Shown here: positions 1 to 64,000 of the stretch, one piece after another
Layout of the letters: each line of letters opens with the position of its first letter
How positions within the stretch are numbered: the first letter of the stretch is position 1
Source of the DNA: Exiguobacterium sp. Helios
Lineage (GTDB): Bacteria; Bacillota; Bacilli; Exiguobacteriales; Exiguobacteriaceae
Reading direction: 5' to 3'
DNA length: 64,000 nt
Assembly (NCBI RefSeq): GCF_014524545.1
Contig: NZ_CP053557.1
Coordinates: 2,629,501-2,693,500 of the forward strand
The notes under the pieces: generated by a model
What the model was told of the DNA's origin: nothing
Database searches by the model: none
What the model saw: the letters and a program-made list of their open reading frames with translations, nothing else
Program-made: the position numbers and the translations under genes

Positions 1-12
1 TGAATTTAACAT
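1..12 (-). CDS. start of a gene running off the window (first 4 codons)
   Basis: On the minus strand an AAAGGAG ribosome-binding site (21-27) lies 8 nt before an ATG at 12-10, followed by Leu-Asn-Ser and the window edge. The gene would be the next minus-strand gene after eno in the ancestral arrangement. Only four codons are visible, so nothing can be said of its product; it could be a chance match. Confidence 0.35.
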
Positions 13-267
13 GATCATTTCTCCTTTAGATGTTTTTTGAACCTTCACCCGTTCAAATGTATTTAAGCCTTATAATGATTGTGCTTAAACTTATTTATAA
101 CTATAACATTTTAATGACCAGGTAGTAAAAGAAAGGTCTCATAAATTTGATTTTTTACCCCTTGGAATTGAATGGCGTTGGTATGTACTCAATGGCAAAA
201 CCATTTGTTTTGAATCATTTCTGATGTCAGATCGAATTCAACTTCTTTTACTCAATGAATCATGAAC

Positions 268-317
268 ACAAAAAACCTCCTATTCGTGTGCGGATCGCAC
301 ACATGAATAGGAGGTTT
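268..317 (-). terminator. ancestral eno terminator, left of the island
   Basis: A long perfect stem (arms 273-285 and 305-317, with an inner GTGTGCG/CGCACAC stem) is followed on the minus strand by a T-rich tail. It has the same outer stem, AAACCTCCTATT, as the terminator at 6819-6870 next to intact eno. It lies 46 bp beyond the truncated eno copy at 363-487, so it is probably the original eno terminator displaced by the island. Confidence 0.85.
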
Positions 318-362
318 CGGCTGTACAGTGAATGTACAACACACGTTAAATTATCAACCTGG

Positions 363-493
<131 letters not shown>

Positions 494-627
494 TCAAAAA
501 ATTACTTAATGATTATGCCTCACCTAACTATTTATGAATATCTGTATAGCTAAATTTACTATAACATAATTTACTAACAATTTTCCCCGTTTATCAAACA
601 ATTGAGAATAATAGAAAGCATAAATCT

Positions 628-2064
628 TTAAGGCATTGAACAGATTTCTTCTGGATTTATTATAGCCGTTAATCTTGAAATTTCATAATGAAAATCAAAC
701 ATAGGAATAGATATTTGATTAGTAGCATTAATCATTTGTTTTAGTTCATCAGATGAATCTACATCAAAAAGGTACTTGGCTTTTTTAAAGTGCCGTGTTG
801 ATTTTAATTTTGTTAATATCTTTAGATTGTTTCTTTTTTTATATATCGCAGTTTTAGGTAACCATAACTTTGTATCAGGTTCTTTTACTTTTTGTAGTAA
901 TGATATATAGAAGAGTATGAGATCTGCTTCTAATAATGCATTTAAATACTTATCATTTGCTCTTTCTTTAATTAAAGTAGAGGAAGGACTTACCAAATTT
1001 AATTGAAGTCTTTCAGACCTTTTTTCTAAAGAACTTAAATGAAAATTAAAGTTTATAAACTTTATATGATCTTTATGATAATACTCTGATGCAGTTTGAT
1101 ACTCTGAATCAAGTAGTTCGCGTGTCATCAAAAATTTTTTTTGTTGAAGTAAAATGGAGATTGTATAAAGAAATGTTTCCTTAACCATAAATTTATAATG
1201 TTGGTAGTGGGACGAATTGTATGATTCAAGGTTTTCCGGTTGTATAAATGAATACATTTTTTCAAAAAACTCAATCAAATCGTCTGTTTCAATTGTTTCA
1301 GAAGAAATCATTATTTCTAAAGCTTCAATATAATCATCTCTAAGAGGATCAAAAAGATTTATTTTTTCATATATTTCCTCATCAATATGCTTCCCTTCTT
1401 CTACAACGTCTATTTTTAAGAGTTTTAATGATGCCCAAAATTCTACGGCAAATGTAAACCACAAACTTTTAAGTCTTTTAGGATTAGAAATTTCTGCTTT
1501 TTTAATTTGCCTAATAACATTTTTAGTACTAAAATATGGTTTTTCTTCTTCAGTAATATAACTTGGTGGTGTCCCTATTGGAGGTTTTTGGTACAAAGGA
1601 ACTTGAAAAATATTCCTTACTAATTGCTCATAGTTTTTTTCAAAATGTTCTTCTTCTGACAAGTCTATGTACATCCTTGACTTAATATAACTTGGTACAA
1701 AATCCTTACCTGTTTCATCTCTTTCTGAAATTATTGGAATAAATTTTTCTTGTTTAATATCATTAAAAACTTCCGGAGTTATTATTTGAGATTCAGTTCC
1801 TACGCCACCATCTCTATTATTCGCTTTCTTTTTGTAACCTTCGTCACAAATTATTAGAACTTTATCAATTTTTTCAGAATCTGATACCATTTTCTCCATG
1901 AAAGCATAGATATCATGACCTTCTTTTAGATGCCATTTATCATATATTACTTCGACTCCATTTTCAGTTAATCTAGTCGCTAAATCATGAACCCATTCCT
2001 CATGTTGAGTGGTAGTCCAACTATATGATATAAAAACTTTCGGTGTTTTTAATGCAGTCCTCAT
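628..2064 (-). CDS. SEFIR/TIR-domain protein, candidate antiphage effector
   Basis: The protein has 478 residues. Residues 8-150 look like a SEFIR (TIR-like) domain: KVFISYSW at the first strand, then a DKWHLKEGHD segment, VLIICDEGY and a GGVGTE motif. The remaining 300 residues are predicted mostly helical and I do not recognise them. Known biology: single-gene bacterial SEFIR proteins have been described as antiphage systems acting through NAD+ loss and abortive infection. Function here is inferred from the domain and from its place in an island. The start ATG has a GGGAGG site 7 nt upstream. The gene is separated from the upstream pair by a terminator, so it is probably transcribed alone. 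A plain TIR assignment is the main alternative. Confidence 0.75.
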   Translation of the reverse strand: MRTALKTPKVFISYSWTTTQHEEWVHDLATRLTENGVEVIYDKWHLKEGHDIYAFMEKMVSDSEKIDKVLIICDEGYKKKANNRDGGVGTESQIITPEVFNDIKQEKFIPIISERDETGKDFVPSYIKSRMYIDLSEEEHFEKNYEQLVRNIFQVPLYQKPPIGTPPSYITEEEKPYFSTKNVIRQIKKAEISNPKRLKSLWFTFAVEFWASLKLLKIDVVEEGKHIDEEIYEKINLFDPLRDDYIEALEIMISSETIETDDLIEFFEKMYSFIQPENLESYNSSHYQHYKFMVKETFLYTISILLQQKKFLMTRELLDSEYQTASEYYHKDHIKFINFNFHLSSLEKRSERLQLNLVSPSSTLIKERANDKYLNALLEADLILFYISLLQKVKEPDTKLWLPKTAIYKKRNNLKILTKLKSTRHFKKAKYLFDVDSSDELKQMINATNQISIPMFDFHYEISRLTAIINPEEICSMP

Positions 2065-2135
2065 ATTTCAACCTCCCATTTAATAAAACAATAACCATTT
2101 TTCTTCTTCAATTTGCCGATAATGATTATTGTACA

Positions 2136-2182
2136 AAAAATAAAAGCACTCTGTATCTTAGGCACAAAGCACTCTTATTTTT
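2136..2182 (-). terminator. terminator between the unknown gene pair and the SEFIR gene
   Basis: The minus strand shows an A-rich arm AAAAATAAGAGTGCT and a matching arm AGTGCTTTTATTTTT (15 pairs, three of them G-U) around a 17-nt loop, ending in a run of T. Flanking A and T tracts would let it work in both directions. Confidence 0.65.
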
Positions 2183-2238
2183 AAATCAATTTTTATAATT
2201 TATTTATCTTAATTTTAACAAATATTTAATTTCAATAA

Positions 2239-2772
2239 TTAGTCATCATTATTTTCTATATCTTCCCACTCTTGGTATACCCTAATCACTGCTCTATATC
2301 TTGAAGTTAAAACATTTGTATATGTATCGTCTTTAGTATCTTCAACCCATTGTTTTATTTCTTGTTTATAATTCTTTTTAAATCTTTTTTGATCGATCTT
2401 TTTATCTATATACTGACCACAAGCGTTCTCATATGCATTCCAACTGTTCTCAAGACATGTGCTTAAATGTAGTATGTGAGCATTAAGCAAATCTTCTTGA
2501 GCACTATTTAAATTTTCTGGAAGTTCGGATTTACATTTCGCAAGCTGAATACCACTGTTAAGATAATTTTGTTTGGAATTATTAATTCTATCACTAACTG
2601 CATTTTCTAGTGCTCCCATTGAAATATCATTTGCTTGCTTAGAATTTAAATTTGCTTCAATAGAGAGTGCTTTGTTTTTTCTTGCGATATACATTGTTAT
2701 TGCTGTTGTAACTATTGAAATAATAACAGCAATAATAGATATGGTTAAATTCACTTTTTCTGAATAAGTCAA
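2239..2772 (-). CDS. unknown protein with one N-terminal membrane segment
   Basis: The protein has 177 residues. Residues 8-29 (ISIIAVIISIVTTAITMYIA) form a single membrane segment followed by a long polar, probably helical cytoplasmic part. The start is TTG, one base after the stop of the upstream gene at 2774, with a GGGGGAAG site overlapping that stop, so the two are almost certainly translationally coupled. I do not recognise the family. Being in the same island and strand as the SEFIR gene, it could be a membrane partner in defence, but nothing in the sequence proves this. Confidence 0.7.
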   Translation of the reverse strand: MTYSEKVNLTISIIAVIISIVTTAITMYIARKNKALSIEANLNSKQANDISMGALENAVSDRINNSKQNYLNSGIQLAKCKSELPENLNSAQEDLLNAHILHLSTCLENSWNAYENACGQYIDKKIDQKRFKKNYKQEIKQWVEDTKDDTYTNVLTSRYRAVIRVYQEWEDIENNDD

Positions 2773-2773
2773 A

Positions 2774-3052
2774 TTACTTCCCCCGATTGATTAATTCATA
2801 CATATAGTTAACGAACTTAATATACTCTTTATTATCTGATTCTTTCAAAAAATAGTATTGTCCATCTTCAAAGCCAGTTATACAATTCTCAATATTACTC
2901 ACAATCTTAAGTTTTGTACCAACGTCAATTAATTCCCCACTATCAAAAGTAGAACTGTTTATTTCTTGAACTATTTCTTGTGCCTTATTGTAAGTAGGTA
3001 AGTTTTTTAATTGATCTGCATACTTTTTCCCTAATTCTTCTACAGTAGCCAT
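2774..3052 (-). CDS. unknown 92-residue protein, coupled to the membrane gene
   Basis: A small acidic soluble protein with no signal peptide or membrane segment. It begins MATVEELGKKYADQL and contains a central aromatic stretch (GQYYFLKE). It is the first gene of a two-gene unit: its stop codon is one base from the TTG start of the 177-residue membrane protein. No family is recognised. Its small size and its order ahead of a membrane protein would fit a regulatory or antitoxin-like partner, but that is speculation. Confidence 0.65.
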   Translation of the reverse strand: MATVEELGKKYADQLKNLPTYNKAQEIVQEINSSTFDSGELIDVGTKLKIVSNIENCITGFEDGQYYFLKESDNKEYIKFVNYMYELINRGK

Positions 3053-3096
3053 ATTAACAACTCCGATTTCCTTTTTTTTATTTATATTAACATATT

Positions 3097-3705
3097 TTAA
3101 TAGGAAAAATTATTATCAATTTCTTCTTTTCTTTTTTTTCTTTCCCTGTATAAAGTTGATCTACTAATTTTAGTTATCTCCTCAATTTGTTTCACTGTCA
3201 TGCCATTGACCGATCTTTTTTCAAATAAATTTAAGGCATGATTTAAAGCATTATTTTTTTCGGTATATTTTTTAGGTCTTCCTTTATAAACTCCTCGTTT
3301 CTTTGCTTCTTGAATACCTTCTAATTGTCTTTCGCGAATCATATCAGCTTCAAATTCAGCTATACCTGATAAAACTGTAATCATTAACTTCCCAATTGCT
3401 TTACTAGTGTCTATTCGATCTCCGCCCATATTTAAAACAATTAATGCTACACCTTTTTGATTTAATTCTTCAATTGTACTTAAAGCGTCTTTAGTACTTC
3501 TAGCAAATCTATCTAGCTTCGTTACAACAATTGAATCTCCTTGTTTTACTGTTTGAAGCAAGATACGAAGCTGTTGCCTTCCTTCTTTTTGGCGACCGCT
3601 TACTTTTTCACTAAAAATTTTCTCGCACTCAACATCTTCAAGTTGATTTATTTGTGCATCTAAATTCTGACCAGCTGATGATACTCTTGCATATCCGTAT
3701 TTCAA
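3097..3705 (-). CDS. serine recombinase (resolvase/invertase family)
   Basis: The chosen TTG start at 3705 gives 202 residues beginning with KYGYARVSS, which holds the catalytic serine. An AAGGAGCG site lies 7 nt upstream. A longer in-frame start at 3825 would add 40 residues unlike this family. Further family motifs are KLDRFARS, the GKLMITVLSGIAEFE dimer helix region and RERQLEGI. A C-terminal helix-turn-helix is present (VKQIEEITKISRSTLYR). Members resolve cointegrates or invert DNA at short dyad sites. A palindrome-rich stretch just upstream is a candidate site. In this island it may have served multimer resolution of a circular form. Confidence 0.92.
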   Translation of the reverse strand: MKYGYARVSSAGQNLDAQINQLEDVECEKIFSEKVSGRQKEGRQQLRILLQTVKQGDSIVVTKLDRFARSTKDALSTIEELNQKGVALIVLNMGGDRIDTSKAIGKLMITVLSGIAEFEADMIRERQLEGIQEAKKRGVYKGRPKKYTEKNNALNHALNLFEKRSVNGMTVKQIEEITKISRSTLYRERKKRKEEIDNNFSY

Positions 3706-3712
3706 AAAAACA

Positions 3713-3800
3713 CGCTCCTTTTTTGATACATGTATATGAAACACCATTACCTTAAGTATAACGTTATAGTCTTTTTGTATCAATAGGGTGTAGTCATTTG
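3713..3800. promoter_or_regulatory. palindromic region upstream of the resolvase (candidate res/operator)
   Basis: The stretch contains a perfect 12-bp palindrome TATAACGTTATA (3757-3768), and TTGATACA (3723-3730) matched by its reverse complement TGTATCAA (3776-3783), placed almost symmetrically around it. Serine resolvase genes usually lie beside their own recombination site, which also serves as operator. That assignment is an inference from arrangement only. Confidence 0.45.
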
Positions 3801-3925
3801 ACACAAGCATAAAAATAAATGACATAAATAGTTATTTCTTCTTTTATTTTCAATTAGATTGTTATATAATGTATCTTTTTACCTCTTTTAGATTTATACT
3901 CATACACAAGGGAGGTGAAATAAAC

Positions 3926-4189
3926 ATGACTACCAAGAAAAAAGTTAGTGCTGAAAGTATTATAGATAATTTTGATAAATTTGAGTTATTGAAACCTGTT
4001 TCTGAATTTTCTACTCTCGCTTACTCATTTGACTATAATAATGAACCTGGACAAATTAATATCTTTTTCGAGAATGATACTATCGTAAACGTTCATTTAT
4101 TGTTTGATAACGGGGAAACTATTACTGAATTTAGAAACGATCCAAAACTGCGGACTCTAGCAAAACAAATTTTGTCTTCTATAAAATAA
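3926..4189 (+). CDS. unknown 87-residue protein of the island
   Basis: The start chosen is the ATG at 3926, 8 nt after a strong AAGGGAGGTG site; an upstream in-frame ATG at 3869 lacks one. The protein begins MTTKKKVSAESIIDNF, is acidic and has alternating hydrophobic residues in the middle (INIFFENDTIVNVHLLF), suggesting a small beta-rich fold. No signal peptide or membrane segment is present. It is divergent from the resolvase and shares the intergenic palindromic region. I do not recognise it. Confidence 0.65.
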   Translation: MTTKKKVSAESIIDNFDKFELLKPVSEFSTLAYSFDYNNEPGQINIFFENDTIVNVHLLFDNGETITEFRNDPKLRTLAKQILSSIK

Positions 4190-4678
4190 ATGTAATCAAT
4201 AATAAGTAAGCCGATACTATATTTATTATCTACAAATAAATATTTCATAGTAGTAATAAAAGAATAGTTTTATTTAATTTCTGCTCACGGTGTGCTCACG
4301 TAAGAACCGGCTCAATTGAGCCGGTTCTAGTCTATTGTTCACGGGAGAAAATAAAACGACTCTGAATTTGGACTTAGAACTGCCTATGACTCTAAACACC
4401 TAACTGTCTAACTTAATGGTCAATAGTACTCCCCTATTTACTTTGTAATAACGAACTACCAACTTGCTATCGCAAGTTCTTCTTTTTGACCAAGCTTCGT
4501 GTCAATTTTTCGCTTCGCAAAAAGATTAACACTGCGTTGCTCGCCAAAAAGAAGCAAAAAGCGAGCATTCAACACTTATTTTCATTATTTTTGTGCAAGA
4601 TCATCTTTAATATAAAAAATAAATATATATTATAAGTGAATTTGCACAGTTAACACTAATTTGAAAGGACATAAATAA
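4190..4678. other. 489-bp palindrome-rich noncoding stretch (possible origin or transfer site)
   Basis: No gene is seen. Structures present are: a repeated GTGCTCACG-type motif near 4281-4300; a perfect 26-bp palindrome at 4303-4328 (AGAACCGGCTCAA and its complement), possibly a terminator for the gene ending at 4189; a hairpin ACTTGC/GCAAGT near 4461-4477; an imperfect hairpin in a T/A-rich context near 4506-4524; and GCTCGC (4539-4544) paired with GCGAGC (4561-4566). Clustered hairpins before a large DNA-element gene resemble single-strand origins or oriT regions of small Gram-positive elements. This is inference. Confidence 0.4.
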
Positions 4679-5851
4679 ATGCAGAAAGAATATACTATAT
4701 CGCAGGCTGTTAATAAATATGGAACATCAAAACAAAAACAGAGCTTTGAACTTAAATTAGAAAAAGGGGACAGAAATCTTAATGTAAATGTTCTCGAAAG
4801 CATACTAAAGGTCATTGAAACACATTATGAAGAAGTTAAAGTTGAAGGACGGGGAAGTAAAAGAATAATTATCTGTAATCATAAAAGAGAAATTCCATTG
4901 GTTAAACAAGATAACAGAAGAAATAACGGTAAGTGGACTGTACCTTATACAGCTAATATAGATGTCCAAATTATAAAAATTGTTAAAGAAGGTATTTGCT
5001 TAGAGCGTCCTCGAACTTTAACTGATTGGTCTCATTATTTCGGATTAATCAACTCAAAAGAACTAAACCTCTTTCGATCAAAATTTGACACACATAGATA
5101 TGATCTATTAATTAAAGATTTAATCTCCTCGTCGACTTTGCAGATAGGTGAAGAAAAAGTTATTGATGATTTTTCTTCATATCTATTAATGATAAGAGAT
5201 CAAGTTCACAGTAGTTTAAAAAGATTAAAGAAAATAAACGCTTTAGATATCTTAGAGATTTTTAACGGAAAAACTTCTACTACTAATAAATCTATTCTGA
5301 TTAGTAAAGACACATACAATAAAGTTGAAGAATTAAAAGCTAAATTAATGAAGGAATTTGATATTACAAACTTTAATTTAGTTGTTCATTCTAAAGCTAA
5401 GAAGGTTATTGCTTATAAAAAGTCTCTAGCAGATAATATAAAAAAGATAAAAGATGAAAATGGTACCGTGCTCAACCTAGAGTATGTTTTCATGACTTAT
5501 GAACTAAGTGCTTTTCCTAATAAAGATTTGTTATCAGTATTTTATAGAAAATACCCTGATAAAGTATCAATGTTGGATATTAAGGATGAACAAGAATTTT
5601 GGCAGAAAAATTATGAATCATATTTATTCAATCGTAAAAAGTATATTAATAATTCTGCTGAGAAGACAAGACAACGATATTTTATAAAAAAAATGCATGG
5701 TCCCGCTTATCCTGAATTAGGTGGTAAAGGGCGAGTACGGGGTCCACAATTAAGAGATTTTAAATACGACATACTTTATCACACTTTATTTTTTGAAGAT
5801 GATTTTTTACCGCGTATTAATGCTCTTTCTAATTATTTTATAACTAAATAA
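4679..5851 (+). CDS. unknown 390-residue island protein, possibly replication-related
   Basis: The start ATG follows an AAAGGA site by about 10 nt. The N-terminus (TISQAVNKYGTSKQKQSFEL) could form a small DNA-binding helix bundle, and the protein is lysine-rich throughout. The C-terminal part has a distinctive GGKGRVRGPQLRDFKYD stretch. No Walker, HUH or relaxase motif is visible. Its place downstream of hairpins and next to the integrase would fit a replication initiator or an excision accessory protein, but I do not recognise the family. Confidence 0.6.
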   Translation: MQKEYTISQAVNKYGTSKQKQSFELKLEKGDRNLNVNVLESILKVIETHYEEVKVEGRGSKRIIICNHKREIPLVKQDNRRNNGKWTVPYTANIDVQIIKIVKEGICLERPRTLTDWSHYFGLINSKELNLFRSKFDTHRYDLLIKDLISSSTLQIGEEKVIDDFSSYLLMIRDQVHSSLKRLKKINALDILEIFNGKTSTTNKSILISKDTYNKVEELKAKLMKEFDITNFNLVVHSKAKKVIAYKKSLADNIKKIKDENGTVLNLEYVFMTYELSAFPNKDLLSVFYRKYPDKVSMLDIKDEQEFWQKNYESYLFNRKKYINNSAEKTRQRYFIKKMHGPAYPELGGKGRVRGPQLRDFKYDILYHTLFFEDDFLPRINALSNYFITK

Positions 5852-5852
5852 A

Positions 5853-5905
5853 AACAATAAAACGCCCTTTTCAATTAATTTCAAAGTGGCGTTTTGTTGT
5901 TTTTA
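5853..5905. terminator. bidirectional terminator between the 390-residue gene and the integrase
   Basis: Arms AACAATAAAACGCC (5853-5866) and GGCGTTTTGTTGTT (5888-5901) pair almost perfectly and are flanked by A and T runs. It serves the convergent genes ending at 5851 (plus) and 5911 (minus). Confidence 0.85.
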
Positions 5906-5910
5906 ATAAA

Positions 5911-6818
5911 TTATTTCATATTCATTAGCGGACTTGATTTAGAAGCCATTTCTATTATGTTTTCGGACTCTAATCCTTCTAAATATCTTTTTGTTACTTG
6001 TATATTTTCATGACCCGCAATTTTAGAACAGCTATACAAATCAAGTCCATTTCTCAAATTAGATTGGATAGCATAATGTCTTAGCGTATGCGGTGAACAT
6101 CTTATTCTTGTCTAACGTCAGCATCCCTCCCTGCCTTCCTAACAATATTTTCTATCTGTACACCTGTTATAGGTCTTCCGCTTCGTGAGAGGAAGTAATT
6201 AGCATGCTCTAGTCTCTTATTAATAAAGTATGATTGCTTAATCCGCTCATAACGAATCATGTACTTTTTTAAAATTAAACTAATAGGGACAAATCTCCAT
6301 TTAGCTCCTTTACCAAAAATGTTCATAGTAGTATCGTGAACGAAATCAGACTGTAAATTTATTAATTCGCTCATTCTAATACCAGTGTCAGCAAACATGG
6401 CAACAATTACTTTATTTCTAGCATTTAAAAAGTTTTTAAAATCATACGACTCAATCATTTTTGAAACTTCTTGATCTGTAAAAGTCTTGATGATTGTTTT
6501 ATCTTCCTTCAATAATTTTATTTTTGATAAGATATTAAATGAAATATATTCTTCTTGAACTAGATATACATAAAATGAACGAAGCGACTTGATGATTGTG
6601 TTGATATAAGACGCTTTATTTCCTATCTGTAAATGATACTGGATAAACTTTTTTACGTGCAGAGAAGAAATATCCTCAATATCCGTTATTTGATGTTGTT
6701 CATTCAGATAATTTACAAACTGGATAACGTTGTAGTTATAGGTTGAAATAGTCTGTTTTGAGTAGTTTCTAATTTTTAAATCAAACTCAAATTCTTTTAA
6801 CAAATCAATCATCAACAT
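5911..6818 (-). pseudogene. int: tyrosine recombinase (integrase), frameshifted before the catalytic box
   Basis: The first reading frame (6102-6818) gives 238 residues: a SAM-like core-binding N-terminus (about 1-90) and the start of the catalytic domain with the conserved arginine in DTGIRMSEL. It stops at VRQE-TAA. One base downstream in another frame the rest of the family follows without interruption to 5911: IRCSPHTLRHYAIQ (His-x-x-Arg), then KIAGHENIQVTKRYLEG with the nucleophile tyrosine. Restoring one A in the GAATAAG at about 6104-6110 would rejoin them into about 303 residues. The visible frame alone lacks three catalytic residues, so it should be inactive. A sequencing error or programmed frameshifting are alternatives. 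The gene sits at the eno-proximal end, as expected for the island integrase. Confidence 0.9.
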
Positions 6819-6870
6819 AAAAAAAAACCTCCTATTAGTGTGTATACATCACACATAAATAGGAGGTTTT
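6819..6870 (-). terminator. eno terminator supplied by the island; its stem holds the integrase RBS
   Basis: Minus strand: AAACCTCCTATT (6836-6825 partner at 6869-6858), an inner TGTGTG/CACACA-like stem, and nine T. The 3' arm contains AGGAGG (6833-6828), and the integrase ATG (6818-6816) follows directly after the nine-T tract, 9 nt from AGGAGG. The terminator stem thus sequesters the integrase ribosome-binding site. Confidence 0.9.
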
Positions 6871-6982
6871 AGCTGTAATCGTTGTACGACTAAGTTCATT
6901 TTTCTGTATTACATAACTCAGAATCACTAAACCTATGCTGTACAACAAACTTCAGACCCATTTCAGATCATCATCAACCCAA

Positions 6983-8277
<1,295 letters not shown>

Positions 8278-8350
8278 TTAAATTCGCTCCTTTTTGTTTG
8301 AGAAAGATTAGTTTGTGGTGAGACAGTGACAAGTCGATCGATTGACGGGA

Positions 8351-9898
8351 TTATTTCTTTAATACAATCGATTTCCCCGTCATTTCTGCCGGTTGATCTG
8401 CTCCGAGTAAATCGAGAACAGTTGGTGCCAAGTCTGCCAATACGCCAGTCAATGGCTCAAGGAGTTCGACGTCCTCGACCGTGACGATACATGGAACAGG
8501 TTCTGTCGTGTGAGCCGTCATCTTGCTACCATCGGCATTGAGGACTTTGTCCGCATTCCCGTGGTCGGCTGTGATGATGGCTGCGCCACCCTTGCTGAGA
8601 ATCAAATCAACGACTTGTCCAAGACATTTATCTACCGCTTCGATCGCCTTCTTCGTCGGCTCGAGCATACCCGAGTGACCGACCATATCGGGATTGGCGA
8701 AGTTGAGGATAATTGCGTCATGTTCGTCCGAGTTGATTGCGTCAACGAGCGCTTCTGTGACTTCATAGACACTCATTTCCGGTTTCAAGTCGTATGTCGC
8801 GACTTTTGGAGACGGGATCAGAATCCGATTTTCTCCTTCGTACGGCTCTTCACGTTGACCGTTAAAGAAGAACGTGACGTGCGGGTACTTTTCAGTTTCC
8901 GCAATCCGCAATTGTTTAAGGCCTTGTTTCGATAACGTTTCACCGAGCGTATTTTTGATGTCTTCCGGTGGGAAGACGATGTCCGTATCAATCGCATCCG
9001 AGTACTTCGTCATCGAGACGAGCAGCAGGTTCTTCGGCGCATTGTCCGGCAATTCAAAACCATTGAAGCCTGTTTTTTCTTTATACGTCTTGGCGAGCTG
9101 AATCGCACGGTCCGGACGATAGTTGAAGAACATGATCGCATCGTTATCGTGGATCGGTGCTACTGGAGTACCGTCTTCCTGCACGACTACCGTTGGTTCA
9201 ATGAACTCATCTGTAACGTCTGTTTTGTACGAAGCTTCGACCATCGCGATTGGGTCTTTTGTTGTCGGACCGTCTGCGAACGTGATGACGTCATAGACTT
9301 TCTTGACGCGTTCCCAGCGGTTGTCGCGGTCCATCGCATAATAACGACCAGAGACACTTGCGAATTGACCGACGTTTAACTCGTCCATCTTCGCTTGGGC
9401 ATCACGGAGGAAACCGGCTCCTGATTGCGGATCACAATCGCGGCCATCCGTGAAGGCATGGAGATAGACTTTTTCGATTTCGTGAAGTTTTGCGAATTCA
9501 AGCACGGCATACAAGTGGTTGATGTGACTGTGGATTCCACCGTCAGAGACCAGACCGAAGATATGAAGGGCTGAACCGTATTTTTTCACGTGACCTGCCG
9601 CATCGTTCATCGCTTGACGCGAGAAGAACGAGCGATCCTTAATGGCATTGTTGATTCGGGATAGCGATTGGTAGACGACGCGACCTGCACCGATGTTCAA
9701 ATGACCCACTTCTGAGTTCCCCATTTGACCTTCAGGCAAACCGACGTATTCTCCTTGCGCATTCAACAACGTATGCGGGTACTGTTCCCAGTACCGGTCG
9801 AAGTTCGGTTTGTTTGCTGCCGTGACAGCATTTCCGAACTCCTCGTCACGCATACCGAAACCATCAAGGATGATCAGTGCGACTGGACGTTTTTTCAT
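8351..9898 (-). CDS. gpmI: 2,3-bisphosphoglycerate-independent phosphoglycerate mutase
   Basis: The product has 515 residues. It interconverts 3- and 2-phosphoglycerate with two Mn2+ ions. The metal-binding start [12 protein letters not shown] and the serine nucleophile motif [14 protein letters not shown] are present, as are HGNAD and HTTEPVP from the C-terminal alkaline-phosphatase-like fold. It begins one base after the tpiA stop codon, so its ribosome-binding site lies inside tpiA. It is transcribed with the glycolytic operon. Confidence 0.98.
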
Positions 9899-10651
9899 TT
9901 AAATCGCCTCCAACAGTTTGAGGAACGATCCTGTCTCAAGACTTGCGCCACCAACTAAAGCACCGTCGATGTCAGGCTGAGCCATATATTCTTTGATGTT
10001 GTCCGGTTTGACACTGCCGCCGTACTGGATGCGGACTGCTTCTGCAGCTTCCGTACCGAATTCAGCTGCGATGACATCGCGAACGAATTTACAAGAATCT
10101 TGTGCATCTTGTTCTGTTGCTGATTTTCCTGTTCCGATTGCCCAGACAGGCTCATATGCGACAACAAGGTTTTTAACCTGATCGACTGTTAAGCCTTTCA
10201 AGCTGTTCGTTGTTTGTTCACGGATGACTGATTCGAATTTCCCGCCTTCGCGTTCTTCGAGTGTTTCACCGACACAAACGATTGGCACGATACCATGCTC
10301 AAATGCTTTTTTCGTTTTGCTGTTGATGAACGCATCTGTTTCTCCGAAATACTCACGACGTTCTGAGTGACCGAGGACGACGTATGTTACGCCAAGTTCT
10401 TTGAGCATCACTGGGCTGATTTCACCTGTGAATGCGCCGCTCTCTTGGTCATACATGTTTTGAGCGCCGATTTTCAGGTCCGTTCCAGCTGTCGCTTCTG
10501 TCAAGTGTGCAAGGAATACAGACGGTGCACAGACAGCCGCGTCGACTTTCGAAGAAGCGGGTACAGTTCCTTTGACTTCCTCAGCGAATGCCACAGCATC
10601 CTTGAGGGTAAGATTCATTTTCCAGTTACCTGCGATAATTGGTTTACGCAT
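9899..10651 (-). CDS. tpiA: triosephosphate isomerase
   Basis: The start at 10651 ([13 protein letters not shown]) is preferred over an ATG nine bases upstream because it matches the family N-terminus and is better spaced from an AAGGGAG site. The product has 250 residues and interconverts dihydroxyacetone phosphate and glyceraldehyde 3-phosphate. Catalytic features are NWKMN lysine, GHSERR histidine and [10 protein letters not shown] glutamate. It lies 27 bp after pgk and abuts gpmI within the operon. Confidence 0.98.
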
Positions 10652-10678
10652 TGAAAACACTCCCTTGTGAACTTTAGA

Positions 10679-11863
10679 TTACTTGTCGTTAAGCGCTTCG
10701 ACACCTGGAAGAGCTTTACCTTCCATGAACTCGAGGCTTGCGCCGCCACCAGTAGAAATGTGACTCATTTTATCTGCAAGACCGAATTTCTCAGCCGCTG
10801 CAGCAGAATCTCCACCACCGATGATCGAGTATGCATCGCTGTCCGCTAATGCTTGAGCGACACCTTTTGTTCCGTTTGCATATTTATCAAGTTCGAACAC
10901 ACCCATTGGTCCGTTCCAGACAACGAGTTTCGAATCCTTGATTGCTTCTGCATACAGTTCGATTGTTTTCGGACCGATATCGAGTGACATATGATCCGCT
11001 GGGATACTGTCGATATCGCGTGGTCCGACGTATGTTTCTTCGCCGAATTCCTTCGTGATGACACAGTCGACCGGCATCAAGAATTTAACGCCTTTATCTT
11101 CTGCTTTTTTCATGAATTCCTTCGCCTGTTCGATTTTGTCAACTTCAAGAAGTGACGTACCGACTTCATAACCTTGAGCTTTAAGGAATGTATAAGATAA
11201 TCCTCCGCCGATGATCAACGTATCGACGATATCAAGCAAGTGATCGATGACGCCGATTTTGTCCGCGACTTTCGAACCACCGATGATCGCTGTAAACGGA
11301 CGATCCGGGTTTGAGAGGGCTTTACCGAGAACCTGAAGTTCTTTTTCGATCAACAATCCTGCTACAGCTGTCTCGACATGGTGTGCGATTCCTTCTGTAG
11401 AAGCGTGCGCACGGTGCGCTGCACCAAATGCGTCGTTGACGAAAACGTCTGCAAGTTTCGCAAAACCTTCTGCGAGTTCAGGATCGTTTTTCGTTTCGCC
11501 TGGGTAGAAACGAACGTTTTCAAGAACGATGACGTCTCCTTCTTCAAGCTTGCTGACCGCTTCTTCAGCGACCGGACCGTATGCTTCTTCAACGAGCTTG
11601 ATGTCCTTACCAAGCAGTTCGCTAAGGCGTGCTACGACTGGTGCAAGTGAGAACTCAGGGTTTTTCTCGCCTTTTGGACGTCCCATATGGCTTGCGAGGA
11701 TGACTTTCGCTCCACCGTCAACCAAGTGTTTGATTGTCGGAAGGGCAGCACGGATCCGTGTATCATCTGTGATTTTGCCGTCTTCTAGCGGTACGTTGAA
11801 GTCCACACGTGTAAACACGCGTTTTCCTTTTACATCGATATCGCGAATTGATTTCTTATTCAT
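10679..11863 (-). CDS. pgk: phosphoglycerate kinase
   Basis: The start at 11863 ([16 protein letters not shown]) has a GGAGG site 8 nt upstream; a longer frame opens at 11929 but crosses hairpins and lacks a site. The product has 394 residues and makes ATP from 1,3-bisphosphoglycerate. Family motifs are [22 protein letters not shown], a GGSKVADKI segment, NGPMGVFE and GGGDSAAAA. It follows gapA after a 123-bp spacer containing two hairpins. Confidence 0.98.
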
Positions 11864-11892
11864 ACATTCGTCCTCCGTCTCATACGTATAGT

Positions 11893-11963
11893 GAGGGGCT
11901 GATGCGCCCCTCCAGACTTTTTTCCGCAATAAGAGCGGAGACTGTATCGTTTCCGCTCTTATT
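11893..11963 (-). other. two tandem hairpins between gapA and pgk
   Basis: The first hairpin in transcript order has arms at 11963-11952 and 11939-11928 (AATAAGAGCGGA, 12 perfect pairs) with a 12-nt loop and no T run. The second has arms GAGGGGC (11912-11906) and GCCCCTC (11899-11893). Without a T tract the first is unlikely to be a full terminator. Such stems at the cggR-gapA boundary region of Bacilli affect mRNA processing and stability; here they lie after gapA and could favour high gapA levels. Confidence 0.6.
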
Positions 11964-11986
11964 CAATTGCTATTTAATTGCTCGAA

Positions 11987-13036
<1,050 letters not shown>

Positions 13037-13047
13037 TCAAAAGGGGG

Positions 13048-14076
13048 CTACCCTTTCAAAATCGTTGTTGCTGCCCCTTCATCCGTAATCAGGATGATGT
13101 CCGGGGACTGTTTGACATACGCATTGATTGCTTCTGCTTTAGAATGTCCTCCGGCGACGACGATGACGTGTTCGACTTGTTTTAAGTCGTCGAGTTGAAG
13201 ACCAACTGTCTTCACCCGGTGCACGATTTTTCCGTCCCGATCGAAGTAATAACCAAATGCTTCCGCTACCGCATGTTCCTGTTCAAGCTGTTCCAGTAAC
13301 TCGGTCGAAGCGCGACGACGTTTTGCCATCGTTTTTGCCTCACCAATTCCATGTACCACGATTGAGGCATCTTTAATCATTTGTAACACATTTTTAATGC
13401 TTGGCTCTTCCACCATCTTCACAAACGTTTCCTTACTGACCATGTCTGGTATGTGCAATAAGTGATAATCACTTTGTGCACGGGATGCCATCCGTGAGCA
13501 GACCGTATTCGCTTGCAATTCAAGGGTTTCGCCTAAGCCGCCACGTGCCGGCACGAACGTCATCGGACGGTTTTCCTTATCGGGCGACATCATCGCCGCG
13601 ACGGAAGCCATCGTCGTACCTCCTGTGACTGCAATCGTGTTGTGTACTTCTGAAGAAAGTTCCCGTTTCAAGCGTGCGACCGTCGCACGTCCCATATCGC
13701 GTTGCACCCAGAAGGTTTGATCCGAATCCCCTGGTACGATGACGACATCCCGGACACCCAGTTTTTCCTGTAAGGCTTTCGCCATGTCAGAAATACCGGC
13801 CAGTTCTGCCATCACGCTGTGCATACTTCGTAAGACGATCCGCCCTTCATCCGTCAAAGACATTCCTTGTGTCGCCACTTCGAGCAATCCCTGCTCTTTC
13901 AGGAAGTCCACTTCCCGGCGTAATACCCGTTCCGTCAAGCCGAGGCTTGTTGCCAGGGTCCGCCGGCCAATCGGCTGCATGAGCCGGACATAATGAAGTA
14001 TGTCGTAACGTGTCTGCATTTCTTCGATCAGATCAGGCACGATTCGTTTTTGGATCTGTACTAACTGCCGAATCAT
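13048..14076 (-). CDS. cggR: central glycolytic genes regulator
   Basis: The product has 342 residues of the SorC/DeoR type. A winged helix near residues 35-75 (RRTLATSLGLTERVLRREV) precedes an SIS-like sugar-phosphate-binding domain with VTGGTTMASV and the VPARGGLGE loop. CggR represses the gapA operon, and fructose 1,6-bisphosphate relieves this. It is the first gene of the glycolytic operon and has an AGGAGCG site before its ATG. A matching operator lies upstream. Confidence 0.97.
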   Translation of the reverse strand: MIRQLVQIQKRIVPDLIEEMQTRYDILHYVRLMQPIGRRTLATSLGLTERVLRREVDFLKEQGLLEVATQGMSLTDEGRIVLRSMHSVMAELAGISDMAKALQEKLGVRDVVIVPGDSDQTFWVQRDMGRATVARLKRELSSEVHNTIAVTGGTTMASVAAMMSPDKENRPMTFVPARGGLGETLELQANTVCSRMASRAQSDYHLLHIPDMVSKETFVKMVEEPSIKNVLQMIKDASIVVHGIGEAKTMAKRRRASTELLEQLEQEHAVAEAFGYYFDRDGKIVHRVKTVGLQLDDLKQVEHVIVVAGGHSKAEAINAYVKQSPDIILITDEGAATTILKG

Positions 14077-14102
14077 GTATTCCCGCTCCTCTCAAGTTGC
14101 TG

Positions 14103-14137
14103 GACACTTTACGTCCCGCGTGTCATATCTTGTCCCA
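14103..14137 (-). promoter_or_regulatory. CggR operator
   Basis: The minus strand reads TGGGAC-N6-TGAC, then three bases, then CGGGAC-N6-TGTC. The known B. subtilis operator is CGGGAC-N6-TGTC twice with four bases between. It lies just downstream of the promoter, which is the roadblock position known for CggR. Confidence 0.85.
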
Positions 14138-14151
14138 CTTGGTACATCCTC

Positions 14152-14180
14152 ATCATAACAGCCCTCGTACAAGGATTCAA
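14152..14180 (-). promoter_or_regulatory. sigma-A promoter of the glycolytic operon
   Basis: TTGAAT (14180-14175), a 17-bp spacer and TATGAT (14157-14152) preceded by TGT. It is upstream of the CggR operator. Confidence 0.75.
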
Positions 14181-14190
14181 GCCTCGCCCT

Positions 14191-14454
14191 TTAACTTTTT
14201 TCAAGTAAGCGGTTTCTTATCGCCTCTGTCTCAAATTTGCCATAACTCCAAATTTCAGACTGATGCATGACGACAGGAATTTCATATAAAAAACGGAGAC
14301 TGAGCGCAGCATCTTCTTCAATGTTCATTTCTTCGAACGTCCAATCCGGAAATTCATCGAGTACGAAATCAAGTAAGAAGGCGGCTTCCTCACATAGCGT
14401 ACATCCGGGACGTGAATACAGTGTTAAGGTCGTGTGTTCTTTTGATGGCATCAT
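14191..14454 (-). CDS. glutaredoxin-family thiol protein
   Basis: The product has 87 residues with a thioredoxin-like start, TLTLYSRPGCTLCEEA, in which CTLC is the redox-active pair. A YEIPVV cis-proline segment follows, so the fold appears complete. The ATG overlaps the rpoN stop codon (ATGA type), so the two genes are translationally coupled. Its substrate is unknown. The promoter of cggR starts only a few bases after its stop. Confidence 0.85.
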   Translation of the reverse strand: MMPSKEHTTLTLYSRPGCTLCEEAAFLLDFVLDEFPDWTFEEMNIEEDAALSLRFLYEIPVVMHQSEIWSYGKFETEAIRNRLLEKS

Positions 14455-15602
14455 TCATTCGCCTCTCGTCGTTTCGTCATGTCGGACCGGGTCAAGTGCA
14501 GACCCGCCCGATACTTCGCGACTGTCCGTCTTGCGACCCGGATGCCTTCCAGGTCGAGACGGTTGACGATCTGTTGATCCGACAACGGCGAGGTCGCTTC
14601 CTGAATCAATTGTGCGATTCGGGCCTTGATTAAAAAGCTCGATGTGCCGCTTTTCGTCTTCGATACAAAAAAATTCTCAAGCTCAAGGGTTCCCTGAACC
14701 GTCCGGATCGTTTTGTTGGCAATCGCCCGACCAATCGTCGAAGGATGGTATCCCGTTTGTTCGGCGACTTCTTTTTTCGTCAACGGTTCTAAATGAAGTT
14801 CCCTTTTGAACCAACGGATTTGCCGCGCAATGATAACGTCCAGAATCGCATGCAAGGTTTTGCGTCGTCGTTCATAGGCGCTCAAAAAAGGTGTTGCTTC
14901 CTCAAGATCCGTCCACGACGTATCAAGTGTTAAGCCATACCAGTTGACTTGCACCTGACCGTCGACCCACTCGACATCGGCTTCCGGGATCGTCATCGTG
15001 GTCGATGTCGGTAAGAGTGGGGTTTTCGGTAACCGTTCAATCCGTAGCTTCATTTGTTTCCGCTCTGTCCTGTCATTAATCTTTTCCAAGACGTTTGTAA
15101 GAGATTGCCCGTCTGACAGATCAGCGACCAGATCAATCAAACGGTCTTCCTCAAGCTCCATGGCATGCAACAGGCGACACTCCGCTTCCGAGCGTGCCGC
15201 AATTCCGGTCGGTTCACATTGCTGAAGCAGTTGTCGTGCCTGCTTGATTGTCGACTCCTCACAGTCAAGCAAAACTGCTAATCGTGCGTCGGTCGTTCTG
15301 AGTAATCCATCCGCGTCTAAGTACATGATGAGTTGTTCCGCCATATATCCTATTTCCTGTCTGACCGATTCTAAACGTATTTGCTGAAGAAGTTCCGCTT
15401 CAAACGAGTCAATCCGGTCTGCGACATGCTCTAAATCCGGCGGAATCATTTTTCTTCCATTATGTTCAGTCCGAGTAGCACGACGGATGATTCGGTACAA
15501 TCGTTCCTCGAGTTCTGCCCGCGTCTCTTCCAGCACCGCCAATTGAAACAACTGAGCGGCTGACATCACGAGACACTGTGCTTGTTCCTGTCTCTGTTCC
15601 AT
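14451..15602 (-). CDS. rpoN: RNA polymerase sigma-54 factor
   Basis: The product has 383 residues, shorter than the usual 430 or more. It directs transcription from -24/-12 promoters together with AAA+ activators. The N-terminal region is glutamine- and leucine-rich (about 1-50). The central core-binding domain follows, then a helix-turn-helix (TKKEVAEQTGYHPSTIGRAI). The RpoN box ARRTVAKYR lies near the C-terminus. In B. subtilis the orthologue is sigL, found next to cggR as here. A GGGAGGGG site precedes the ATG. No -24/-12 promoter was recognised in the window. Confidence 0.95.
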   Translation of the reverse strand: MEQRQEQAQCLVMSAAQLFQLAVLEETRAELEERLYRIIRRATRTEHNGRKMIPPDLEHVADRIDSFEAELLQQIRLESVRQEIGYMAEQLIMYLDADGLLRTTDARLAVLLDCEESTIKQARQLLQQCEPTGIAARSEAECRLLHAMELEEDRLIDLVADLSDGQSLTNVLEKINDRTERKQMKLRIERLPKTPLLPTSTTMTIPEADVEWVDGQVQVNWYGLTLDTSWTDLEEATPFLSAYERRRKTLHAILDVIIARQIRWFKRELHLEPLTKKEVAEQTGYHPSTIGRAIANKTIRTVQGTLELENFFVSKTKSGTSSFLIKARIAQLIQEATSPLSDQQIVNRLDLEGIRVARRTVAKYRAGLHLTRSDMTKRREANE

Positions 15603-15717
15603 CCGTTCCCCTCCCTTTCCCGATTAAAATAGATTCTGCTTCTATTATATAGGATGGACCTTCATTCAATCGTCTCTTACGTTTTGACAAAAAATCAGTA
15701 AACTTGAAAATCTAGTA

Positions 15718-15746
15718 TTGCTTTTCTGAAAAAATGTCGGTATACT
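15718..15746 (+). promoter_or_regulatory. promoter of tRNA-Arg
   Basis: TTGCTT (15718-15723), 17 bp, TATACT (15741-15746), 22 bp before the mature tRNA. Confidence 0.75.
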
Positions 15747-15768
15747 ATTAATTGTTCAGTAATTACAT

Positions 15769-15844
15769 GCACCCGTAGCTCAGGGGATAGAGCACTGGTT
15801 TCCGGTACCAGGTGTCGGGAGTTCAAATCTCTCCGGGTGTACCA
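15769..15844 (+). tRNA. tRNA-Arg, anticodon CCG
   Basis: The acceptor arms GCACCCG and CGGGTGT pair over seven bases. The D arm contains AGCTCAGGGGATAGAGC. The anticodon stem CTGGT/ACCAG encloses TTCCGGT, giving CCG. The T arm has GTTCAAATC, and CCA is encoded. It reads the rare arginine codon CGG. Confidence 0.97.
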
Positions 15845-15858
15845 TACTTGAATCTTCA

Positions 15859-15888
15859 GGCAATGCCGTTTACGGTATTGCCTTTTTT
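15859..15888 (+). terminator. terminator of tRNA-Arg
   Basis: Stem GGCAATGCCG/CGGTATTGCC (one G-U pair) with loop TTTA, then six T. Confidence 0.9.
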
Positions 15889-15950
15889 CTATACTGATAT
15901 GTTTAACAGGAACTGTTTCAGGAAAAATATATAAAACCAACAGCGTATCT

Positions 15951-15980
15951 TTTGACCAATATTGACCAAAGGATTATGAT
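15951..15980 (+). promoter_or_regulatory. clpP promoter overlapped by a CtsR operator
   Basis: The -35 TTGACC (15952-15957) and -10 TATGAT (15975-15980) are 17 bp apart. On the minus strand 15967-15951 reads GGTCAAA-like heptads GGTCAAT and GGTCAAA separated by ATT, the direct-repeat form of the CtsR operator. The operator covers the -35 box, so CtsR should repress clpP until heat or protein-folding stress. Confidence 0.88.
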
Positions 15981-16030
15981 AAGGACAAGTCGAATATGAG
16001 CTACATACCAACCATAAGGAGGCAAAGACT

Positions 16031-16609
16031 ATGTTAATTCCAACAGTCATCGAACAAACCAACCGCGGGGAACGTGCTTACGATATCTATTCCCGTTTGC
16101 TGAAAGACCGCATCATCCTTCTCGGGAGCGCGATTGACGACAACGTCGCCAACTCAGTCGTTGCCCAGTTACTTTTCCTAGCAGCAGAAGATCCAGATAA
16201 AGAAATCTCACTTTACATCAACAGCCCGGGCGGCTCAATCACAGCAGGTATGGCGATTTACGATACGATGAACTTCATCAAACCGCAAGTTTCAACCATC
16301 TGTATCGGAATGGCTGCTTCAATGGGTGCATTCTTGCTTCAAGCCGGCGCTAAAGGAAAACGTTTTGCACTTCCAAACGCCGAAATCATGATCCACCAAC
16401 CACTCGGTGGAACACAAGGTCAAGCATCGGACATCAAAATCCATGCGGAACGCATCATCAAAATGCGTGAACACTTAAACAAAATCATGGCTGAAAACAC
16501 AGGACAACCACTTGAAGTCATCGAGCGTGATACAGAGCGCGATAACTTCATGTCTGCTCAAGCAGCCGCTGACTACGGTTTAATCGACCGCGTCATGGAA
16601 CGTGCATAA
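16031..16609 (+). CDS. clpP: ATP-dependent Clp protease proteolytic subunit
   Basis: The product has 192 residues and forms the tetradecameric serine peptidase that works with ClpX, ClpC or ClpE. The catalytic serine is in GMAASMGAF, histidine in MIHQPLGG, and the aspartate about 50 residues later in ERDTERDNF. An AAGGAGG site precedes the ATG. It is monocistronic, with a CtsR-controlled promoter and a terminator right after the stop. Confidence 0.98.
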
Positions 16610-16619
16610 TTTTCATCAG

Positions 16620-16651
16620 ACCGTCTTCGCAACTTGCGAGGACGGTTTTTT
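16620..16651 (+). terminator. clpP terminator
   Basis: Stem ACCGTC-TCGC with GCGA-GACGGT around a short loop, followed by six T. Confidence 0.9.
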
Positions 16652-16658
16652 CATGTGT

Positions 16659-16725
16659 ACAAAAAAAGACCACTGTCCTTTGCGTCACTCTTCTCAGAAC
16701 AGACGCGGACAGAGGTCCTATTTTT
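16659..16725 (-). terminator. terminator of the ribbon-helix-helix gene
   Basis: Minus strand: GGACCTCTGTCCGCGTC pairs with GACGCAAAGGACAGTGGTC across a 20-nt loop and is followed by seven T. The gene's last codons run up to its edge. Confidence 0.75.
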
Positions 16726-16961
16726 TAGTCGATCAAATCTGTGATATCAGATACGATATCGTGGTTTTCGCGAATCAATGTGTAGATTCCGTTCGCATGA
16801 GGTGAAAGTTCTTCTTCCGCCTGCAATTGTTTCAGGAACAACGATGTCGCAAAAGCGACGAGCGTACTTTTTGGTACACCGATCGTTTTCGCTTTTTTCG
16901 TAAGCACTTCATCAAACTTCGCATCAACTGTCAGCGAAATACGTTTTTTCTCATTAGCCAT
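16725..16961 (-). CDS. small ribbon-helix-helix DNA-binding protein
   Basis: The product has 78 residues. KRISLTVDAKFDEVLTKKAK followed by GVPKSTLVAFA is the strand-helix-helix pattern of Arc/CopG/MetJ-type repressors. The C-terminal 25 residues are acidic. It stands alone with a good ribosome-binding site and its own terminator, so it is not an obvious antitoxin (no toxin gene beside it). Target unknown. Confidence 0.75.
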   Translation of the reverse strand: MANEKKRISLTVDAKFDEVLTKKAKTIGVPKSTLVAFATSLFLKQLQAEEELSPHANGIYTLIRENHDIVSDITDLID

Positions 16962-17042
16962 TTCAAAAACTCCTTAATTCGAACATTTAGTTGCATCGAC
17001 TATATATTATAGTAGACTATTGTTCATCTCGCAAGTTACTCC

Positions 17043-17999
17043 CTAAAGAGCCCCGGTCATCGACTCGCCGTTTCGGATTTTATCCGCAATTTGATCAATC
17101 TTGCGCAATCGATGATTGATCCCGGATTTCGAGATGGAACCACTCTCGACCATCTCACCGAGTTCCTGCAAGGTCACGTCTTGATGTGTCACCCGCAAGA
17201 TGGCGATTTCTCTTAATTTGTCCGGCAAGACATCAAGTCCGACCGTCCGTTCGAGAAACTTAATGTTCTCGACCTGGCGTAACGCCGCCCCGACGGTTTT
17301 GTTGAGGTTCGCCGTCTCACAGTTGACGAGCCGGTTGACCGAATTCCGCATATCTTTTAAAATCCGGACATCCTCAAACCGTAACATCGAATACGTTGCT
17401 CCGACGAGCTTAAGAAAATCAGAAATCTTCTCACTTTCCTTGATGTAGAGAATATGTCCTTTTTTCCGTTCAATCGCTTTTGCATTCAAATCAAACTGAT
17501 TCGTCAGGCTGCGTAAAGCAGCATTATGTTCTTCGTACAGACTGAAGATTTCCAGATGGTACGAAGACGTCGCCGGATTGTTCAACGAGCCTCCGGCTAA
17601 AAAGGCACCGCGCAGATAGGCCCGCGCACGCCGTTCGTCGTTGACGATCGAATCACTAATCGAACGGATCATCGTAAACCCTTCCCCTAAAATACCAAGG
17701 TCTTGTAAAATCTTATCCGCCTGTTGTTTGACGCGGACGATATAGACATTATTTTTCTTCAGACGCATTTTTTTCCGGACGAGTAAATCCAGATGGACGG
17801 CATAGGCGCGTTTGAGCAAGGAATAAATACGGCGGGCAATCGAAGCGTTTTCCGTCGAGATATCCAGTGTCAGTCCACGTCCCAGTCCAAATGAGATTGC
17901 TCCATTCATCCGGGCCAAGGCAGCAAGTTCCGCCTTCATTTCATGATCGGTGATCGCGATTTGCGTTAACTCTTTTTTGACTTCTGATGCAAAACTCAC
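17043..17999 (-). CDS. whiA: WhiA-type regulator (LAGLIDADG-like plus helix-turn-helix)
   Basis: The product has 318 residues and starts with GTG. An N-terminal degenerate homing-endonuclease fold (about 20-200, with [14 protein letters not shown]) is joined to a C-terminal helix-turn-helix ([19 protein letters not shown]). It is the B. subtilis yvcL orthologue, which influences cell division and chromosome segregation. It overlaps yvcK by four bases and is the last gene of the rapZ-yvcK-whiA operon. Confidence 0.96.
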
Positions 18000-18994
18000 G
18001 TCAGTTCCTCCTTCCCTTCGAATTGACGCACGCGTCGAATGGATAGAACTTTCCGCATGACGAGGCTTGCGACAGCATCCGAGTCATGACGGATGAAGTG
18101 ATGGTTATAATCCACGATATCGTCCGCGAGTACTTCAATTCCTGCTTCTTCAAAGCTTGATTCATCATAGGTCACGATGTCGGCATGATCCTTTTGATAC
18201 TTCCGCAGATAACTGACATCAATCGATTCGTTGTTGACGATGATTGTATCAATCACCCCTTTACCGAGGAATCGTTCCAACACATTCAAGTGATCATTTG
18301 CCGTAAAGGCTGTCGTCTCACCCGGTTGCGTCATGACGTTACAAATATAGACGACCGGCGCAAGCGATTGACTGATGGCGTCCCGGATTTCCTCAATCAG
18401 GACGTTCGGAATGACACTCGTATAGAGACTGCCGGGACCGAGGACGATGACATCAGCATCAAGAATCGCCTGAATCGCTTCCGGAACCGGACGGACATCC
18501 TCTTCCTCGAGGAAAATCCGCTCGATGACTTTGCCGACTTTCGGAATCAGGGATTCCCCTTTGACGATCGTTCCGTCTTCAAACTCGGCGCATAACGTAA
18601 TCGTCCGTTCCGTCGCCGGATAGACTTTCCCTTCGGCATTCAAGAGTTGTCCCATGACACCGATCGCTTCGACGAAGGAGCCGTTACAGAGCTGCGTCGC
18701 TGCCGTCAGCATCAAATTACCGAGTGAGTGCCCGTGCAGACCTTCTCCCGTCTCAAAACGGTACTGCATGATCCGGTCCATCAACGTTTCCGATTTCGAC
18801 AGCGAGACGATGACGTTCCGGATATCGCCCGGCGGTAACATGTTAAACTCTGTCCGTAGACGGCCCGAGCTTCCGCCGTCATCCGCGACGGTGACGATGG
18901 CCGTGATATCAAGCGGGTAATGTTTTAATCCGCGCAAGAGAGTCGATAGGCCCGTTCCTCCGCCGATAGCGACGACTTTTCGTTCCCATTTCAT
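17996..18994 (-). CDS. yvcK: gluconeogenesis factor YvcK/MgfK family
   Basis: The product has 332 residues of the CofD-like fold. It starts with [18 protein letters not shown], a nucleotide-sugar-binding loop, followed by [13 protein letters not shown] and [12 protein letters not shown]. In Bacilli it is needed for growth on gluconeogenic carbon sources and for proper cell-wall synthesis, and binds UDP-sugars. It is overlapped by rapZ upstream and whiA downstream, so all three are one transcript. Confidence 0.96.
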
Positions 18995-19863
18995 TATCTC
19001 TCCTCCTTCGCGTGGACATAATCCCGGTGATTCGTCACGATATGGTATTGGTTCTTAAACTCTTTACTGATCGCTTCAGCAAACGTAATCGACCGGTGTT
19101 TTCCACCGGTACAACCGAGCGCCACGACGAGCTGCGATTTTCCTTCCCGCTCATACTGGGGAATCAGGAATTCGAGCATGTCGACGAGCTTTTTATAAAA
19201 CAGCTTCGCTTCCGGCCACTGCATGACATAAGACGAGACTTCAAGATCGAGACCGGTCTTCGGTCGGAGTTCCGGAATGTAAAACGGGTTCGGCAGGAAA
19301 CGTAAGTCAAACACGAGATCTGCGTCGAGCGGCAGACCGTGCTTGAAACCAAACGACATGACATTGACGGTGAACGGAATCCGTTCCCCTTCGGTAAACT
19401 CTTTTAAGATCCGTTCCTTTAAGGCGAGCGGTTTAATATCACTCGTATCCATCAGCAACTGGGCTTTATCGCGGAATCCTTCGAGCAATGTCCGTTCCCG
19501 TTCGATGCCGATCAACGGAGACGCGGTCGGCGCCAACGGATGCGACCGGCGGGATTCTTTATACCGGCGGACGAGTACATCATTGCGGGCATCAAGATAC
19601 AACATCCGGATTTGCAGATTCGTTTTTTTCAAATCTTCATAAACGACAAAGAAGCTGTCAATGAAATCACGAGCCCGTGTATCGATGGCAACGGCGATTT
19701 TCGGACGCACCTGCCCAATCACTTCAATCAATTGTGGCAATAACGTCGGTGGTAGATTGTCGACACAAAAATAGCCTAAGTCTTCAAAGCTGTTCATTGC
19801 GACCGTTTTTCCGGCGCCACTCATTCCTGTAATGATGACCAGTTGCGGTTGATTCTGTTCCAT
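18994..19863 (-). CDS. rapZ: RapZ/YvcJ family nucleotide-binding protein
   Basis: The product has 289 residues. Walker A is [10 protein letters not shown] at residue 10, and a C-terminal domain carries the family stretch [12 protein letters not shown]. In B. subtilis YvcJ hydrolyses GTP and affects competence; in enteric bacteria RapZ is an adaptor for RNA decay. First gene of the rapZ-yvcK-whiA unit. Which role applies here is not shown by the sequence. Confidence 0.95.
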
Positions 19864-19922
19864 CTCTTCGCCCTCCAGACAACAGTTCCGTGTGTATTTT
19901 TTACTCTCGTTTCAGTATAACA

Positions 19923-19972
19923 TAAAAAAAGAGCCAGCTTGATGGAAGAGCTTCCCAACCAAGCTGGATCTT
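19923..19972 (-). terminator. trxB terminator
   Basis: Minus strand: a long stem pairing GATCCAGCTTGGTTGGGAAG with CTTCCATCAAGCTGGCTC, followed by seven T. Confidence 0.9.
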
Positions 19973-19975
19973 GAA

Positions 19976-20998
<1,023 letters not shown>

Positions 20999-22483
20999 CT
21001 AACACTTTGCACGGGCCGGGTTCAAAACGCGTTGATAGGAACGGATCGTCGCTGCGGTATCATCAAATGAAACATGAACGAGTGACGCACAGTCTTCAAT
21101 CAACATGCCGTCGCGGACATCGTGAAACAGATAGATCAAGGCCGCAGCCGACTGTTCGACCGAATCAAACGTCTCACCGCTCAGGACGAGTCGGGCAAAT
21201 CGTTCGTAAAAATCACCTTCGAGGCTCATTCGTTCTTCATCCGAAACAAAACGTTCCGCCAAACGGATTGTCATCAAGGCACGTTGAATCCGAGCATTGA
21301 TCACTTCGTGCTCCCCGTTCATCTCATGAATGATTTGTTCGGTCAGTAATAAAACGTCCGGATGATCCGTCACTTCCGGCATCATCGATAATGCGAGCTT
21401 CGCTTCTTCATCGTTCAGCTTGCCGAGTAACAAGGCCGTAAAAATCCGCGAGACATCATCTTCCGTCTTCAAGGCCTGGATCAAGGCGGAGCGGAACTGG
21501 AGGTTATGACGGATGTCGTAAGCTTCCCGTTCTTCCCGCATGCCTTGCGCTTCTTCTGATTGAAGGAACGCAGCCGCTTCTTCGATGTGTCCCGTCTTGA
21601 ATGCTGAAATCGACAACCAGTGGCCAAACAACGGGTCTCCCCGGTAGCCGCGACGTTCAAGTAACTTCAGTTCTTCGTACGCCAAATCGTGGCGACCGAT
21701 GATCGCAAGCGTTGAAGCGACCTTATAGCGCGTCTCAAGATTCACAGAGCGGACGTGTTCGAGTTTGTTCGACAAACGGTGTGCTTCTTCATCTTGTCCC
21801 ATCTCATGCAACAACACGAGCGTGTTACAGAGAGCATGCAAGTTTCCCGGATTTCCATCAAGGACTTGTTCGAGTGAAGCAAACGCACGATCATTTTCAC
21901 CGAGGTAAAACTCGACGATCGCAAGATTGTTATAGGCCGGCCAAAATGTCGGATACTGGGCAATCAACGACTCCAATGTGTCCTGCGCCGCAAAGAGCAT
22001 CCCTTTATCGATTTGACGTTGTGCTTGAGCATGTAAACGAATCAATTCATCCTCATCGTCATCTTCCATCTCTTGTTCGAGATCGATTAATTCCACGAGC
22101 GCGGCCGATGCCTCTGCGTGTTTCCCGTTTGGTGCACTGGATAAATATTCAAGCGCGTACTTTTTCGCCTCTTCATATAAGGAGACATGCGCGTAGTTAT
22201 TCGCTAAATAAAACAAGGATTCCGTATTTGACTGGTCGAGCGTCCGCACTTGTTTCAAGACATCATTTGCATGATTGATTTCGCCTGTCTCGAATAAAAC
22301 ACGGGCGTAACGTAAAAGGTAACGGATGTCACTCGGCTGAAGTGTTGTCGCTTCGTCGAGGTGATAGACCGCCTCTTCCAGTCGCCCTTCCCGGTGCGCC
22401 TTCCGTCCGCGGAAATAAAAAAGCTCCGCTTGGCGCGTTGTAATCGCAAAGGGGTCTGCTTTGTATTCAGTTAATTCCATCAT
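20999..22483 (-). CDS. tetratricopeptide-repeat protein (YvcD-like)
   Basis: The product has 494 residues and consists largely of helical TPR units; recognisable ones start near 22 (FYFRGRKAHREGRLEEAVYH), 56, 92, 160 and 195. There is no signal peptide or membrane segment. TPR proteins mediate protein contacts; the partner is unknown. The position upstream of trxB matches yvcD of B. subtilis. Confidence 0.85.
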   Translation of the reverse strand: MMELTEYKADPFAITTRQAELFYFRGRKAHREGRLEEAVYHLDEATTLQPSDIRYLLRYARVLFETGEINHANDVLKQVRTLDQSNTESLFYLANNYAHVSLYEEAKKYALEYLSSAPNGKHAEASAALVELIDLEQEMEDDDEDELIRLHAQAQRQIDKGMLFAAQDTLESLIAQYPTFWPAYNNLAIVEFYLGENDRAFASLEQVLDGNPGNLHALCNTLVLLHEMGQDEEAHRLSNKLEHVRSVNLETRYKVASTLAIIGRHDLAYEELKLLERRGYRGDPLFGHWLSISAFKTGHIEEAAAFLQSEEAQGMREEREAYDIRHNLQFRSALIQALKTEDDVSRIFTALLLGKLNDEEAKLALSMMPEVTDHPDVLLLTEQIIHEMNGEHEVINARIQRALMTIRLAERFVSDEERMSLEGDFYERFARLVLSGETFDSVEQSAAALIYLFHDVRDGMLIEDCASLVHVSFDDTAATIRSYQRVLNPARAKC

Positions 22484-22563
22484 GATTCAAGCCCCCATAG
22501 ATCTAAATCTGGTTTCGTAGTTGCAGAGACAAGAATAACCTATCTCGGAAACCGTTGCAACAG

Positions 22564-22593
22564 AAAAAAACGCCGGGGTTTATCCCCAGCGTT
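22564..22593 (-). terminator. kapB terminator
   Basis: Minus strand: ACGCTGGGG/CCCCGGCGT stem with a short loop, then seven T. Confidence 0.9.
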
Positions 22594-22960
22594 TCGCATA
22601 AATCGATTCCAGTTCCTTGTAATTCTCCAAGCATTTTTGTACGAAAGCATCCGTCTCCGGGTTTTGTCCATTCAAACGTTCGACTTCCTTGTCATATGCC
22701 TGGCGTAAGCTTTCGGCATAGCTCGGAATCTCACCTTCATAGGCATAGACGACACCGGGGGCGACCGTCACTTTTTCGTGCGGGTGTAAGGCAGTACGGA
22801 CATGGAAGAGCGGGACATCGACCTGATTCGGATTGTGCAGATCACCTTGAATCGGATGTTTCTCGACGGCCAATACCTCGACGACCAACCCTTGCGGACG
22901 TTCGGCAAATAATCTTCCGAAATACTTTCCTGTTTTATACGTAAAGCGGATTTGATTCAT
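22580..22960 (-). CDS. kapB: kinase-associated protein KapB-like
   Basis: The product has 126 residues. FTYKTGKYFGRLF, VLAVEKHPIQGDLHNPNQ and PLFHVRTALHPHEKV match the KapB family. In B. subtilis KapB supports KinB signalling toward sporulation. It lacks an obvious signal peptide. As no sensor kinase is nearby and Exiguobacterium does not sporulate, its role here may differ. The start has a GGAGG site. Confidence 0.85.
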   Translation of the reverse strand: MNQIRFTYKTGKYFGRLFAERPQGLVVEVLAVEKHPIQGDLHNPNQVDVPLFHVRTALHPHEKVTVAPGVVYAYEGEIPSYAESLRQAYDKEVERLNGQNPETDAFVQKCLENYKELESIYAKRWG

Positions 22961-22989
22961 CTCGTCCTCTCCTCCTTCTCACATTTTTG

Positions 22990-23472
22990 TCACATTTCGT
23001 GCCGGCGGAGCGGCTGACTCGAGACCCGTTCGCCGGGCAGAATATCCCGGTGGACGACGGAACCTGCTCCGACCATCGCACCGTCCCCGATCGTCACTCC
23101 GGGCAGAATCGTCACATTCGCGCCAATCAACACATCGTTCCCGATCGTCACGTTCCCGATCCGGTATTCGGTCGTCAAGTATTCGTGACAAAGAATCGTC
23201 GTATTAAATCCGATGATCGTATTGGAGCCGATCGTAATCCGTTCCGGGAACATCGTATCCGGCATGACCATCAGAGCGAGTGCCGTCCGGTCACCGATTT
23301 TCATCCGTAAACACGTCCGGTAGAGGCTGTTCTTGAAACGAAGCGACGGTGAGAACCGGCCGATCGTGATAATCGTAAAACACCACATCACTTTGAAGAA
23401 CGACACCGTCCGGTACATATGCCAAAGCGGGTTCGTTGCCCCGACGTGATACCGGTCAGTCCGCCGTGGCAT
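22990..23472 (-). CDS. yvoF: hexapeptide-repeat acyltransferase (YvoF-like)
   Basis: The start at 23472 ([12 protein letters not shown]) overlaps the ppaX stop by 17 bp; an upstream ATG at 23493 is possible. The product has 160 residues. Repeated hexapeptides ([44 protein letters not shown]) form a left-handed beta helix as in maltose/galactoside O-acetyltransferases. The acceptor is unknown. Last gene of hprK-lgt-ppaX-yvoF. Confidence 0.9.
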
Positions 23473-24112
23473 TTTCGGCCTCGATCCAGTCACTTAACTG
23501 TTCCATCGAATCAATGATTAAATCCGGCTGCAATGCTTCGAGATACGCACGTCCTTTAATGGCCCAGCCGACAGCAACGGTTTTCAGACCGGCATTTTTC
23601 CCGCCGTGGATGTCCGTATCATTATCGCCGACCATGATCGTTTCTTCCCGGGTCGAACCGAGTAACGCCATCGCCTTTTCAAACGGTTCGACAGCCGGTT
23701 TCTCTTCCGTCACATCATCTGCTGCGATGATGGCATCAAACAGATGCGTCAATCCAAACAGTTCGATTCCTTTTAACGCGACGCGGCGACTCTTCGACGT
23801 GACGATCGCTAATTTATAACCTTGTTCCTTCAATTTTCGTAATCCGTCGAGGACACCCGGATACTCGAGGACAAGCGCATCATGCATCGCGATGTTGTAA
23901 CTCCGGTAAAAAGCGACCATCTCTTTCCACTGGTCCGCATTCATTTCCGAAAACGACTTTTCAAGCGTCGGTCCGATGAACGGAAGCAGTTCCGCTTCCG
24001 TAAACGTCCGGTCCGGATAGTAATAATCGAGCGTGTGGGCAAAACTTTTTAGAATGAGCGGGTTCGTATCAATCAACGTCCCGTCGAGATCAAATAGAAT
24101 CGTTTGAATCAT
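23456..24112 (-). CDS. ppaX: pyrophosphatase PpaX (HAD family)
   Basis: The start at 24112 ([16 protein letters not shown]) sits just after lgt, with GGAGG inside the lgt end. The product has 218 residues. The HAD motifs [15 protein letters not shown] and [16 protein letters not shown] are present. PpaX hydrolyses the pyrophosphate released when HPr kinase works in its phosphorylase direction, which explains the operon with hprK. Confidence 0.95.
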
Positions 24113-24116
24113 CGGT

Positions 24117-24953
24117 TCATTTCGCCTCCCGTTTTGTTCCGTCCAAATAACGAACGGCATTTTTACGGACGAATAGCATGATCAGACCAAAGACAATCAA
24201 ACAAATCGAGACGATTTGCGCGGTCCGGAGTCCGCCTCCCATCATCAAACTGTCCGTACGTAAACCCTCGATGTAAAAACGGCCAATCGAATACCAGATC
24301 AGGTAACCGAGGAACACATAACCGCGGCGCGGGTTGAACTTCATCCGCCAAACGATCAATAAGATGACACCGATGATGTTCCAAATACTTTCATATAAGA
24401 ACGTCGGAATGTAATAGACACCGTCGATGTACATCTGATTGACGATCCAGTCCGGTAAGTGCAACGTATCCTGCAGGAATGTCCATGTCGTTTCTCCGCC
24501 GTGGGCTTCCTGGTTAAAGAAGTTCCCCCAGCGTCCGACCGCTTGTCCGAATAACAGCGACGGCGCCAAAATATCGGCAATTTGCCAAAACGAGATGTTT
24601 TTCTTGCGCGTATAAATCAGCACGGTCAAAATCGCACCGATGATCGCACCATGAATCGCAATCCCGCCCTGGCGGATGTTGATGATTTGATCAAGATTCT
24701 GACCGTAATAATCCCATTCAAACGCGACATAATAAATACGGGCACAGATGATACTGATCGGAATCGACCAGATGACAACGTCGACGGCATACTCTTCGTT
24801 AAAGCCGATCCGTTTTGATTCAAAAATCGCAATCATCAGACCGACGACAGCGCCAAGCGCGATGACGATCCCGTACCAGTAAATCGGAATCGGGCCCAGT
24901 TCGATGGCTACCCGATCAAACGTCGGTTGGACACTCGCTAATGTTCCCATCAA
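24117..24953 (-). CDS. lgt: prolipoprotein diacylglyceryl transferase
   Basis: The product has 278 residues with about seven membrane segments. It moves diacylglyceryl from phosphatidylglycerol to the lipobox cysteine of lipoproteins. The signature [14 protein letters not shown] and the HGAIIGA segment are present. The ATG overlaps the hprK stop. Substrates in this window include the cccB and oppA products. Confidence 0.97.
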
Positions 24954-25891
24954 AGACCACCATTCCCATCTTCAATCGCTTGCGCAAGACGACCTGCAAA
25001 CTCTTCTGCTGTATTGATACCCATATTTTTCAGACGGTAGTTCATCGCGGCTACCTCGATGATGACGGCTAAGTTTCGTCCGGGACGAACCGGAATCGTC
25101 AAGAACGGGATTTCCGTATCGATGATTTGCAGTGTTTCCTGGTCCAGTCCTACCCGATCGTAGACTTTCGTCTGATCCCAAATTTCTAAATTACAGACGA
25201 GGCTGATTTTCTTGTGCGAACGAACGGCACCGGCACCGAATAACGTCATCACATCGATGATGCCGATTCCGCGGATTTCAAGCAGATGCTGAATCAATTT
25301 CGGAGCTGTCCCGACGAGAATCCCGTCGCCGGTCTGACGAATCTCGACCGAATCATCGGCGACCAAACGGTGTCCCCGTTTGACGAGTTCAAGGGCTGTC
25401 TCGGATTTCCCGACGCCGCTTGCCCCTTTGATGAAGACACCGACGCCGTATATGTCGACGAGCACGCCGTGCATCGCGGTCGTTGGTGCCAGTTCCGCTT
25501 CGAGGAAGTTCGTGATTTGCGATTCGACCGATGTCGTATGTCCCTTCGTCGTCAAAAGCGGGACGTTCGTTTCGTCCGCTGCTTTGACGATCGCTTCCGG
25601 CACATCAAAACCACGTGTAATCAAAATTCCCGGTGTTTCATCCGTACAGAGAACATTCGCCCGTTCGAGCTGTTCTTCATACGTCAAGTTGTTGAAAAAC
25701 GTCAATTCCGTTTTTCCGAGAATCTGGAGACGTTCTGCTGGATAATAGGCATAATACCCGGCGAGGACAAGACCCGGTCGACAAAGATCAGCCGTCAGAA
25801 TCGGACGGTGTAAGCCCTCTTCTCCGGTGACGATTTTTAAATTGAATTGCTTTACGATTTCAGCTGTTCGCACTTTTGGTTGCACGCTCAA
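24950..25891 (-). CDS. hprK: HPr kinase/phosphorylase
   Basis: The product has 313 residues; TTG at 25891 is preferred for spacing from AAAGGGG, though GTG at 25885 is possible. Walker A is GASGVGKSE, followed by the family signature [10 protein letters not shown]. It phosphorylates Ser46 of HPr for CcpA-dependent catabolite repression and reverses the reaction. It is first in hprK-lgt-ppaX-yvoF, as in B. subtilis. Confidence 0.97.
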
Positions 25892-26004
25892 TCAGCCCCT
25901 TTCACTTGAAGTATTGTACCATATTTTTACGGAAATCAAGGAATTCGATTAGAAGTGGACGATCTTGGGAATGGATTACAGATAACATAAAAAGGAGGGA
26001 TATT

Positions 26005-26397
26005 ATGATGGACGCTTCAGGCAGTGGCATAGGTTTCATCATCATCATGATTTTATTCGGTATTCTTGCCATCGTCGGCTTTGTTTACCTTATCATCGCA
26101 CTGATCGACATGTGGAAAGCTTACTCGCGCAATCAGGATCAAACAGCATTACTGTTCTTCATCATCTCGATTATCGGAATCTTTATCAGCGGTTCATTTA
26201 TCTCGTACATTCTGGCTATCATTTTCTATTGGAACCGCTCACGCCGGAAGAGTTGGATGGGAATCGGATTGATCGTTCTTTCGATTGTCCTCGGCATCAT
26301 CGGTGTCATCGCATTGCTCTCGTTTGGTTATGACATGAACAATTTCGAAAACATGAATTTTGACGATCCGATGATGGATCAGGATTACGATTATTAA
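26005..26397 (+). CDS. small polytopic membrane protein of unknown function
   Basis: The ATG at 26005 follows an AAAGGAGGG site; a second ATG follows immediately. The product has 130 residues with three or four membrane segments (about 10-32, 48-72, 83-105) and a strongly acidic, methionine- and asparagine-rich tail (DDPMMDQDYDY). It is a lone plus-strand gene between two minus-strand blocks, with its own terminator. No family is recognised. Confidence 0.75.
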   Translation: MMDASGSGIGFIIIMILFGILAIVGFVYLIIALIDMWKAYSRNQDQTALLFFIISIIGIFISGSFISYILAIIFYWNRSRRKSWMGIGLIVLSIVLGIIGVIALLSFGYDMNNFENMNFDDPMMDQDYDY

Positions 26398-26415
26398 TGA
26401 GTATCACTTTTTGAC

Positions 26416-26455
26416 TCGGCGACTCCCTATCCTCTGATAGCGGGTCGTCTTTTTT
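26416..26455 (+). terminator. terminator of the membrane protein gene
   Basis: Arms CGACTCCCTATC and GATAGCGGGTCG (one mismatch) around CTCT, followed by six T after GTC. Confidence 0.85.
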
Positions 26456-26460
26456 CGGCA

Positions 26461-26497
26461 AAAAAATCCCTGCCTCCCGATTGATTCAGGGGCAGGG
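26461..26497 (-). terminator. yvlB terminator
   Basis: Minus strand: ATCCCTGCC with GGCAGGGAT around a 16-nt loop, then seven T. Confidence 0.9.
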
Positions 26498-26503
26498 ATC
26501 ACT

Positions 26504-27607
26504 TTATAGGGTTTGAGGGCTCAAATGAACACCGTGTGTGACTGAAATCGTACCCGTCTTCGTATCGGCAGCGACTTCAATTTTTGGCGTCCGTCCACGA
26601 CCTGACAGGAAGTGGAGTTTCCGGTTGACGACTTCTTTTTGATCACGGATCAATTCCATCTCATCCAGGTTACAGTTCAATCCGCCAAAGTTCGTTTCCA
26701 GTTCACCGTAGACTTCCGCACCATGCGGTAACATCAAGGCGATACTTCCCGCAAGCGATGAGGCCTGAATCTTCGCATCCTGAACCGTCTTCAGTTCACA
26801 CCGGACGTTTCCGTTCGCCGTCTTCAGCTCAGACCGTTCAAATACACCGGTTGCGATGACTTGACCATTGGCTGTCTTCGCTTTTAACGACTTGATTTCC
26901 GATTCTTCGATTTCAATCGAACCGTTGGCTGTTGATGTCTTCACTTCTTCACTGAACAGGTCGCGGACATGAATCCGTCCGTTTGCTGTCATCAGTTGCA
27001 CCGACGTCGCATCGAGTGACGATAACGTCACTTCCCCGTTTAACGTCTGCAATATCAATGATTCATAGTGACGGCGCGGAATCTTCAAATGAACCGTCGC
27101 CCGAACACGTTTATCTTTTAAACGAATCGATAACGTATTCGCAGAGACAGAGTGCTGAAGTGCTGCTTGCAGTTGCTCCAGTGCCTGTTCTTCGTTAACT
27201 TGACGGAGCGGGCGACCGGTAACGGTCAACTCACACTCTTCCAGGTCACCGGGCTCAACGATGGCATTGGCATTAAATAAATCCAAATGAATCGTCTCAC
27301 CACTGAACGGGAATTGTTTGACGTACGTGACGTTCGGTCCGGATGTTTGGTTGAGTGACAAGTCACTCTCTTTGATCCGGTTGACGAGGCCGTCAAAAGC
27401 TGACATGACCTTTGTTGTCAAAGAATCGACCGTATAATGATCGACCCGGTCGTATTGTTCCGGTTCATCCACATATTTATGCTGACTTGCCGACGACGGG
27501 TTCTGATCGATTGCTTCAAGCCGTTCGAGTTTGTCGAGCGCTTCGTCAATCGTCAGCTTTCCTTCTTTCACCTGTTCAAGTATCAGTTGGCGCATATCTT
27601 GCTTCAT
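26504..27607 (-). CDS. yvlB: YvlB-like protein with DUF4097 beta-helix
   Basis: The ATG at 27607 follows a GAGGAGGG site. The product has 367 residues. A short N-terminal helix pair (RQLILEQVKEGKLTIDEALDKLE) resembles the SHOCT-like segment common in envelope-stress proteins. The rest is a repetitive beta-structure with recurring TANG units (LMTANGRI, TSTANGSI, KTANGQV, KTANGNV), typical of DUF4097. In B. subtilis yvlB precedes uvrBA in the yvl cluster. An envelope-stress role is inferred. Confidence 0.85.
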   Translation of the reverse strand: MKQDMRQLILEQVKEGKLTIDEALDKLERLEAIDQNPSSASQHKYVDEPEQYDRVDHYTVDSLTTKVMSAFDGLVNRIKESDLSLNQTSGPNVTYVKQFPFSGETIHLDLFNANAIVEPGDLEECELTVTGRPLRQVNEEQALEQLQAALQHSVSANTLSIRLKDKRVRATVHLKIPRRHYESLILQTLNGEVTLSSLDATSVQLMTANGRIHVRDLFSEEVKTSTANGSIEIEESEIKSLKAKTANGQVIATGVFERSELKTANGNVRCELKTVQDAKIQASSLAGSIALMLPHGAEVYGELETNFGGLNCNLDEMELIRDQKEVVNRKLHFLSGRGRTPKIEVAADTKTGTISVTHGVHLSPQTL

Positions 27608-27715
27608 CAATATTTCCCTCCTCTGATCTGGTACACGTTAATCGATGTGACTTGCTTATTTACTTCGTTCTACTTTCCTTACTTCCCTTTTTACGATTCC
27701 TGAATCAAAAAAGTT

Positions 27716-30572
<2,857 letters not shown>

Positions 30573-30580
<8 letters not shown>

Positions 30581-32540
30581 CTGCTTTCAATTCTAAGATA
30601 AGGTCACGCAATTCTGCTGCCCGTTCAAACTGCATATCTTTCGCCGCTTGACGCATCTCTTGATCGAGTTGTTCGAGCAATGTTTCGCGTTCCGGTTTTT
30701 TCAATTTGTTGAACTTCTCGAGTTTTTCGACGGTATCATCATTCTCAATCGTCGTACTGATGACACCCCGGACATCTTTTTGAATCGTTTTCGGCGTAAT
30801 ACCGTGTTCTTTATTAAAGGCGAGCTGAATGTTGCGCCGCCGTTCCGTTTCATCAATGGCCCGCTGCATCGAGTCGGTCATCTTATCGGCAAAGAGAATG
30901 ACGTGTCCCTCCGAGTTCCTTGCGGCCCGGCCGATCGTCTGAATCAGCGACCGTTCCGACCGCAGGAATCCTTCTTTATCGGCATCGAGAATCGTTACGA
31001 GCGAGACTTCCGGAATATCAAGTCCTTCCCGCAACAGGTTAATCCCGACAAGGACATCGTATTTGCCGAGCCGCAGATCGCGGATGATTTCAATCCGTTC
31101 GAGGGTCTTGATTTCCGAGTGCATATAGTTGACCTTGACGCCATGTTCTTTCAGGTAGTCCGTCAAGTCTTCCGACATTTTTTTCGTCAGCGTCGTCACG
31201 AGAACCCGTTCATTTTTCGCGACACGCTCACGGATGTTATCCATCAAGTAGTCGATTTGTCCCGTGATCGGATGAATCTCGATCGTCGGGTCGACCAGTC
31301 CGGTCGGCCGGATGATCTGTTCGACCATCTCTTTTGTATGTTCGATTTCGTAAGGACCCGGTGTCGCCGAGATATAGATCGCTTGGCTGACCTTCTCTTC
31401 GAACTCCTCGAACCGGAGAGGTCGGTTATCCTTCGCCGACGGCAGACGGAAACCGTGATCGACGAGGACTTGTTTCCGCGCCTGGTCCCCGTTATACATA
31501 CCGCGGATTTGCGGCAATGTAACGTGCGACTCATCGGCAACGAGTAAGAAGTCTTTCGGGAAATAGTCGATCAGCGTATACGGTGTCGAGCCCGGTGGCA
31601 TTAAGTTCAAGTGACGGGAATAGTTTTCAATCCCGGAACAGTAGCCCATTTCACGCATCATCTCGAGATCGTAGTTCGTCCGTTGTTCGAGACGCTGGGC
31701 TTCAAGCAACATGCCGTCTTCACGCATCTTCGCGAGTTGCGTTTCGAGCTCAGCCTCAATGTTCGTAATCGCTTTTTGCAGACGGGTATCCCCCGTCACG
31801 AAGTGGGATGCCGGGAAAATCGAAATGTGTTCCCGGTCGGCAATGATTTCCCCTGTCAATGGATCCATATCACGAATCCGTTCAATCTCATCTCCGAAAA
31901 ATTCGATCCGGACACACTGTTCATCGCGGGACGCCGGGAAGATTTCAACAACATCACCCCGAACACGGAACCGCCCGCGCTGGAAGTCGATATCATTTCG
32001 TTCATATTGAATGTCGATCAGACGACGCAACATCTCGTTTCGTCCCATCTCGTTTCCGACACGCAACGACAGCACGTGGTTGTTGTACTCTTCCGGATTA
32101 CCGAGACCATAGATACACGACACCGACGCGACAATCAGGACGTCTTCCCGTTCGAACAAGGAAGATGTCGCCGAGTGACGCAGCTTGTCAATCTCATCGT
32201 TGATCGATGAATCTTTTTCGATGAACGTATCCGTCGACGGCACATAGGCTTCCGGTTGGTAGTAATCATAAAAGCTGACGAAATATTCGACCGCGTTATT
32301 TGGGAAGAACTCTTTGAACTCCGAATACAGCTGACCGGCAAGCGTCTTATTGTGTGCCAAGACCAGCGTCGGCTTCTTAATCTCTTTGATGACGTTCGAG
32401 ACGGTAAAGGTTTTCCCTGTCCCTGTCGCGCCGAGCAACGTCTGATGGCGTTCACCTTTCTTGACGCCTGCAATCAATTTTTTAATCGCTTCCGGCTGAT
32501 CGCCACCTGGTTCAAATGGTGATACTAACTCAAAATCCAT
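30573..32540 (-). CDS. uvrB: UvrABC excinuclease subunit B
   Basis: The start at 32540 ([19 protein letters not shown]) has a GGGGGAAG site 6 nt upstream, better than an ATG at 32567. The product has 655 residues. Helicase motifs are [10 protein letters not shown] and the C-terminal QTIGRAARN. The beta-hairpin [16 protein letters not shown] segment is present, and a UVR motif ([14 protein letters not shown]) ends the protein. It loads on DNA with UvrA and recruits UvrC. Confidence 0.98.
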
Positions 32541-32649
32541 CGTATTCTTCCCCCTCATCCAGTTCACAAAATCTATTTTTATTGTACCACTTTACGAACA
32601 AACATTCGACTTTGAAGTGCTCCTCTTAGAAGTTACCCGTTTTTCGCCA

Positions 32650-32690
32650 AAAGAAAAAGTCCAGCCCGTAGGCTGAACTGTTTTTTGAGC
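32650..32690 (-). terminator. terminator after the minJ-like gene
   Basis: Minus strand: AGTTCAGCC/GGCTGGACT with loop TACG, T-rich on both sides, so it may act in both directions. Confidence 0.8.
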
Positions 32691-32707
32691 TGGATTTTGA
32701 TTTTGAA

Positions 32708-33871
32708 TCACTGAAGCGTCCGGATTTTCGTCCGTTTATTACCGGGCTCACTGACGAACAAAATCCCGAGATCGTGATGATCCTGTTCATAAAAGGCCCG
32801 CTGTGCGAACCGGACGTCTCCGTTATGGTTCATGACTTCGAGACGCAGGTACGGTTTATGTTTTTGAATCGCTTCATAAAATGATTTCTCCGACTCGACG
32901 AACTCCCCGTTGACTTTATAGATTGCTTCACCCGGAACAAGCCCCATCTCGGAAGCCGGTTTCTCCGGTAATGTGCCGAGAATGACGACGCCACGTTTAC
33001 CGTTCAGGAACAACGGGGTCTGGGACCGGTTAAGTCGTTTCGTCCGCTGATGCAGAATCAGGTGAATAATGAGCAGGGCCGGCAACCCGTACAACCAGAT
33101 GTCCTGTCCGGTCAGGAATGCGCCTACTGCGAGCACGACGGACAACAAGAACGTAATCAGCCGCCCTTGGATCAGGGGACGGATCAGCTGGTCCGGCAAC
33201 TGGCCGGTAAAGAGGAAACTGAAGCCGATCGGCAGGAACAAGACAATCGGAACGAACTCCGGAAACGACCATTGCGGGATCAATGCTTCGAAACTGCTTC
33301 CCGGCACGAAGACGATGAGCGGAATCAGCCACAGTTTGTTGGACGACAACCCGCCGATGTAACGTCCCCGTTTCGATAAGACGAGCGAAGGCGATAAATT
33401 CTTTTTCCCCCGCCAGATCAGCAACAGCAATTCGGCGCCTAACGACAGGGCCGCAAGCAGCATCCAATCGCTGACGCTGACATCACGGAGACCGTCAATC
33501 CGGTCACTCGTCATGAACCAGGTGAGACCTGCCAGGATGACAAGCGGTCCGAGCGGTAAATTGAATCGGATGATACCCGTCAACAAAATCAAAAACGTCA
33601 ACACCATGAAGGCGATCAGAAACTCTGACGAGACCGTCAATGTCAGACTTACACTGATGACGGATAAGACAAGACCAACGACGAAGCCTGGAATAAGCGT
33701 TTCGAAGACATCGGTCCGCTTGCTACGCGTGCGTGACCGGAACAGATTCCGTTCGCGTTTGATACGTCGCATACTGAGTAAAAAACTGACTAGAATTGCT
33801 AACCACAAGATTGGACTAGCGAAGAGACTAATCACTGTCCAACCGAATCCATCGAGTAATTCCACGCTCAT
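32708..33871 (-). CDS. minJ: PDZ-domain membrane protein, MinJ-like
   Basis: The product has 387 residues with about seven or eight membrane segments in the first 285 and a C-terminal PDZ domain (about 295-370, containing GVVILGTLPEKPASEMGLVP). The B. subtilis orthologue at this locus links DivIVA at poles to the MinCD division inhibitor. An AAAGAGG site precedes the ATG. It follows ctpB closely, with 19 bp between. Confidence 0.8.
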   Translation of the reverse strand: MSVELLDGFGWTVISLFASPILWLAILVSFLLSMRRIKRERNLFRSRTRSKRTDVFETLIPGFVVGLVLSVISVSLTLTVSSEFLIAFMVLTFLILLTGIIRFNLPLGPLVILAGLTWFMTSDRIDGLRDVSVSDWMLLAALSLGAELLLLIWRGKKNLSPSLVLSKRGRYIGGLSSNKLWLIPLIVFVPGSSFEALIPQWSFPEFVPIVLFLPIGFSFLFTGQLPDQLIRPLIQGRLITFLLSVVLAVGAFLTGQDIWLYGLPALLIIHLILHQRTKRLNRSQTPLFLNGKRGVVILGTLPEKPASEMGLVPGEAIYKVNGEFVESEKSFYEAIQKHKPYLRLEVMNHNGDVRFAQRAFYEQDHHDLGILFVSEPGNKRTKIRTLQ

Positions 33872-33890
33872 TCAGACCTCTTTCTGTGAG

Positions 33891-35312
33891 TTATTGTGCC
33901 GCGACGTCCAGCGCTTTGATGCGCTGAACATCATTTTTTTCATCTTCCAGTTTCTTCAGGAGACGGGTTTCCATTTCGGACGCCGTCACTTGATCGATTT
34001 TACCGGTCACTTCGAGTTTCGCTTCTTTTTGAAGACGCTCGACGGCCTGCTTCATCGTATCGCCATAGTAACCGTCCTGCCCTTTTGGATCGAAGCCGAT
34101 TGCTTCGAGGACCAGGTGCGCGTTTTCGACGGCTTTGCCGTAATCCCCAGTCGCAAGTGTCTTGTCATCGGTTAGAATCTTCGTCACATTAAAGTAATCT
34201 GGCTGCTTGACTTCGACCGTCGGCTTGACCCCTTTTTTATGAATCCAGTTTCCGTCCGGAGTCAGCCATTTGTTCGTCGTCAGCTTCAAATCACTGCCGT
34301 CTTTTAAATCATAGGCACTTTGGACGATTCCTTTCCCGAATGACTTCGTTCCGACCACTTCCGCACCGGCGCCTTCTTTGAGACCGGCAGCCAGAATTTC
34401 CGAAGCTGAGGCCGATCCGCTGTCTTCGAGGACAACAAGCTTATAAGGTTTCTTCTCGTCCGCTTTCCCGAATTCCTGCGTCCGCTCCCCTTTGTTGTCC
34501 TCTACCTGGAAAATCGGTGTCTCTTTCGGAATGAACGGCGCAATCATTTGCGAGACGGCCGTCAGCAGGCCGCCCGGATTTCCCCTGACATCGATGACAA
34601 GTCCATCAATGTTTTTCTCCTCGAGCGCTGCGAGTTGTTCCTCGAACTCTTTTGCCGTCGGATCCGAGAATTGTGTCACCTGCAGGACACCAATCGTCTT
34701 GCCATTAACTTTTTCCGTCTTCGAATAGACGGTTTCAATCGGAATCGTATCGCGGACGATCGAAATCTTCATCGGATCCTGTCCGCCGCGTTGAATCGTC
34801 AAGACGACTTTCGTCCCTTTTTCGCCGCGGATTTTCTTGACCGCTTGATCCGTTTTCTGTCCTTTTGTTGATTTACCGTCGATTTCTAAAATAATATCCC
34901 CCGGTTTGATACCGGCTTTTTCAGCGGGCGATCCCTTGATCGGTGAGACGATGACAATCGATTCGCCTTTTTGTTCGAGCGTCGCACCGATGCCTTCGAA
35001 TGAAGACGACAAATTCGTGTTGAACGATGCCGTTTCCGATTCGTCCATATAGACGGAATAGGGATCTTCGAGGACTTCCGTCATTCCCGTCAGTGCCCCT
35101 TCGAGCAACTCCTGATCCGTCACGTCCTCGAGATAATTTTGGGAAATCATCTATCTGACCTGATCAATCTTTTTCCAATCTCCCGTTGCGTTAGACGAAG
35201 AACTCGTCGCCACTGAATCCGTTCCACCTGCCGCTAACATCCCGACAGCCCCTGCTCCAAGACCCAAACCAAACGTACTGACCGCTATGACGGCCGTTGT
35301 CGATTTTTTCAC
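33891..35312 (-). pseudogene. ctpB: C-terminal processing protease CtpB-like, with an in-frame amber codon
   Basis: An uninterrupted reading frame of 473 codons runs from GTG 35312 (GAGG site upstream) to 33891 except for TAG at 35153-35151 (codon 54). The first 53 codons encode a membrane anchor (TAVIAVSTFGLGLGAGAVGM) and a WKKIDQVR segment that joins naturally to MISQNYLEDV. The S41 protease body is complete: PDZ around 100-180, catalytic serine in DSGSASASE, lysine in FGKGIVQ, and a C-terminal peptidoglycan-binding domain. An ATG directly follows TAG, so reinitiation could give a 419-residue form with no anchor. The family normally acts outside the membrane, so that form would probably be non-functional. 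A sequencing error is possible. Confidence 0.88.
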
Positions 35313-35407
35313 GCGTAATTCCTCGTTTCTGGTGTAAACCTGCTATTTTTTTCAGTATAGCAAAAAAAGATAGGTTACCCTATCTTTTCGTCAGTCGCTC
35401 GTTGAAG

Positions 35408-36811
35408 TTATAAGATGTACGGTGCCGGATCAACCGCATTTGGTTGCCCGACAGCCCACTCGCCGCGATGGATCTCAAAGTGGAGATGCGGTCCTGTCGA
35501 CCAGCCGGTTGAACCGAGTTTGCCGACGATATCCCCCGGCATGACTGTTTGTCCCGCCTTGACCGAAACCGAATCGAGATGGCCGTAAACAGTCGTCCAG
35601 ACCTTTCCGTCAATCAGGTGTGTAATCATGACGACATTTCCATAGCCGGTCGCACTTCCGGCGCGGAGGACAATCCCCCCTGCCGCTGCTTTAATCGGGG
35701 TTCCTTTAGCATTAACGAGATCCAGTCCGGTATGCCGTTCCGATTTTCCGGTCAACGGATTGTTGCGGGGACCGAACGGGGACGAGACGTAGCCGGTGAC
35801 AGGCAATAGGAAAGGCTTTACGATCGTGCCCGGTTCCGATGTCTCCGGTTGGGCAGAAGGTGTTTCCGTCACCGGTTCCGAAGCCGTCGGCGGACGGGAC
35901 GTTGGTTGATTTTGTTCTTGCTGTTCTTTTTCTGCTTTTGCTTCCTGTTCTGCCTGCCGCTCAGCTTCTGCTGCTGCCTCTGCTTCCCGGGCAGCGGCCG
36001 CTCTTTGCGTCGCTTCGGCACGTTCTTTTGCTTCTTGTTGCGCCCGTAGTTCGGCCGCCCGCAATTCTTCCAACTGACGGCTGATCAGACGTTGCTGGTC
36101 TTCAAGGATTGCAGCTTCTTCCGCTTTCGTGAACTGTTCCTGTTGTAACTGTTCGACCTGACTGTTCAACCGGACAACCAACGTCCGTTTGACTTCTGAT
36201 TCCGCGATGATCCGGGTCTGCAAAATCAACAGCTTCCGCTGCTCTTTTTTTAATTGTCCGAGTACGAGTTCCTGCTCGGACCGTTGTTCGGTTAACTGTT
36301 TGACGTTCGCCTGGTATGTCTGCAGGACACCGTCGTCCTGCTTGATGATTTCGCTGACAGTACTGAAACGTGAAATCAAATCCCCGAAATCCTTGGCATC
36401 GAGCAATACTTCGATGTATTTGACATCCCCATCCCGTTGGACGGACCGCAACCGGTCCCCGATCAATTTTTCCTGTGTCCGGAGTTTGGATTCCGTTTGA
36501 CCGACGGCACGGGTGACGATCGCCAGTTCCTCTTTGGCAACAGAAACAGCCGCCTGTTGATCCGCAATCTTACTCGCTAAATCTTCCAGACGGCTGTTGA
36601 CTTCATCAAGACGCACTTTCGCTTCCTTGCGCTCCTGTTTCGTCAAGACTAACTTCTCCGATGTCTGATTCTGCGATTGTTCCGTCTCTTGCAGACGGGA
36701 CTCGACCTCCTGTTGTTCCTTCAACAAATCTTCCTTGGACGTTGCCTGAACGGATACACTTGAACCAATTAATGCCAAGCTTAGGACGGTAGAACAGAAT
36801 CGGACCTTCAT
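35408..36811 (-). CDS. murein hydrolase activator/M23 endopeptidase with coiled coil
   Basis: The start at 36811 (MKVRFCSTVLSLALIG) gives a signal peptide, with cleavage near SVQA-TS. The product has 467 residues. Two long coiled-coil regions (about 25-250) precede an alanine/glutamate-rich linker and an LytM/M23 domain with HTGLD, TVYGHLDS and HLHFEI zinc ligands. Known biology: FtsEX controls such hydrolases (EnvC, PcsB or CwlO). It lies directly downstream of ftsEX, so it is very probably their target. Confidence 0.92.
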   Translation of the reverse strand: MKVRFCSTVLSLALIGSSVSVQATSKEDLLKEQQEVESRLQETEQSQNQTSEKLVLTKQERKEAKVRLDEVNSRLEDLASKIADQQAAVSVAKEELAIVTRAVGQTESKLRTQEKLIGDRLRSVQRDGDVKYIEVLLDAKDFGDLISRFSTVSEIIKQDDGVLQTYQANVKQLTEQRSEQELVLGQLKKEQRKLLILQTRIIAESEVKRTLVVRLNSQVEQLQQEQFTKAEEAAILEDQQRLISRQLEELRAAELRAQQEAKERAEATQRAAAAREAEAAAEAERQAEQEAKAEKEQQEQNQPTSRPPTASEPVTETPSAQPETSEPGTIVKPFLLPVTGYVSSPFGPRNNPLTGKSERHTGLDLVNAKGTPIKAAAGGIVLRAGSATGYGNVVMITHLIDGKVWTTVYGHLDSVSVKAGQTVMPGDIVGKLGSTGWSTGPHLHFEIHRGEWAVGQPNAVDPAPYIL

Positions 36812-36852
36812 GAGAAGCATCTCTCCTCTATCTTTTATTTGATTTTCAGAAT

Positions 36853-37752
36853 TTAAATCTTCAAGAAACGGCCAAGTGACGTCGTTGATCCCCATACACC
36901 GATGAAGGCACCGAGCGCCAGCAGGATGACGGAAACCTGAATCGACAGTTCACCCGGTGGAATCAAGGTGAAGATCGAGGCATTCAATGATACGAGCTGT
37001 GGTTGCAACGCATTGTACGTCACTTCGTATCCGAAGTAGACGACGGCAATCGGGATTAAGGCCCCGAGGACACCCATCAACAGTCCTTCAATGAAGAACG
37101 GTGCACGAATGAAGCCGTTTTTTGCACCAACGAGTCGCATGATTTCAATCTCACGGCGACGTGAGAAAATCGTGACCTTGATCGTATTCGAAATGAGGAA
37201 CATCGCCATGAATGTCAAACCGACAATCAGGATGATTCCGCCGATCCGAACCCCTTCAAGGAAGTTGAACATCTTCTCAACATAATCTTCGCCATATTCG
37301 ACACTATCTATATTTTCCATTTTTTTGACGGTATTTGCAATAGTTTCTGTCTCATTTGGTGAAGTCGCCTTGACGATATACCGGTCGTGGAGCGGATTAT
37401 CCTTCTCAACCGACTGGTAGGCTTGTGATCCTTCGCCAAGCTGTTCCTTGAAGCGGTCCAGTTCTTCTTCTTTTGAGCTGTAACGAACAGATTCAACACC
37501 CGGCATCTGTTCTAGTTTTTTTCCAACTGCATCGATTTTTGCCTGATCGGACTCTCGTTCGACGAACACTTGAATTTCGACGTCTTTTTCGACGTTATCG
37601 GAAATCTTGTTGACGTTGAACATGACCATCGCAAAAATCCCGACGAGTAATAAGGTCACGGTAACGGCACTGACGGAAGCGAATGTCATCCAGCCGTTTC
37701 GGACGAGACCTTTTGCCCCTTCCCGTAAATGACGGAATCCATTAAACTTCAT
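36853..37752 (-). CDS. ftsX: cell-division ABC transporter permease FtsX
   Basis: The start at 37752 (MKFNGFRHLREGAKGL) overlaps the ftsE end by 11 bp. The product has 299 residues with four membrane segments: one after residue 20 and three C-terminal. The extracellular loop lies between (about 45-165). It carries FtsE's ATP signal across the membrane to a murein hydrolase, here probably the next gene's product. Confidence 0.96.
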   Translation of the reverse strand: MKFNGFRHLREGAKGLVRNGWMTFASVSAVTVTLLLVGIFAMVMFNVNKISDNVEKDVEIQVFVERESDQAKIDAVGKKLEQMPGVESVRYSSKEEELDRFKEQLGEGSQAYQSVEKDNPLHDRYIVKATSPNETETIANTVKKMENIDSVEYGEDYVEKMFNFLEGVRIGGIILIVGLTFMAMFLISNTIKVTIFSRRREIEIMRLVGAKNGFIRAPFFIEGLLMGVLGALIPIAVVYFGYEVTYNALQPQLVSLNASIFTLIPPGELSIQVSVILLALGAFIGVWGSTTSLGRFLKI

Positions 37753-38437
37753 AGCCGTACATTCCTTTCTCTTCGTCTCGGACGATTTTTCCACCGTCAA
37801 TTGCGAGGACGCGATGACGCATCTTATTGACGATATCTCGGTTGTGGGTCGCCATTACGACCGTTGTCCCACGGCGATAAATCTCTTCAAATACTTCCAT
37901 GATCTCCCATGCTGTATCCGGGTCGAGGTTTCCTGTCGGCTCATCGGCGATGACAAGTGAGGGACGATTGACAATGGCTCTCGCGATCGAGATCCGTTGT
38001 TGTTCTCCACCGGATAATTCATCTGGATAGTTTCGTTCCTTGTGCTTCAGCTTCACAAGATCGAGTACTTCAAGCACTTTCTTACGGATTTGCGAGCGGT
38101 CTTCCCCGACGACTTCAAGGGCGAACGCGACGTTTTCATAAACCGTCAAGGACGGGAGTAGTTTAAAGTCTTGGAAGATGACGCCGATTTGGCGACGAAG
38201 TTCGGGGATTTGGCGGTTTTTCAACTTACCTACTTCAATTCCTTTAAATAAAAACGAACCGCTTGTCGGACGTTCTTCGCGATACATCATTTTCATGAAT
38301 GTCGATTTCCCGGCTCCGGATGGACCAACGATGTAGACGAATTCACCTTGGTTGATCGTCAAATTGACTTCACGAAGTGCCGTGACACCGTTCGGATAAA
38401 TTTTGCTGACTTGTTGCATCTTGATCACTTGCTTCAC
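37742..38437 (-). CDS. ftsE: cell-division ATP-binding protein FtsE
   Basis: The product has 231 residues. Walker A is GPSGAGKST, the signature is LSGGEQQR, and Walker B with its glutamate is LVIADEP. It pairs with FtsX to control peptidoglycan hydrolysis. It is the first gene of ftsE-ftsX-M23 and lies upstream of ctpB, as in B. subtilis. Confidence 0.97.
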   Translation of the reverse strand: MKQVIKMQQVSKIYPNGVTALREVNLTINQGEFVYIVGPSGAGKSTFMKMMYREERPTSGSFLFKGIEVGKLKNRQIPELRRQIGVIFQDFKLLPSLTVYENVAFALEVVGEDRSQIRKKVLEVLDLVKLKHKERNYPDELSGGEQQRISIARAIVNRPSLVIADEPTGNLDPDTAWEIMEVFEEIYRRGTTVVMATHNRDIVNKMRHRVLAIDGGKIVRDEEKGMYGYEV

Positions 38438-38556
38438 ATCCTTACTTGATTACTGATGGTGATCAGATAGGTCTTAACGCCTACCGAACCCCATTATAAC
38501 AGGCAACAATTTTTAAGCACATTACAATCAAATGTCATTTCCGGCTGATTTACATA

Positions 38557-38605
38557 AAAAAAGGGAGCCGGACAGCGAACATTTGTCATGTTCGTCATCT
38601 CTAGC
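38557..38605 (-). terminator. cccB terminator
   Basis: Minus strand: GACGAACAT/ATGTTCG inner stem extended by GGGCT and GGCTCCC-type flanks, then seven T. Confidence 0.8.
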
Positions 38606-38622
38606 CCCATACTATCACATAA

Positions 38623-38985
38623 TTATTTTTTGTCAGCTAACCAATCCGCAACGGCGACGATTTCTTTATCGTCTTTCAGGATACCGGCCGGCATTTGCCC
38701 TTTACCGTTTTTGATGATTTCCTGAATTTCTTCCGAAGAATATTTCGCTCCGACTTTCGTCAAGTTCGGTCCGACATTTCCCTCGAGATTATTCCCGTGA
38801 CACGAGGCACAGTTGTTGGCGAAGATTTTTTCAGCGTCAACCGCTGTTTCTGTTTTTGACGAATCATCGCTCATCGTCGATTCGTCTTTTGATGTATCCG
38901 ACGAACTTGAATCGTCACTGCCACATGCACCGAGTACAAGCGTCGCGCCGAGTCCGGCTGCGAGTAAAAGGTTTTTCAGTTTCAT
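38623..38985 (-). CDS. cccB: membrane-attached cytochrome c-551
   Basis: The start at 38985 ([20 protein letters not shown]) has an AAGGGGGA site. The product has 120 residues. A lipobox LGAC anchors it as a lipoprotein. After a serine/aspartate-rich linker comes a class I cytochrome c domain with haem site CASCH and the methionine ligand in GQMPAG. It probably delivers electrons to a terminal oxidase. Confidence 0.95.
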
Positions 38986-39095
38986 CCGTATATCCCCCTT
39001 AGTAAGTACCAAATAACGTCGTTTGTTATTAGAGTATAACCGTTATCGCTACTTTTTAAGCGTGATTTCACAAAAACTTCACGAATAATAAACGA

Positions 39096-39965
39096 TTACG
39101 GCACATTCCGGTACCGTTTATCATCTGAAAAACCAAGTCCCAGCACTTCATGGGCTTCACTGACGACCAAAAAGGCTGTCGGATCGATGTGCTTGACGAT
39201 TTCCTTTAACGTCGTGATTTCCCCCTGCCGGACGACGACCATCAACATCGGTTTGCGTGTCCGTGTGAAGGCACCGGCGGCTTCGATTTCCGTCGCTCCC
39301 CGGTCAAGCGTTTGGAAAATCTCTTTGACAAGCGCTTCCCGTTGATCCGAGATGATATACGCCAGTTTGTCATTCGTGATACCGAGTTGCACAACATCAA
39401 TCATCTTGATCGTAATGAACAAGGCGACGAGGGCATACAAGCCGATTTCAAGCGAGAAGATGATCGCAGCACTGATGACGATCGTTCCGTCGAGCATGGC
39501 GATGCAGAAATGGAGCGGAATTTTCGTGAAGCGGTGCAGAATCTGGGCAATCAAGTCCATCCCGCCGGTCGAGGCGCGGGCTTTAAAAATCAGACCGAGA
39601 CCGATTCCGACACCGGCTCCGCCGAAGATGGCAGCAAGCATCGGATTCATCGTCGCTGCCGGTACGTCAAACCGTTCATAAACCAGGATGACGACCGGTA
39701 AAAAGATCGAGCCGACCAGTGATTTGACGCCAAATCCCATCCCGAGAATCATCCAGCCGATTGCGAGCAGGACAATGTTGGCAATCAATTGAAACAAGCC
39801 CGGTGAAATCCCGAACAGATCGTTTAAAACGATCGACAGACCGCTGACGCCTCCGGAGGCCAACTGGTTCGGTGCCAAAAATAAACTGAAGGCACTGGCG
39901 ACGAACACAGAACCGAGTAATAAATAAATATAGTCGCGAACGACTTCCTGACGTGTTGATGTCAT
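39096..39965 (-). CDS. yvjA: YitT-family membrane protein (DUF161/DUF2179)
   Basis: The product has 289 residues. Five or six membrane segments (about 12-205) precede a cytoplasmic DUF2179 domain (about 215-285, including GEITTLKEIVKHIDP). LFLAPNQLASGGVSGLS is a family hallmark near the N-terminus. Function is not known. The position between cccB and prfB matches yvjA of B. subtilis. Confidence 0.88.
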   Translation of the reverse strand: MTSTRQEVVRDYIYLLLGSVFVASAFSLFLAPNQLASGGVSGLSIVLNDLFGISPGLFQLIANIVLLAIGWMILGMGFGVKSLVGSIFLPVVILVYERFDVPAATMNPMLAAIFGGAGVGIGLGLIFKARASTGGMDLIAQILHRFTKIPLHFCIAMLDGTIVISAAIIFSLEIGLYALVALFITIKMIDVVQLGITNDKLAYIISDQREALVKEIFQTLDRGATEIEAAGAFTRTRKPMLMVVVRQGEITTLKEIVKHIDPTAFLVVSEAHEVLGLGFSDDKRYRNVP

Positions 39966-40066
39966 AACGTTACATTTCCCCTTATATAAGTTCTACAACC
40001 CGTTTTTCATTTTAGCGGAAAAACAGAGGAGCGACTAGAAGGGCTGAGCAACTCGCAGTGGTTCTC

Positions 40067-40570
40067 TTATACCGCACTAAAGGGTTTCGAGTACCGGACG
40101 ACACCACGAATCCCTTTTAACGCCTGCCGCTCGAGCGGCATGACGAGAAAGACGTCCGTCGGTACCGGGAATGGCGCTTCGATACCGTAATCGACGGCCC
40201 GCTCGAACCCGAACTGTGGATAATAACTGTCATGACCGAGGACGACGATATGCGATTCACCGGCTTCCCGGGCATCTTCAATCACTTGACGGATCAGTTC
40301 CGACCCGATACCTTTCCGTTGCCAGTGTGGTTTGACACCGACCGGCGCAAGTGCGAGCGACGGGATGTCTTCGATGTAAATCCGGCTCAGTAAGACATGT
40401 CCGACAATCTCTCCCTTGTCCGTGACGGCGACGCGGCTGTAGTGCGGGAGTGACGCCTCGTCTTCCCGTAACGCTTCGACAAGATCGGCTTCCGTCCGCT
40501 GACCAAACGCGGCTTGATGGACAAGCCGGATTCCGGCCGCGTCTTTGAATATTTCTGTACGAATCTGCAT
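40067..40570 (-). CDS. GNAT-family N-acetyltransferase
   Basis: The product has 167 residues. The acetyl-CoA loop is VKPHWQRKGIGSELI, followed by VLGHDSYYPQFGFERA, a pattern of small-molecule acetyltransferases (YhbS-like). An AGGCGA site lies in front of ATG. Substrate unknown. It is 66 bp after prfB, separated by a terminator. Confidence 0.88.
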   Translation of the reverse strand: MQIRTEIFKDAAGIRLVHQAAFGQRTEADLVEALREDEASLPHYSRVAVTDKGEIVGHVLLSRIYIEDIPSLALAPVGVKPHWQRKGIGSELIRQVIEDAREAGESHIVVLGHDSYYPQFGFERAVDYGIEAPFPVPTDVFLVMPLERQALKGIRGVVRYSKPFSAV

Positions 40571-40597
40571 CTGTTTCGCCTCCTGAATCGATTAGTA

Positions 40598-40628
40598 GAA
40601 AAAAACCGCCGACACAAAGGCCGACGGG
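40598..40628 (-). terminator. prfB terminator
   Basis: Minus strand: CCGTCGGC with GTCGGCGG around CTTTGT, then seven T. Confidence 0.88.
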
Positions 40629-40636
40629 ATATAAAC

Positions 40637-41737
40637 TTACATATTCATTAAGCGCAGGTACGCATCGATGAAGCCCATGATGTCTCCATCCATTGCCCCT
40701 TGCGTATTCCCGACTTCGTAGTTCGTCCGGTGATCCTTGACCATGCTGTATGGGTGGAAGACGTACGAACGAATCTGGCTGCCCCACGCGATGTCTGATT
40801 TTTCACCGCGGATTTCGTCGAGTTTCTTTTGCTTCTCTTCGATTTCACGTTGGTAGAGTTTTGCTTTCAACATCTTCATTGCCGCTTCACGGTTCTTGAT
40901 TTGCGACCGTTCCTGCTGACATGACACGACGACGCCTGTCGGGATATGTGTGATCCGAACGGCAGAGTCCGTCGTATTGATGTGCTGTCCACCGGCACCG
41001 GATGCCCGGTACGTATCGACACGTAAATCTTCCGTGCGGATATCGATATCGATGTCATCGTTGAATTCCGGCATGACGTCACACGACACGAACGACGTAT
41101 GGCGACGGCCTGACGAATCAAACGGTGAAATCCGGACAAGACGGTGAATCCCTTTTTCCGCTTTCAAATACCCATAGGCATTGTGCCCTTGAATACGGAG
41201 CGTGACCGATTTGACACCGGCTTCGTCACCCGGCTGATAGTCCATCGTTTCGACTTTCCAGCCCTGCTTGTCGCAAAAACGCTGGTACATCCGGAGTAAC
41301 ATCGATGCCCAGTCCTGCGACTCGGTTCCGCCGGCTCCCGGGTGTAATTCGAGAATCGCGTTGTTGGCATCGTATTCGCCGTTCAACAGGATTTGCAATT
41401 CGAACTCGTCAAACTTCCGTTTGATATCGCCGAGTTCCGACTCCAGTTCTTCCTGCAATTCGACGTCCGGCTCTTCTTTAATCAATTCGTACGTCAGGAC
41501 GATGTTTTCGTGACCGTCTGCGAGGTGCTGGTATTTATCGACCATTGCCTTCAGACCGTTTGATTCGTCGATGACTTTTTGCGCCGACTCCTGATTGTTC
41601 CAAAAGTCCGGGTATGTCATCTCATTTTCAAGCTCCTCGATGCGTGAGATTTTGTTCTCGAGATCGAGTGATGCCTTGTATTCATCGAGTTTCTTTTCCA
41701 TCCACTCGGCGGTATTGCGTATTTCTGCTAATTCCAT
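40637..41737 (-). CDS. prfB: peptide chain release factor 2 (no programmed frameshift)
   Basis: The product has 366 residues. It releases peptides at UGA and UAA codons. The stop-recognition motif is [10 protein letters not shown] and the hydrolysis motif is [13 protein letters not shown]. Most bacteria, including B. subtilis, have an in-frame UGA near codon 25 (CTT TGA C) needing a +1 shift. Here the matching position reads TCA CTC GAT CTC GAG with no extra base, so the frame is continuous. Autoregulation through UGA is therefore absent. An AAGGTGG site precedes the ATG. Confidence 0.97.
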
Positions 41738-41804
41738 TGTGTTCCACCTTCTCTTTCCGTCAAAAGAGGCAGGAATCTCCCGCCTCTCTCAGCCGCTTCG
41801 TCAC

Positions 41805-44324
41805 TTATGCCTGACGGCCGTGACAGTTCTTATATTTTTTACCGGATCCGCACCAACATGGGTCGTTACGTCCGATTTGTTCATTTGGATTTTTACGGAC
41901 CGGTGCTTTTTTGACGACCTTGTCCTCTTTACCGGAAACGGCGACTTCGTCTTTGACGACTTTTTCGCGTTTCAAGTTCGGATCAAGATCCGCCCGGAGA
42001 ACGAACTGTGTCACTTCTTCCGCAATCGCTGCGTTCATCGTATCAAACATCATCGAACCTTCCGATTGATACTCACGAAGTGGATCGTTTTGACCGTAGG
42101 CACGTAAATGAATCCCTTCACGCAATTGATCCATCTGATCGATATGGTTCATCCAGTGCTGATCGACAGCGCGGAGAACGATGACTTTCTCAAACTCGTC
42201 AAACGCTTCTGCCGGTACTTCCGAGCGTTTGTGCTCGTAATGGGCGAAAGTCCGTTCTTTTAACAGTTCGATGATTTCTTCGCGTTCCTTGCCGAACAGA
42301 TCCTGTTCCGACACTTTTTCTTCGAGCGCAAGTGTCTGGTTCGCCCACTCTGCTAACGCACCGATGCTCCACTCTTCCGGCACGAACTCGATTGGCGTGT
42401 ACTGATGGACACCCGCTTCAATCGTCTGTTCGATCATCGGACGGACGATGTTTGAAACCGACTGGGCATCAAGAATGGCTGCCCGGTCCGCGTACATGAC
42501 TTTCCGTTGGTCCGCCATGACGTTATCATATCCGAGAACTTGTTTCCGGGCATCAAAGTTATTTCCTTCGACCCGTTTTTGTGCCGATTCAACGGCCCGT
42601 GAGACCATCCGGCTTTCGATGGGTTGGGAATCGTCCATTCCGAGACGGTCCATCATCGATTGCAGGGAATCTGATCCGAAACGGCGCATCAATTCATCTT
42701 CGAGTGACAGATAGAACTGTGATGCCCCCGGATCTCCTTGACGTCCGGCACGACCACGAAGCTGGTTATCAATCCGGCGTGATTCGTGACGTTCTGTCCC
42801 GAGGATATAAAGACCGCCTTTTTCGATGACCCCTTGTCCAAGCTTGATGTCGGTACCACGACCGGCCATGTTCGTTGCGATCGTTACCGAGTTCGGTTGT
42901 CCCGCATTTTCAACGATTTCCGCTTCCCGTGCATGGTTTTTCGCATTCAAGACTTCGTGGCGGATGCCGCGTTTCTTGAGGATGCTGCTGAGGAGTTCAG
43001 ACGTCTCGACCGCTACCGTACCGACAAGGACCGGTTGTCCTTCGCGGTGGGCACGTTCGATTTCGTCCGCGACTGCCGCAAATTTCCCGTTCATCGTCTT
43101 GAAGATCAAGTCCGGCTGATCGTCCCGGACGATTGGTTTGTTCGTCGGAACCGGAACGACATGCATGTTATAGATGTTACGGAACTCTTCTTCCTCGGTT
43201 TTTGCTGTCCCGGTCATTCCGGCAAGCTTCGTGTACATCCGGAAGAAGTTTTGGTACGTGATCGTCGCAAGTGTCATCGATTCACGTTGAATCTCGACGC
43301 CTTCCTTCGCTTCAATCGCCTGGTGCAGACCTTCCGAATAACGGCGGCCTTCCATGACACGTCCCGTGAACTGGTCAATGATCATGACTTCGTCTTCACG
43401 AACCATGTAATCAACGTCCCGGTGCATGACGGAGTTCGCACGTAGCGCAAGACTCAAGTGATGGTTCAACGCGATGTGGTCGAGCGCAAACAGGTTATCG
43501 ATGCCGAAATATTTTTCAGCACGGTCGATTCCCTGTTCCGTCAGTAAAACACTTTTCGTTTTGATGTCGACGGTATAGTCTTCGTCTGCTTTCATCATCT
43601 TCGCGAACGTATCCGCCTGCGAATAGAGCGCTGTCGATTTTTCGGCAGAACCGGAAATGATCAGCGGTGTCCGCGCTTCATCGACAAGAATCGAGTCGAC
43701 TTCATCGACGACAGCGAAGGACAGCGGACGCTGCACGCGGTCTTCTTTATAGAGGACCATGTTGTCACGCAGGTAATCGAATCCGAACTCATTGTTCGTT
43801 CCGTATGTGATGTCACAGTTGTAAGCCGCTTGTTTTTCCTGGCGCGACATGCTCGACAAGTTCAGACCGACTGATAAACCGAGTGCTGCGTAAAGTGGTT
43901 CCATGATGTCCCGGTCACGTTTCGCCAAATATTCATTGACGGTGATGACGTGGACGCCGTTTCCGGCGAGGGCATTCAAATAGACAGGAAGTGTCGCAAC
44001 AAGCGTTTTCCCTTCCCCGGTCTTCATTTCAGCGATATCGCCGTTGTGCAGGACGTATCCGCCGATCAGCTGGACACGGTAATGACGCATCCCGAGGACA
44101 CGCGTTGAAACTTCGCGACAGACCGCAAAAGCTTCCGGTAAAATATCATCGAGGTCTTCCCCGTTCTCAAGACGAGTCCGGAATTCGACCGCTTTTCCTT
44201 CTAATTCTTGATCCGATAAGGCAGCGACTTGTGCCTCAAATGATTCCACGGCATCCGCCGCTTTTTCTGCTTTTTTCAGAACACGTTTCGTCGGTGCGAA
44301 TAACTCTTTTAGAAAATTAGCCAT
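41805..44324 (-). CDS. secA: preprotein translocase ATPase SecA
   Basis: The product has 839 residues. It drives secretory proteins through SecYEG. Walker A is [11 protein letters not shown], the DEAD-like motif is [15 protein letters not shown], and [11 protein letters not shown] belongs to the second motor domain. The C-terminal zinc tail [14 protein letters not shown] binds SecB or ribosomes. Same order as in B. subtilis (hpf-secA-prfB). Confidence 0.98.
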
Positions 44325-44500
44325 GCCTTACAGTCCCCTTACTTCGAACGATTCTTTAAACGAACAGAATTCCGAGATTTTTCCTTTATTCAGTGTACCG
44401 AATACGCCGTCAAATTTCAACACGCGGACCATCCGCGTCACGGGAAATCCAACTTTAGTCTGAGACAACTTCTATTCATGAATAGTTTTTTATCATACCA

Positions 44501-44533
44501 AAAGAGGACTTACTCCATGGAGTAAGTCCTCTG
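44501..44533 (-). terminator. hpf terminator
   Basis: AGAGGACTTACTCC and its complement form a 12-14-bp stem with a 4-nt loop, followed on the minus strand by TTTT. Confidence 0.85.
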
Positions 44534-44541
44534 TAGATTCA

Positions 44542-45105
44542 TTATTCTGGTTCAATCAAGCCGTAACGGCCATCTTTTCGACGGTAGACAACGTTCGTGT
44601 TACCCGTTTCAGCGTCCGAGAAGACGAAGAACGTGTGACCGAGCATATCCATTTGAAGAATTGCTTCTTCCGTATCCATCGGTTTGAGTGTGAAACGTTT
44701 TGTCCGAACAAGTTCGAGTTCCGCTTCATCCTCTTCGTAGACAGGTGCTTCTGCCTCCGGTCCTTCGAGCGTTTTGAAGTACTCCCCAATACCGCCTTCT
44801 TTGGCACGGCCTCTCCGGTTGATCTTCGTTTTATGTTTCCGGATCTGACGTTCGAGCTTATCGACGACAAGGTCGATGGCTGCGTACATGTCGCCATTGA
44901 CATCCTCTGCCCGTAACAAGAGGTTTGGCATTGGAATCGTCACTTCGACTTTTTGTTTCTCATTGTTAACTTTGAGATTAACATAAGCCGTCTGCGCTTC
45001 CGTAGGAGTTGTGAAGTAACGAGTTAACTTTTCAAGCTTTTTCTCGACGTAATCCTTGAGAGCATCTGTGACGTCCAAGTTTTCACCGCGAATGTTGTAG
45101 ATCAT
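44542..45105 (-). CDS. hpf: long-form hibernation-promoting factor
   Basis: The product has 187 residues: an N-terminal ribosome-binding domain (about 1-100, with NIRGENLDVTDALKDYVEKK) and a C-terminal dimerisation domain (about 125-185, with RTKRFTLKPMDTEEAILQMD). It makes 100S ribosome dimers in stationary phase. An AAGGAGGAG site precedes the ATG. B. subtilis yvyD is the orthologue. Confidence 0.96.
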   Translation of the reverse strand: MIYNIRGENLDVTDALKDYVEKKLEKLTRYFTTPTEAQTAYVNLKVNNEKQKVEVTIPMPNLLLRAEDVNGDMYAAIDLVVDKLERQIRKHKTKINRRGRAKEGGIGEYFKTLEGPEAEAPVYEEDEAELELVRTKRFTLKPMDTEEAILQMDMLGHTFFVFSDAETGNTNVVYRRKDGRYGLIEPE

Positions 45106-45335
45106 GTAAACTCCTCCTTAAGTAACCGGTTGAACCTATGAATTCGTCATCGTTTCAGACGTTTCCTTCTGAAGATTCAAAATTCTTTTGGTTCGTAATT
45201 ATTATACCACGATAAGCCATGCAAGGAAATGAAAACGATGACATTCTGTTGAACATCCACCTTGAACCTTAGCGTACTATAATAGTTTTGCATGTTGATA
45301 TTAGCGTATATACCCTTAACAAATTGAGATGAAAC

Positions 45336-45372
45336 AAAAAAACCGCTTTTAGGAGATTCCTAAAAACGGTGG
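45336..45372 (-). terminator. terminator of the cold-shock gene
   Basis: Minus strand: CCGTTTTTAGGA/TCCTAAAAGCGG with loop ATC, then seven T. Confidence 0.9.
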
Positions 45373-45387
45373 CGGCTGCTAACGGGA

Positions 45388-45588
45388 TTACAGTTTCGAG
45401 ACGTTTGCTGCTTGCGGACCACGATCGCCATCGACGATTTCGAATTCTACTTCTTCGCCTTCTTCAAGTGATTTGTAGCCCTCTGCTTGAATTGCCGAGA
45501 AGTGGACGAAGACGTCTTTTGCATCCGATGTCTCGATGAAGCCGTAACCTTTTTCAGCATTAAACCATTTTACTTTACCTTGTTCCAT
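45388..45588 (-). CDS. csp: cold-shock protein (CspA family)
   Basis: The product has 66 residues. [16 protein letters not shown] carries RNP1 and DVFVHFSAI carries RNP2, so it is a complete single-strand nucleic-acid-binding cold-shock domain. The leader is about 50 nt with a stable GAGAGC/GCTCTC hairpin at 45622-45636 and a GAAGGGAA site. It lies between hpf and comK, divergent from comK. Confidence 0.97.
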
Positions 45589-45643
45589 TCGAATTCACAT
45601 TCCCTTCGCAAACTGGATAGCGAGAGCAAGCTCTCTACCATCT

Positions 45644-45672
45644 ATACTAGCAAAAGAAACAATTATTGACAA
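45644..45672 (-). promoter_or_regulatory. promoter of the cold-shock gene
   Basis: TTGTCA (45672-45667), 17 bp, TAGTAT (45649-45644) on the minus strand. Confidence 0.7.
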
Positions 45673-45754
45673 TTAAAAATTCTGATTAATTTGAATTCAA
45701 TATCATATAAAACCTATTAAAGGCACTTATTACTCTTTTTTTCAAAAAATTACA

Positions 45755-45783
45755 TTGTCATTACAGGTGTAGTATTGTATTAT
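45755..45783 (+). promoter_or_regulatory. comK promoter
   Basis: TTGTCA (45755-45760), 17 bp, TATTAT (45778-45783), about 50 bp before the comK start. A/T-rich tracts lie upstream, but I could not identify a clean pair of K-boxes (AAAA-N5-TTTT). Confidence 0.6.
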
Positions 45784-45838
45784 ATCGTTAGTAATTACCT
45801 ATTTTATCCATTGTCCTATCTAAGGAGGATGCAGTCGA

Positions 45839-46345
45839 ATGCGACCATTCCATAATGACGAAAAGTATCGAATCACGAAGCGGACCGTTGCGATTTTACC
45901 GTGCTATGACATGATGAAACAATCCATCATCGTCTTAGAGGACGGGTCAACAATCATGACGCCGCTTCGTCCGTATCAACTCCTGCAGTTATCCTGCAGA
46001 CAGTACAACAGTTCCATTGAGGAACGGATCGTCACAGCCAAACGTGTCGCTTCCGTGAAAGGAAAAGTCCCTGTCGTCATCGAACCGACACTCGGTCTCG
46101 TCTTTTTCCCTACCAAATCACCGAAACGTGATGATTGCGAGTGGTACGCCTGGAGCCACATGTCCGAAGTCATCGAGGAAGACGGACAGACTAAACTCAA
46201 AACTCGTAATGGCATGATCCTTCCCGTAAACGCCTCTCCTTACATCGTCCGCAACCAAATGAAAGCAACCGGCGAGCTGATGGCTCGTTACCAACAATTA
46301 AACGCGATGACATTAGAGGACCGCTTTAATGCAATTAAATCTTAA
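45839..46345 (+). CDS. comK: ComK-family competence transcription factor
   Basis: The product has 168 residues. It matches ComK across its length: TVAILPCYD, PLRPYQLLQLSCRQYNSS (compare PLQIVDRSCRFFGSS of B. subtilis), PVVIEPTLGLVFFPTKSPKR and DCEWYAWSHM. B. subtilis ComK has 192 residues, and this protein ends earlier, in the region that ClpC/MecA uses there. ComK switches on DNA-uptake genes. Here it lies between csp and a flagellar operon, not its B. subtilis locus, and has its own terminator. Whether it drives competence here is not shown by the sequence. Confidence 0.85.
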   Translation: MRPFHNDEKYRITKRTVAILPCYDMMKQSIIVLEDGSTIMTPLRPYQLLQLSCRQYNSSIEERIVTAKRVASVKGKVPVVIEPTLGLVFFPTKSPKRDDCEWYAWSHMSEVIEEDGQTKLKTRNGMILPVNASPYIVRNQMKATGELMARYQQLNAMTLEDRFNAIKS

Positions 46346-46352
46346 AAAAAAT

Positions 46353-46386
46353 GGGTTGGGCGATGATTTCGCTCAATCCTTTTTTG
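46353..46386 (+). terminator. comK terminator
   Basis: Arms GGGTTGGGCGA and TCGCTCAATCC pair fully (three G-U), followed by six T. The -35 element of the next promoter lies within its 3' arm. Confidence 0.85.
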
Positions 46387-46399
46387 TTTGTGCCGATAT
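46373..46399 (+). promoter_or_regulatory. sigma-D promoter of the secondary flagellar operon
   Basis: TCAA (46373-46376), 15 bp, then a perfect GCCGATAT (46392-46399). The consensus is TAAA-N15-GCCGATAA. It overlaps the comK terminator. Confidence 0.82.
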
Positions 46400-46439
46400 A
46401 TAATAAGATGAAGAATTTTTCAAGAAAGGAGGTTCATCG

Positions 46440-48350
46440 ATGAATATCCAGATGAATCCAACAAGTCCGACCCGTTCCGCCCCTGCGGCTACCTTATCGG
46501 AGACTAAAACATACAGCGGAACCGTCCTTGAAAAGACAGGACCGAATACAGCCCTCGTCCAAGTCGGTCGCGAAAAGGTCGAGATGACCTTCACGGGAGA
46601 TGTCCCGGAAGGCACGTTCCAATTCCAGGTCAAAGGCCAAACGACGGAAGGTTACCTGATCGAACAGGTGACGGAGCAGGCCGATGTCCCGGTGACCGGA
46701 CCTGCCAAACCCGATTCGTCTGGTGTCGATGCCACCTTACTCGACGATCTCCCACCGGAATTAAAACAAGCCATTGCCCGACTGCTTGCGACCGGTCAAC
46801 TGCCGCAGACGCCGGAAACGGTTGCCCGCCTCGTCGCTGCCCTGCAGGGGACCTACAAGGACTTGGTTCTCCAGCTCGTGACACGCCCGTCCGACAGTGC
46901 GTTGCCGCCCGATGCCGATGTCTTGATTGCCCAGTTGCTCGGCTCAACCGATGCATTGGTCGACGTTTTACCGGAACGACAGGCCGTCATCGAGAAACCG
47001 ACACTCAGCAACGTCATCGCGCTCGACGTCGCCCGTACGACGCTTCCGACGCATCACGATATCGATCAAGCAACACCGGTTGCCCTCCGGCAGATCGCAA
47101 CGCATGTCCCGCACGACGCTCAACCGGAAATCCTCGCCCGGATCGACCGTGGTGAGTTGACAGAGGTCCGGGAGCAGCTGCGGTCCTATTTTCCGAGTGA
47201 ACGCCCCACACTAACGGAACGGCCGGTAGCAAGCAAGCTCGAACAACTGACGGCCGTCATCGCCCAGGCGCAAGTAGCGCCGGCAGAAAAAATTAGTCCG
47301 CCCGCCGCACCCGTCCGGTCGAATCTGACGGTCATTGCCGAAGTGACACCCCGACTCGCCGAAGTGACAAATGACTTCCGGCGTGAGCAACGGACGATCG
47401 TCTCGCAACTGCGGCAAATTGAACCGCTTGTCGAGGAGCGTCCGCTCCAGATGGCCCAAGTCATCGAAAGTACGGCAAATCGCCTGCGGCAAACGTTCCA
47501 GCAGACGGACGCAATGTTACATACGAGCATGCGTGATGAAAAACAATTGATCCAACTGTTATCAAAACTCGAACGGGGAACGGAACTCGCCCTGCTCGGA
47601 CGCGGCGCGGAAGCCAAAGCCGTCGTCCAGGATGTCCGCCAAACACTGGAAGCGTTCCGCTACTCCCCGGCGAATGTCCGGACAGCTTACTTACCGGAAC
47701 TGAATCCAAGCTTACGGCCGGCTGTTGCAAACACGCAACAAACGCCGGTACCGCAACAAAGCCAGCCGGCTTCGACCGCGCAACGACCGTTTCCCTACGA
47801 ACCGGGACAAAACAGTCCACGGGTTTTACAGGAGACAGTCCAGAAAACGCTCCAGTTGCAGACGGCAGAATTGAAACTCGCGACACCGGCAGCGAATCCG
47901 GAAGCGGCGAAACTGCAAACGTTCCTGAACACACAGCAGCAGGTCAATAAACCGGACAGCAACCAGCAGTTGCAGCAACTGTTGCTCGCCCTGCCCGTCC
48001 AGCTCGTCGAAGGCACCGCCGGACTCCACGTCCACTTACAAAACAAACGACCGGATGAAGTGATCGACTGGGAAAACAACACGTTGTATGTCCAGCTCGA
48101 GACACCACGTCTCGGTGACATCGGCGTCCGTGTCGAGACCGTCAGCCGGAAGATGCAGATTACGATCGAAAATGATTTCCCGCTCCTCGAGCGTCTAGCA
48201 ACACCGTTCCTCGAACGGACGACGGAAGCGTTACAAGCAACCGGTTATCAGGACGTTCGTATCCGCTTCGATGCTTTCACGAAAGATCAGACAACACCGG
48301 AAACCGTCAAACCGGACGAGACACCAACCGGTTACGATTACCGGATTTAA
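46440..48350 (+). CDS. FliK-like flagellar protein (YlqG-type)
   Basis: The product has 636 residues. An N-terminal OB-like segment (KTYSGTVLEKTGPNTALVQV) is followed by a long Pro/Gln/Thr-rich linker (about 90-500). The C-terminal domain (about 505-615, with LETPRLGDIGVRVETVSRKM) resembles the hook-length-control domain of FliK. Pairing with a FlhB-tail protein matches B. subtilis ylqG-ylqH. A GAAAGGAGG site precedes the ATG. Role in hook or export control is inferred. Confidence 0.75.
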   Translation: MNIQMNPTSPTRSAPAATLSETKTYSGTVLEKTGPNTALVQVGREKVEMTFTGDVPEGTFQFQVKGQTTEGYLIEQVTEQADVPVTGPAKPDSSGVDATLLDDLPPELKQAIARLLATGQLPQTPETVARLVAALQGTYKDLVLQLVTRPSDSALPPDADVLIAQLLGSTDALVDVLPERQAVIEKPTLSNVIALDVARTTLPTHHDIDQATPVALRQIATHVPHDAQPEILARIDRGELTEVREQLRSYFPSERPTLTERPVASKLEQLTAVIAQAQVAPAEKISPPAAPVRSNLTVIAEVTPRLAEVTNDFRREQRTIVSQLRQIEPLVEERPLQMAQVIESTANRLRQTFQQTDAMLHTSMRDEKQLIQLLSKLERGTELALLGRGAEAKAVVQDVRQTLEAFRYSPANVRTAYLPELNPSLRPAVANTQQTPVPQQSQPASTAQRPFPYEPGQNSPRVLQETVQKTLQLQTAELKLATPAANPEAAKLQTFLNTQQQVNKPDSNQQLQQLLLALPVQLVEGTAGLHVHLQNKRPDEVIDWENNTLYVQLETPRLGDIGVRVETVSRKMQITIENDFPLLERLATPFLERTTEALQATGYQDVRIRFDAFTKDQTTPETVKPDETPTGYDYRI

Positions 48351-48359
48351 GGAGGCCCT

Positions 48360-48650
48360 ATGTACCAGAAAATTGATTTAAAACACCGTAAATCAGCGGC
48401 CGTCCTCCGGTACGATGAAGCGTCCGGTAATGCGCCGATCGTCGTCGCCCGGGCAACCGGTGCCGCAGCGGACCGCATTTTGCAAGAGGCGCGTGCCAGC
48501 GGCGTCGCGATTGAACAGGATACGTCGCTGCTCGGTCATCTGCTAGACCTTGATCTTGGAACGGCGATCCCGCCGCAACTGTATGATGTAATGGCCGAAT
48601 TGTTATTATTGATTGAAGAACTTGATCACGCGAAAGGACGGAACTCATGA
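48360..48650 (+). CDS. FlhB-like cytoplasmic-domain protein (YlqH/FlhX type)
   Basis: The product has 96 residues. It matches the C-terminal cytoplasmic domain of FlhB: KSAAVLRYDEASGNAPIVVA, then an LGTAIPPQLYDVMAELLLLI end. The NPTH autocleavage site of full FlhB is absent. Such proteins can replace the cleaved FlhB tail in export switching. It starts 9 bp after the FliK-like gene and overlaps the next by four bases. Confidence 0.85.
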   Translation: MYQKIDLKHRKSAAVLRYDEASGNAPIVVARATGAAADRILQEARASGVAIEQDTSLLGHLLDLDLGTAIPPQLYDVMAELLLLIEELDHAKGRNS

Positions 48651-49039
48651 CCGAACAGGAACTGTATCAAATGACTCCCCAACAATTGACGGAGACGATG
48701 TTAAAAGGTCTCGTCTTTCAATATGAACAGGCAATTACCGGTCGCGACGAGCGACGGTTCGATGCCGTCAACGTCCGTCTGCAAAAAGCCTACCAATTGC
48801 TTGAAAAACTGCAGGCCGGACTGAACGACGAAGGCGGCATCATCACCGCCCAGCTCGATCAACTTTATTATTACTTAGCAGAACAGACGTTACAGGCTTA
48901 CATCGAGCCAACGCGTTTAAACGAATTGTTGCAACTGACGGAAGAACTGCTGATCACCTGGCAAGCGGCCAGTCTGAAGAAAGACCGTCCCCTCGTCCGG
49001 GCGGCACACCATGAGCGTTACGAAGGGATGGACTATTAA
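48647..49039 (+). CDS. FliS-like flagellin chaperone (second copy)
   Basis: The product has 130 residues, mostly helical. ELYQMTPQQLTETMLKGLVF resembles the FliS start YQTNSVTTALPQDLTLMLY of the canonical gene at 53528, and the length agrees. Its stop codon overlaps the ATG of the flagellin that follows, which fits a dedicated chaperone for that flagellin. The assignment is from length, helical pattern and context. Confidence 0.7.
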   Translation: MTEQELYQMTPQQLTETMLKGLVFQYEQAITGRDERRFDAVNVRLQKAYQLLEKLQAGLNDEGGIITAQLDQLYYYLAEQTLQAYIEPTRLNELLQLTEELLITWQAASLKKDRPLVRAAHHERYEGMDY

Positions 49040-49932
49040 TGCGGATTTCAAACAACGTACAGGCTTTGAAAGCCTACCGAAACTTAAGTGCCAATCAGAT
49101 GAACGTCAAGACAACGATGGATAAACTGTCGAGTGGTCAAAAAATTAACCGCGGCGCTGACGATGCGGCTGGTCTCGCGATTTCTGAAAAGATGCGGAAC
49201 CGTCTCAAAGCACTTGATAAAGCGGAACAGAACGTCCTCGACGGAATTTCAATGGTTCAAACGGTCGAAGGCGGACTCAGTGAAACACACAACCTGTTGC
49301 AACGGATGCGGGAACTGGCCGTTCAAGCAGGGAACGGAACACTTGCAACCGAAGACCGGACGGCGATCCAGGAAGAAGTCAATCAGTTGACGAATGAAGT
49401 CTCACGGATTGCCGAGACAACCCAGTTCAACGGTAAAAAACTATTGACAGGTGGCTTCAGTACAGAAGACAATGCGGTCTTCATTCAGACGAATGCAGGC
49501 GCGAACGAAGGCATTTCTTTAACGATTGATGATATGCGCGCACTCAACATCGGAATCAGTACGACCGTCAAACCCAACGCCGACGCCCGGACACTCGATT
49601 ATCCAAGCGTCAACACAACACCGGAATACGCGCTCAGCGTCATGACGAACAGCGACGCCGATGAAGCTATCAGCCGTTATACACAGGCCATCGATACGAT
49701 TTCCCAGCAACGGGCAAAACTCGGAGCGATCCAAAACCGGTTCGAAGCAACATCGTCCGTCCTCAGTGTCAGTAAAGAAAACCTGACGGCGTCCGAGTCA
49801 CGCATTCGTGATACCGATATGGCGCGTGAGATGATGGAGTACGCGAAGTACAATATCCTCAATCAATCAGGCATGGCGATGATCGCCCAGGCAAACGCCT
49901 TACCGCAAGGCGTCTTACAACTACTCAACTAA
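49039..49932 (+). CDS. second flagellin
   Basis: The product has 297 residues with conserved D0/D1 ends: RISNNVQALKAYRNLSANQM and [18 protein letters not shown] at the start, and [19 protein letters not shown] at the end. The middle (about 140-215) is short and variable. It shares one base with the FliS-like stop codon. It differs from the intron-containing flagellin at 56845 by its central part and by RI in place of II at the N-terminus. A minor filament or junction protein is possible. Confidence 0.93.
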   Translation: MRISNNVQALKAYRNLSANQMNVKTTMDKLSSGQKINRGADDAAGLAISEKMRNRLKALDKAEQNVLDGISMVQTVEGGLSETHNLLQRMRELAVQAGNGTLATEDRTAIQEEVNQLTNEVSRIAETTQFNGKKLLTGGFSTEDNAVFIQTNAGANEGISLTIDDMRALNIGISTTVKPNADARTLDYPSVNTTPEYALSVMTNSDADEAISRYTQAIDTISQQRAKLGAIQNRFEATSSVLSVSKENLTASESRIRDTDMAREMMEYAKYNILNQSGMAMIAQANALPQGVLQLLN

Positions 49933-49950
49933 TCAAAGGAGGAATCACCC

Positions 49951-50391
49951 ATGGACATCCGGCGCATCCAAGAAACAAGCCGCCTGCAGACACCGAAGAC
50001 CGGACCACGTGAGGTTGAAGCGTCGACGACGTTTTCTGCCTTGATGCAGGATAAGCGTGAACATAAAGGCTACGAACGTCTCCAACAAAAACTGATGCTC
50101 GTCGAAGAGCACGGTCAGTTGCTGGCGGAAAGCCAGACAATCGAGAACCTCGAAGAATATAAAGAAAAGATCAAGGACTTCCTAAAAGATGCCCTCGATC
50201 AGTCGCAACAACTCGAAGAAAAGCGTGGCTTCAACCGCCGTGGCCGAACGAAAATCTACAAGGTCGTCGAACAGGTCGATGCGAAGTTGCTGCAACTGAC
50301 CGACAACGTCATTTCCGGCGAATCCCGCCGACTCGAGATTCTCGACCAGATCGGTGAAATCAAAGGAATGCTCGTCAACGTTTTTGTCTAA
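49951..50391 (+). CDS. yaaR: YaaR-family protein (DUF327)
   Basis: The product has 146 residues. The family segments FSALMQDKREHKGYERLQQK, KIKDFLKDALDQS and GRTKIYKVVEQVDAKLLQL are present. It is a helical cytoplasmic protein; the family often sits near flagellar or DNA-replication genes, with no agreed function. An AAAGGAGG site precedes the ATG, 18 bp after the flagellin stop. Probably the last gene of this operon. Confidence 0.82.
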   Translation: MDIRRIQETSRLQTPKTGPREVEASTTFSALMQDKREHKGYERLQQKLMLVEEHGQLLAESQTIENLEEYKEKIKDFLKDALDQSQQLEEKRGFNRRGRTKIYKVVEQVDAKLLQLTDNVISGESRRLEILDQIGEIKGMLVNVFV

Positions 50392-50414
50392 ATTTATCTT
50401 GAGGAGCACGTATC

Positions 50415-51083
50415 ATGCCTGATCTTTATCTTAAAAAATGCCGTTGCCCCTACTGTCTCAAAGAAACGGAGACGAAACGTGTCTTGAGCCGCCATATTCG
50501 TGTCAAACACACCGATATGGATGGCTTCATTCATTATCAGGGACCTAACGTCTATTTTTACGAACCCATCCAATGTAGCCACTGTCGTTTCATTTTCCAT
50601 GAAGCGTTTGAAAAACTACGGCCTGATGTCCGAACGCTACTAAAAACGGACATCTTATCAACGCTTCCGGTCTTACCTTTCTCTGCAACAGAACGTTCTG
50701 TGAAACAGGTACTGTATCTATACAAACTATGTTTGTATATGGCACAAGTCACGTTACAAAAAGACAGCATCCAAGCGATGCTTGGTATTCGAATTTCATG
50801 GATGTATCGGTTGCTGGAAGATTTGGAACAGGAACTTTCTTGGACGATGCGATCTGTCCAAAAATACGAAACCATCTATTTTGAGTATTCGGATGCGGTC
50901 CGAACGGGTATTCCTCACGATGTCTTACTTTTACGGATCAGTGATTTGTATGCGACGTTAGGCGATACAGATAACGCCAAACAATGGTACGGTCTCATTT
51001 TCCAAAGTAAAACGGTTTCCGATCGAATTAAAAAAGAAGCCCGCGAGCACTGGGAACTGTACCGCGAACAACATCCCATTTAA
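50415..51083 (+). CDS. DUF2225 protein with zinc-ribbon-like cysteines
   Basis: The product has 222 residues. Cysteine pairs CRCPYC near residue 9 and CSHC near 54 probably bind zinc. The rest is helical and ends in a TPR-like stretch (RISDLYATLGDTDNAKQWYG). The family is common in Firmicutes with no known function. Spaced 23 bp after yaaR and closed by a terminator, so it may share the flagellar transcript. Confidence 0.8.
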   Translation: MPDLYLKKCRCPYCLKETETKRVLSRHIRVKHTDMDGFIHYQGPNVYFYEPIQCSHCRFIFHEAFEKLRPDVRTLLKTDILSTLPVLPFSATERSVKQVLYLYKLCLYMAQVTLQKDSIQAMLGIRISWMYRLLEDLEQELSWTMRSVQKYETIYFEYSDAVRTGIPHDVLLLRISDLYATLGDTDNAKQWYGLIFQSKTVSDRIKKEAREHWELYREQHPI

Positions 51084-51090
51084 TTTTCTC

Positions 51091-51137
51091 CCCTGTTTGT
51101 CTGCGATGTGTTGGACGAAACAGGGGTTTTCTTTTTG
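51091..51137 (+). terminator. terminator after the DUF2225 gene
   Basis: CCCCTGTTT pairs with AAACAGGGG, with GTC/GAC extending the stem, followed by TTTTCTTTTT. Confidence 0.88.
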
Positions 51138-51184
51138 GTTGACGAAATCCATACATATAAGACATCGAGGAAGGAGGCGAACAC

Positions 51185-52936
51185 ATGACGAGACCTTACG
51201 CAACCAGTCTTTATTTACTTGTGACCTATCTGATTCTAGCATTGACGTTTGACCAGACGTGGACCCCTGCCATCGCCGGCAGCATTACCTTAATCGGCTT
51301 AAGTTTCTGTTCCTGGTCAGCGTTTGTTCATTTTTTAAGACGACCGAATCATCCGTACCGTAGAATCGGTCAGGCGATTGTGTTATTTTGGCTCGGAATT
51401 GTCATCAACTCTGTTTTAGCATCGTTACCCGACCGGTTCCACCCTGTTTGGTCTGACGCCTTGGCAAATGTGACACTGACACTTTTCTTATTCTTGACCG
51501 CGATGACCTTGGCCCAACTAATCGATTGGTCCTCGTTCCGTCAAAATCGGTTGCTTTATCTTGATGGCTTTATTTTATTCGGCATGTCGTTCGTCTTCGG
51601 TTACGTGATGATTTTACAGAATGTGCCTGATTTTTCCCGAAATACCGTCGAACTGATTGCGATGACCATCTATTCGCTCTGTTTCATGGCACTGATTTTG
51701 TTTTCTCTGATCCTCTACACGACGGGGCTAAGCGATACAGTACGTCACCGGACGCTCATCCAGGCCATTGCCCTGTTTTGTGTGGCGAACTTCGGTTACT
51801 ACACGTTTTTGATTCGTGGCCAGTTTGATCTTGCCGTTTTTTTCTTACCGCTTTATCCACTCAGCTTGTTTGAACTCATCCGTTACTTCCGCCGCGTCCC
51901 GGCATCGACGACACGAAAATATACGTTGTCGCGTCCGTATTTACCGTACATTAGCCTGGTGCTGTTGCTCGTCTGGATTTCCTTTTTCCAAGTTCCGCTT
52001 CTTGTTTACGTCTTGTCAATCGCCTTATTGTTTTCGTTGTTTTTAATTCGTCAGTACTTTTCAGAACGGCTAAACCGGCGTTTATTAGAAGAACACGAAG
52101 TCATCCAGCTTGATCTCGCGCAGCAGGTCAAGGAACAGACATCCCTCCTCGAACTGCGGAAAGAAGAGTACCGGCGATTGTTTCTCGATCATCCGGAACC
52201 GATTCTTCAAGTCAACCGGATGGGGACCCTCCAAACGATGAATCCGCCGGCCTTGCAGCATTTCGGTCAGCAACTCCCGGAATACCTGTCGTCACAACTC
52301 CGTCGAGAAGTCGGGCGCCTGGAGACAAGCCGGAAGCTATTGTTGCATGAAGGAACCAGAACATACGATACGACGCTGATTCCCGTTCCGGATCACGAAT
52401 ATGTCTACGTCCTGCTGTCGGATATCACTGAAACGCTCGAACAGCAACAGTGGCTCGAAGAACTTGGCTATCACGACGCCTTGACCCGGTTACCGAACCG
52501 CCGGTATTTCGAAGACTTTCTGCAGGACCGATTGGTGCAGATTGAATCCGGTTCGTTGCTGTTCATTGACCTCGACGGGTTCAAACAAGTCAATGACAGG
52601 TACGGACATGACGCCGGCGATTATGTCCTGCAGGAGACGGCGAACCGGCTCAGGCTTCATCTCGGGGAAGATGAAGTTGCTGCCCGGCTCGGCGGAGACG
52701 AGTTCATCGTTTTCTTACCCCGTTCGAAATCTGAGACAGTTCACTATACTGAAGACTTGATCAATCAGCTCAATCAGCCGTTTTTGTTCCACGGGACAGC
52801 AATATCGGTCACGCCGTCGATCGGGATTGCCCATTACCCGGAAGACGGCGTAACGATAAGTTTGTTACTGATTCAAGCGGACGAAGCGATGTACAGCGTC
52901 AAACAACATGAAAAAAATGCATACCGTTTTACATGA
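51185..52936 (+). CDS. membrane diguanylate cyclase (PAS-GGDEF)
   Basis: The product has 583 residues. About eight membrane segments occupy residues 10-300, followed by a coiled coil (RLLEEHEVIQLDLAQQVKEQ), a PAS-like domain (about 325-410) and a GGDEF domain (about 420-580). DALTRLPNRRYF and ARLGGDEFIVFL are intact, so it should make cyclic di-GMP. The RxxD product-inhibition site five residues before the loop is missing (LGED). A GGAAGGAGG site precedes the ATG. Position among flagellar genes suggests control of motility. Confidence 0.93.
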   Translation: MTRPYATSLYLLVTYLILALTFDQTWTPAIAGSITLIGLSFCSWSAFVHFLRRPNHPYRRIGQAIVLFWLGIVINSVLASLPDRFHPVWSDALANVTLTLFLFLTAMTLAQLIDWSSFRQNRLLYLDGFILFGMSFVFGYVMILQNVPDFSRNTVELIAMTIYSLCFMALILFSLILYTTGLSDTVRHRTLIQAIALFCVANFGYYTFLIRGQFDLAVFFLPLYPLSLFELIRYFRRVPASTTRKYTLSRPYLPYISLVLLLVWISFFQVPLLVYVLSIALLFSLFLIRQYFSERLNRRLLEEHEVIQLDLAQQVKEQTSLLELRKEEYRRLFLDHPEPILQVNRMGTLQTMNPPALQHFGQQLPEYLSSQLRREVGRLETSRKLLLHEGTRTYDTTLIPVPDHEYVYVLLSDITETLEQQQWLEELGYHDALTRLPNRRYFEDFLQDRLVQIESGSLLFIDLDGFKQVNDRYGHDAGDYVLQETANRLRLHLGEDEVAARLGGDEFIVFLPRSKSETVHYTEDLINQLNQPFLFHGTAISVTPSIGIAHYPEDGVTISLLLIQADEAMYSVKQHEKNAYRFT

Positions 52937-52968
52937 AAGAGGACCTCCCACGGTGGAAGGTCCTCTTT
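52937..52968. terminator. bidirectional terminator between convergent genes
   Basis: AAAGAGGACCT and AGGTCCTCTTT form a perfect 11-bp stem; it serves both the cyclase gene (plus) and the small gene at 52971 (minus). Confidence 0.92.
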
Positions 52969-52970
52969 CG

Positions 52971-53150
52971 TTACAACGACTCGCGTCGATATTTTTCTTC
53001 TTCATACGCATCCGGTAAATCAGAAATCGGACGTTCGGCTTCTTCCCAGGATTCCGACTCGACATCCGGTTCGATGAACTGATCGTACGATCCATCGGAA
53101 CGGTAAAATGGTTTGACGACCTTTCGTTTCTTGTCTTCACGTTTTGGCAC
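52971..53150 (-). CDS. small acidic protein, 59 residues, GTG start
   Basis: From GTG at 53150, with GGGAGGG placed 8 nt upstream, an open frame runs to TAA at 52971. The product starts with a basic PKREDKKRKVVKPFYRSDG and ends strongly acidic (PDAYEEEKYRRESL). It follows fliT by 27 bp on the same strand and ends 2 bp from a terminator, which supports it as the last gene of flaG-fliD-fliS-fliT. No family is recognised. Confidence 0.7.
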   Translation of the reverse strand: MPKREDKKRKVVKPFYRSDGSYDQFIEPDVESESWEEAERPISDLPDAYEEEKYRRESL

Positions 53151-53177
53151 GCGAGATCCCTCCCTACGTCTAGAAAG

Positions 53178-53531
53178 TTACTGACGAGAATCAAAATACG
53201 GTGAAAAACTACCTTCGACTTCTTCGTACGGATCGATATACGATTTTCGACTTGTTTTCGTCTGACGCAATTGATTGATTTGTACCCCTAATTTAGCGGT
53301 TTCTGACGATAATTTCAAGTCGATTTTTTGACTTTCTGCAACCAGCTCTTGAATGACGGCTTGATTGGCGCCGGCCAGTAAGTTCGAATGAGCGGCGATG
53401 AACGCTTCCCGTTCGTTCAACAAGTTCTGGATTTTCAGTAACCATTCGTCATAAACGTCTTCGTCCGGTGTCTGCTCAAGCAGTTCCATCAGATGTTTCG
53501 TCTTCAGACGGAGCGGATCAAGCGGACTCAT
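53178..53531 (-). CDS. fliT: FliT-like flagellar protein
   Basis: The start at 53531 (MSPLDPLRLKTKHLMEL) overlaps the fliS stop by four bases. The product has 117 residues, all helical. In B. subtilis FliT is the chaperone for the cap protein FliD. Assignment rests on order (fliD-fliS-fliT), size and helical pattern, since the family is poorly conserved. Confidence 0.78.
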   Translation of the reverse strand: MSPLDPLRLKTKHLMELLEQTPDEDVYDEWLLKIQNLLNEREAFIAAHSNLLAGANQAVIQELVAESQKIDLKLSSETAKLGVQINQLRQTKTSRKSYIDPYEEVEGSFSPYFDSRQ

Positions 53532-53899
53532 CGTTGACGCGCGAGCTTCATCGCTTCTTTCCATGTCTCGCGAAACTCTTCCGCAAAACCGATCACTTCA
53601 TCAATCGCAACGACATCACTTTTGACATTGGCATCAATCAGACGACCTTGCATATAGTCGTATAGATTATTCAGGTCTTTTGACAAGGCAATCGACTTGT
53701 TGAGCGTCAATTGTAACTCGAGAATGATAGATTGTGCTTTTTGAACATTAGTATTTTTTTGTTCAATCAAACCTTGTTCGATAGCCCGTTTCGCAAGCAT
53801 CGAGAACTTAATCAGTCCTTCATACAGCATCAACGTCAAATCTTGGGGTAAAGCGGTGGTCACTGAGTTCGTTTGGTACGTCGCGTATGGGTTTGCCAT
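53528..53899 (-). CDS. fliS: flagellin chaperone FliS
   Basis: The product has 123 residues. It starts MANPYATYQTNSVTTALPQD with LTLMLYEGLIKFS, the family hallmark, and has LNNLYDYMQGRLIDAN. It binds the C-terminus of flagellin and keeps it unfolded for export. An AAGGAGG site precedes the ATG, 12 bp after fliD. This is the canonical copy; a diverged copy is at 48647. Confidence 0.96.
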   Translation of the reverse strand: MANPYATYQTNSVTTALPQDLTLMLYEGLIKFSMLAKRAIEQGLIEQKNTNVQKAQSIILELQLTLNKSIALSKDLNNLYDYMQGRLIDANVKSDVVAIDEVIGFAEEFRETWKEAMKLARQR

Positions 53900-53911
53900 C
53901 TGAAGTCCTCC

Positions 53912-55474
53912 TTATTGTCCTAAGTATGAAGCGAGCGTCGCCGACTGGCTGTTCGCTTGATTCATTGCCTGTTCCATCGCCGCAAAGCGACGATAATAAC
54001 TGTCTTCTTTTGTTTTTAATTTATCTTCCCATGTCAACATGGTCTTATCGAGGTCAGCGAGGGATTTACCAAGTCGATACGTCGTCGAGACAGCACCATC
54101 AAGTCCAGCTACTTTCGAAATTTTATCGCGCATCGTCGTTGCGAAACCTTGAATTTGACGAACAAATCCGTCGAGTCCACCTAGATTTGGTGTAACTGAG
54201 CCATCAGGATTCTTAACAGGTTCCGGAGCATCAGCTGTAAATAGTTTATAGACGCCTTCTGGCTGTTCTTCTAGCATCTTCTTCAATTTTGTTTCATCGA
54301 TTTTCAGTTTCCCACCGTCGCGGAAATCATTGGTTGATGTGATACCGATTTGCGACATATAGTTCAATTGAATTGTATCAGTTCCTGACGTATACGAATA
54401 TCCTGTATCAATCTTTGCAGAGATTGCACTCCGGAACGACGTCATCCCATCACGAAGAAAACTGTCATTTTTCAATACACCGCTCATCGCTTTTTCTTCC
54501 CATTTTTTCACTTCGTCTTCACTCAGTTCTTTTCGCTGGGCATTTGTCAATGGTTGGAAGTCACGATATTTTTCTTCCCGGACTTTTTTATTCATTTTAT
54601 CGATCAAATCGTTATACTTATCAACAAATTTCTTGATGGAATCAAAGTTTGCTTGAGTGTCGAGTTTTGTATTAATCGTTGTGGCTGTTGTAGACGTTCC
54701 GTTTAAAGTGATCGTTAGACCGTTTTGGGTGAAGGTGTTTGTCCGTTGTTCGAGCTCTTGCCCACCAATTGTATACTTGGCGTTTTTGCCGTCTTGCCCC
54801 ATCGTCGCTGACTGTGAATTAACAATCTCAGCATTGGCATTTACATCACGAATTGTTATATCTGCACCATTTGTATTCAGTTTTCCGGTACTTGTTTTCG
54901 TTAAAACCAGTTTACCTGTAAGATCGTTATAGACCGCACTCATGCCTAGACTTGTTTTACCATTGATCGCTGAAGTTAAATCGGACAGTTTTTGTGTTGC
55001 ATCGAGTGAAATCATTTCACTAATTGCTGTTCCGTCAGCAGCAAAGCTATTGATTTGAATATTGACTTTTCCATCAGTCACCGTAAACATGCCACTGTCA
55101 GAAAGCGTTATATCAGATGACTTACCTGCTGTTGTCGTCATTGTTACAGATGCTGCTGATGCCAGCTGACCAATTTCATCAATCGTTATACTACCAGCTG
55201 TTGATGCTGGACTTGCCGACACAGACACTTTCGAAGTGTCAGAGCTTATTGCAGTTTTAGTAGTATAGTTTTTTGATAACAACATGTCACTTGCAGCTGT
55301 TCGTAAATCGAGTAAACCACGGTTCATTTCGCGGTAAGCATCACGTTGCCATGTCAACGTTTGTTTTTTTTGAGAGAGACGATCAACGGGTGCACGTTCT
55401 GCCTGCATCAGTTGTTTAATCATCGTTTCTGTATCAATCCCACTTGCCAGACCACTAAGACGTATTCCTGCCAT
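53912..55474 (-). CDS. fliD: flagellar cap protein FliD
   Basis: The product has 520 residues. The N-terminal GIRLSGLASGIDTETMIKQL is the FliD signature, and a C-terminal helical domain (about 440-515) ends the protein. FliD caps the filament and guides flagellin folding. Codon use is more A/T-rich in the central domain (about 55-250) than in neighbouring genes, as is frequent for surface-exposed variable regions. Second gene of flaG-fliD-fliS-fliT. Confidence 0.97.
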   Translation of the reverse strand: MAGIRLSGLASGIDTETMIKQLMQAERAPVDRLSQKKQTLTWQRDAYREMNRGLLDLRTAASDMLLSKNYTTKTAISSDTSKVSVSASPASTAGSITIDEIGQLASAASVTMTTTAGKSSDITLSDSGMFTVTDGKVNIQINSFAADGTAISEMISLDATQKLSDLTSAINGKTSLGMSAVYNDLTGKLVLTKTSTGKLNTNGADITIRDVNANAEIVNSQSATMGQDGKNAKYTIGGQELEQRTNTFTQNGLTITLNGTSTTATTINTKLDTQANFDSIKKFVDKYNDLIDKMNKKVREEKYRDFQPLTNAQRKELSEDEVKKWEEKAMSGVLKNDSFLRDGMTSFRSAISAKIDTGYSYTSGTDTIQLNYMSQIGITSTNDFRDGGKLKIDETKLKKMLEEQPEGVYKLFTADAPEPVKNPDGSVTPNLGGLDGFVRQIQGFATTMRDKISKVAGLDGAVSTTYRLGKSLADLDKTMLTWEDKLKTKEDSYYRRFAAMEQAMNQANSQSATLASYLGQ

Positions 55475-55492
55475 GTAATCAGCCCTTTCCTA

Positions 55493-55849
55493 TTAAATTC
55501 GTTTATCAATCAGTTGATTAAATTCCATAAAGGCAGCAAAAAAATCAAGTTCCTTTTTACTCGGTATTTCTTGAACGACGTTGTTATTGGTATCTACGAC
55601 TTGAATATAAAATTCATTAAGTTTTTCATGTTTAACGAACTTTAAACCTGTACGTTGCGCTTCGAGCTGAACGTTAGCCTTTTCGATTGCGGTTTCAAGC
55701 TTTGTGATATGCTGAGGTGTCGGCAAAACGACGATCCCATCCTGCGCCAACTCCAACTGATTCGCTTCGATAAAGACATTCCGAGTCGCTTCGTATGGTA
55801 AGACATTTTCAGGCAGGTGAAGCCGAATTTCCGTATTGATGGAATTCAT
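55493..55849 (-). CDS. flaG: FlaG-family protein
   Basis: The start at 55849 has AAAGGAGTG 7 nt upstream; a TTG at 55855 is also open. The product has 118 residues. The C-terminal half (LKFVKHEKLNEFYIQVVDTN and VQEIPSKKELDFFAAF) is the FlaG domain. FlaG influences filament length. First gene of the flaG-fliD-fliS-fliT operon (B. subtilis yvyC position). Confidence 0.93.
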   Translation of the reverse strand: MNSINTEIRLHLPENVLPYEATRNVFIEANQLELAQDGIVVLPTPQHITKLETAIEKANVQLEAQRTGLKFVKHEKLNEFYIQVVDTNNNVVQEIPSKKELDFFAAFMEFNQLIDKRI

Positions 55850-55869
55850 GGACAAACACTCCTTTTTCT

Positions 55870-55911
55870 TCTCTATGTAGTATATCGGTTTAGACCATTC
55901 TTTTTATTAGT
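55870..55911 (-). promoter_or_regulatory. probable sigma-D promoter of flaG-fliD-fliS-fliT
   Basis: The minus strand has ACCGATAT (55890-55883), one change from the GCCGATAA consensus, with TAAA 13 bp upstream. Confidence 0.65.
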
Positions 55912-56182
55912 TTTATTTTAAACTTCATAAAATCAGGAATAAAGGAACATACGTTCTTTTATGAAAGAAGCTTTGCTATGCTGATTGATAGATTATCAAA
56001 TGCTCAACAAGCTATCTCACTAGCAAGTATTTTAGTCGAGGGTGAAATCACAAAATGTTATCTAAAATCTCGTAGGAAAAACAAAATAGTGAACGAGAAC
56101 ACTTTGGTGAATCGCAACGATTTTATCGTGAAGACTACTCGTGTCAAAAATACATTTACATTTTTGGAGCAAGTTTCACCGT

Positions 56183-56443
56183 ATGCAGTGGACTTATCAA
56201 AGTTTGCTCATTAAGTTAGACTGACAGGCTCGTCTCAACCAACTTAAATATGAACATCCACAGTATCAAGTACTCGCCTCAAACCCTTCTAGACCGTATA
56301 CATCAGAAGAATGCACTACCATTCTGGAACTCAAGACAAGCGGATGGACGACACAAGCAATCTCTGAAAAATCCAACCGGACATATTGGTCCGTCACCTA
56401 TAAATTTGGACAACTAAAAAAAGGCCATGGAACAAGTCCATGA
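56183..56443 (+). pseudogene. helix-turn-helix protein remnant with an in-frame stop
   Basis: From ATG 56183 the frame reads MQWTYQSLLIKLD, then TGA, then QARLNQLKYEHPQYQVLASN and RPYTSEECTTILELKTSGWT with TQAISEKSNRTYWSVTYKFG to a stop at 56441. The second half looks like a Myb/SANT-like or resolvase-type helix-turn-helix. The single stop in an otherwise open frame suggests decay of a gene of about 86 codons or longer. Its last codons overlap the flagellin terminator. Function unknown. Confidence 0.5.
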
Positions 56444-56450
56444 CCTTTAA
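56416..56450 (-). terminator. flagellin terminator
   Basis: Minus strand: AAAGGTCATGGA with TCCATGGCCTTT around a short loop, then T. It lies 24 bp after the stop codon of the 3' exon. Confidence 0.85.
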
Positions 56451-56473
56451 GTAAATGATATGACCAATTACGA

Positions 56474-56518
56474 TTAACGGAGTAATTGGAGAACGCCTTG
56501 CGGCTGTTGGTTCGCTTG
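56474..56518 (-). other. hag: 3' exon of the flagellin gene (15 codons)
   Basis: The minus strand reads [14 protein letters not shown] and TAA, the canonical flagellin C-terminus. No flagellin sequence lies before it; the preceding DNA is a group I intron ending in G at 56519. Joined to codon GCT at 56892-56890 it completes the flagellin. Confidence 0.82.
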
Positions 56519-56889
56519 CTACGCGCATTAACTTTCGCTAATGATAAGACTATATCTTCATCCTAGTTTTACTAGGAGCTGGGCGCTTCCCCCGCCGTTT
56601 ACGGAGTACGGATTTCATAACCATCGGAAGTGTCCATTAGGTCGTCTATCCTAGTCGTTGAACCTTCACCAAGGTTTCCCTACAGGTGCTTGGCTGCTGA
56701 TTGTCCAATCCTTGACGTTTTTCAGAACGGTCACGCTCGCCGTTTCCAGCCACGTTGTCGTACATCAAGGCTCTAAAGGAGTTCCAGCAATTCACCCAGT
56801 CATGCTCTGATCAGTTACCCAATCAGACGCCCGGTGGAATCAAATTACCGAAGGAGTTGAAGCACGCCTTGAGGTGTTTGATTCGATTG
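56519..56889 (-). ncRNA. predicted group I self-splicing intron in the flagellin gene
   Basis: Core elements in order on the minus strand: P4 5' strand in AATTGCTGGAACTCC (56792-56778), P4/P6 CAGCAGCCAAGC (56699-56688), P7 5' strand GGTTCAACGACTAG (56664-56651), P7 3' strand AAGATATAGTC (56558-56548), and a GAAA-capped P9 hairpin (56543-56526). The terminal G is at 56519. The 5' splice site is placed after the T of GCT at 56890, because that gives the U rule and the correct frame. P1 could not be fixed, so the 5' end is the least certain part. The intron has no endonuclease gene. Its first 45 nt encode [18 protein letters not shown], a copy of the exon it displaces. Confidence 0.8.
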
Positions 56890-57687
56890 AGCCAACATTG
56901 CTTGTGCAGCTTGCGCAAGAATCGAGTTCTTTGTTTGGTTCATCATTTCTTTCGCCATGTCAACGTCACGAACACGTGATTCAGCCGCTGTTAGGTTTTC
57001 AGAAGATGTTTTAAGGTTATTGATTGTGTGCTCTAAACGATTTTGAGTAGCACCAAGTTTAGAACGCTCTGCTGAAACTGTTTCAATCGCATCGTTTACT
57101 GTAGTGATAGCTGTGTTAGCACCAGTCTGAGTAGTAATGTCAATACCAACTGTTGAAGCTTCATCTGTTCCCGTACCAACTGCAAGTGCAGTTGCATCCA
57201 TGTTACCGATGACTAATGTGAGGTTTTGTGATTCATTTGCACCAATTTGGAACACTTTACCGTCAGTATCTGAACCATCAAGTAATTTTTGAGTGTTAAA
57301 CTCAGTAGTTTTAGCAATACGTGTAGTTTCTTTTGCTAACTGAGTAAATTCTTTTTGTAATTCTTCACGATCAGTAAGTGTGTTAGTATCGTTGGCAGAT
57401 TGAGTCGCTAATTCACGCATCCGTTGAAGAATGTCATGCGTTTCGTTCAATGCACCTTCAGCTGTTTGAATCAATGAGATACCGTCTTGTGCGTTACGTG
57501 AAGCTTGATCAAGTCCACGAACTTGTCCACGCATTTTTTCAGAGATTGCAAGACCAGCTGCGTCGTCGCCTGCTTTGTTGATGCGAAGACCTGAAGCCAG
57601 TTTCTCCATTGATTTCCCTTGAGCTGAAGAAGCTGCAGAAAGTTTGTTGTGTGTGTTAAGTGCTGTAATGTTGTGATTGATAATCAT
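56845..57687 (-). CDS. hag: main flagellin (unspliced frame; 5' exon to 56890)
   Basis: The product has 280 residues with conserved ends: [20 protein letters not shown] and [18 protein letters not shown] at the N-terminus. A short variable middle lies at about 130-190. The open frame ends at 56845 with [18 protein letters not shown], using 15 codons inside the predicted intron. Splicing would replace these with [14 protein letters not shown], giving the same length. A GGAGGG site precedes the ATG, and a sigma-D promoter lies about 125 bp upstream. Position beside flaG and fliD matches B. subtilis hag. Confidence 0.93.
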
Positions 57688-57811
57688 TGTAAGTTTCCCT
57701 CCATAGGAATAAATTTTTTGTCTCTTTGAAGATCCTTCTTCTCCGAGATGCGCCCCCTGGCCGGCCCAAGAGTAGCGCGGTGGTTGTAGTCGATGACTGC
57801 TTCCACTCTAT

Positions 57812-57837
57812 ATATCGTCGCCGTACCGAAATGTTTA
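57812..57837 (-). promoter_or_regulatory. sigma-D promoter of the flagellin gene
   Basis: TAAA (57837-57834), 14 bp, GACGATAT (57819-57812). The transcript leader would be about 120 nt. Confidence 0.8.
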
Positions 57838-57870
57838 ACAGTTTCTCTCAAAAAAAATAAAAAAGTTTAA

Positions 57871-57905
57871 ACAAAAATCGCAGACGCTACTTCCGTCTAC
57901 GATTT
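57871..57905 (-). terminator. chemoreceptor terminator
   Basis: Minus strand: AAATCGTAGACG with CGTCTGCGATTT around a short loop, then TTG TTT. Confidence 0.82.
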
Positions 57906-57910
57906 CTGAT

Positions 57911-59194
57911 TTACAGACGCGTCGCGCCTGTCTCTTCCTGTAGTTGTTCTGCGACTGCAACCAACTCTTCCATCGCGCCGTTGACCTCACCAAGTGAAGC
58001 CGCTTGATGGCTTGATGCCTGCAAGACCTGTTCCGCATGTTTCGATGCTTCTTCGACCATCGCGAGGATATTCGCCGTCGTCAAACCAACCTGATCGATT
58101 TCTTTATCTGACTTGATGACGAGTTGATCGACCGACTGAACACGCGAATAAACACTTTCTGTCGACTGATGAATCTCTTCAAACGACGAACCGGCTTGTT
58201 CGACGAGACCGACACCGGTTGCAACTTCTTTTTGGACGTCCGTCATCGCGTTCGCTGTATCATTGACGAGACGTTTGACACCGGAAATCAAATCGGTGAT
58301 TTCTTTCGCTGATGTTGCAGTCTGTTCGGCGAGTTTTTTGACTTCCGCTGCGACGACTGCAAATCCACGTCCCGCATCGCCGGCACGAGCCGCTTCAATC
58401 GAGGCATTAAGACTGAGTAAGTTCGTTTGGGCCGAGATGTCACTGATGACATCGGTAATCCGTGAGATTTCACCTGTCATACCGGTCAGTCGACTGTTCA
58501 ATGTCGCTGATTGTTCCATCTTACTTGAAATCATATGCATCGCTTCGACCGAGTCTGTCGCCAGCGTCTTCCCGTTCTCAGCTTCCGTCTGCATGACCGT
58601 TGCTGATTTCAATGCTTCGTTCATTTCTTTGGCGACTTCGTCCATCGTCCGTTTGACGGCGCCGAGCGCATCCATCGACAGATAAGCTTGATCGACGTTT
58701 TCATTCATCTTCGTTGAGAGCTCTGCCATCGCCGAGCGGATGCTTTCGCCTGATGCATTACCTTCTTGGACAGCAGCCGCGATTTCCTGCGCTGACGCCG
58801 TCAATTTATCACTTGAATTGCCCATCTGTGTCGCTTGTTTGCGGATATGTAAGACCATGACTTCGAGTTCATGCATCAACTGATCAACTTCGTCGCCGCG
58901 TTTTGCTTCTTCGAAATCGACGTTGAAATTACCGTTTGCGACTTCACGCGCTGTTTCCGTCGCCTTTTCAATCGCTTTGATTGGTTGACGGAGAATCAAT
59001 TGGATCAATGCTGAACCAATAATGGATAAAACTAACCCAATCCCGGCACCTAACCAAATTGACGGTCCGTCCGCGACATCAAGTCCTCTGTTTAAGAACA
59101 ACGTCAACTGTGCTGAAATCCCACCGGTAATGACTGAAATCGCCAAGACCCAGACAAACAATCGCATCTTTAAATTTTTCCGTAGCATACTCAT
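57911..59194 (-). CDS. methyl-accepting chemotaxis protein
   Basis: The start at 59194 ([16 protein letters not shown]) follows GGGAG; the open frame upstream overlaps the predicted transcript start. The product has 427 residues: two membrane segments (about 12-30 and 44-68) with a very short outside loop, a HAMP domain (about 70-125), and a signalling domain with [20 protein letters not shown]. With almost no periplasmic-type sensor it may sense membrane or internal signals. It ends with no CheR tether. Confidence 0.94.
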
Positions 59195-59235
59195 CTTCGA
59201 AACTCCCTTTCCTGTTTCAAATCTCATCACCTTCT

Positions 59236-59262
59236 TTATCGGTCACTTCTGAGAACGCTTTA
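59236..59262 (-). promoter_or_regulatory. sigma-D promoter of the chemoreceptor
   Basis: TAAA (59262-59259), 15 bp, ACCGATAA (59243-59236), one change from consensus. Confidence 0.85.
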
Positions 59263-59336
59263 ATAGAATTGACCTGATTTTGCAGTTCACACCTTCATAC
59301 TTTCGTCACATCGATATTAGACATAACAAACAAACA

Positions 59337-59378
59337 TCCAGTCAATACCTTCTATAGAAGAAGGAAGTTGACTAGATA
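59337..59378 (-). terminator. oppA terminator
   Basis: Minus strand: AGTCAA-CCTTCT pairs with AGAAGG-TTGACT around a short loop, followed by T-rich sequence. Confidence 0.7.
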
Positions 59379-59393
59379 TCTGTTGGTGTTACT

Positions 59394-60908
59394 TTATTTG
59401 CGGTCAATCTCAACGTATTTATAGGAAATATCTGTTCCGACATTGTGACGGGCCAGGTTTTTCACTTCCGTGTTTTGAAGGAAAGCATTTTTCCGTTGGT
59501 AGACCGGTGAAATCGCTTGATCGTCGAGTAACATCGTTTCGGCTTCGCTTAAGAGTTCCAAACGTTTGTCCTGATCGAGTTCGTTTTCTGCCTGTTTCAA
59601 GAGTTTGTCATACTGTTTGTTCGAGTAGTCCATCATGTTGAACGGATTTCCTGTCATGAAGAGGTTCAAGTATGTTGTCGCATCTTGATAATCCGGAGCC
59701 CAGCTTGCGAGTGACAAGTCATAATCCCCTCGTCCTTCACGCGCCAACCGTTCTTTTTTCGGCAGTGACAACAGCTTAACATCGACATTTTGTTGTTTCA
59801 GTGAACCTTGGATGTATTCGCCGATTTTCTTTGAGACATCGTCGTCTTCAATAATCATCGTCAACTCGAGGTTTTGATCCGAGAGTACTTGTTTCGCTTG
59901 TGCTGCGTCAAATGATGATTCAATTTGACGGGTCTTGTCGTATTTTGGATCGAGTTCCTGCGGGACGATGTAATCGGCCGGCAGTGAGCCGTTTCCGAGT
60001 AACGTTTCTGTCAGTGCTTTTTTATCGTACGCCGCATCAATCGCCTGACGTGTCTTCCGATTTTGTAATGCTTCTGTTTTTTGATTCATCCGGATGAAGA
60101 ACATCCGTGAGTCGCTGAACGTGTTGTACTCTTTTTTATTTTTGTACGTGACGACATTTTCTGAGTTGAGTGGTGCAACATCGAGTTCTCCTGTTTCAAA
60201 CAGATTGATCGCAAGCATCGGATCTTTGATGATTTTGACATCCACTTCGTCAATCTTGACGTTTTTGCGGTCCGCGTAGTCTGCGTTTTTCGCGAGCGTG
60301 TAGCCTTGCTCCGCCTGATATTTCTTGAACGTGAACGGTCCGTTGTAGACGTTCGTTTTTGGATCCGTTCCGAATTTTTCACCTTTTGCTTTGACGATGT
60401 CTTCCCGGACCGGCATGTACGTACCGAACGTCGTCATGCTGAGGAAGTATGGCGTCGGGCGTTTGAGTTCAATCTGTAACGTTTCGTCGTCGATGACCTT
60501 TGTTTCTTTAACCGGCTCGAGCAGATAAGCAAACGGTGAATTTGTCTCGATGACCCGCTCATAAGCATAGCGGAAGTTTTCCGCCGTGACCGGCTTGCCG
60601 TCTGACCATTTCGCGCTTGGGTCAAGTTTAAACGTGTAGACTTTTCCGTCTTCCGATACAGTGTGTGACTTCGCTGCTGCCGGAACGAGTTCGTTATTTG
60701 CATCAAAGCGGTAGAGTCCTTCGTAAATCTGGTTAAAGATATTTGACGTAATGGCATCTGCCGGATCAACCGACAGGAGATCATAACTTTCCATCGTGTG
60801 CAGGACTTTCTTTTCGTTTTCATTTGGTGCTGCTTTTTCTGTTTCCGTCGTCGAGCATCCTGCGAGTAGGAACGCCGTGCTTGCCGCCGCGATCAATGTC
60901 TTTTTCAT
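59394..60908 (-). CDS. peptide ABC transporter substrate-binding lipoprotein (OppA family)
   Basis: The ATG at 60908 follows an AGGAGG site. The product has 504 residues. The lipoprotein signal KKTLIAAASTAFLLAGC ends in a lipobox cysteine. The SBP_bac_5 fold includes KWSDGKPVTAENFRYAYERV and YNGPFTFKKY. No permease or ATPase gene follows, so it is an orphan that must use a transporter encoded elsewhere. A T-box leader just upstream reads tRNA charging, probably tRNA-Trp, so uptake should rise when that amino acid runs short. Confidence 0.94.
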   Translation of the reverse strand: MKKTLIAAASTAFLLAGCSTTETEKAAPNENEKKVLHTMESYDLLSVDPADAITSNIFNQIYEGLYRFDANNELVPAAAKSHTVSEDGKVYTFKLDPSAKWSDGKPVTAENFRYAYERVIETNSPFAYLLEPVKETKVIDDETLQIELKRPTPYFLSMTTFGTYMPVREDIVKAKGEKFGTDPKTNVYNGPFTFKKYQAEQGYTLAKNADYADRKNVKIDEVDVKIIKDPMLAINLFETGELDVAPLNSENVVTYKNKKEYNTFSDSRMFFIRMNQKTEALQNRKTRQAIDAAYDKKALTETLLGNGSLPADYIVPQELDPKYDKTRQIESSFDAAQAKQVLSDQNLELTMIIEDDDVSKKIGEYIQGSLKQQNVDVKLLSLPKKERLAREGRGDYDLSLASWAPDYQDATTYLNLFMTGNPFNMMDYSNKQYDKLLKQAENELDQDKRLELLSEAETMLLDDQAISPVYQRKNAFLQNTEVKNLARHNVGTDISYKYVEIDRK

Positions 60909-60967
60909 CAAAAATTCCTCCTAAAGATAATGTGCGTTGGATAATTCGGCGTTCCTTGACGTAAAAC

Positions 60968-61262
60968 AAAAGACGCCCTCTATGCCACAGCAAAAGCTGA
61001 TGCATAGAGGACGCCTGTATCCGCGCGGTGCCACCTCTAGTTGAGATTAAAAATCTCCTCTTGTCGCTAGTCCAACAACCAGCTAGCCCGGTAACGGGGG
61101 CAACCGTCCTGTCTACTGAATCGTTCAACAGGCTCTCAGCGGTCCATTCCCTGATCAGCTTACCGCGTCAGGCTCTCACCTTTCCTGACTCGCTTTGTCG
61201 GCAGTGTTGACGGTACTTACTCCGCGTCGTTGATTTGTTTGATATGGCTTAACTTGTTGTTT
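60968..61262 (-). promoter_or_regulatory. T-box riboswitch leader, specifier probably UGG (Trp)
   Basis: The T-box AGAGGTGGCACCGCG (61038-61024) is followed by the terminator GCGTCCTCTATGC/GCATAGAGGGCGTC with TTTTG (about 61013-60968). The T-box 5' half can pair alternatively with the terminator's 5' arm to make an antiterminator. Stem I spans about 61225-61130 with a GGTGAGAGCC apical element. In the standard pattern GAA-specifier-ACC-N2-TGAG the sequence reads GAA-TGG-ACC-GC-TGAG, with TGG at 61146-61144. The UGGC of the T-box would pair with GCCA, fitting a tRNA with discriminator G, as tRNA-Trp has. Confidence 0.9.
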
Positions 61263-61291
61263 ACTTTACACGGCTTGTTTTCAACTGTCAA
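61261..61291 (-). promoter_or_regulatory. promoter of the T-box leader
   Basis: Minus strand: TTGACA, 17 bp, TAAAGT just before the leader. Confidence 0.8.
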
Positions 61292-61301
61292 CGAAAAAAG
61301 C

Positions 61302-61697
61302 TTAGAACGGATGATCCTCTTTGCGCTCCTGTTCTTTCCGGACCGGACGGGGACGGATCGGTTCGACGCGTTCAACATGTGCCCGCGTGATAATCCGGTT
61401 CCCAAATGCCGCATCCAGTAAAATCGTAATTGCTGCCGCCATGTGCAACAGCATCCCGACGACAGGAATGAATCCGATTGTCGATGCGACAATCCCGACG
61501 ATATTCCCTTTTGACACCCGACCGGCACGCGCCGTCAACACGACGACCACGATATGGAACGCTAACATAACCCAAAGCGCATTGTAACCTGTTCCAAAGA
61601 CAATAAATAATCCACCAAGCACCGGAATCCCGAGCATTGCCTCTAAACCACCTGATACCCACTTCAACGTCCGTAATGAATCTTTACGACATTCCAT
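61302..61697 (-). CDS. small membrane protein of unknown function
   Basis: The product has 131 residues with three or four membrane segments (about 18-35, 40-57, 66-90) and a polar, arginine/proline-rich tail (IRPRPVRKEQERKEDHPF). Glycine-rich loops (GIPVLGGLF, GFIPVVGMLLH) resemble those of small DUF-type membrane proteins. An AGGAGG site precedes the ATG. It lies just upstream of the T-box promoter. Not recognised. Confidence 0.75.
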   Translation of the reverse strand: MECRKDSLRTLKWVSGGLEAMLGIPVLGGLFIVFGTGYNALWVMLAFHIVVVVLTARAGRVSKGNIVGIVASTIGFIPVVGMLLHMAAAITILLDAAFGNRIITRAHVERVEPIRPRPVRKEQERKEDHPF

Positions 61698-61833
61698 AAC
61701 GTCGCCTCCTCTTTTTTTCCATATGTGTAGTATACGACAAAACCGCGAGAAGGTTTCAGATTTCTTTTAGAATGTGAACTTGTTTCCCCCTGTTATTTAC
61801 TTCACCATTTGTCACAAGTTTCCTAACAAAAAA

Positions 61834-61977
61834 GTTTCCGTCGTCCGGGTGCGACTCCTGCGGGAAAAGGAAGGGCTTGTCCCTTCCGTCAGGGACAGGC
61901 AAGACCCGGTCGTCCGAAGAGGACGATTGCGGCTTGCGTTCCGCCCGAGGAAAGCGCACCAACGGACGACAGGAAAC
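61834..61977. repeat. large imperfect inverted structure, probable interspersed repeat
   Basis: The outer arms GTTTCC-GTCGTCCG (61834-61847) and CGGACGAC-A-GGAAAC (61963-61977) pair. Inner pairings are GTGCG/CGCAC, TCCT/AGGA, GGAAGGG/CCCTTCC and TCGTCC/GGACGA. The style (GACTCCTGCGGGAAAAGG at one end and CCCGAGGAAAGCG at the other) recalls GC-rich intergenic repeats found in many copies in Bacillales genomes. Copy number cannot be judged from one window. Confidence 0.65.
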
Positions 61978-62029
61978 GATATCGTATTTCTTTAAATAGC
62001 GGACAGACCTGTGGTCTTTGAATTCTACA

Positions 62030-62058
62030 AAAAAAAAGCCCACTCGCGTGGACTTTCT
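62030..62058 (-). terminator. terminator of the acetyltransferase gene
   Basis: Minus strand: AAAGTCCAC/GTGGGCTTT with loop GCGA, then eight T. Confidence 0.9.
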
Positions 62059-62067
62059 GTAAAACAA

Positions 62068-62898
62068 TTATAAGCCAAGTACGTGGAACTGGTAACCACG
62101 TCCGACAACGAACCCAGCCTCTTTATAGAGATCAAGTGCCCGGGCATTATCTGTCTCAACATCGAGTTCAAGCTGCGTTCGACCGGTGCGGAACATCGCT
62201 TGCACCATCAGCTTCAGCATCTTCTTGCCGTATCCGTTGCCCTGTGCTTCCGGACGAACGGCAAACGCGTGAATGCTCGCTTGCGTCTCAGACGCTAAGT
62301 AAGCCCGAATGACACCAACCGGTTTGCCGTTTGCGACACCGATATAGGTGACACGATCATCCGACTCAATTGCTTGATAAATCGATTCGGCTTCATCCGC
62401 TGTATTGCCGAATGACGAACCAAGTGTCTCGACGATGAACGGACGATCGTCCGCTGTCGCTTCCCGCAGTTCAAAATCTGGATCCGCTTTTAGGAACAAT
62501 TGCGCTTTTTTCAGGACCATGTTGTATTCCGTCATCCGGTACTCGGCACCGAGCTGACCAAGGACGGCCTGGCCCGATTTACTTTCATCATCAATGACGA
62601 ACGTAAACGCTTCGACCCCTTGCGGACGGGCTGCCTCTTTCGCCGCTTCGACGAGTTGCGTGAAGACACCCTGTTTCCGGTAATCCGGATCGACGAAGAC
62701 ATTGATTTCCCACTCTGTCGGTAAGTAAGCGAACGCTTGCAGATAACCGATTAATTTCGTATCGTCATAAATCGCGAAATCATTTTGTCCGACCCAATCT
62801 GCGGCGACTTTCAATTCAATGCCGTCGTGATCGTTGACACATTTCTCAAGTTGTAAGACTTCTGTTGTTTGTTTAACTTCTGTTACTGTCCATTCCAT
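62068..62898 (-). CDS. two-domain GNAT acetyltransferase
   Basis: The product has 276 residues. The N-terminal GNAT domain (about 15-130, with VDPDYRKQGVFTQLVEAAKE) and the C-terminal one (about 140-275, with VRPEAQGNGYGKKMLKLM) both keep acetyl-CoA loops. The C-terminal LDLYKEAGFVVGRGYQFHVL is typical. Such tandem enzymes often acetylate small molecules. A GAGGTGA site precedes the ATG. Substrate unknown. Confidence 0.9.
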   Translation of the reverse strand: MEWTVTEVKQTTEVLQLEKCVNDHDGIELKVAADWVGQNDFAIYDDTKLIGYLQAFAYLPTEWEINVFVDPDYRKQGVFTQLVEAAKEAARPQGVEAFTFVIDDESKSGQAVLGQLGAEYRMTEYNMVLKKAQLFLKADPDFELREATADDRPFIVETLGSSFGNTADEAESIYQAIESDDRVTYIGVANGKPVGVIRAYLASETQASIHAFAVRPEAQGNGYGKKMLKLMVQAMFRTGRTQLELDVETDNARALDLYKEAGFVVGRGYQFHVLGL

Positions 62899-62934
62899 TT
62901 CACTTCACCTCAACCTTTACTATATCGGACCATC

Positions 62935-62962
62935 AAAAGAAGCACTAGCAAAAGCTGGTGCT
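62935..62962 (-). terminator. terminator of the secreted-protein gene
   Basis: Minus strand: AGCACCAGC/GCTAGTGCT around TTTT, then TTCTTTTG. Confidence 0.8.
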
Positions 62963-62975
62963 CCTTGCAGTTTCC

Positions 62976-63458
62976 TCATTTTAATTTGAATGTCTTCATC
63001 ATCGCCGGCACATCGTGTGTGATTAAGTCGGCAATCTTTTGTTTCCCGGCTGCGCCTTTGACGGCTTCCGTCGGTTGCACATAATAGTATGTTTTATTGC
63101 CTTTTGTGCCGAGATAGGTTCCGAACCCGACTTGTTTCTCAAATTGTTTTTTCGTTAATTTTTTCGGTTCAAAGTTCAAGTTGACGAGCATTTGATCTTT
63201 TCCCTTTACTTTATAGTAGAGCGAAAACGTCCCGCTGCGTGTCACGGTACCGTATTTCGTGTTGACGGTTTTGTTTTTAACGACATCGACCTTATCCTGC
63301 TTGATCGCTGTCTGCAAGGCTGTCGTCGCCTTGACGGAATAGCCGAAGTCCTTGTTTTGAATCGTACCTGTTTTGTACGTCACATTACTTGCGCCGAAAG
63401 CTGTCACCGGAATTAGACATGCTCCGATTAATACCCCTGTCATTGCTACTCGTTTCAT
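62976..63458 (-). CDS. secreted protein of unknown function
   Basis: The product has 160 residues. The signal peptide (KRVAMTGVLIGACLIPVTAFGA) would be cut near residue 23. The mature part is lysine-rich (many KTVNTKYGTVTR-type strands) and probably beta-structured; it lacks cysteines. An AAGGGGGAG site precedes the ATG. Its gene has its own terminator and is divergent from the gene at 63596. Not recognised. Confidence 0.75.
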   Translation of the reverse strand: MKRVAMTGVLIGACLIPVTAFGASNVTYKTGTIQNKDFGYSVKATTALQTAIKQDKVDVVKNKTVNTKYGTVTRSGTFSLYYKVKGKDQMLVNLNFEPKKLTKKQFEKQVGFGTYLGTKGNKTYYYVQPTEAVKGAAGKQKIADLITHDVPAMMKTFKLK

Positions 63459-63535
63459 GCTAACTCCCCCTTAACTCTTCGATAGTAAAGGAATTCCCTT
63501 TTGTGAAATAGGTAAACTCTATTCTTGAAAAAGAT

Positions 63536-63564
63536 TTGACGGAATTGTCTAAATTTCTTACGAT
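63536..63564 (+). promoter_or_regulatory. promoter of the truncated last gene
   Basis: TTGACG (63536-63541), 17 bp, TACGAT (63559-63564), 31 bp before the ATG. Confidence 0.65.
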
Positions 63565-63595
63565 AGAACTAACGAAACGAAATGGGGTTAAACTG

Positions 63596-64000
63596 ATGGC
63601 TGAACAAGAACTATTAACGCAAGAACAGCTCGATAATCTGCTGAAAAATTCGTTTGCGATGCAGGTACCAATCCTCGAGAAGTTCATGAAAGATACACAT
63701 GACCGCTATGCACTTGCAACGACATCGTTCAAACGCGACATGGATACGATGAAAGAATCAGAGTGGCACCAGTTCTTCGCCGGTAAATTGTTACCGCACT
63801 TCTTCCTCGAGCATCTTGGTTTCGGGGCGTCGTTCCGCTTTAACGGACACGACAAGGAAGTCGATCTTCCGGAAAACGTTGTCCCAGTTCGCAATGATGC
63901 CGATGATCAAATCGCAAAAGTCGTCCTCGGCGTTGAAAAAGCGATGAAGGATATGCACATCAAAAATCATAGTCTGGTGGCGAAATTCTATCAGGAGACA
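63596..64000 (+). CDS. unknown protein, cut by the window end
   Basis: The open frame from ATG 63596 continues to the window edge (135 codons). It begins MAEQELLTQEQLDNLLKNSF and includes EWHQFFAGKLLPHFFLEHLG. It is soluble and acidic with no signal peptide. A GGGG site 9 nt upstream and a good promoter support the start. No family is recognised from this part. Confidence 0.75.
   Translation, partial: MAEQELLTQEQLDNLLKNSFAMQVPILEKFMKDTHDRYALATTSFKRDMDTMKESEWHQFFAGKLLPHFFLEHLGFGASFRFNGHDKEVDLPENVVPVRNDADDQIAKVVLGVEKAMKDMHIKNHSLVAKFYQET

Follow-up and report, generated by a model that had tools for sequence, protein, structure and literature searches.

In Exiguobacterium sp. Helios, a flagellin gene carries a group I intron shortly before its 3' end, and the opening codons of that intron repeat the flagellin C-terminus that the intron displaces. 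The question raised by this locus is whether the gene has one coding end or two, that is, whether the copy inside the intron is an accident, a structural part of the ribozyme, or a second tail read by ribosomes whenever the intron stays in the RNA. The locus was analyzed within a stretch of 64,000 nucleotides (contig NZ_CP053557.1, positions 2,629,501 to 2,693,500; hereafter the window), to which all positions refer. The explanation that we consider best, at a probability of about 0.77, is optional splicing of an intron with a spare tail in its P1 loop, by which full-length flagellin would be made from spliced and unspliced mRNA alike, with a small difference in the tail. The sequences show the anatomy, the spread, the constraint on the two tails and the base-pairing covariation, and splicing in the cell and the coexistence of both mRNAs and both proteins are what we infer from them.

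Identification of the intron was performed with Rfam cmscan, in which the group I intron model RF00028 matched the minus strand at 56847-56526 (79.2 bits against a gathering score of 50; E 1.7e-18). A group I intron had been claimed here in an earlier sequence-only reading, which had also set rejection of the fold by a covariance model beforehand as grounds for refuting it; the score bears the claim out, and the fold was accepted by RF00028. Two marks of membership in group I, a conserved core with P7 and an RF00028 score above gathering, were found, and this intron is the single match to the model in the genome at E 0.001. The same model matched at the same site in all 20 further loci tested (18 of the 26 representatives defined below and the two copy-less loci L114 and L119). 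An insertion after the P7 strand is visible in the Rfam alignment; a P7.1/P7.2-type insertion there, together with a subgroup-specific core, would mark subgroup IA2. The intron lies 14 codons before the end of the Exiguobacterium flagellin gene, and its length of 371 nt leaves no room for an endonuclease gene inside. E. antarcticum DSM 14480 (locus L024) has a 99% identical flagellin. Downstream of the intron, an inverted repeat (CCAATTAC/GTAATTGG) spans the copy-2 stop codon at 56464-56489 on the minus strand. The features of the locus are collected in Table 1.

Table 1. Features of the intron-bearing flagellin locus and its 3' flank, in window positions (a slash in GCU/C marks the 5' splice site).
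Feature	Position	Strand	Remarks and basis
Flagellin reading frame, unspliced RNA	56845-57687	-	280 aa, complete without splicing; Pfam Flagellin_N and Flagellin_C
5' exon	56890-57687	-	Ends ...GTTGGCT; final U predicted as the exon partner in the U.G pair
Group I intron	56519-56889	-	Predicted, 371 nt; Rfam match and boundary comparison
Copy 1, intron-borne alternative terminal exon	56845-56889	-	Start is the P1 5' strand, remainder in the P1 loop
5' splice-site strand of P1, GCU/C	56889-56892	-	Exon/guide compensation across 108 introns
Internal guide sequence GGGC (proposed)	56829-56832	-	Exon/guide compensation
P1 extension, 5' strand GAATCAAA	56877-56884	-	Within copy-1 codons 2-5; swap test and fold
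P1 extension, 3' strand TTTGATTC	56837-56844	-	Immediately 3' of the copy-1 stop codon; swap test and fold
P2 hairpin	56806-56827	-	Fold
Conserved catalytic core (P3-P8, P7)	56548-56797	-	Rfam alignment
P9 hairpin, GAAA loop	56526-56543	-	Rfam alignment
Copy 2, native 3' exon	56474-56518	-	Sequence comparison
Terminator-like inverted repeat, then T run	56416-56449	-	3' of copy 2; read from sequence by eye
Relic of convergent LAGLIDADG endonuclease gene	55978-56419	+	tblastn and open relatives with PF03161

The intron boundaries were derived by comparison with an intronless relative (L020), in which the positions that match 56890 and 56518 are adjacent (98% over the 59 nt that match from 56518 onward). 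Both copies begin with CAA, leaving an ambiguity of 3 nt that was settled by the terminal G of the intron, since a G as last intron nucleotide precedes the 3' exon in 106/106 introns with a located 3' exon. So placed, the predicted intron begins with CAAUCG and ends in G. At its 5' end, the predicted pairing with the guide in the window is G56892-C56829, C56891-G56830, U56890.G56831 and C56889-G56832, and a U.G pair at the 5' splice site was likewise found in the structural reading of the other sequences, as GCU/C-GGGC or UCU/C-GGGA. Exon and guide change in compensation: GCT occurs with GGGC in 104 of the 108 distinct introns and TCT with GGGA in the remaining 4 (L116, L117, L198 and L199), with an exception outside this table in the two G661 loci, which carry GGGT where GGGC is expected (a G.U pair). 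The Rfam alignment begins at the copy-1 stop codon and has its P1 there, with several non-pairs; the evidence for the 5' boundary is that of the guide sequence and not this alignment. In the minimum-energy fold of the isolated 5' region, GCU/C is not paired with GGGC and the guide lies in another helix. No convincing P10 pairing of the 3' exon with the guide region was seen on inspection by eye. A 5' splice site after copy 1 was considered and rejected: no GCU/C-like guide partner was found there by eye, and such a site would leave the constraint on copy 2 and the GCT/TCT-GGGC/GGGA compensation unexplained. The intron coordinates of the sequence-only reading hold, by the empty site in L020, the terminal G and the guide evidence, and so does its placement of the 5' splice site before the first stop codon, a later site being argued against by the compensatory exon/guide change.

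Beyond the guide, the stop codon of copy 1 is immediately followed by a segment that pairs with the copy's codons 2-5 (GAATCAAA/TTTGATTC in the window; the sequences differ in other lineages). Pairing energies were compared between the two strands of the same locus and strands swapped between loci; across 26 representatives, own strands gave a mean of -7.69 kcal/mol vs -4.55 kcal/mol for swapped strands, and 78% of the swapped pairs were weaker than the own pair. None of 5000 random pairings of the whole set was as good as the own pairs. A P1 stem built from the copy's own codons is thus supported by covariation, as a predicted structure.

Copies were counted in 108 distinct introns at this site, after loci sharing the first 300 nt had been merged and with the two loci of G661 excluded from all statistics. 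Constraint and residue counts are based on the 103 loci in which both copies were located (L164, at a contig end, and L226 have copy 1, with copy 2 not in the stretch examined, and were excluded from the 103), and 26 representatives were chosen at <85% core identity. An in-frame copy of 14 codons with a stop is retained in 105 of the 108, which is beyond chance; two introns have a short stop and in one the copy is frameshifted. The diverged exon copy with its own stop that had been described inside the window intron (33/45 bases and 12/14 residues identical between the copies) is therefore real, being kept in 105/108. The copy-less introns are L114 and L119, with a short stop after Q (FEQVA-stop and LLVA-stop), and the frameshifted copy belongs to L191, from a genome that also holds an intact locus (L190); given these three, the copy is not strictly required at this site.

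Selection on the two tails was estimated as pN/pS, and the values are rough, with pS around 0.74 and near saturation. Among the 26 representatives, pN/pS was lowest in copy 2 (0.066), followed by copy-1 codons 6-14 (0.108), the final 13 codons of the 5' exon (0.191) and copy-1 codons 2-14 (0.221); in this order, the values across all 103 loci were 0.101, 0.156, 0.213 and 0.245, and copy 1 read in frames +1 and +2 gave 1.17 and 4.33 in the same 103. The residues VLQLL (9-13) are identical between copies in 103/103 loci, with up to 6 codons per residue in use. No locus among the 103 has two identical tails, the difference being one residue or more, and of 258 differences between own copies 208 fall at residues 2-5, which the double duty of the first copy-1 codons as P1 stem may help explain. 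Residue 8 tends to change together in the two copies (G-G 73, S-Q 13, A-A 10, A-G 6, Q-Q 1), and in L121 both copies end in LLG. Over residues 6-14, the match of each copy to its own partner was better than in any of 2000 shuffles, both in all 103 loci and in the representatives, and own copies there agree in 95% of residues vs 71% of bases. Within Exiguobacterium, the copy-1 peptide is identical in 14/14 genomes despite 10 variable sites out of 45, of which 9 are third positions and 1 is in the stop codon (chance of 9/9 third positions, 4.5e-6); in copy 2 of the same 14 genomes, 2/45 sites vary, both third positions. The simplest reading of these constraint data is that both tails are translated, and the data suggest that selection keeps both, as would be expected because both RNAs are, we propose, translated. 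The further claim of the sequence-only reading, that unspliced RNA encodes a full flagellin and spliced RNA a variant with two changed residues, holds at the level of sequence and gains support from the constraint on both copies, the guide compensation and the P1 covariation.

Recent gene conversion as the process keeping the copies alike is not favoured, and occasional conversion may still take place. In the 26 representatives, the base likeness of own copies was equaled or exceeded in 264 of 2000 shuffles for codons 6-14 and in 148 of 2000 for codons 2-14; across all 103 loci no shuffle of 2000 was as high, a result that close kinship alone could give.

The spread of the intron was assessed by BLAST, in which a single intron (L028) served as query for most loci, so that relatives of L028 may be over-represented; as not every match was taken further, the genome counts are minimum values. 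With the window intron as query, the intron was present in 6 of 79 flagellin loci from named genomes, each time with both copies (E. antarcticum, Exiguobacterium sp. s193, Peribacillus muralis, Cytobacillus oceanisediminis, Rossellomorea aquimaris CH422a_13T and Bacillus sp. CH30_1T). It occurs in 14 of 19 genomes of the genus and 20 of 38 of the family, and, together with the copy, in at least 40 of 398 Bacilli genomes drawn, spanning 13 genera and 9 families, with 20 of those 40 coming from the window's own family, which was included in full in that draw. A draw of 398 genomes across the phylum gave three with the intron, namely the window genome, G113 and G661; the last lies outside the class and has two such flagellins, both with both copies. 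Query bias is not favoured as the source of the pattern, the L028 query having also brought in 70 distinct introns without a copy from an upstream flagellin site.

These upstream introns form a second group I intron type, inserted after RDVD (e.g., in L104, L117, L123 and L175) and present alongside the tail intron in 51/108 loci. All 70 distinct upstream-site introns stop after 5-6 codons and have no tail copy. In most group I introns, ribosomes are kept out by an in-frame stop shortly after the intron begins (PMC3073962), and an early in-frame stop is reported for many of them (PMC3984707). Because the upstream introns lack the copy and have an ordinary early stop, the copy is, as far as the compared introns go, a special solution at one site and not a by-product of the intron family. 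Seven related introns from other classes of the phylum (L262-L266, L268 and L269) occupy a flagellin position close to this one, after AML; they have ordinary short stops and lack a copy of the tail, and the 3' exon pattern was found in 6 of these 7. A tree of intron cores was built with 27 copy-bearing rows (including the frameshifted L191), 2 copy-less rows and 8 upstream-site rows, and 16 of its 34 inner branches are open. The copy-less L114 falls among copy-bearing rows and L119 near the base of that side in a midpoint drawing; the order of copy gain and loss is not settled by this tree. Four copy-bearing cores of f37 group with seven of the eight upstream-site cores, which suggests that cores may have been exchanged between the sites.

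A convergent gene with the LAGLIDADG_2 domain (PF03161) often lies 3' of intron-bearing flagellins, and PF03161 was found in 5/5 such genes tested. By tblastn, it is present at 53/106 loci with this intron, at 8/23 loci with only the upstream intron and at 3/97 flagellins with neither, all 3 of the latter from one locus (L047); Fisher's exact test gave 4e-15 for 61/129 vs 3/97, with rows that are not independent and an intronless set largely from other lineages. The downstream stretch searched was at least 507 bases and mostly <1,600, so that misses are not firm. The nearest LAGLIDADG match starts 42-1229 nt past the flagellin stop (median 67). At 42 of the 53 loci, the best hit lies in a stop-free frame of at least 200 aa, and open frames of the predicted endonuclease with PF03161 were found in relatives; L109, L112, L116, L117, L165 and L175 are open, and in other Exiguobacterium loci (L009, L010, L011, L012, L015 and L018) the gene is stop-free over 282-363 codons. 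The window itself holds a relic, in which the last 59 residues match by tblastn at 56249-56419 (34% identity, E 4e-7), and a 78-aa ORF at 55978-56214 (+) is perhaps a degenerate piece with the first motif. The end of the endonuclease is helix-turn-helix-like, and its PHROGs match is limited to that end; among solved structures, no endonuclease relative was found at E 0.5 or better (best 0.52). A free-standing endonuclease gene beside an intron that has none inside suggests the arrangement termed collaborative homing. In L113, L136, L158, L160, L161, L166 and L178, the region downstream of flagellin contains LAGLIDADG-like frames of another kind, with motifs such as GKLLGD and AWWYQDDG. These frames align with the N-terminal portion of the L112 protein, which would fit either a separate endonuclease for each of the two intron sites or a fusion of two endonucleases in L112.

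Under optional splicing, ribosomes on unspliced RNA would pass the 5' splice site and translate copy 1, whose stop codon, in the P1 loop before the catalytic core, would end translation and release a full-length flagellin. Between ribosomes P1 could form, and the ribozyme would pair GCU/C with the guide GGGC, cut there and join the 5' exon to CAAGCG..., giving an RNA that encodes copy 2, the canonical tail. The ratio of spliced to unspliced RNA would be set by folding and translation, and the intron would be moved by the adjacent LAGLIDADG endonuclease. Exiguobacterium includes cold-living species, and we conjecture that a spare tail would suit such a genus by freeing its flagellin from a temperature-dependent ribozyme.

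Two readings would deny one of the tails a coding function. If splicing were complete, copy 1 could be mere filler that shapes P1, its protein sequence being irrelevant, and its codons 2-5 do take part in the P1 stem; codons 6-14, however, lie in the loop and still have a pN/pS of 0.108 in the representatives with VLQLL invariant, and 5 or 6 codons suffice for the two copy-less introns at this site, so that we regard this as quite improbable. Conversely, the ribozyme might be dead or unused, with copy 1 as the real gene end and copy 2 as a relic, as the complete unspliced ORF would allow. Against this, constraint is stronger on copy 2 than on copy 1 (pN/pS 0.066), the last intron nucleotide is G in 106/106 cases, and exon and guide change together; we give this reading hardly any weight.

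Other readings accept both tails and differ in what the copy is for. In one, splicing is a regulated switch between isoforms that varies with temperature or translation load, and the proportion of the two tails matters to the filament. This would agree with the flagellin introns of thermophilic Firmicutes, whose ribozyme activity reportedly varies with temperature and favours motility under warmer conditions (PMC4853749, citing Hayakawa & Ishizuka 2012), with the residue differences between the tails in each of the 103 loci, and with the position of copy-1 codons in P1, which passing ribosomes should melt. The copy-1 differences may, however, partly follow from P1 pairing, and intronless flagellins, too, can have A or T at residue 5 and S at residue 2, so that the tails may be equivalent; we consider a regulated switch rather unlikely. 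A somewhat better but still minority case can be made for an origin in homing, in which an endonuclease that cuts the flagellin 3' end brought a recoded, cut-resistant C-terminus, as elements of fungal mitochondria do, and the ribozyme as one package, the copy being first of all immunity and repair. The convergent LAGLIDADG_2 gene (53/106 vs 3/97 intronless flagellins) and own copies 95% alike in residues 6-14 but 71% in bases speak for such an origin; against it, the upstream-site introns lack a copy, base divergence is also expected from age and P1 pairing, and half of the loci have no such gene in the flank examined. A further reading is a natural "cut and rescue" element with a ribozyme switch, in which a LAGLIDADG endonuclease spreads the intron among flagellin genes, the recoded P1 tail keeps flagellin whole and cut-resistant where the ribozyme fails (e.g., in the cold), and self-splicing picks the tail by temperature or translation. 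We hold this model to be speculative and on balance doubtful; if true, bacteria of many genera would share an alternative-last-exon switch in the form of a group I ribozyme.

As far as we know, there are hardly any descriptions of bacterial alternative splicing in which two coding ends are preserved. Group I introns in bacterial flagellin genes are themselves already known (PMC3984707, PMC4853749); those of thermophilic bacilli (Hayakawa & Ishizuka 2009, 2012, as cited in these two papers) are reported to belong to subgroup IA2 with temperature-dependent ribozyme activity (PMC4853749), and the portions of PMC3984707 and PMC4853749 drawn on mention no tail copy. The closest parallel in outcome is the Clostridium tetani group II intron C.te.I1, which has alternative 3' exons in a surface-layer gene and is presented by its authors as the first example resembling eukaryotic alternative splicing (PMC3919590). 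Both are bacterial ribozyme introns in genes for surface proteins whose spliced and unspliced RNAs encode different C-termini, here as a prediction, but C.te.I1 is a group II intron with five distinct isoforms, known from one genome, whereas the flagellin intron is group I, with two near-identical tails, one of them inside P1, in many genera (PMC3919590). In layout, the locus resembles the mORF elements of fungal mitochondria, which duplicate the C-terminus of Allomyces atp6 and of Glomus atp6, atp9, cox2 and nad3: along with a LAGLIDADG or GIY-YIG endonuclease, the insertion supplies a diverged host C-terminus and displaces the native tail downstream (PMC3630166). In those elements, as PMC3630166 describes them, the native tail is partly or wholly unused, whereas in flagellin both tails look constrained and the ribozyme could rejoin the native one; the lowest pN/pS at the locus is that of copy 2 (0.066), which argues for use of the displaced native tail, and the endonuclease gene lies outside the intron and is convergent. 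Further group I introns give more than one RNA product, namely Twort orf142 and the Coxiella 23S rRNA intron with exon skipping (PMC10136302), IStrons, and the clostridial c-di-GMP riboswitch-ribozyme (PMC3073962, PMC4853749), and for none of them do the passages of these three papers drawn on describe a P1 loop that encodes a copy of the displaced exon. An open literature search, which did not extend to the two original flagellin-intron papers, found no group I intron that carries a coding copy of its downstream exon under constraint; within that scope, the dual-tail design is apparently unreported.

The comparison of more than 100 loci provides evidence, ahead of experiment, that flagellin may be translated from both unspliced and spliced RNA, and it offers a concrete route by which a group I intron in a flagellin gene could cope with the coupling of transcription to translation. 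The arrangement would also be a natural parallel to recoded-rescue designs, and the presence of two intron designs within one gene, with and without a spare tail, makes the question directly testable. Elsewhere in the window, a second flagellin gene at 49042-49926 (+) is 50% identical to the main one and has no intron at this site. A T-box leader (RF00230, 96.9 bits) lies at 61004-61239 (-), upstream of 59394-60911, which looks like a putative gene for a peptide-binding lipoprotein.
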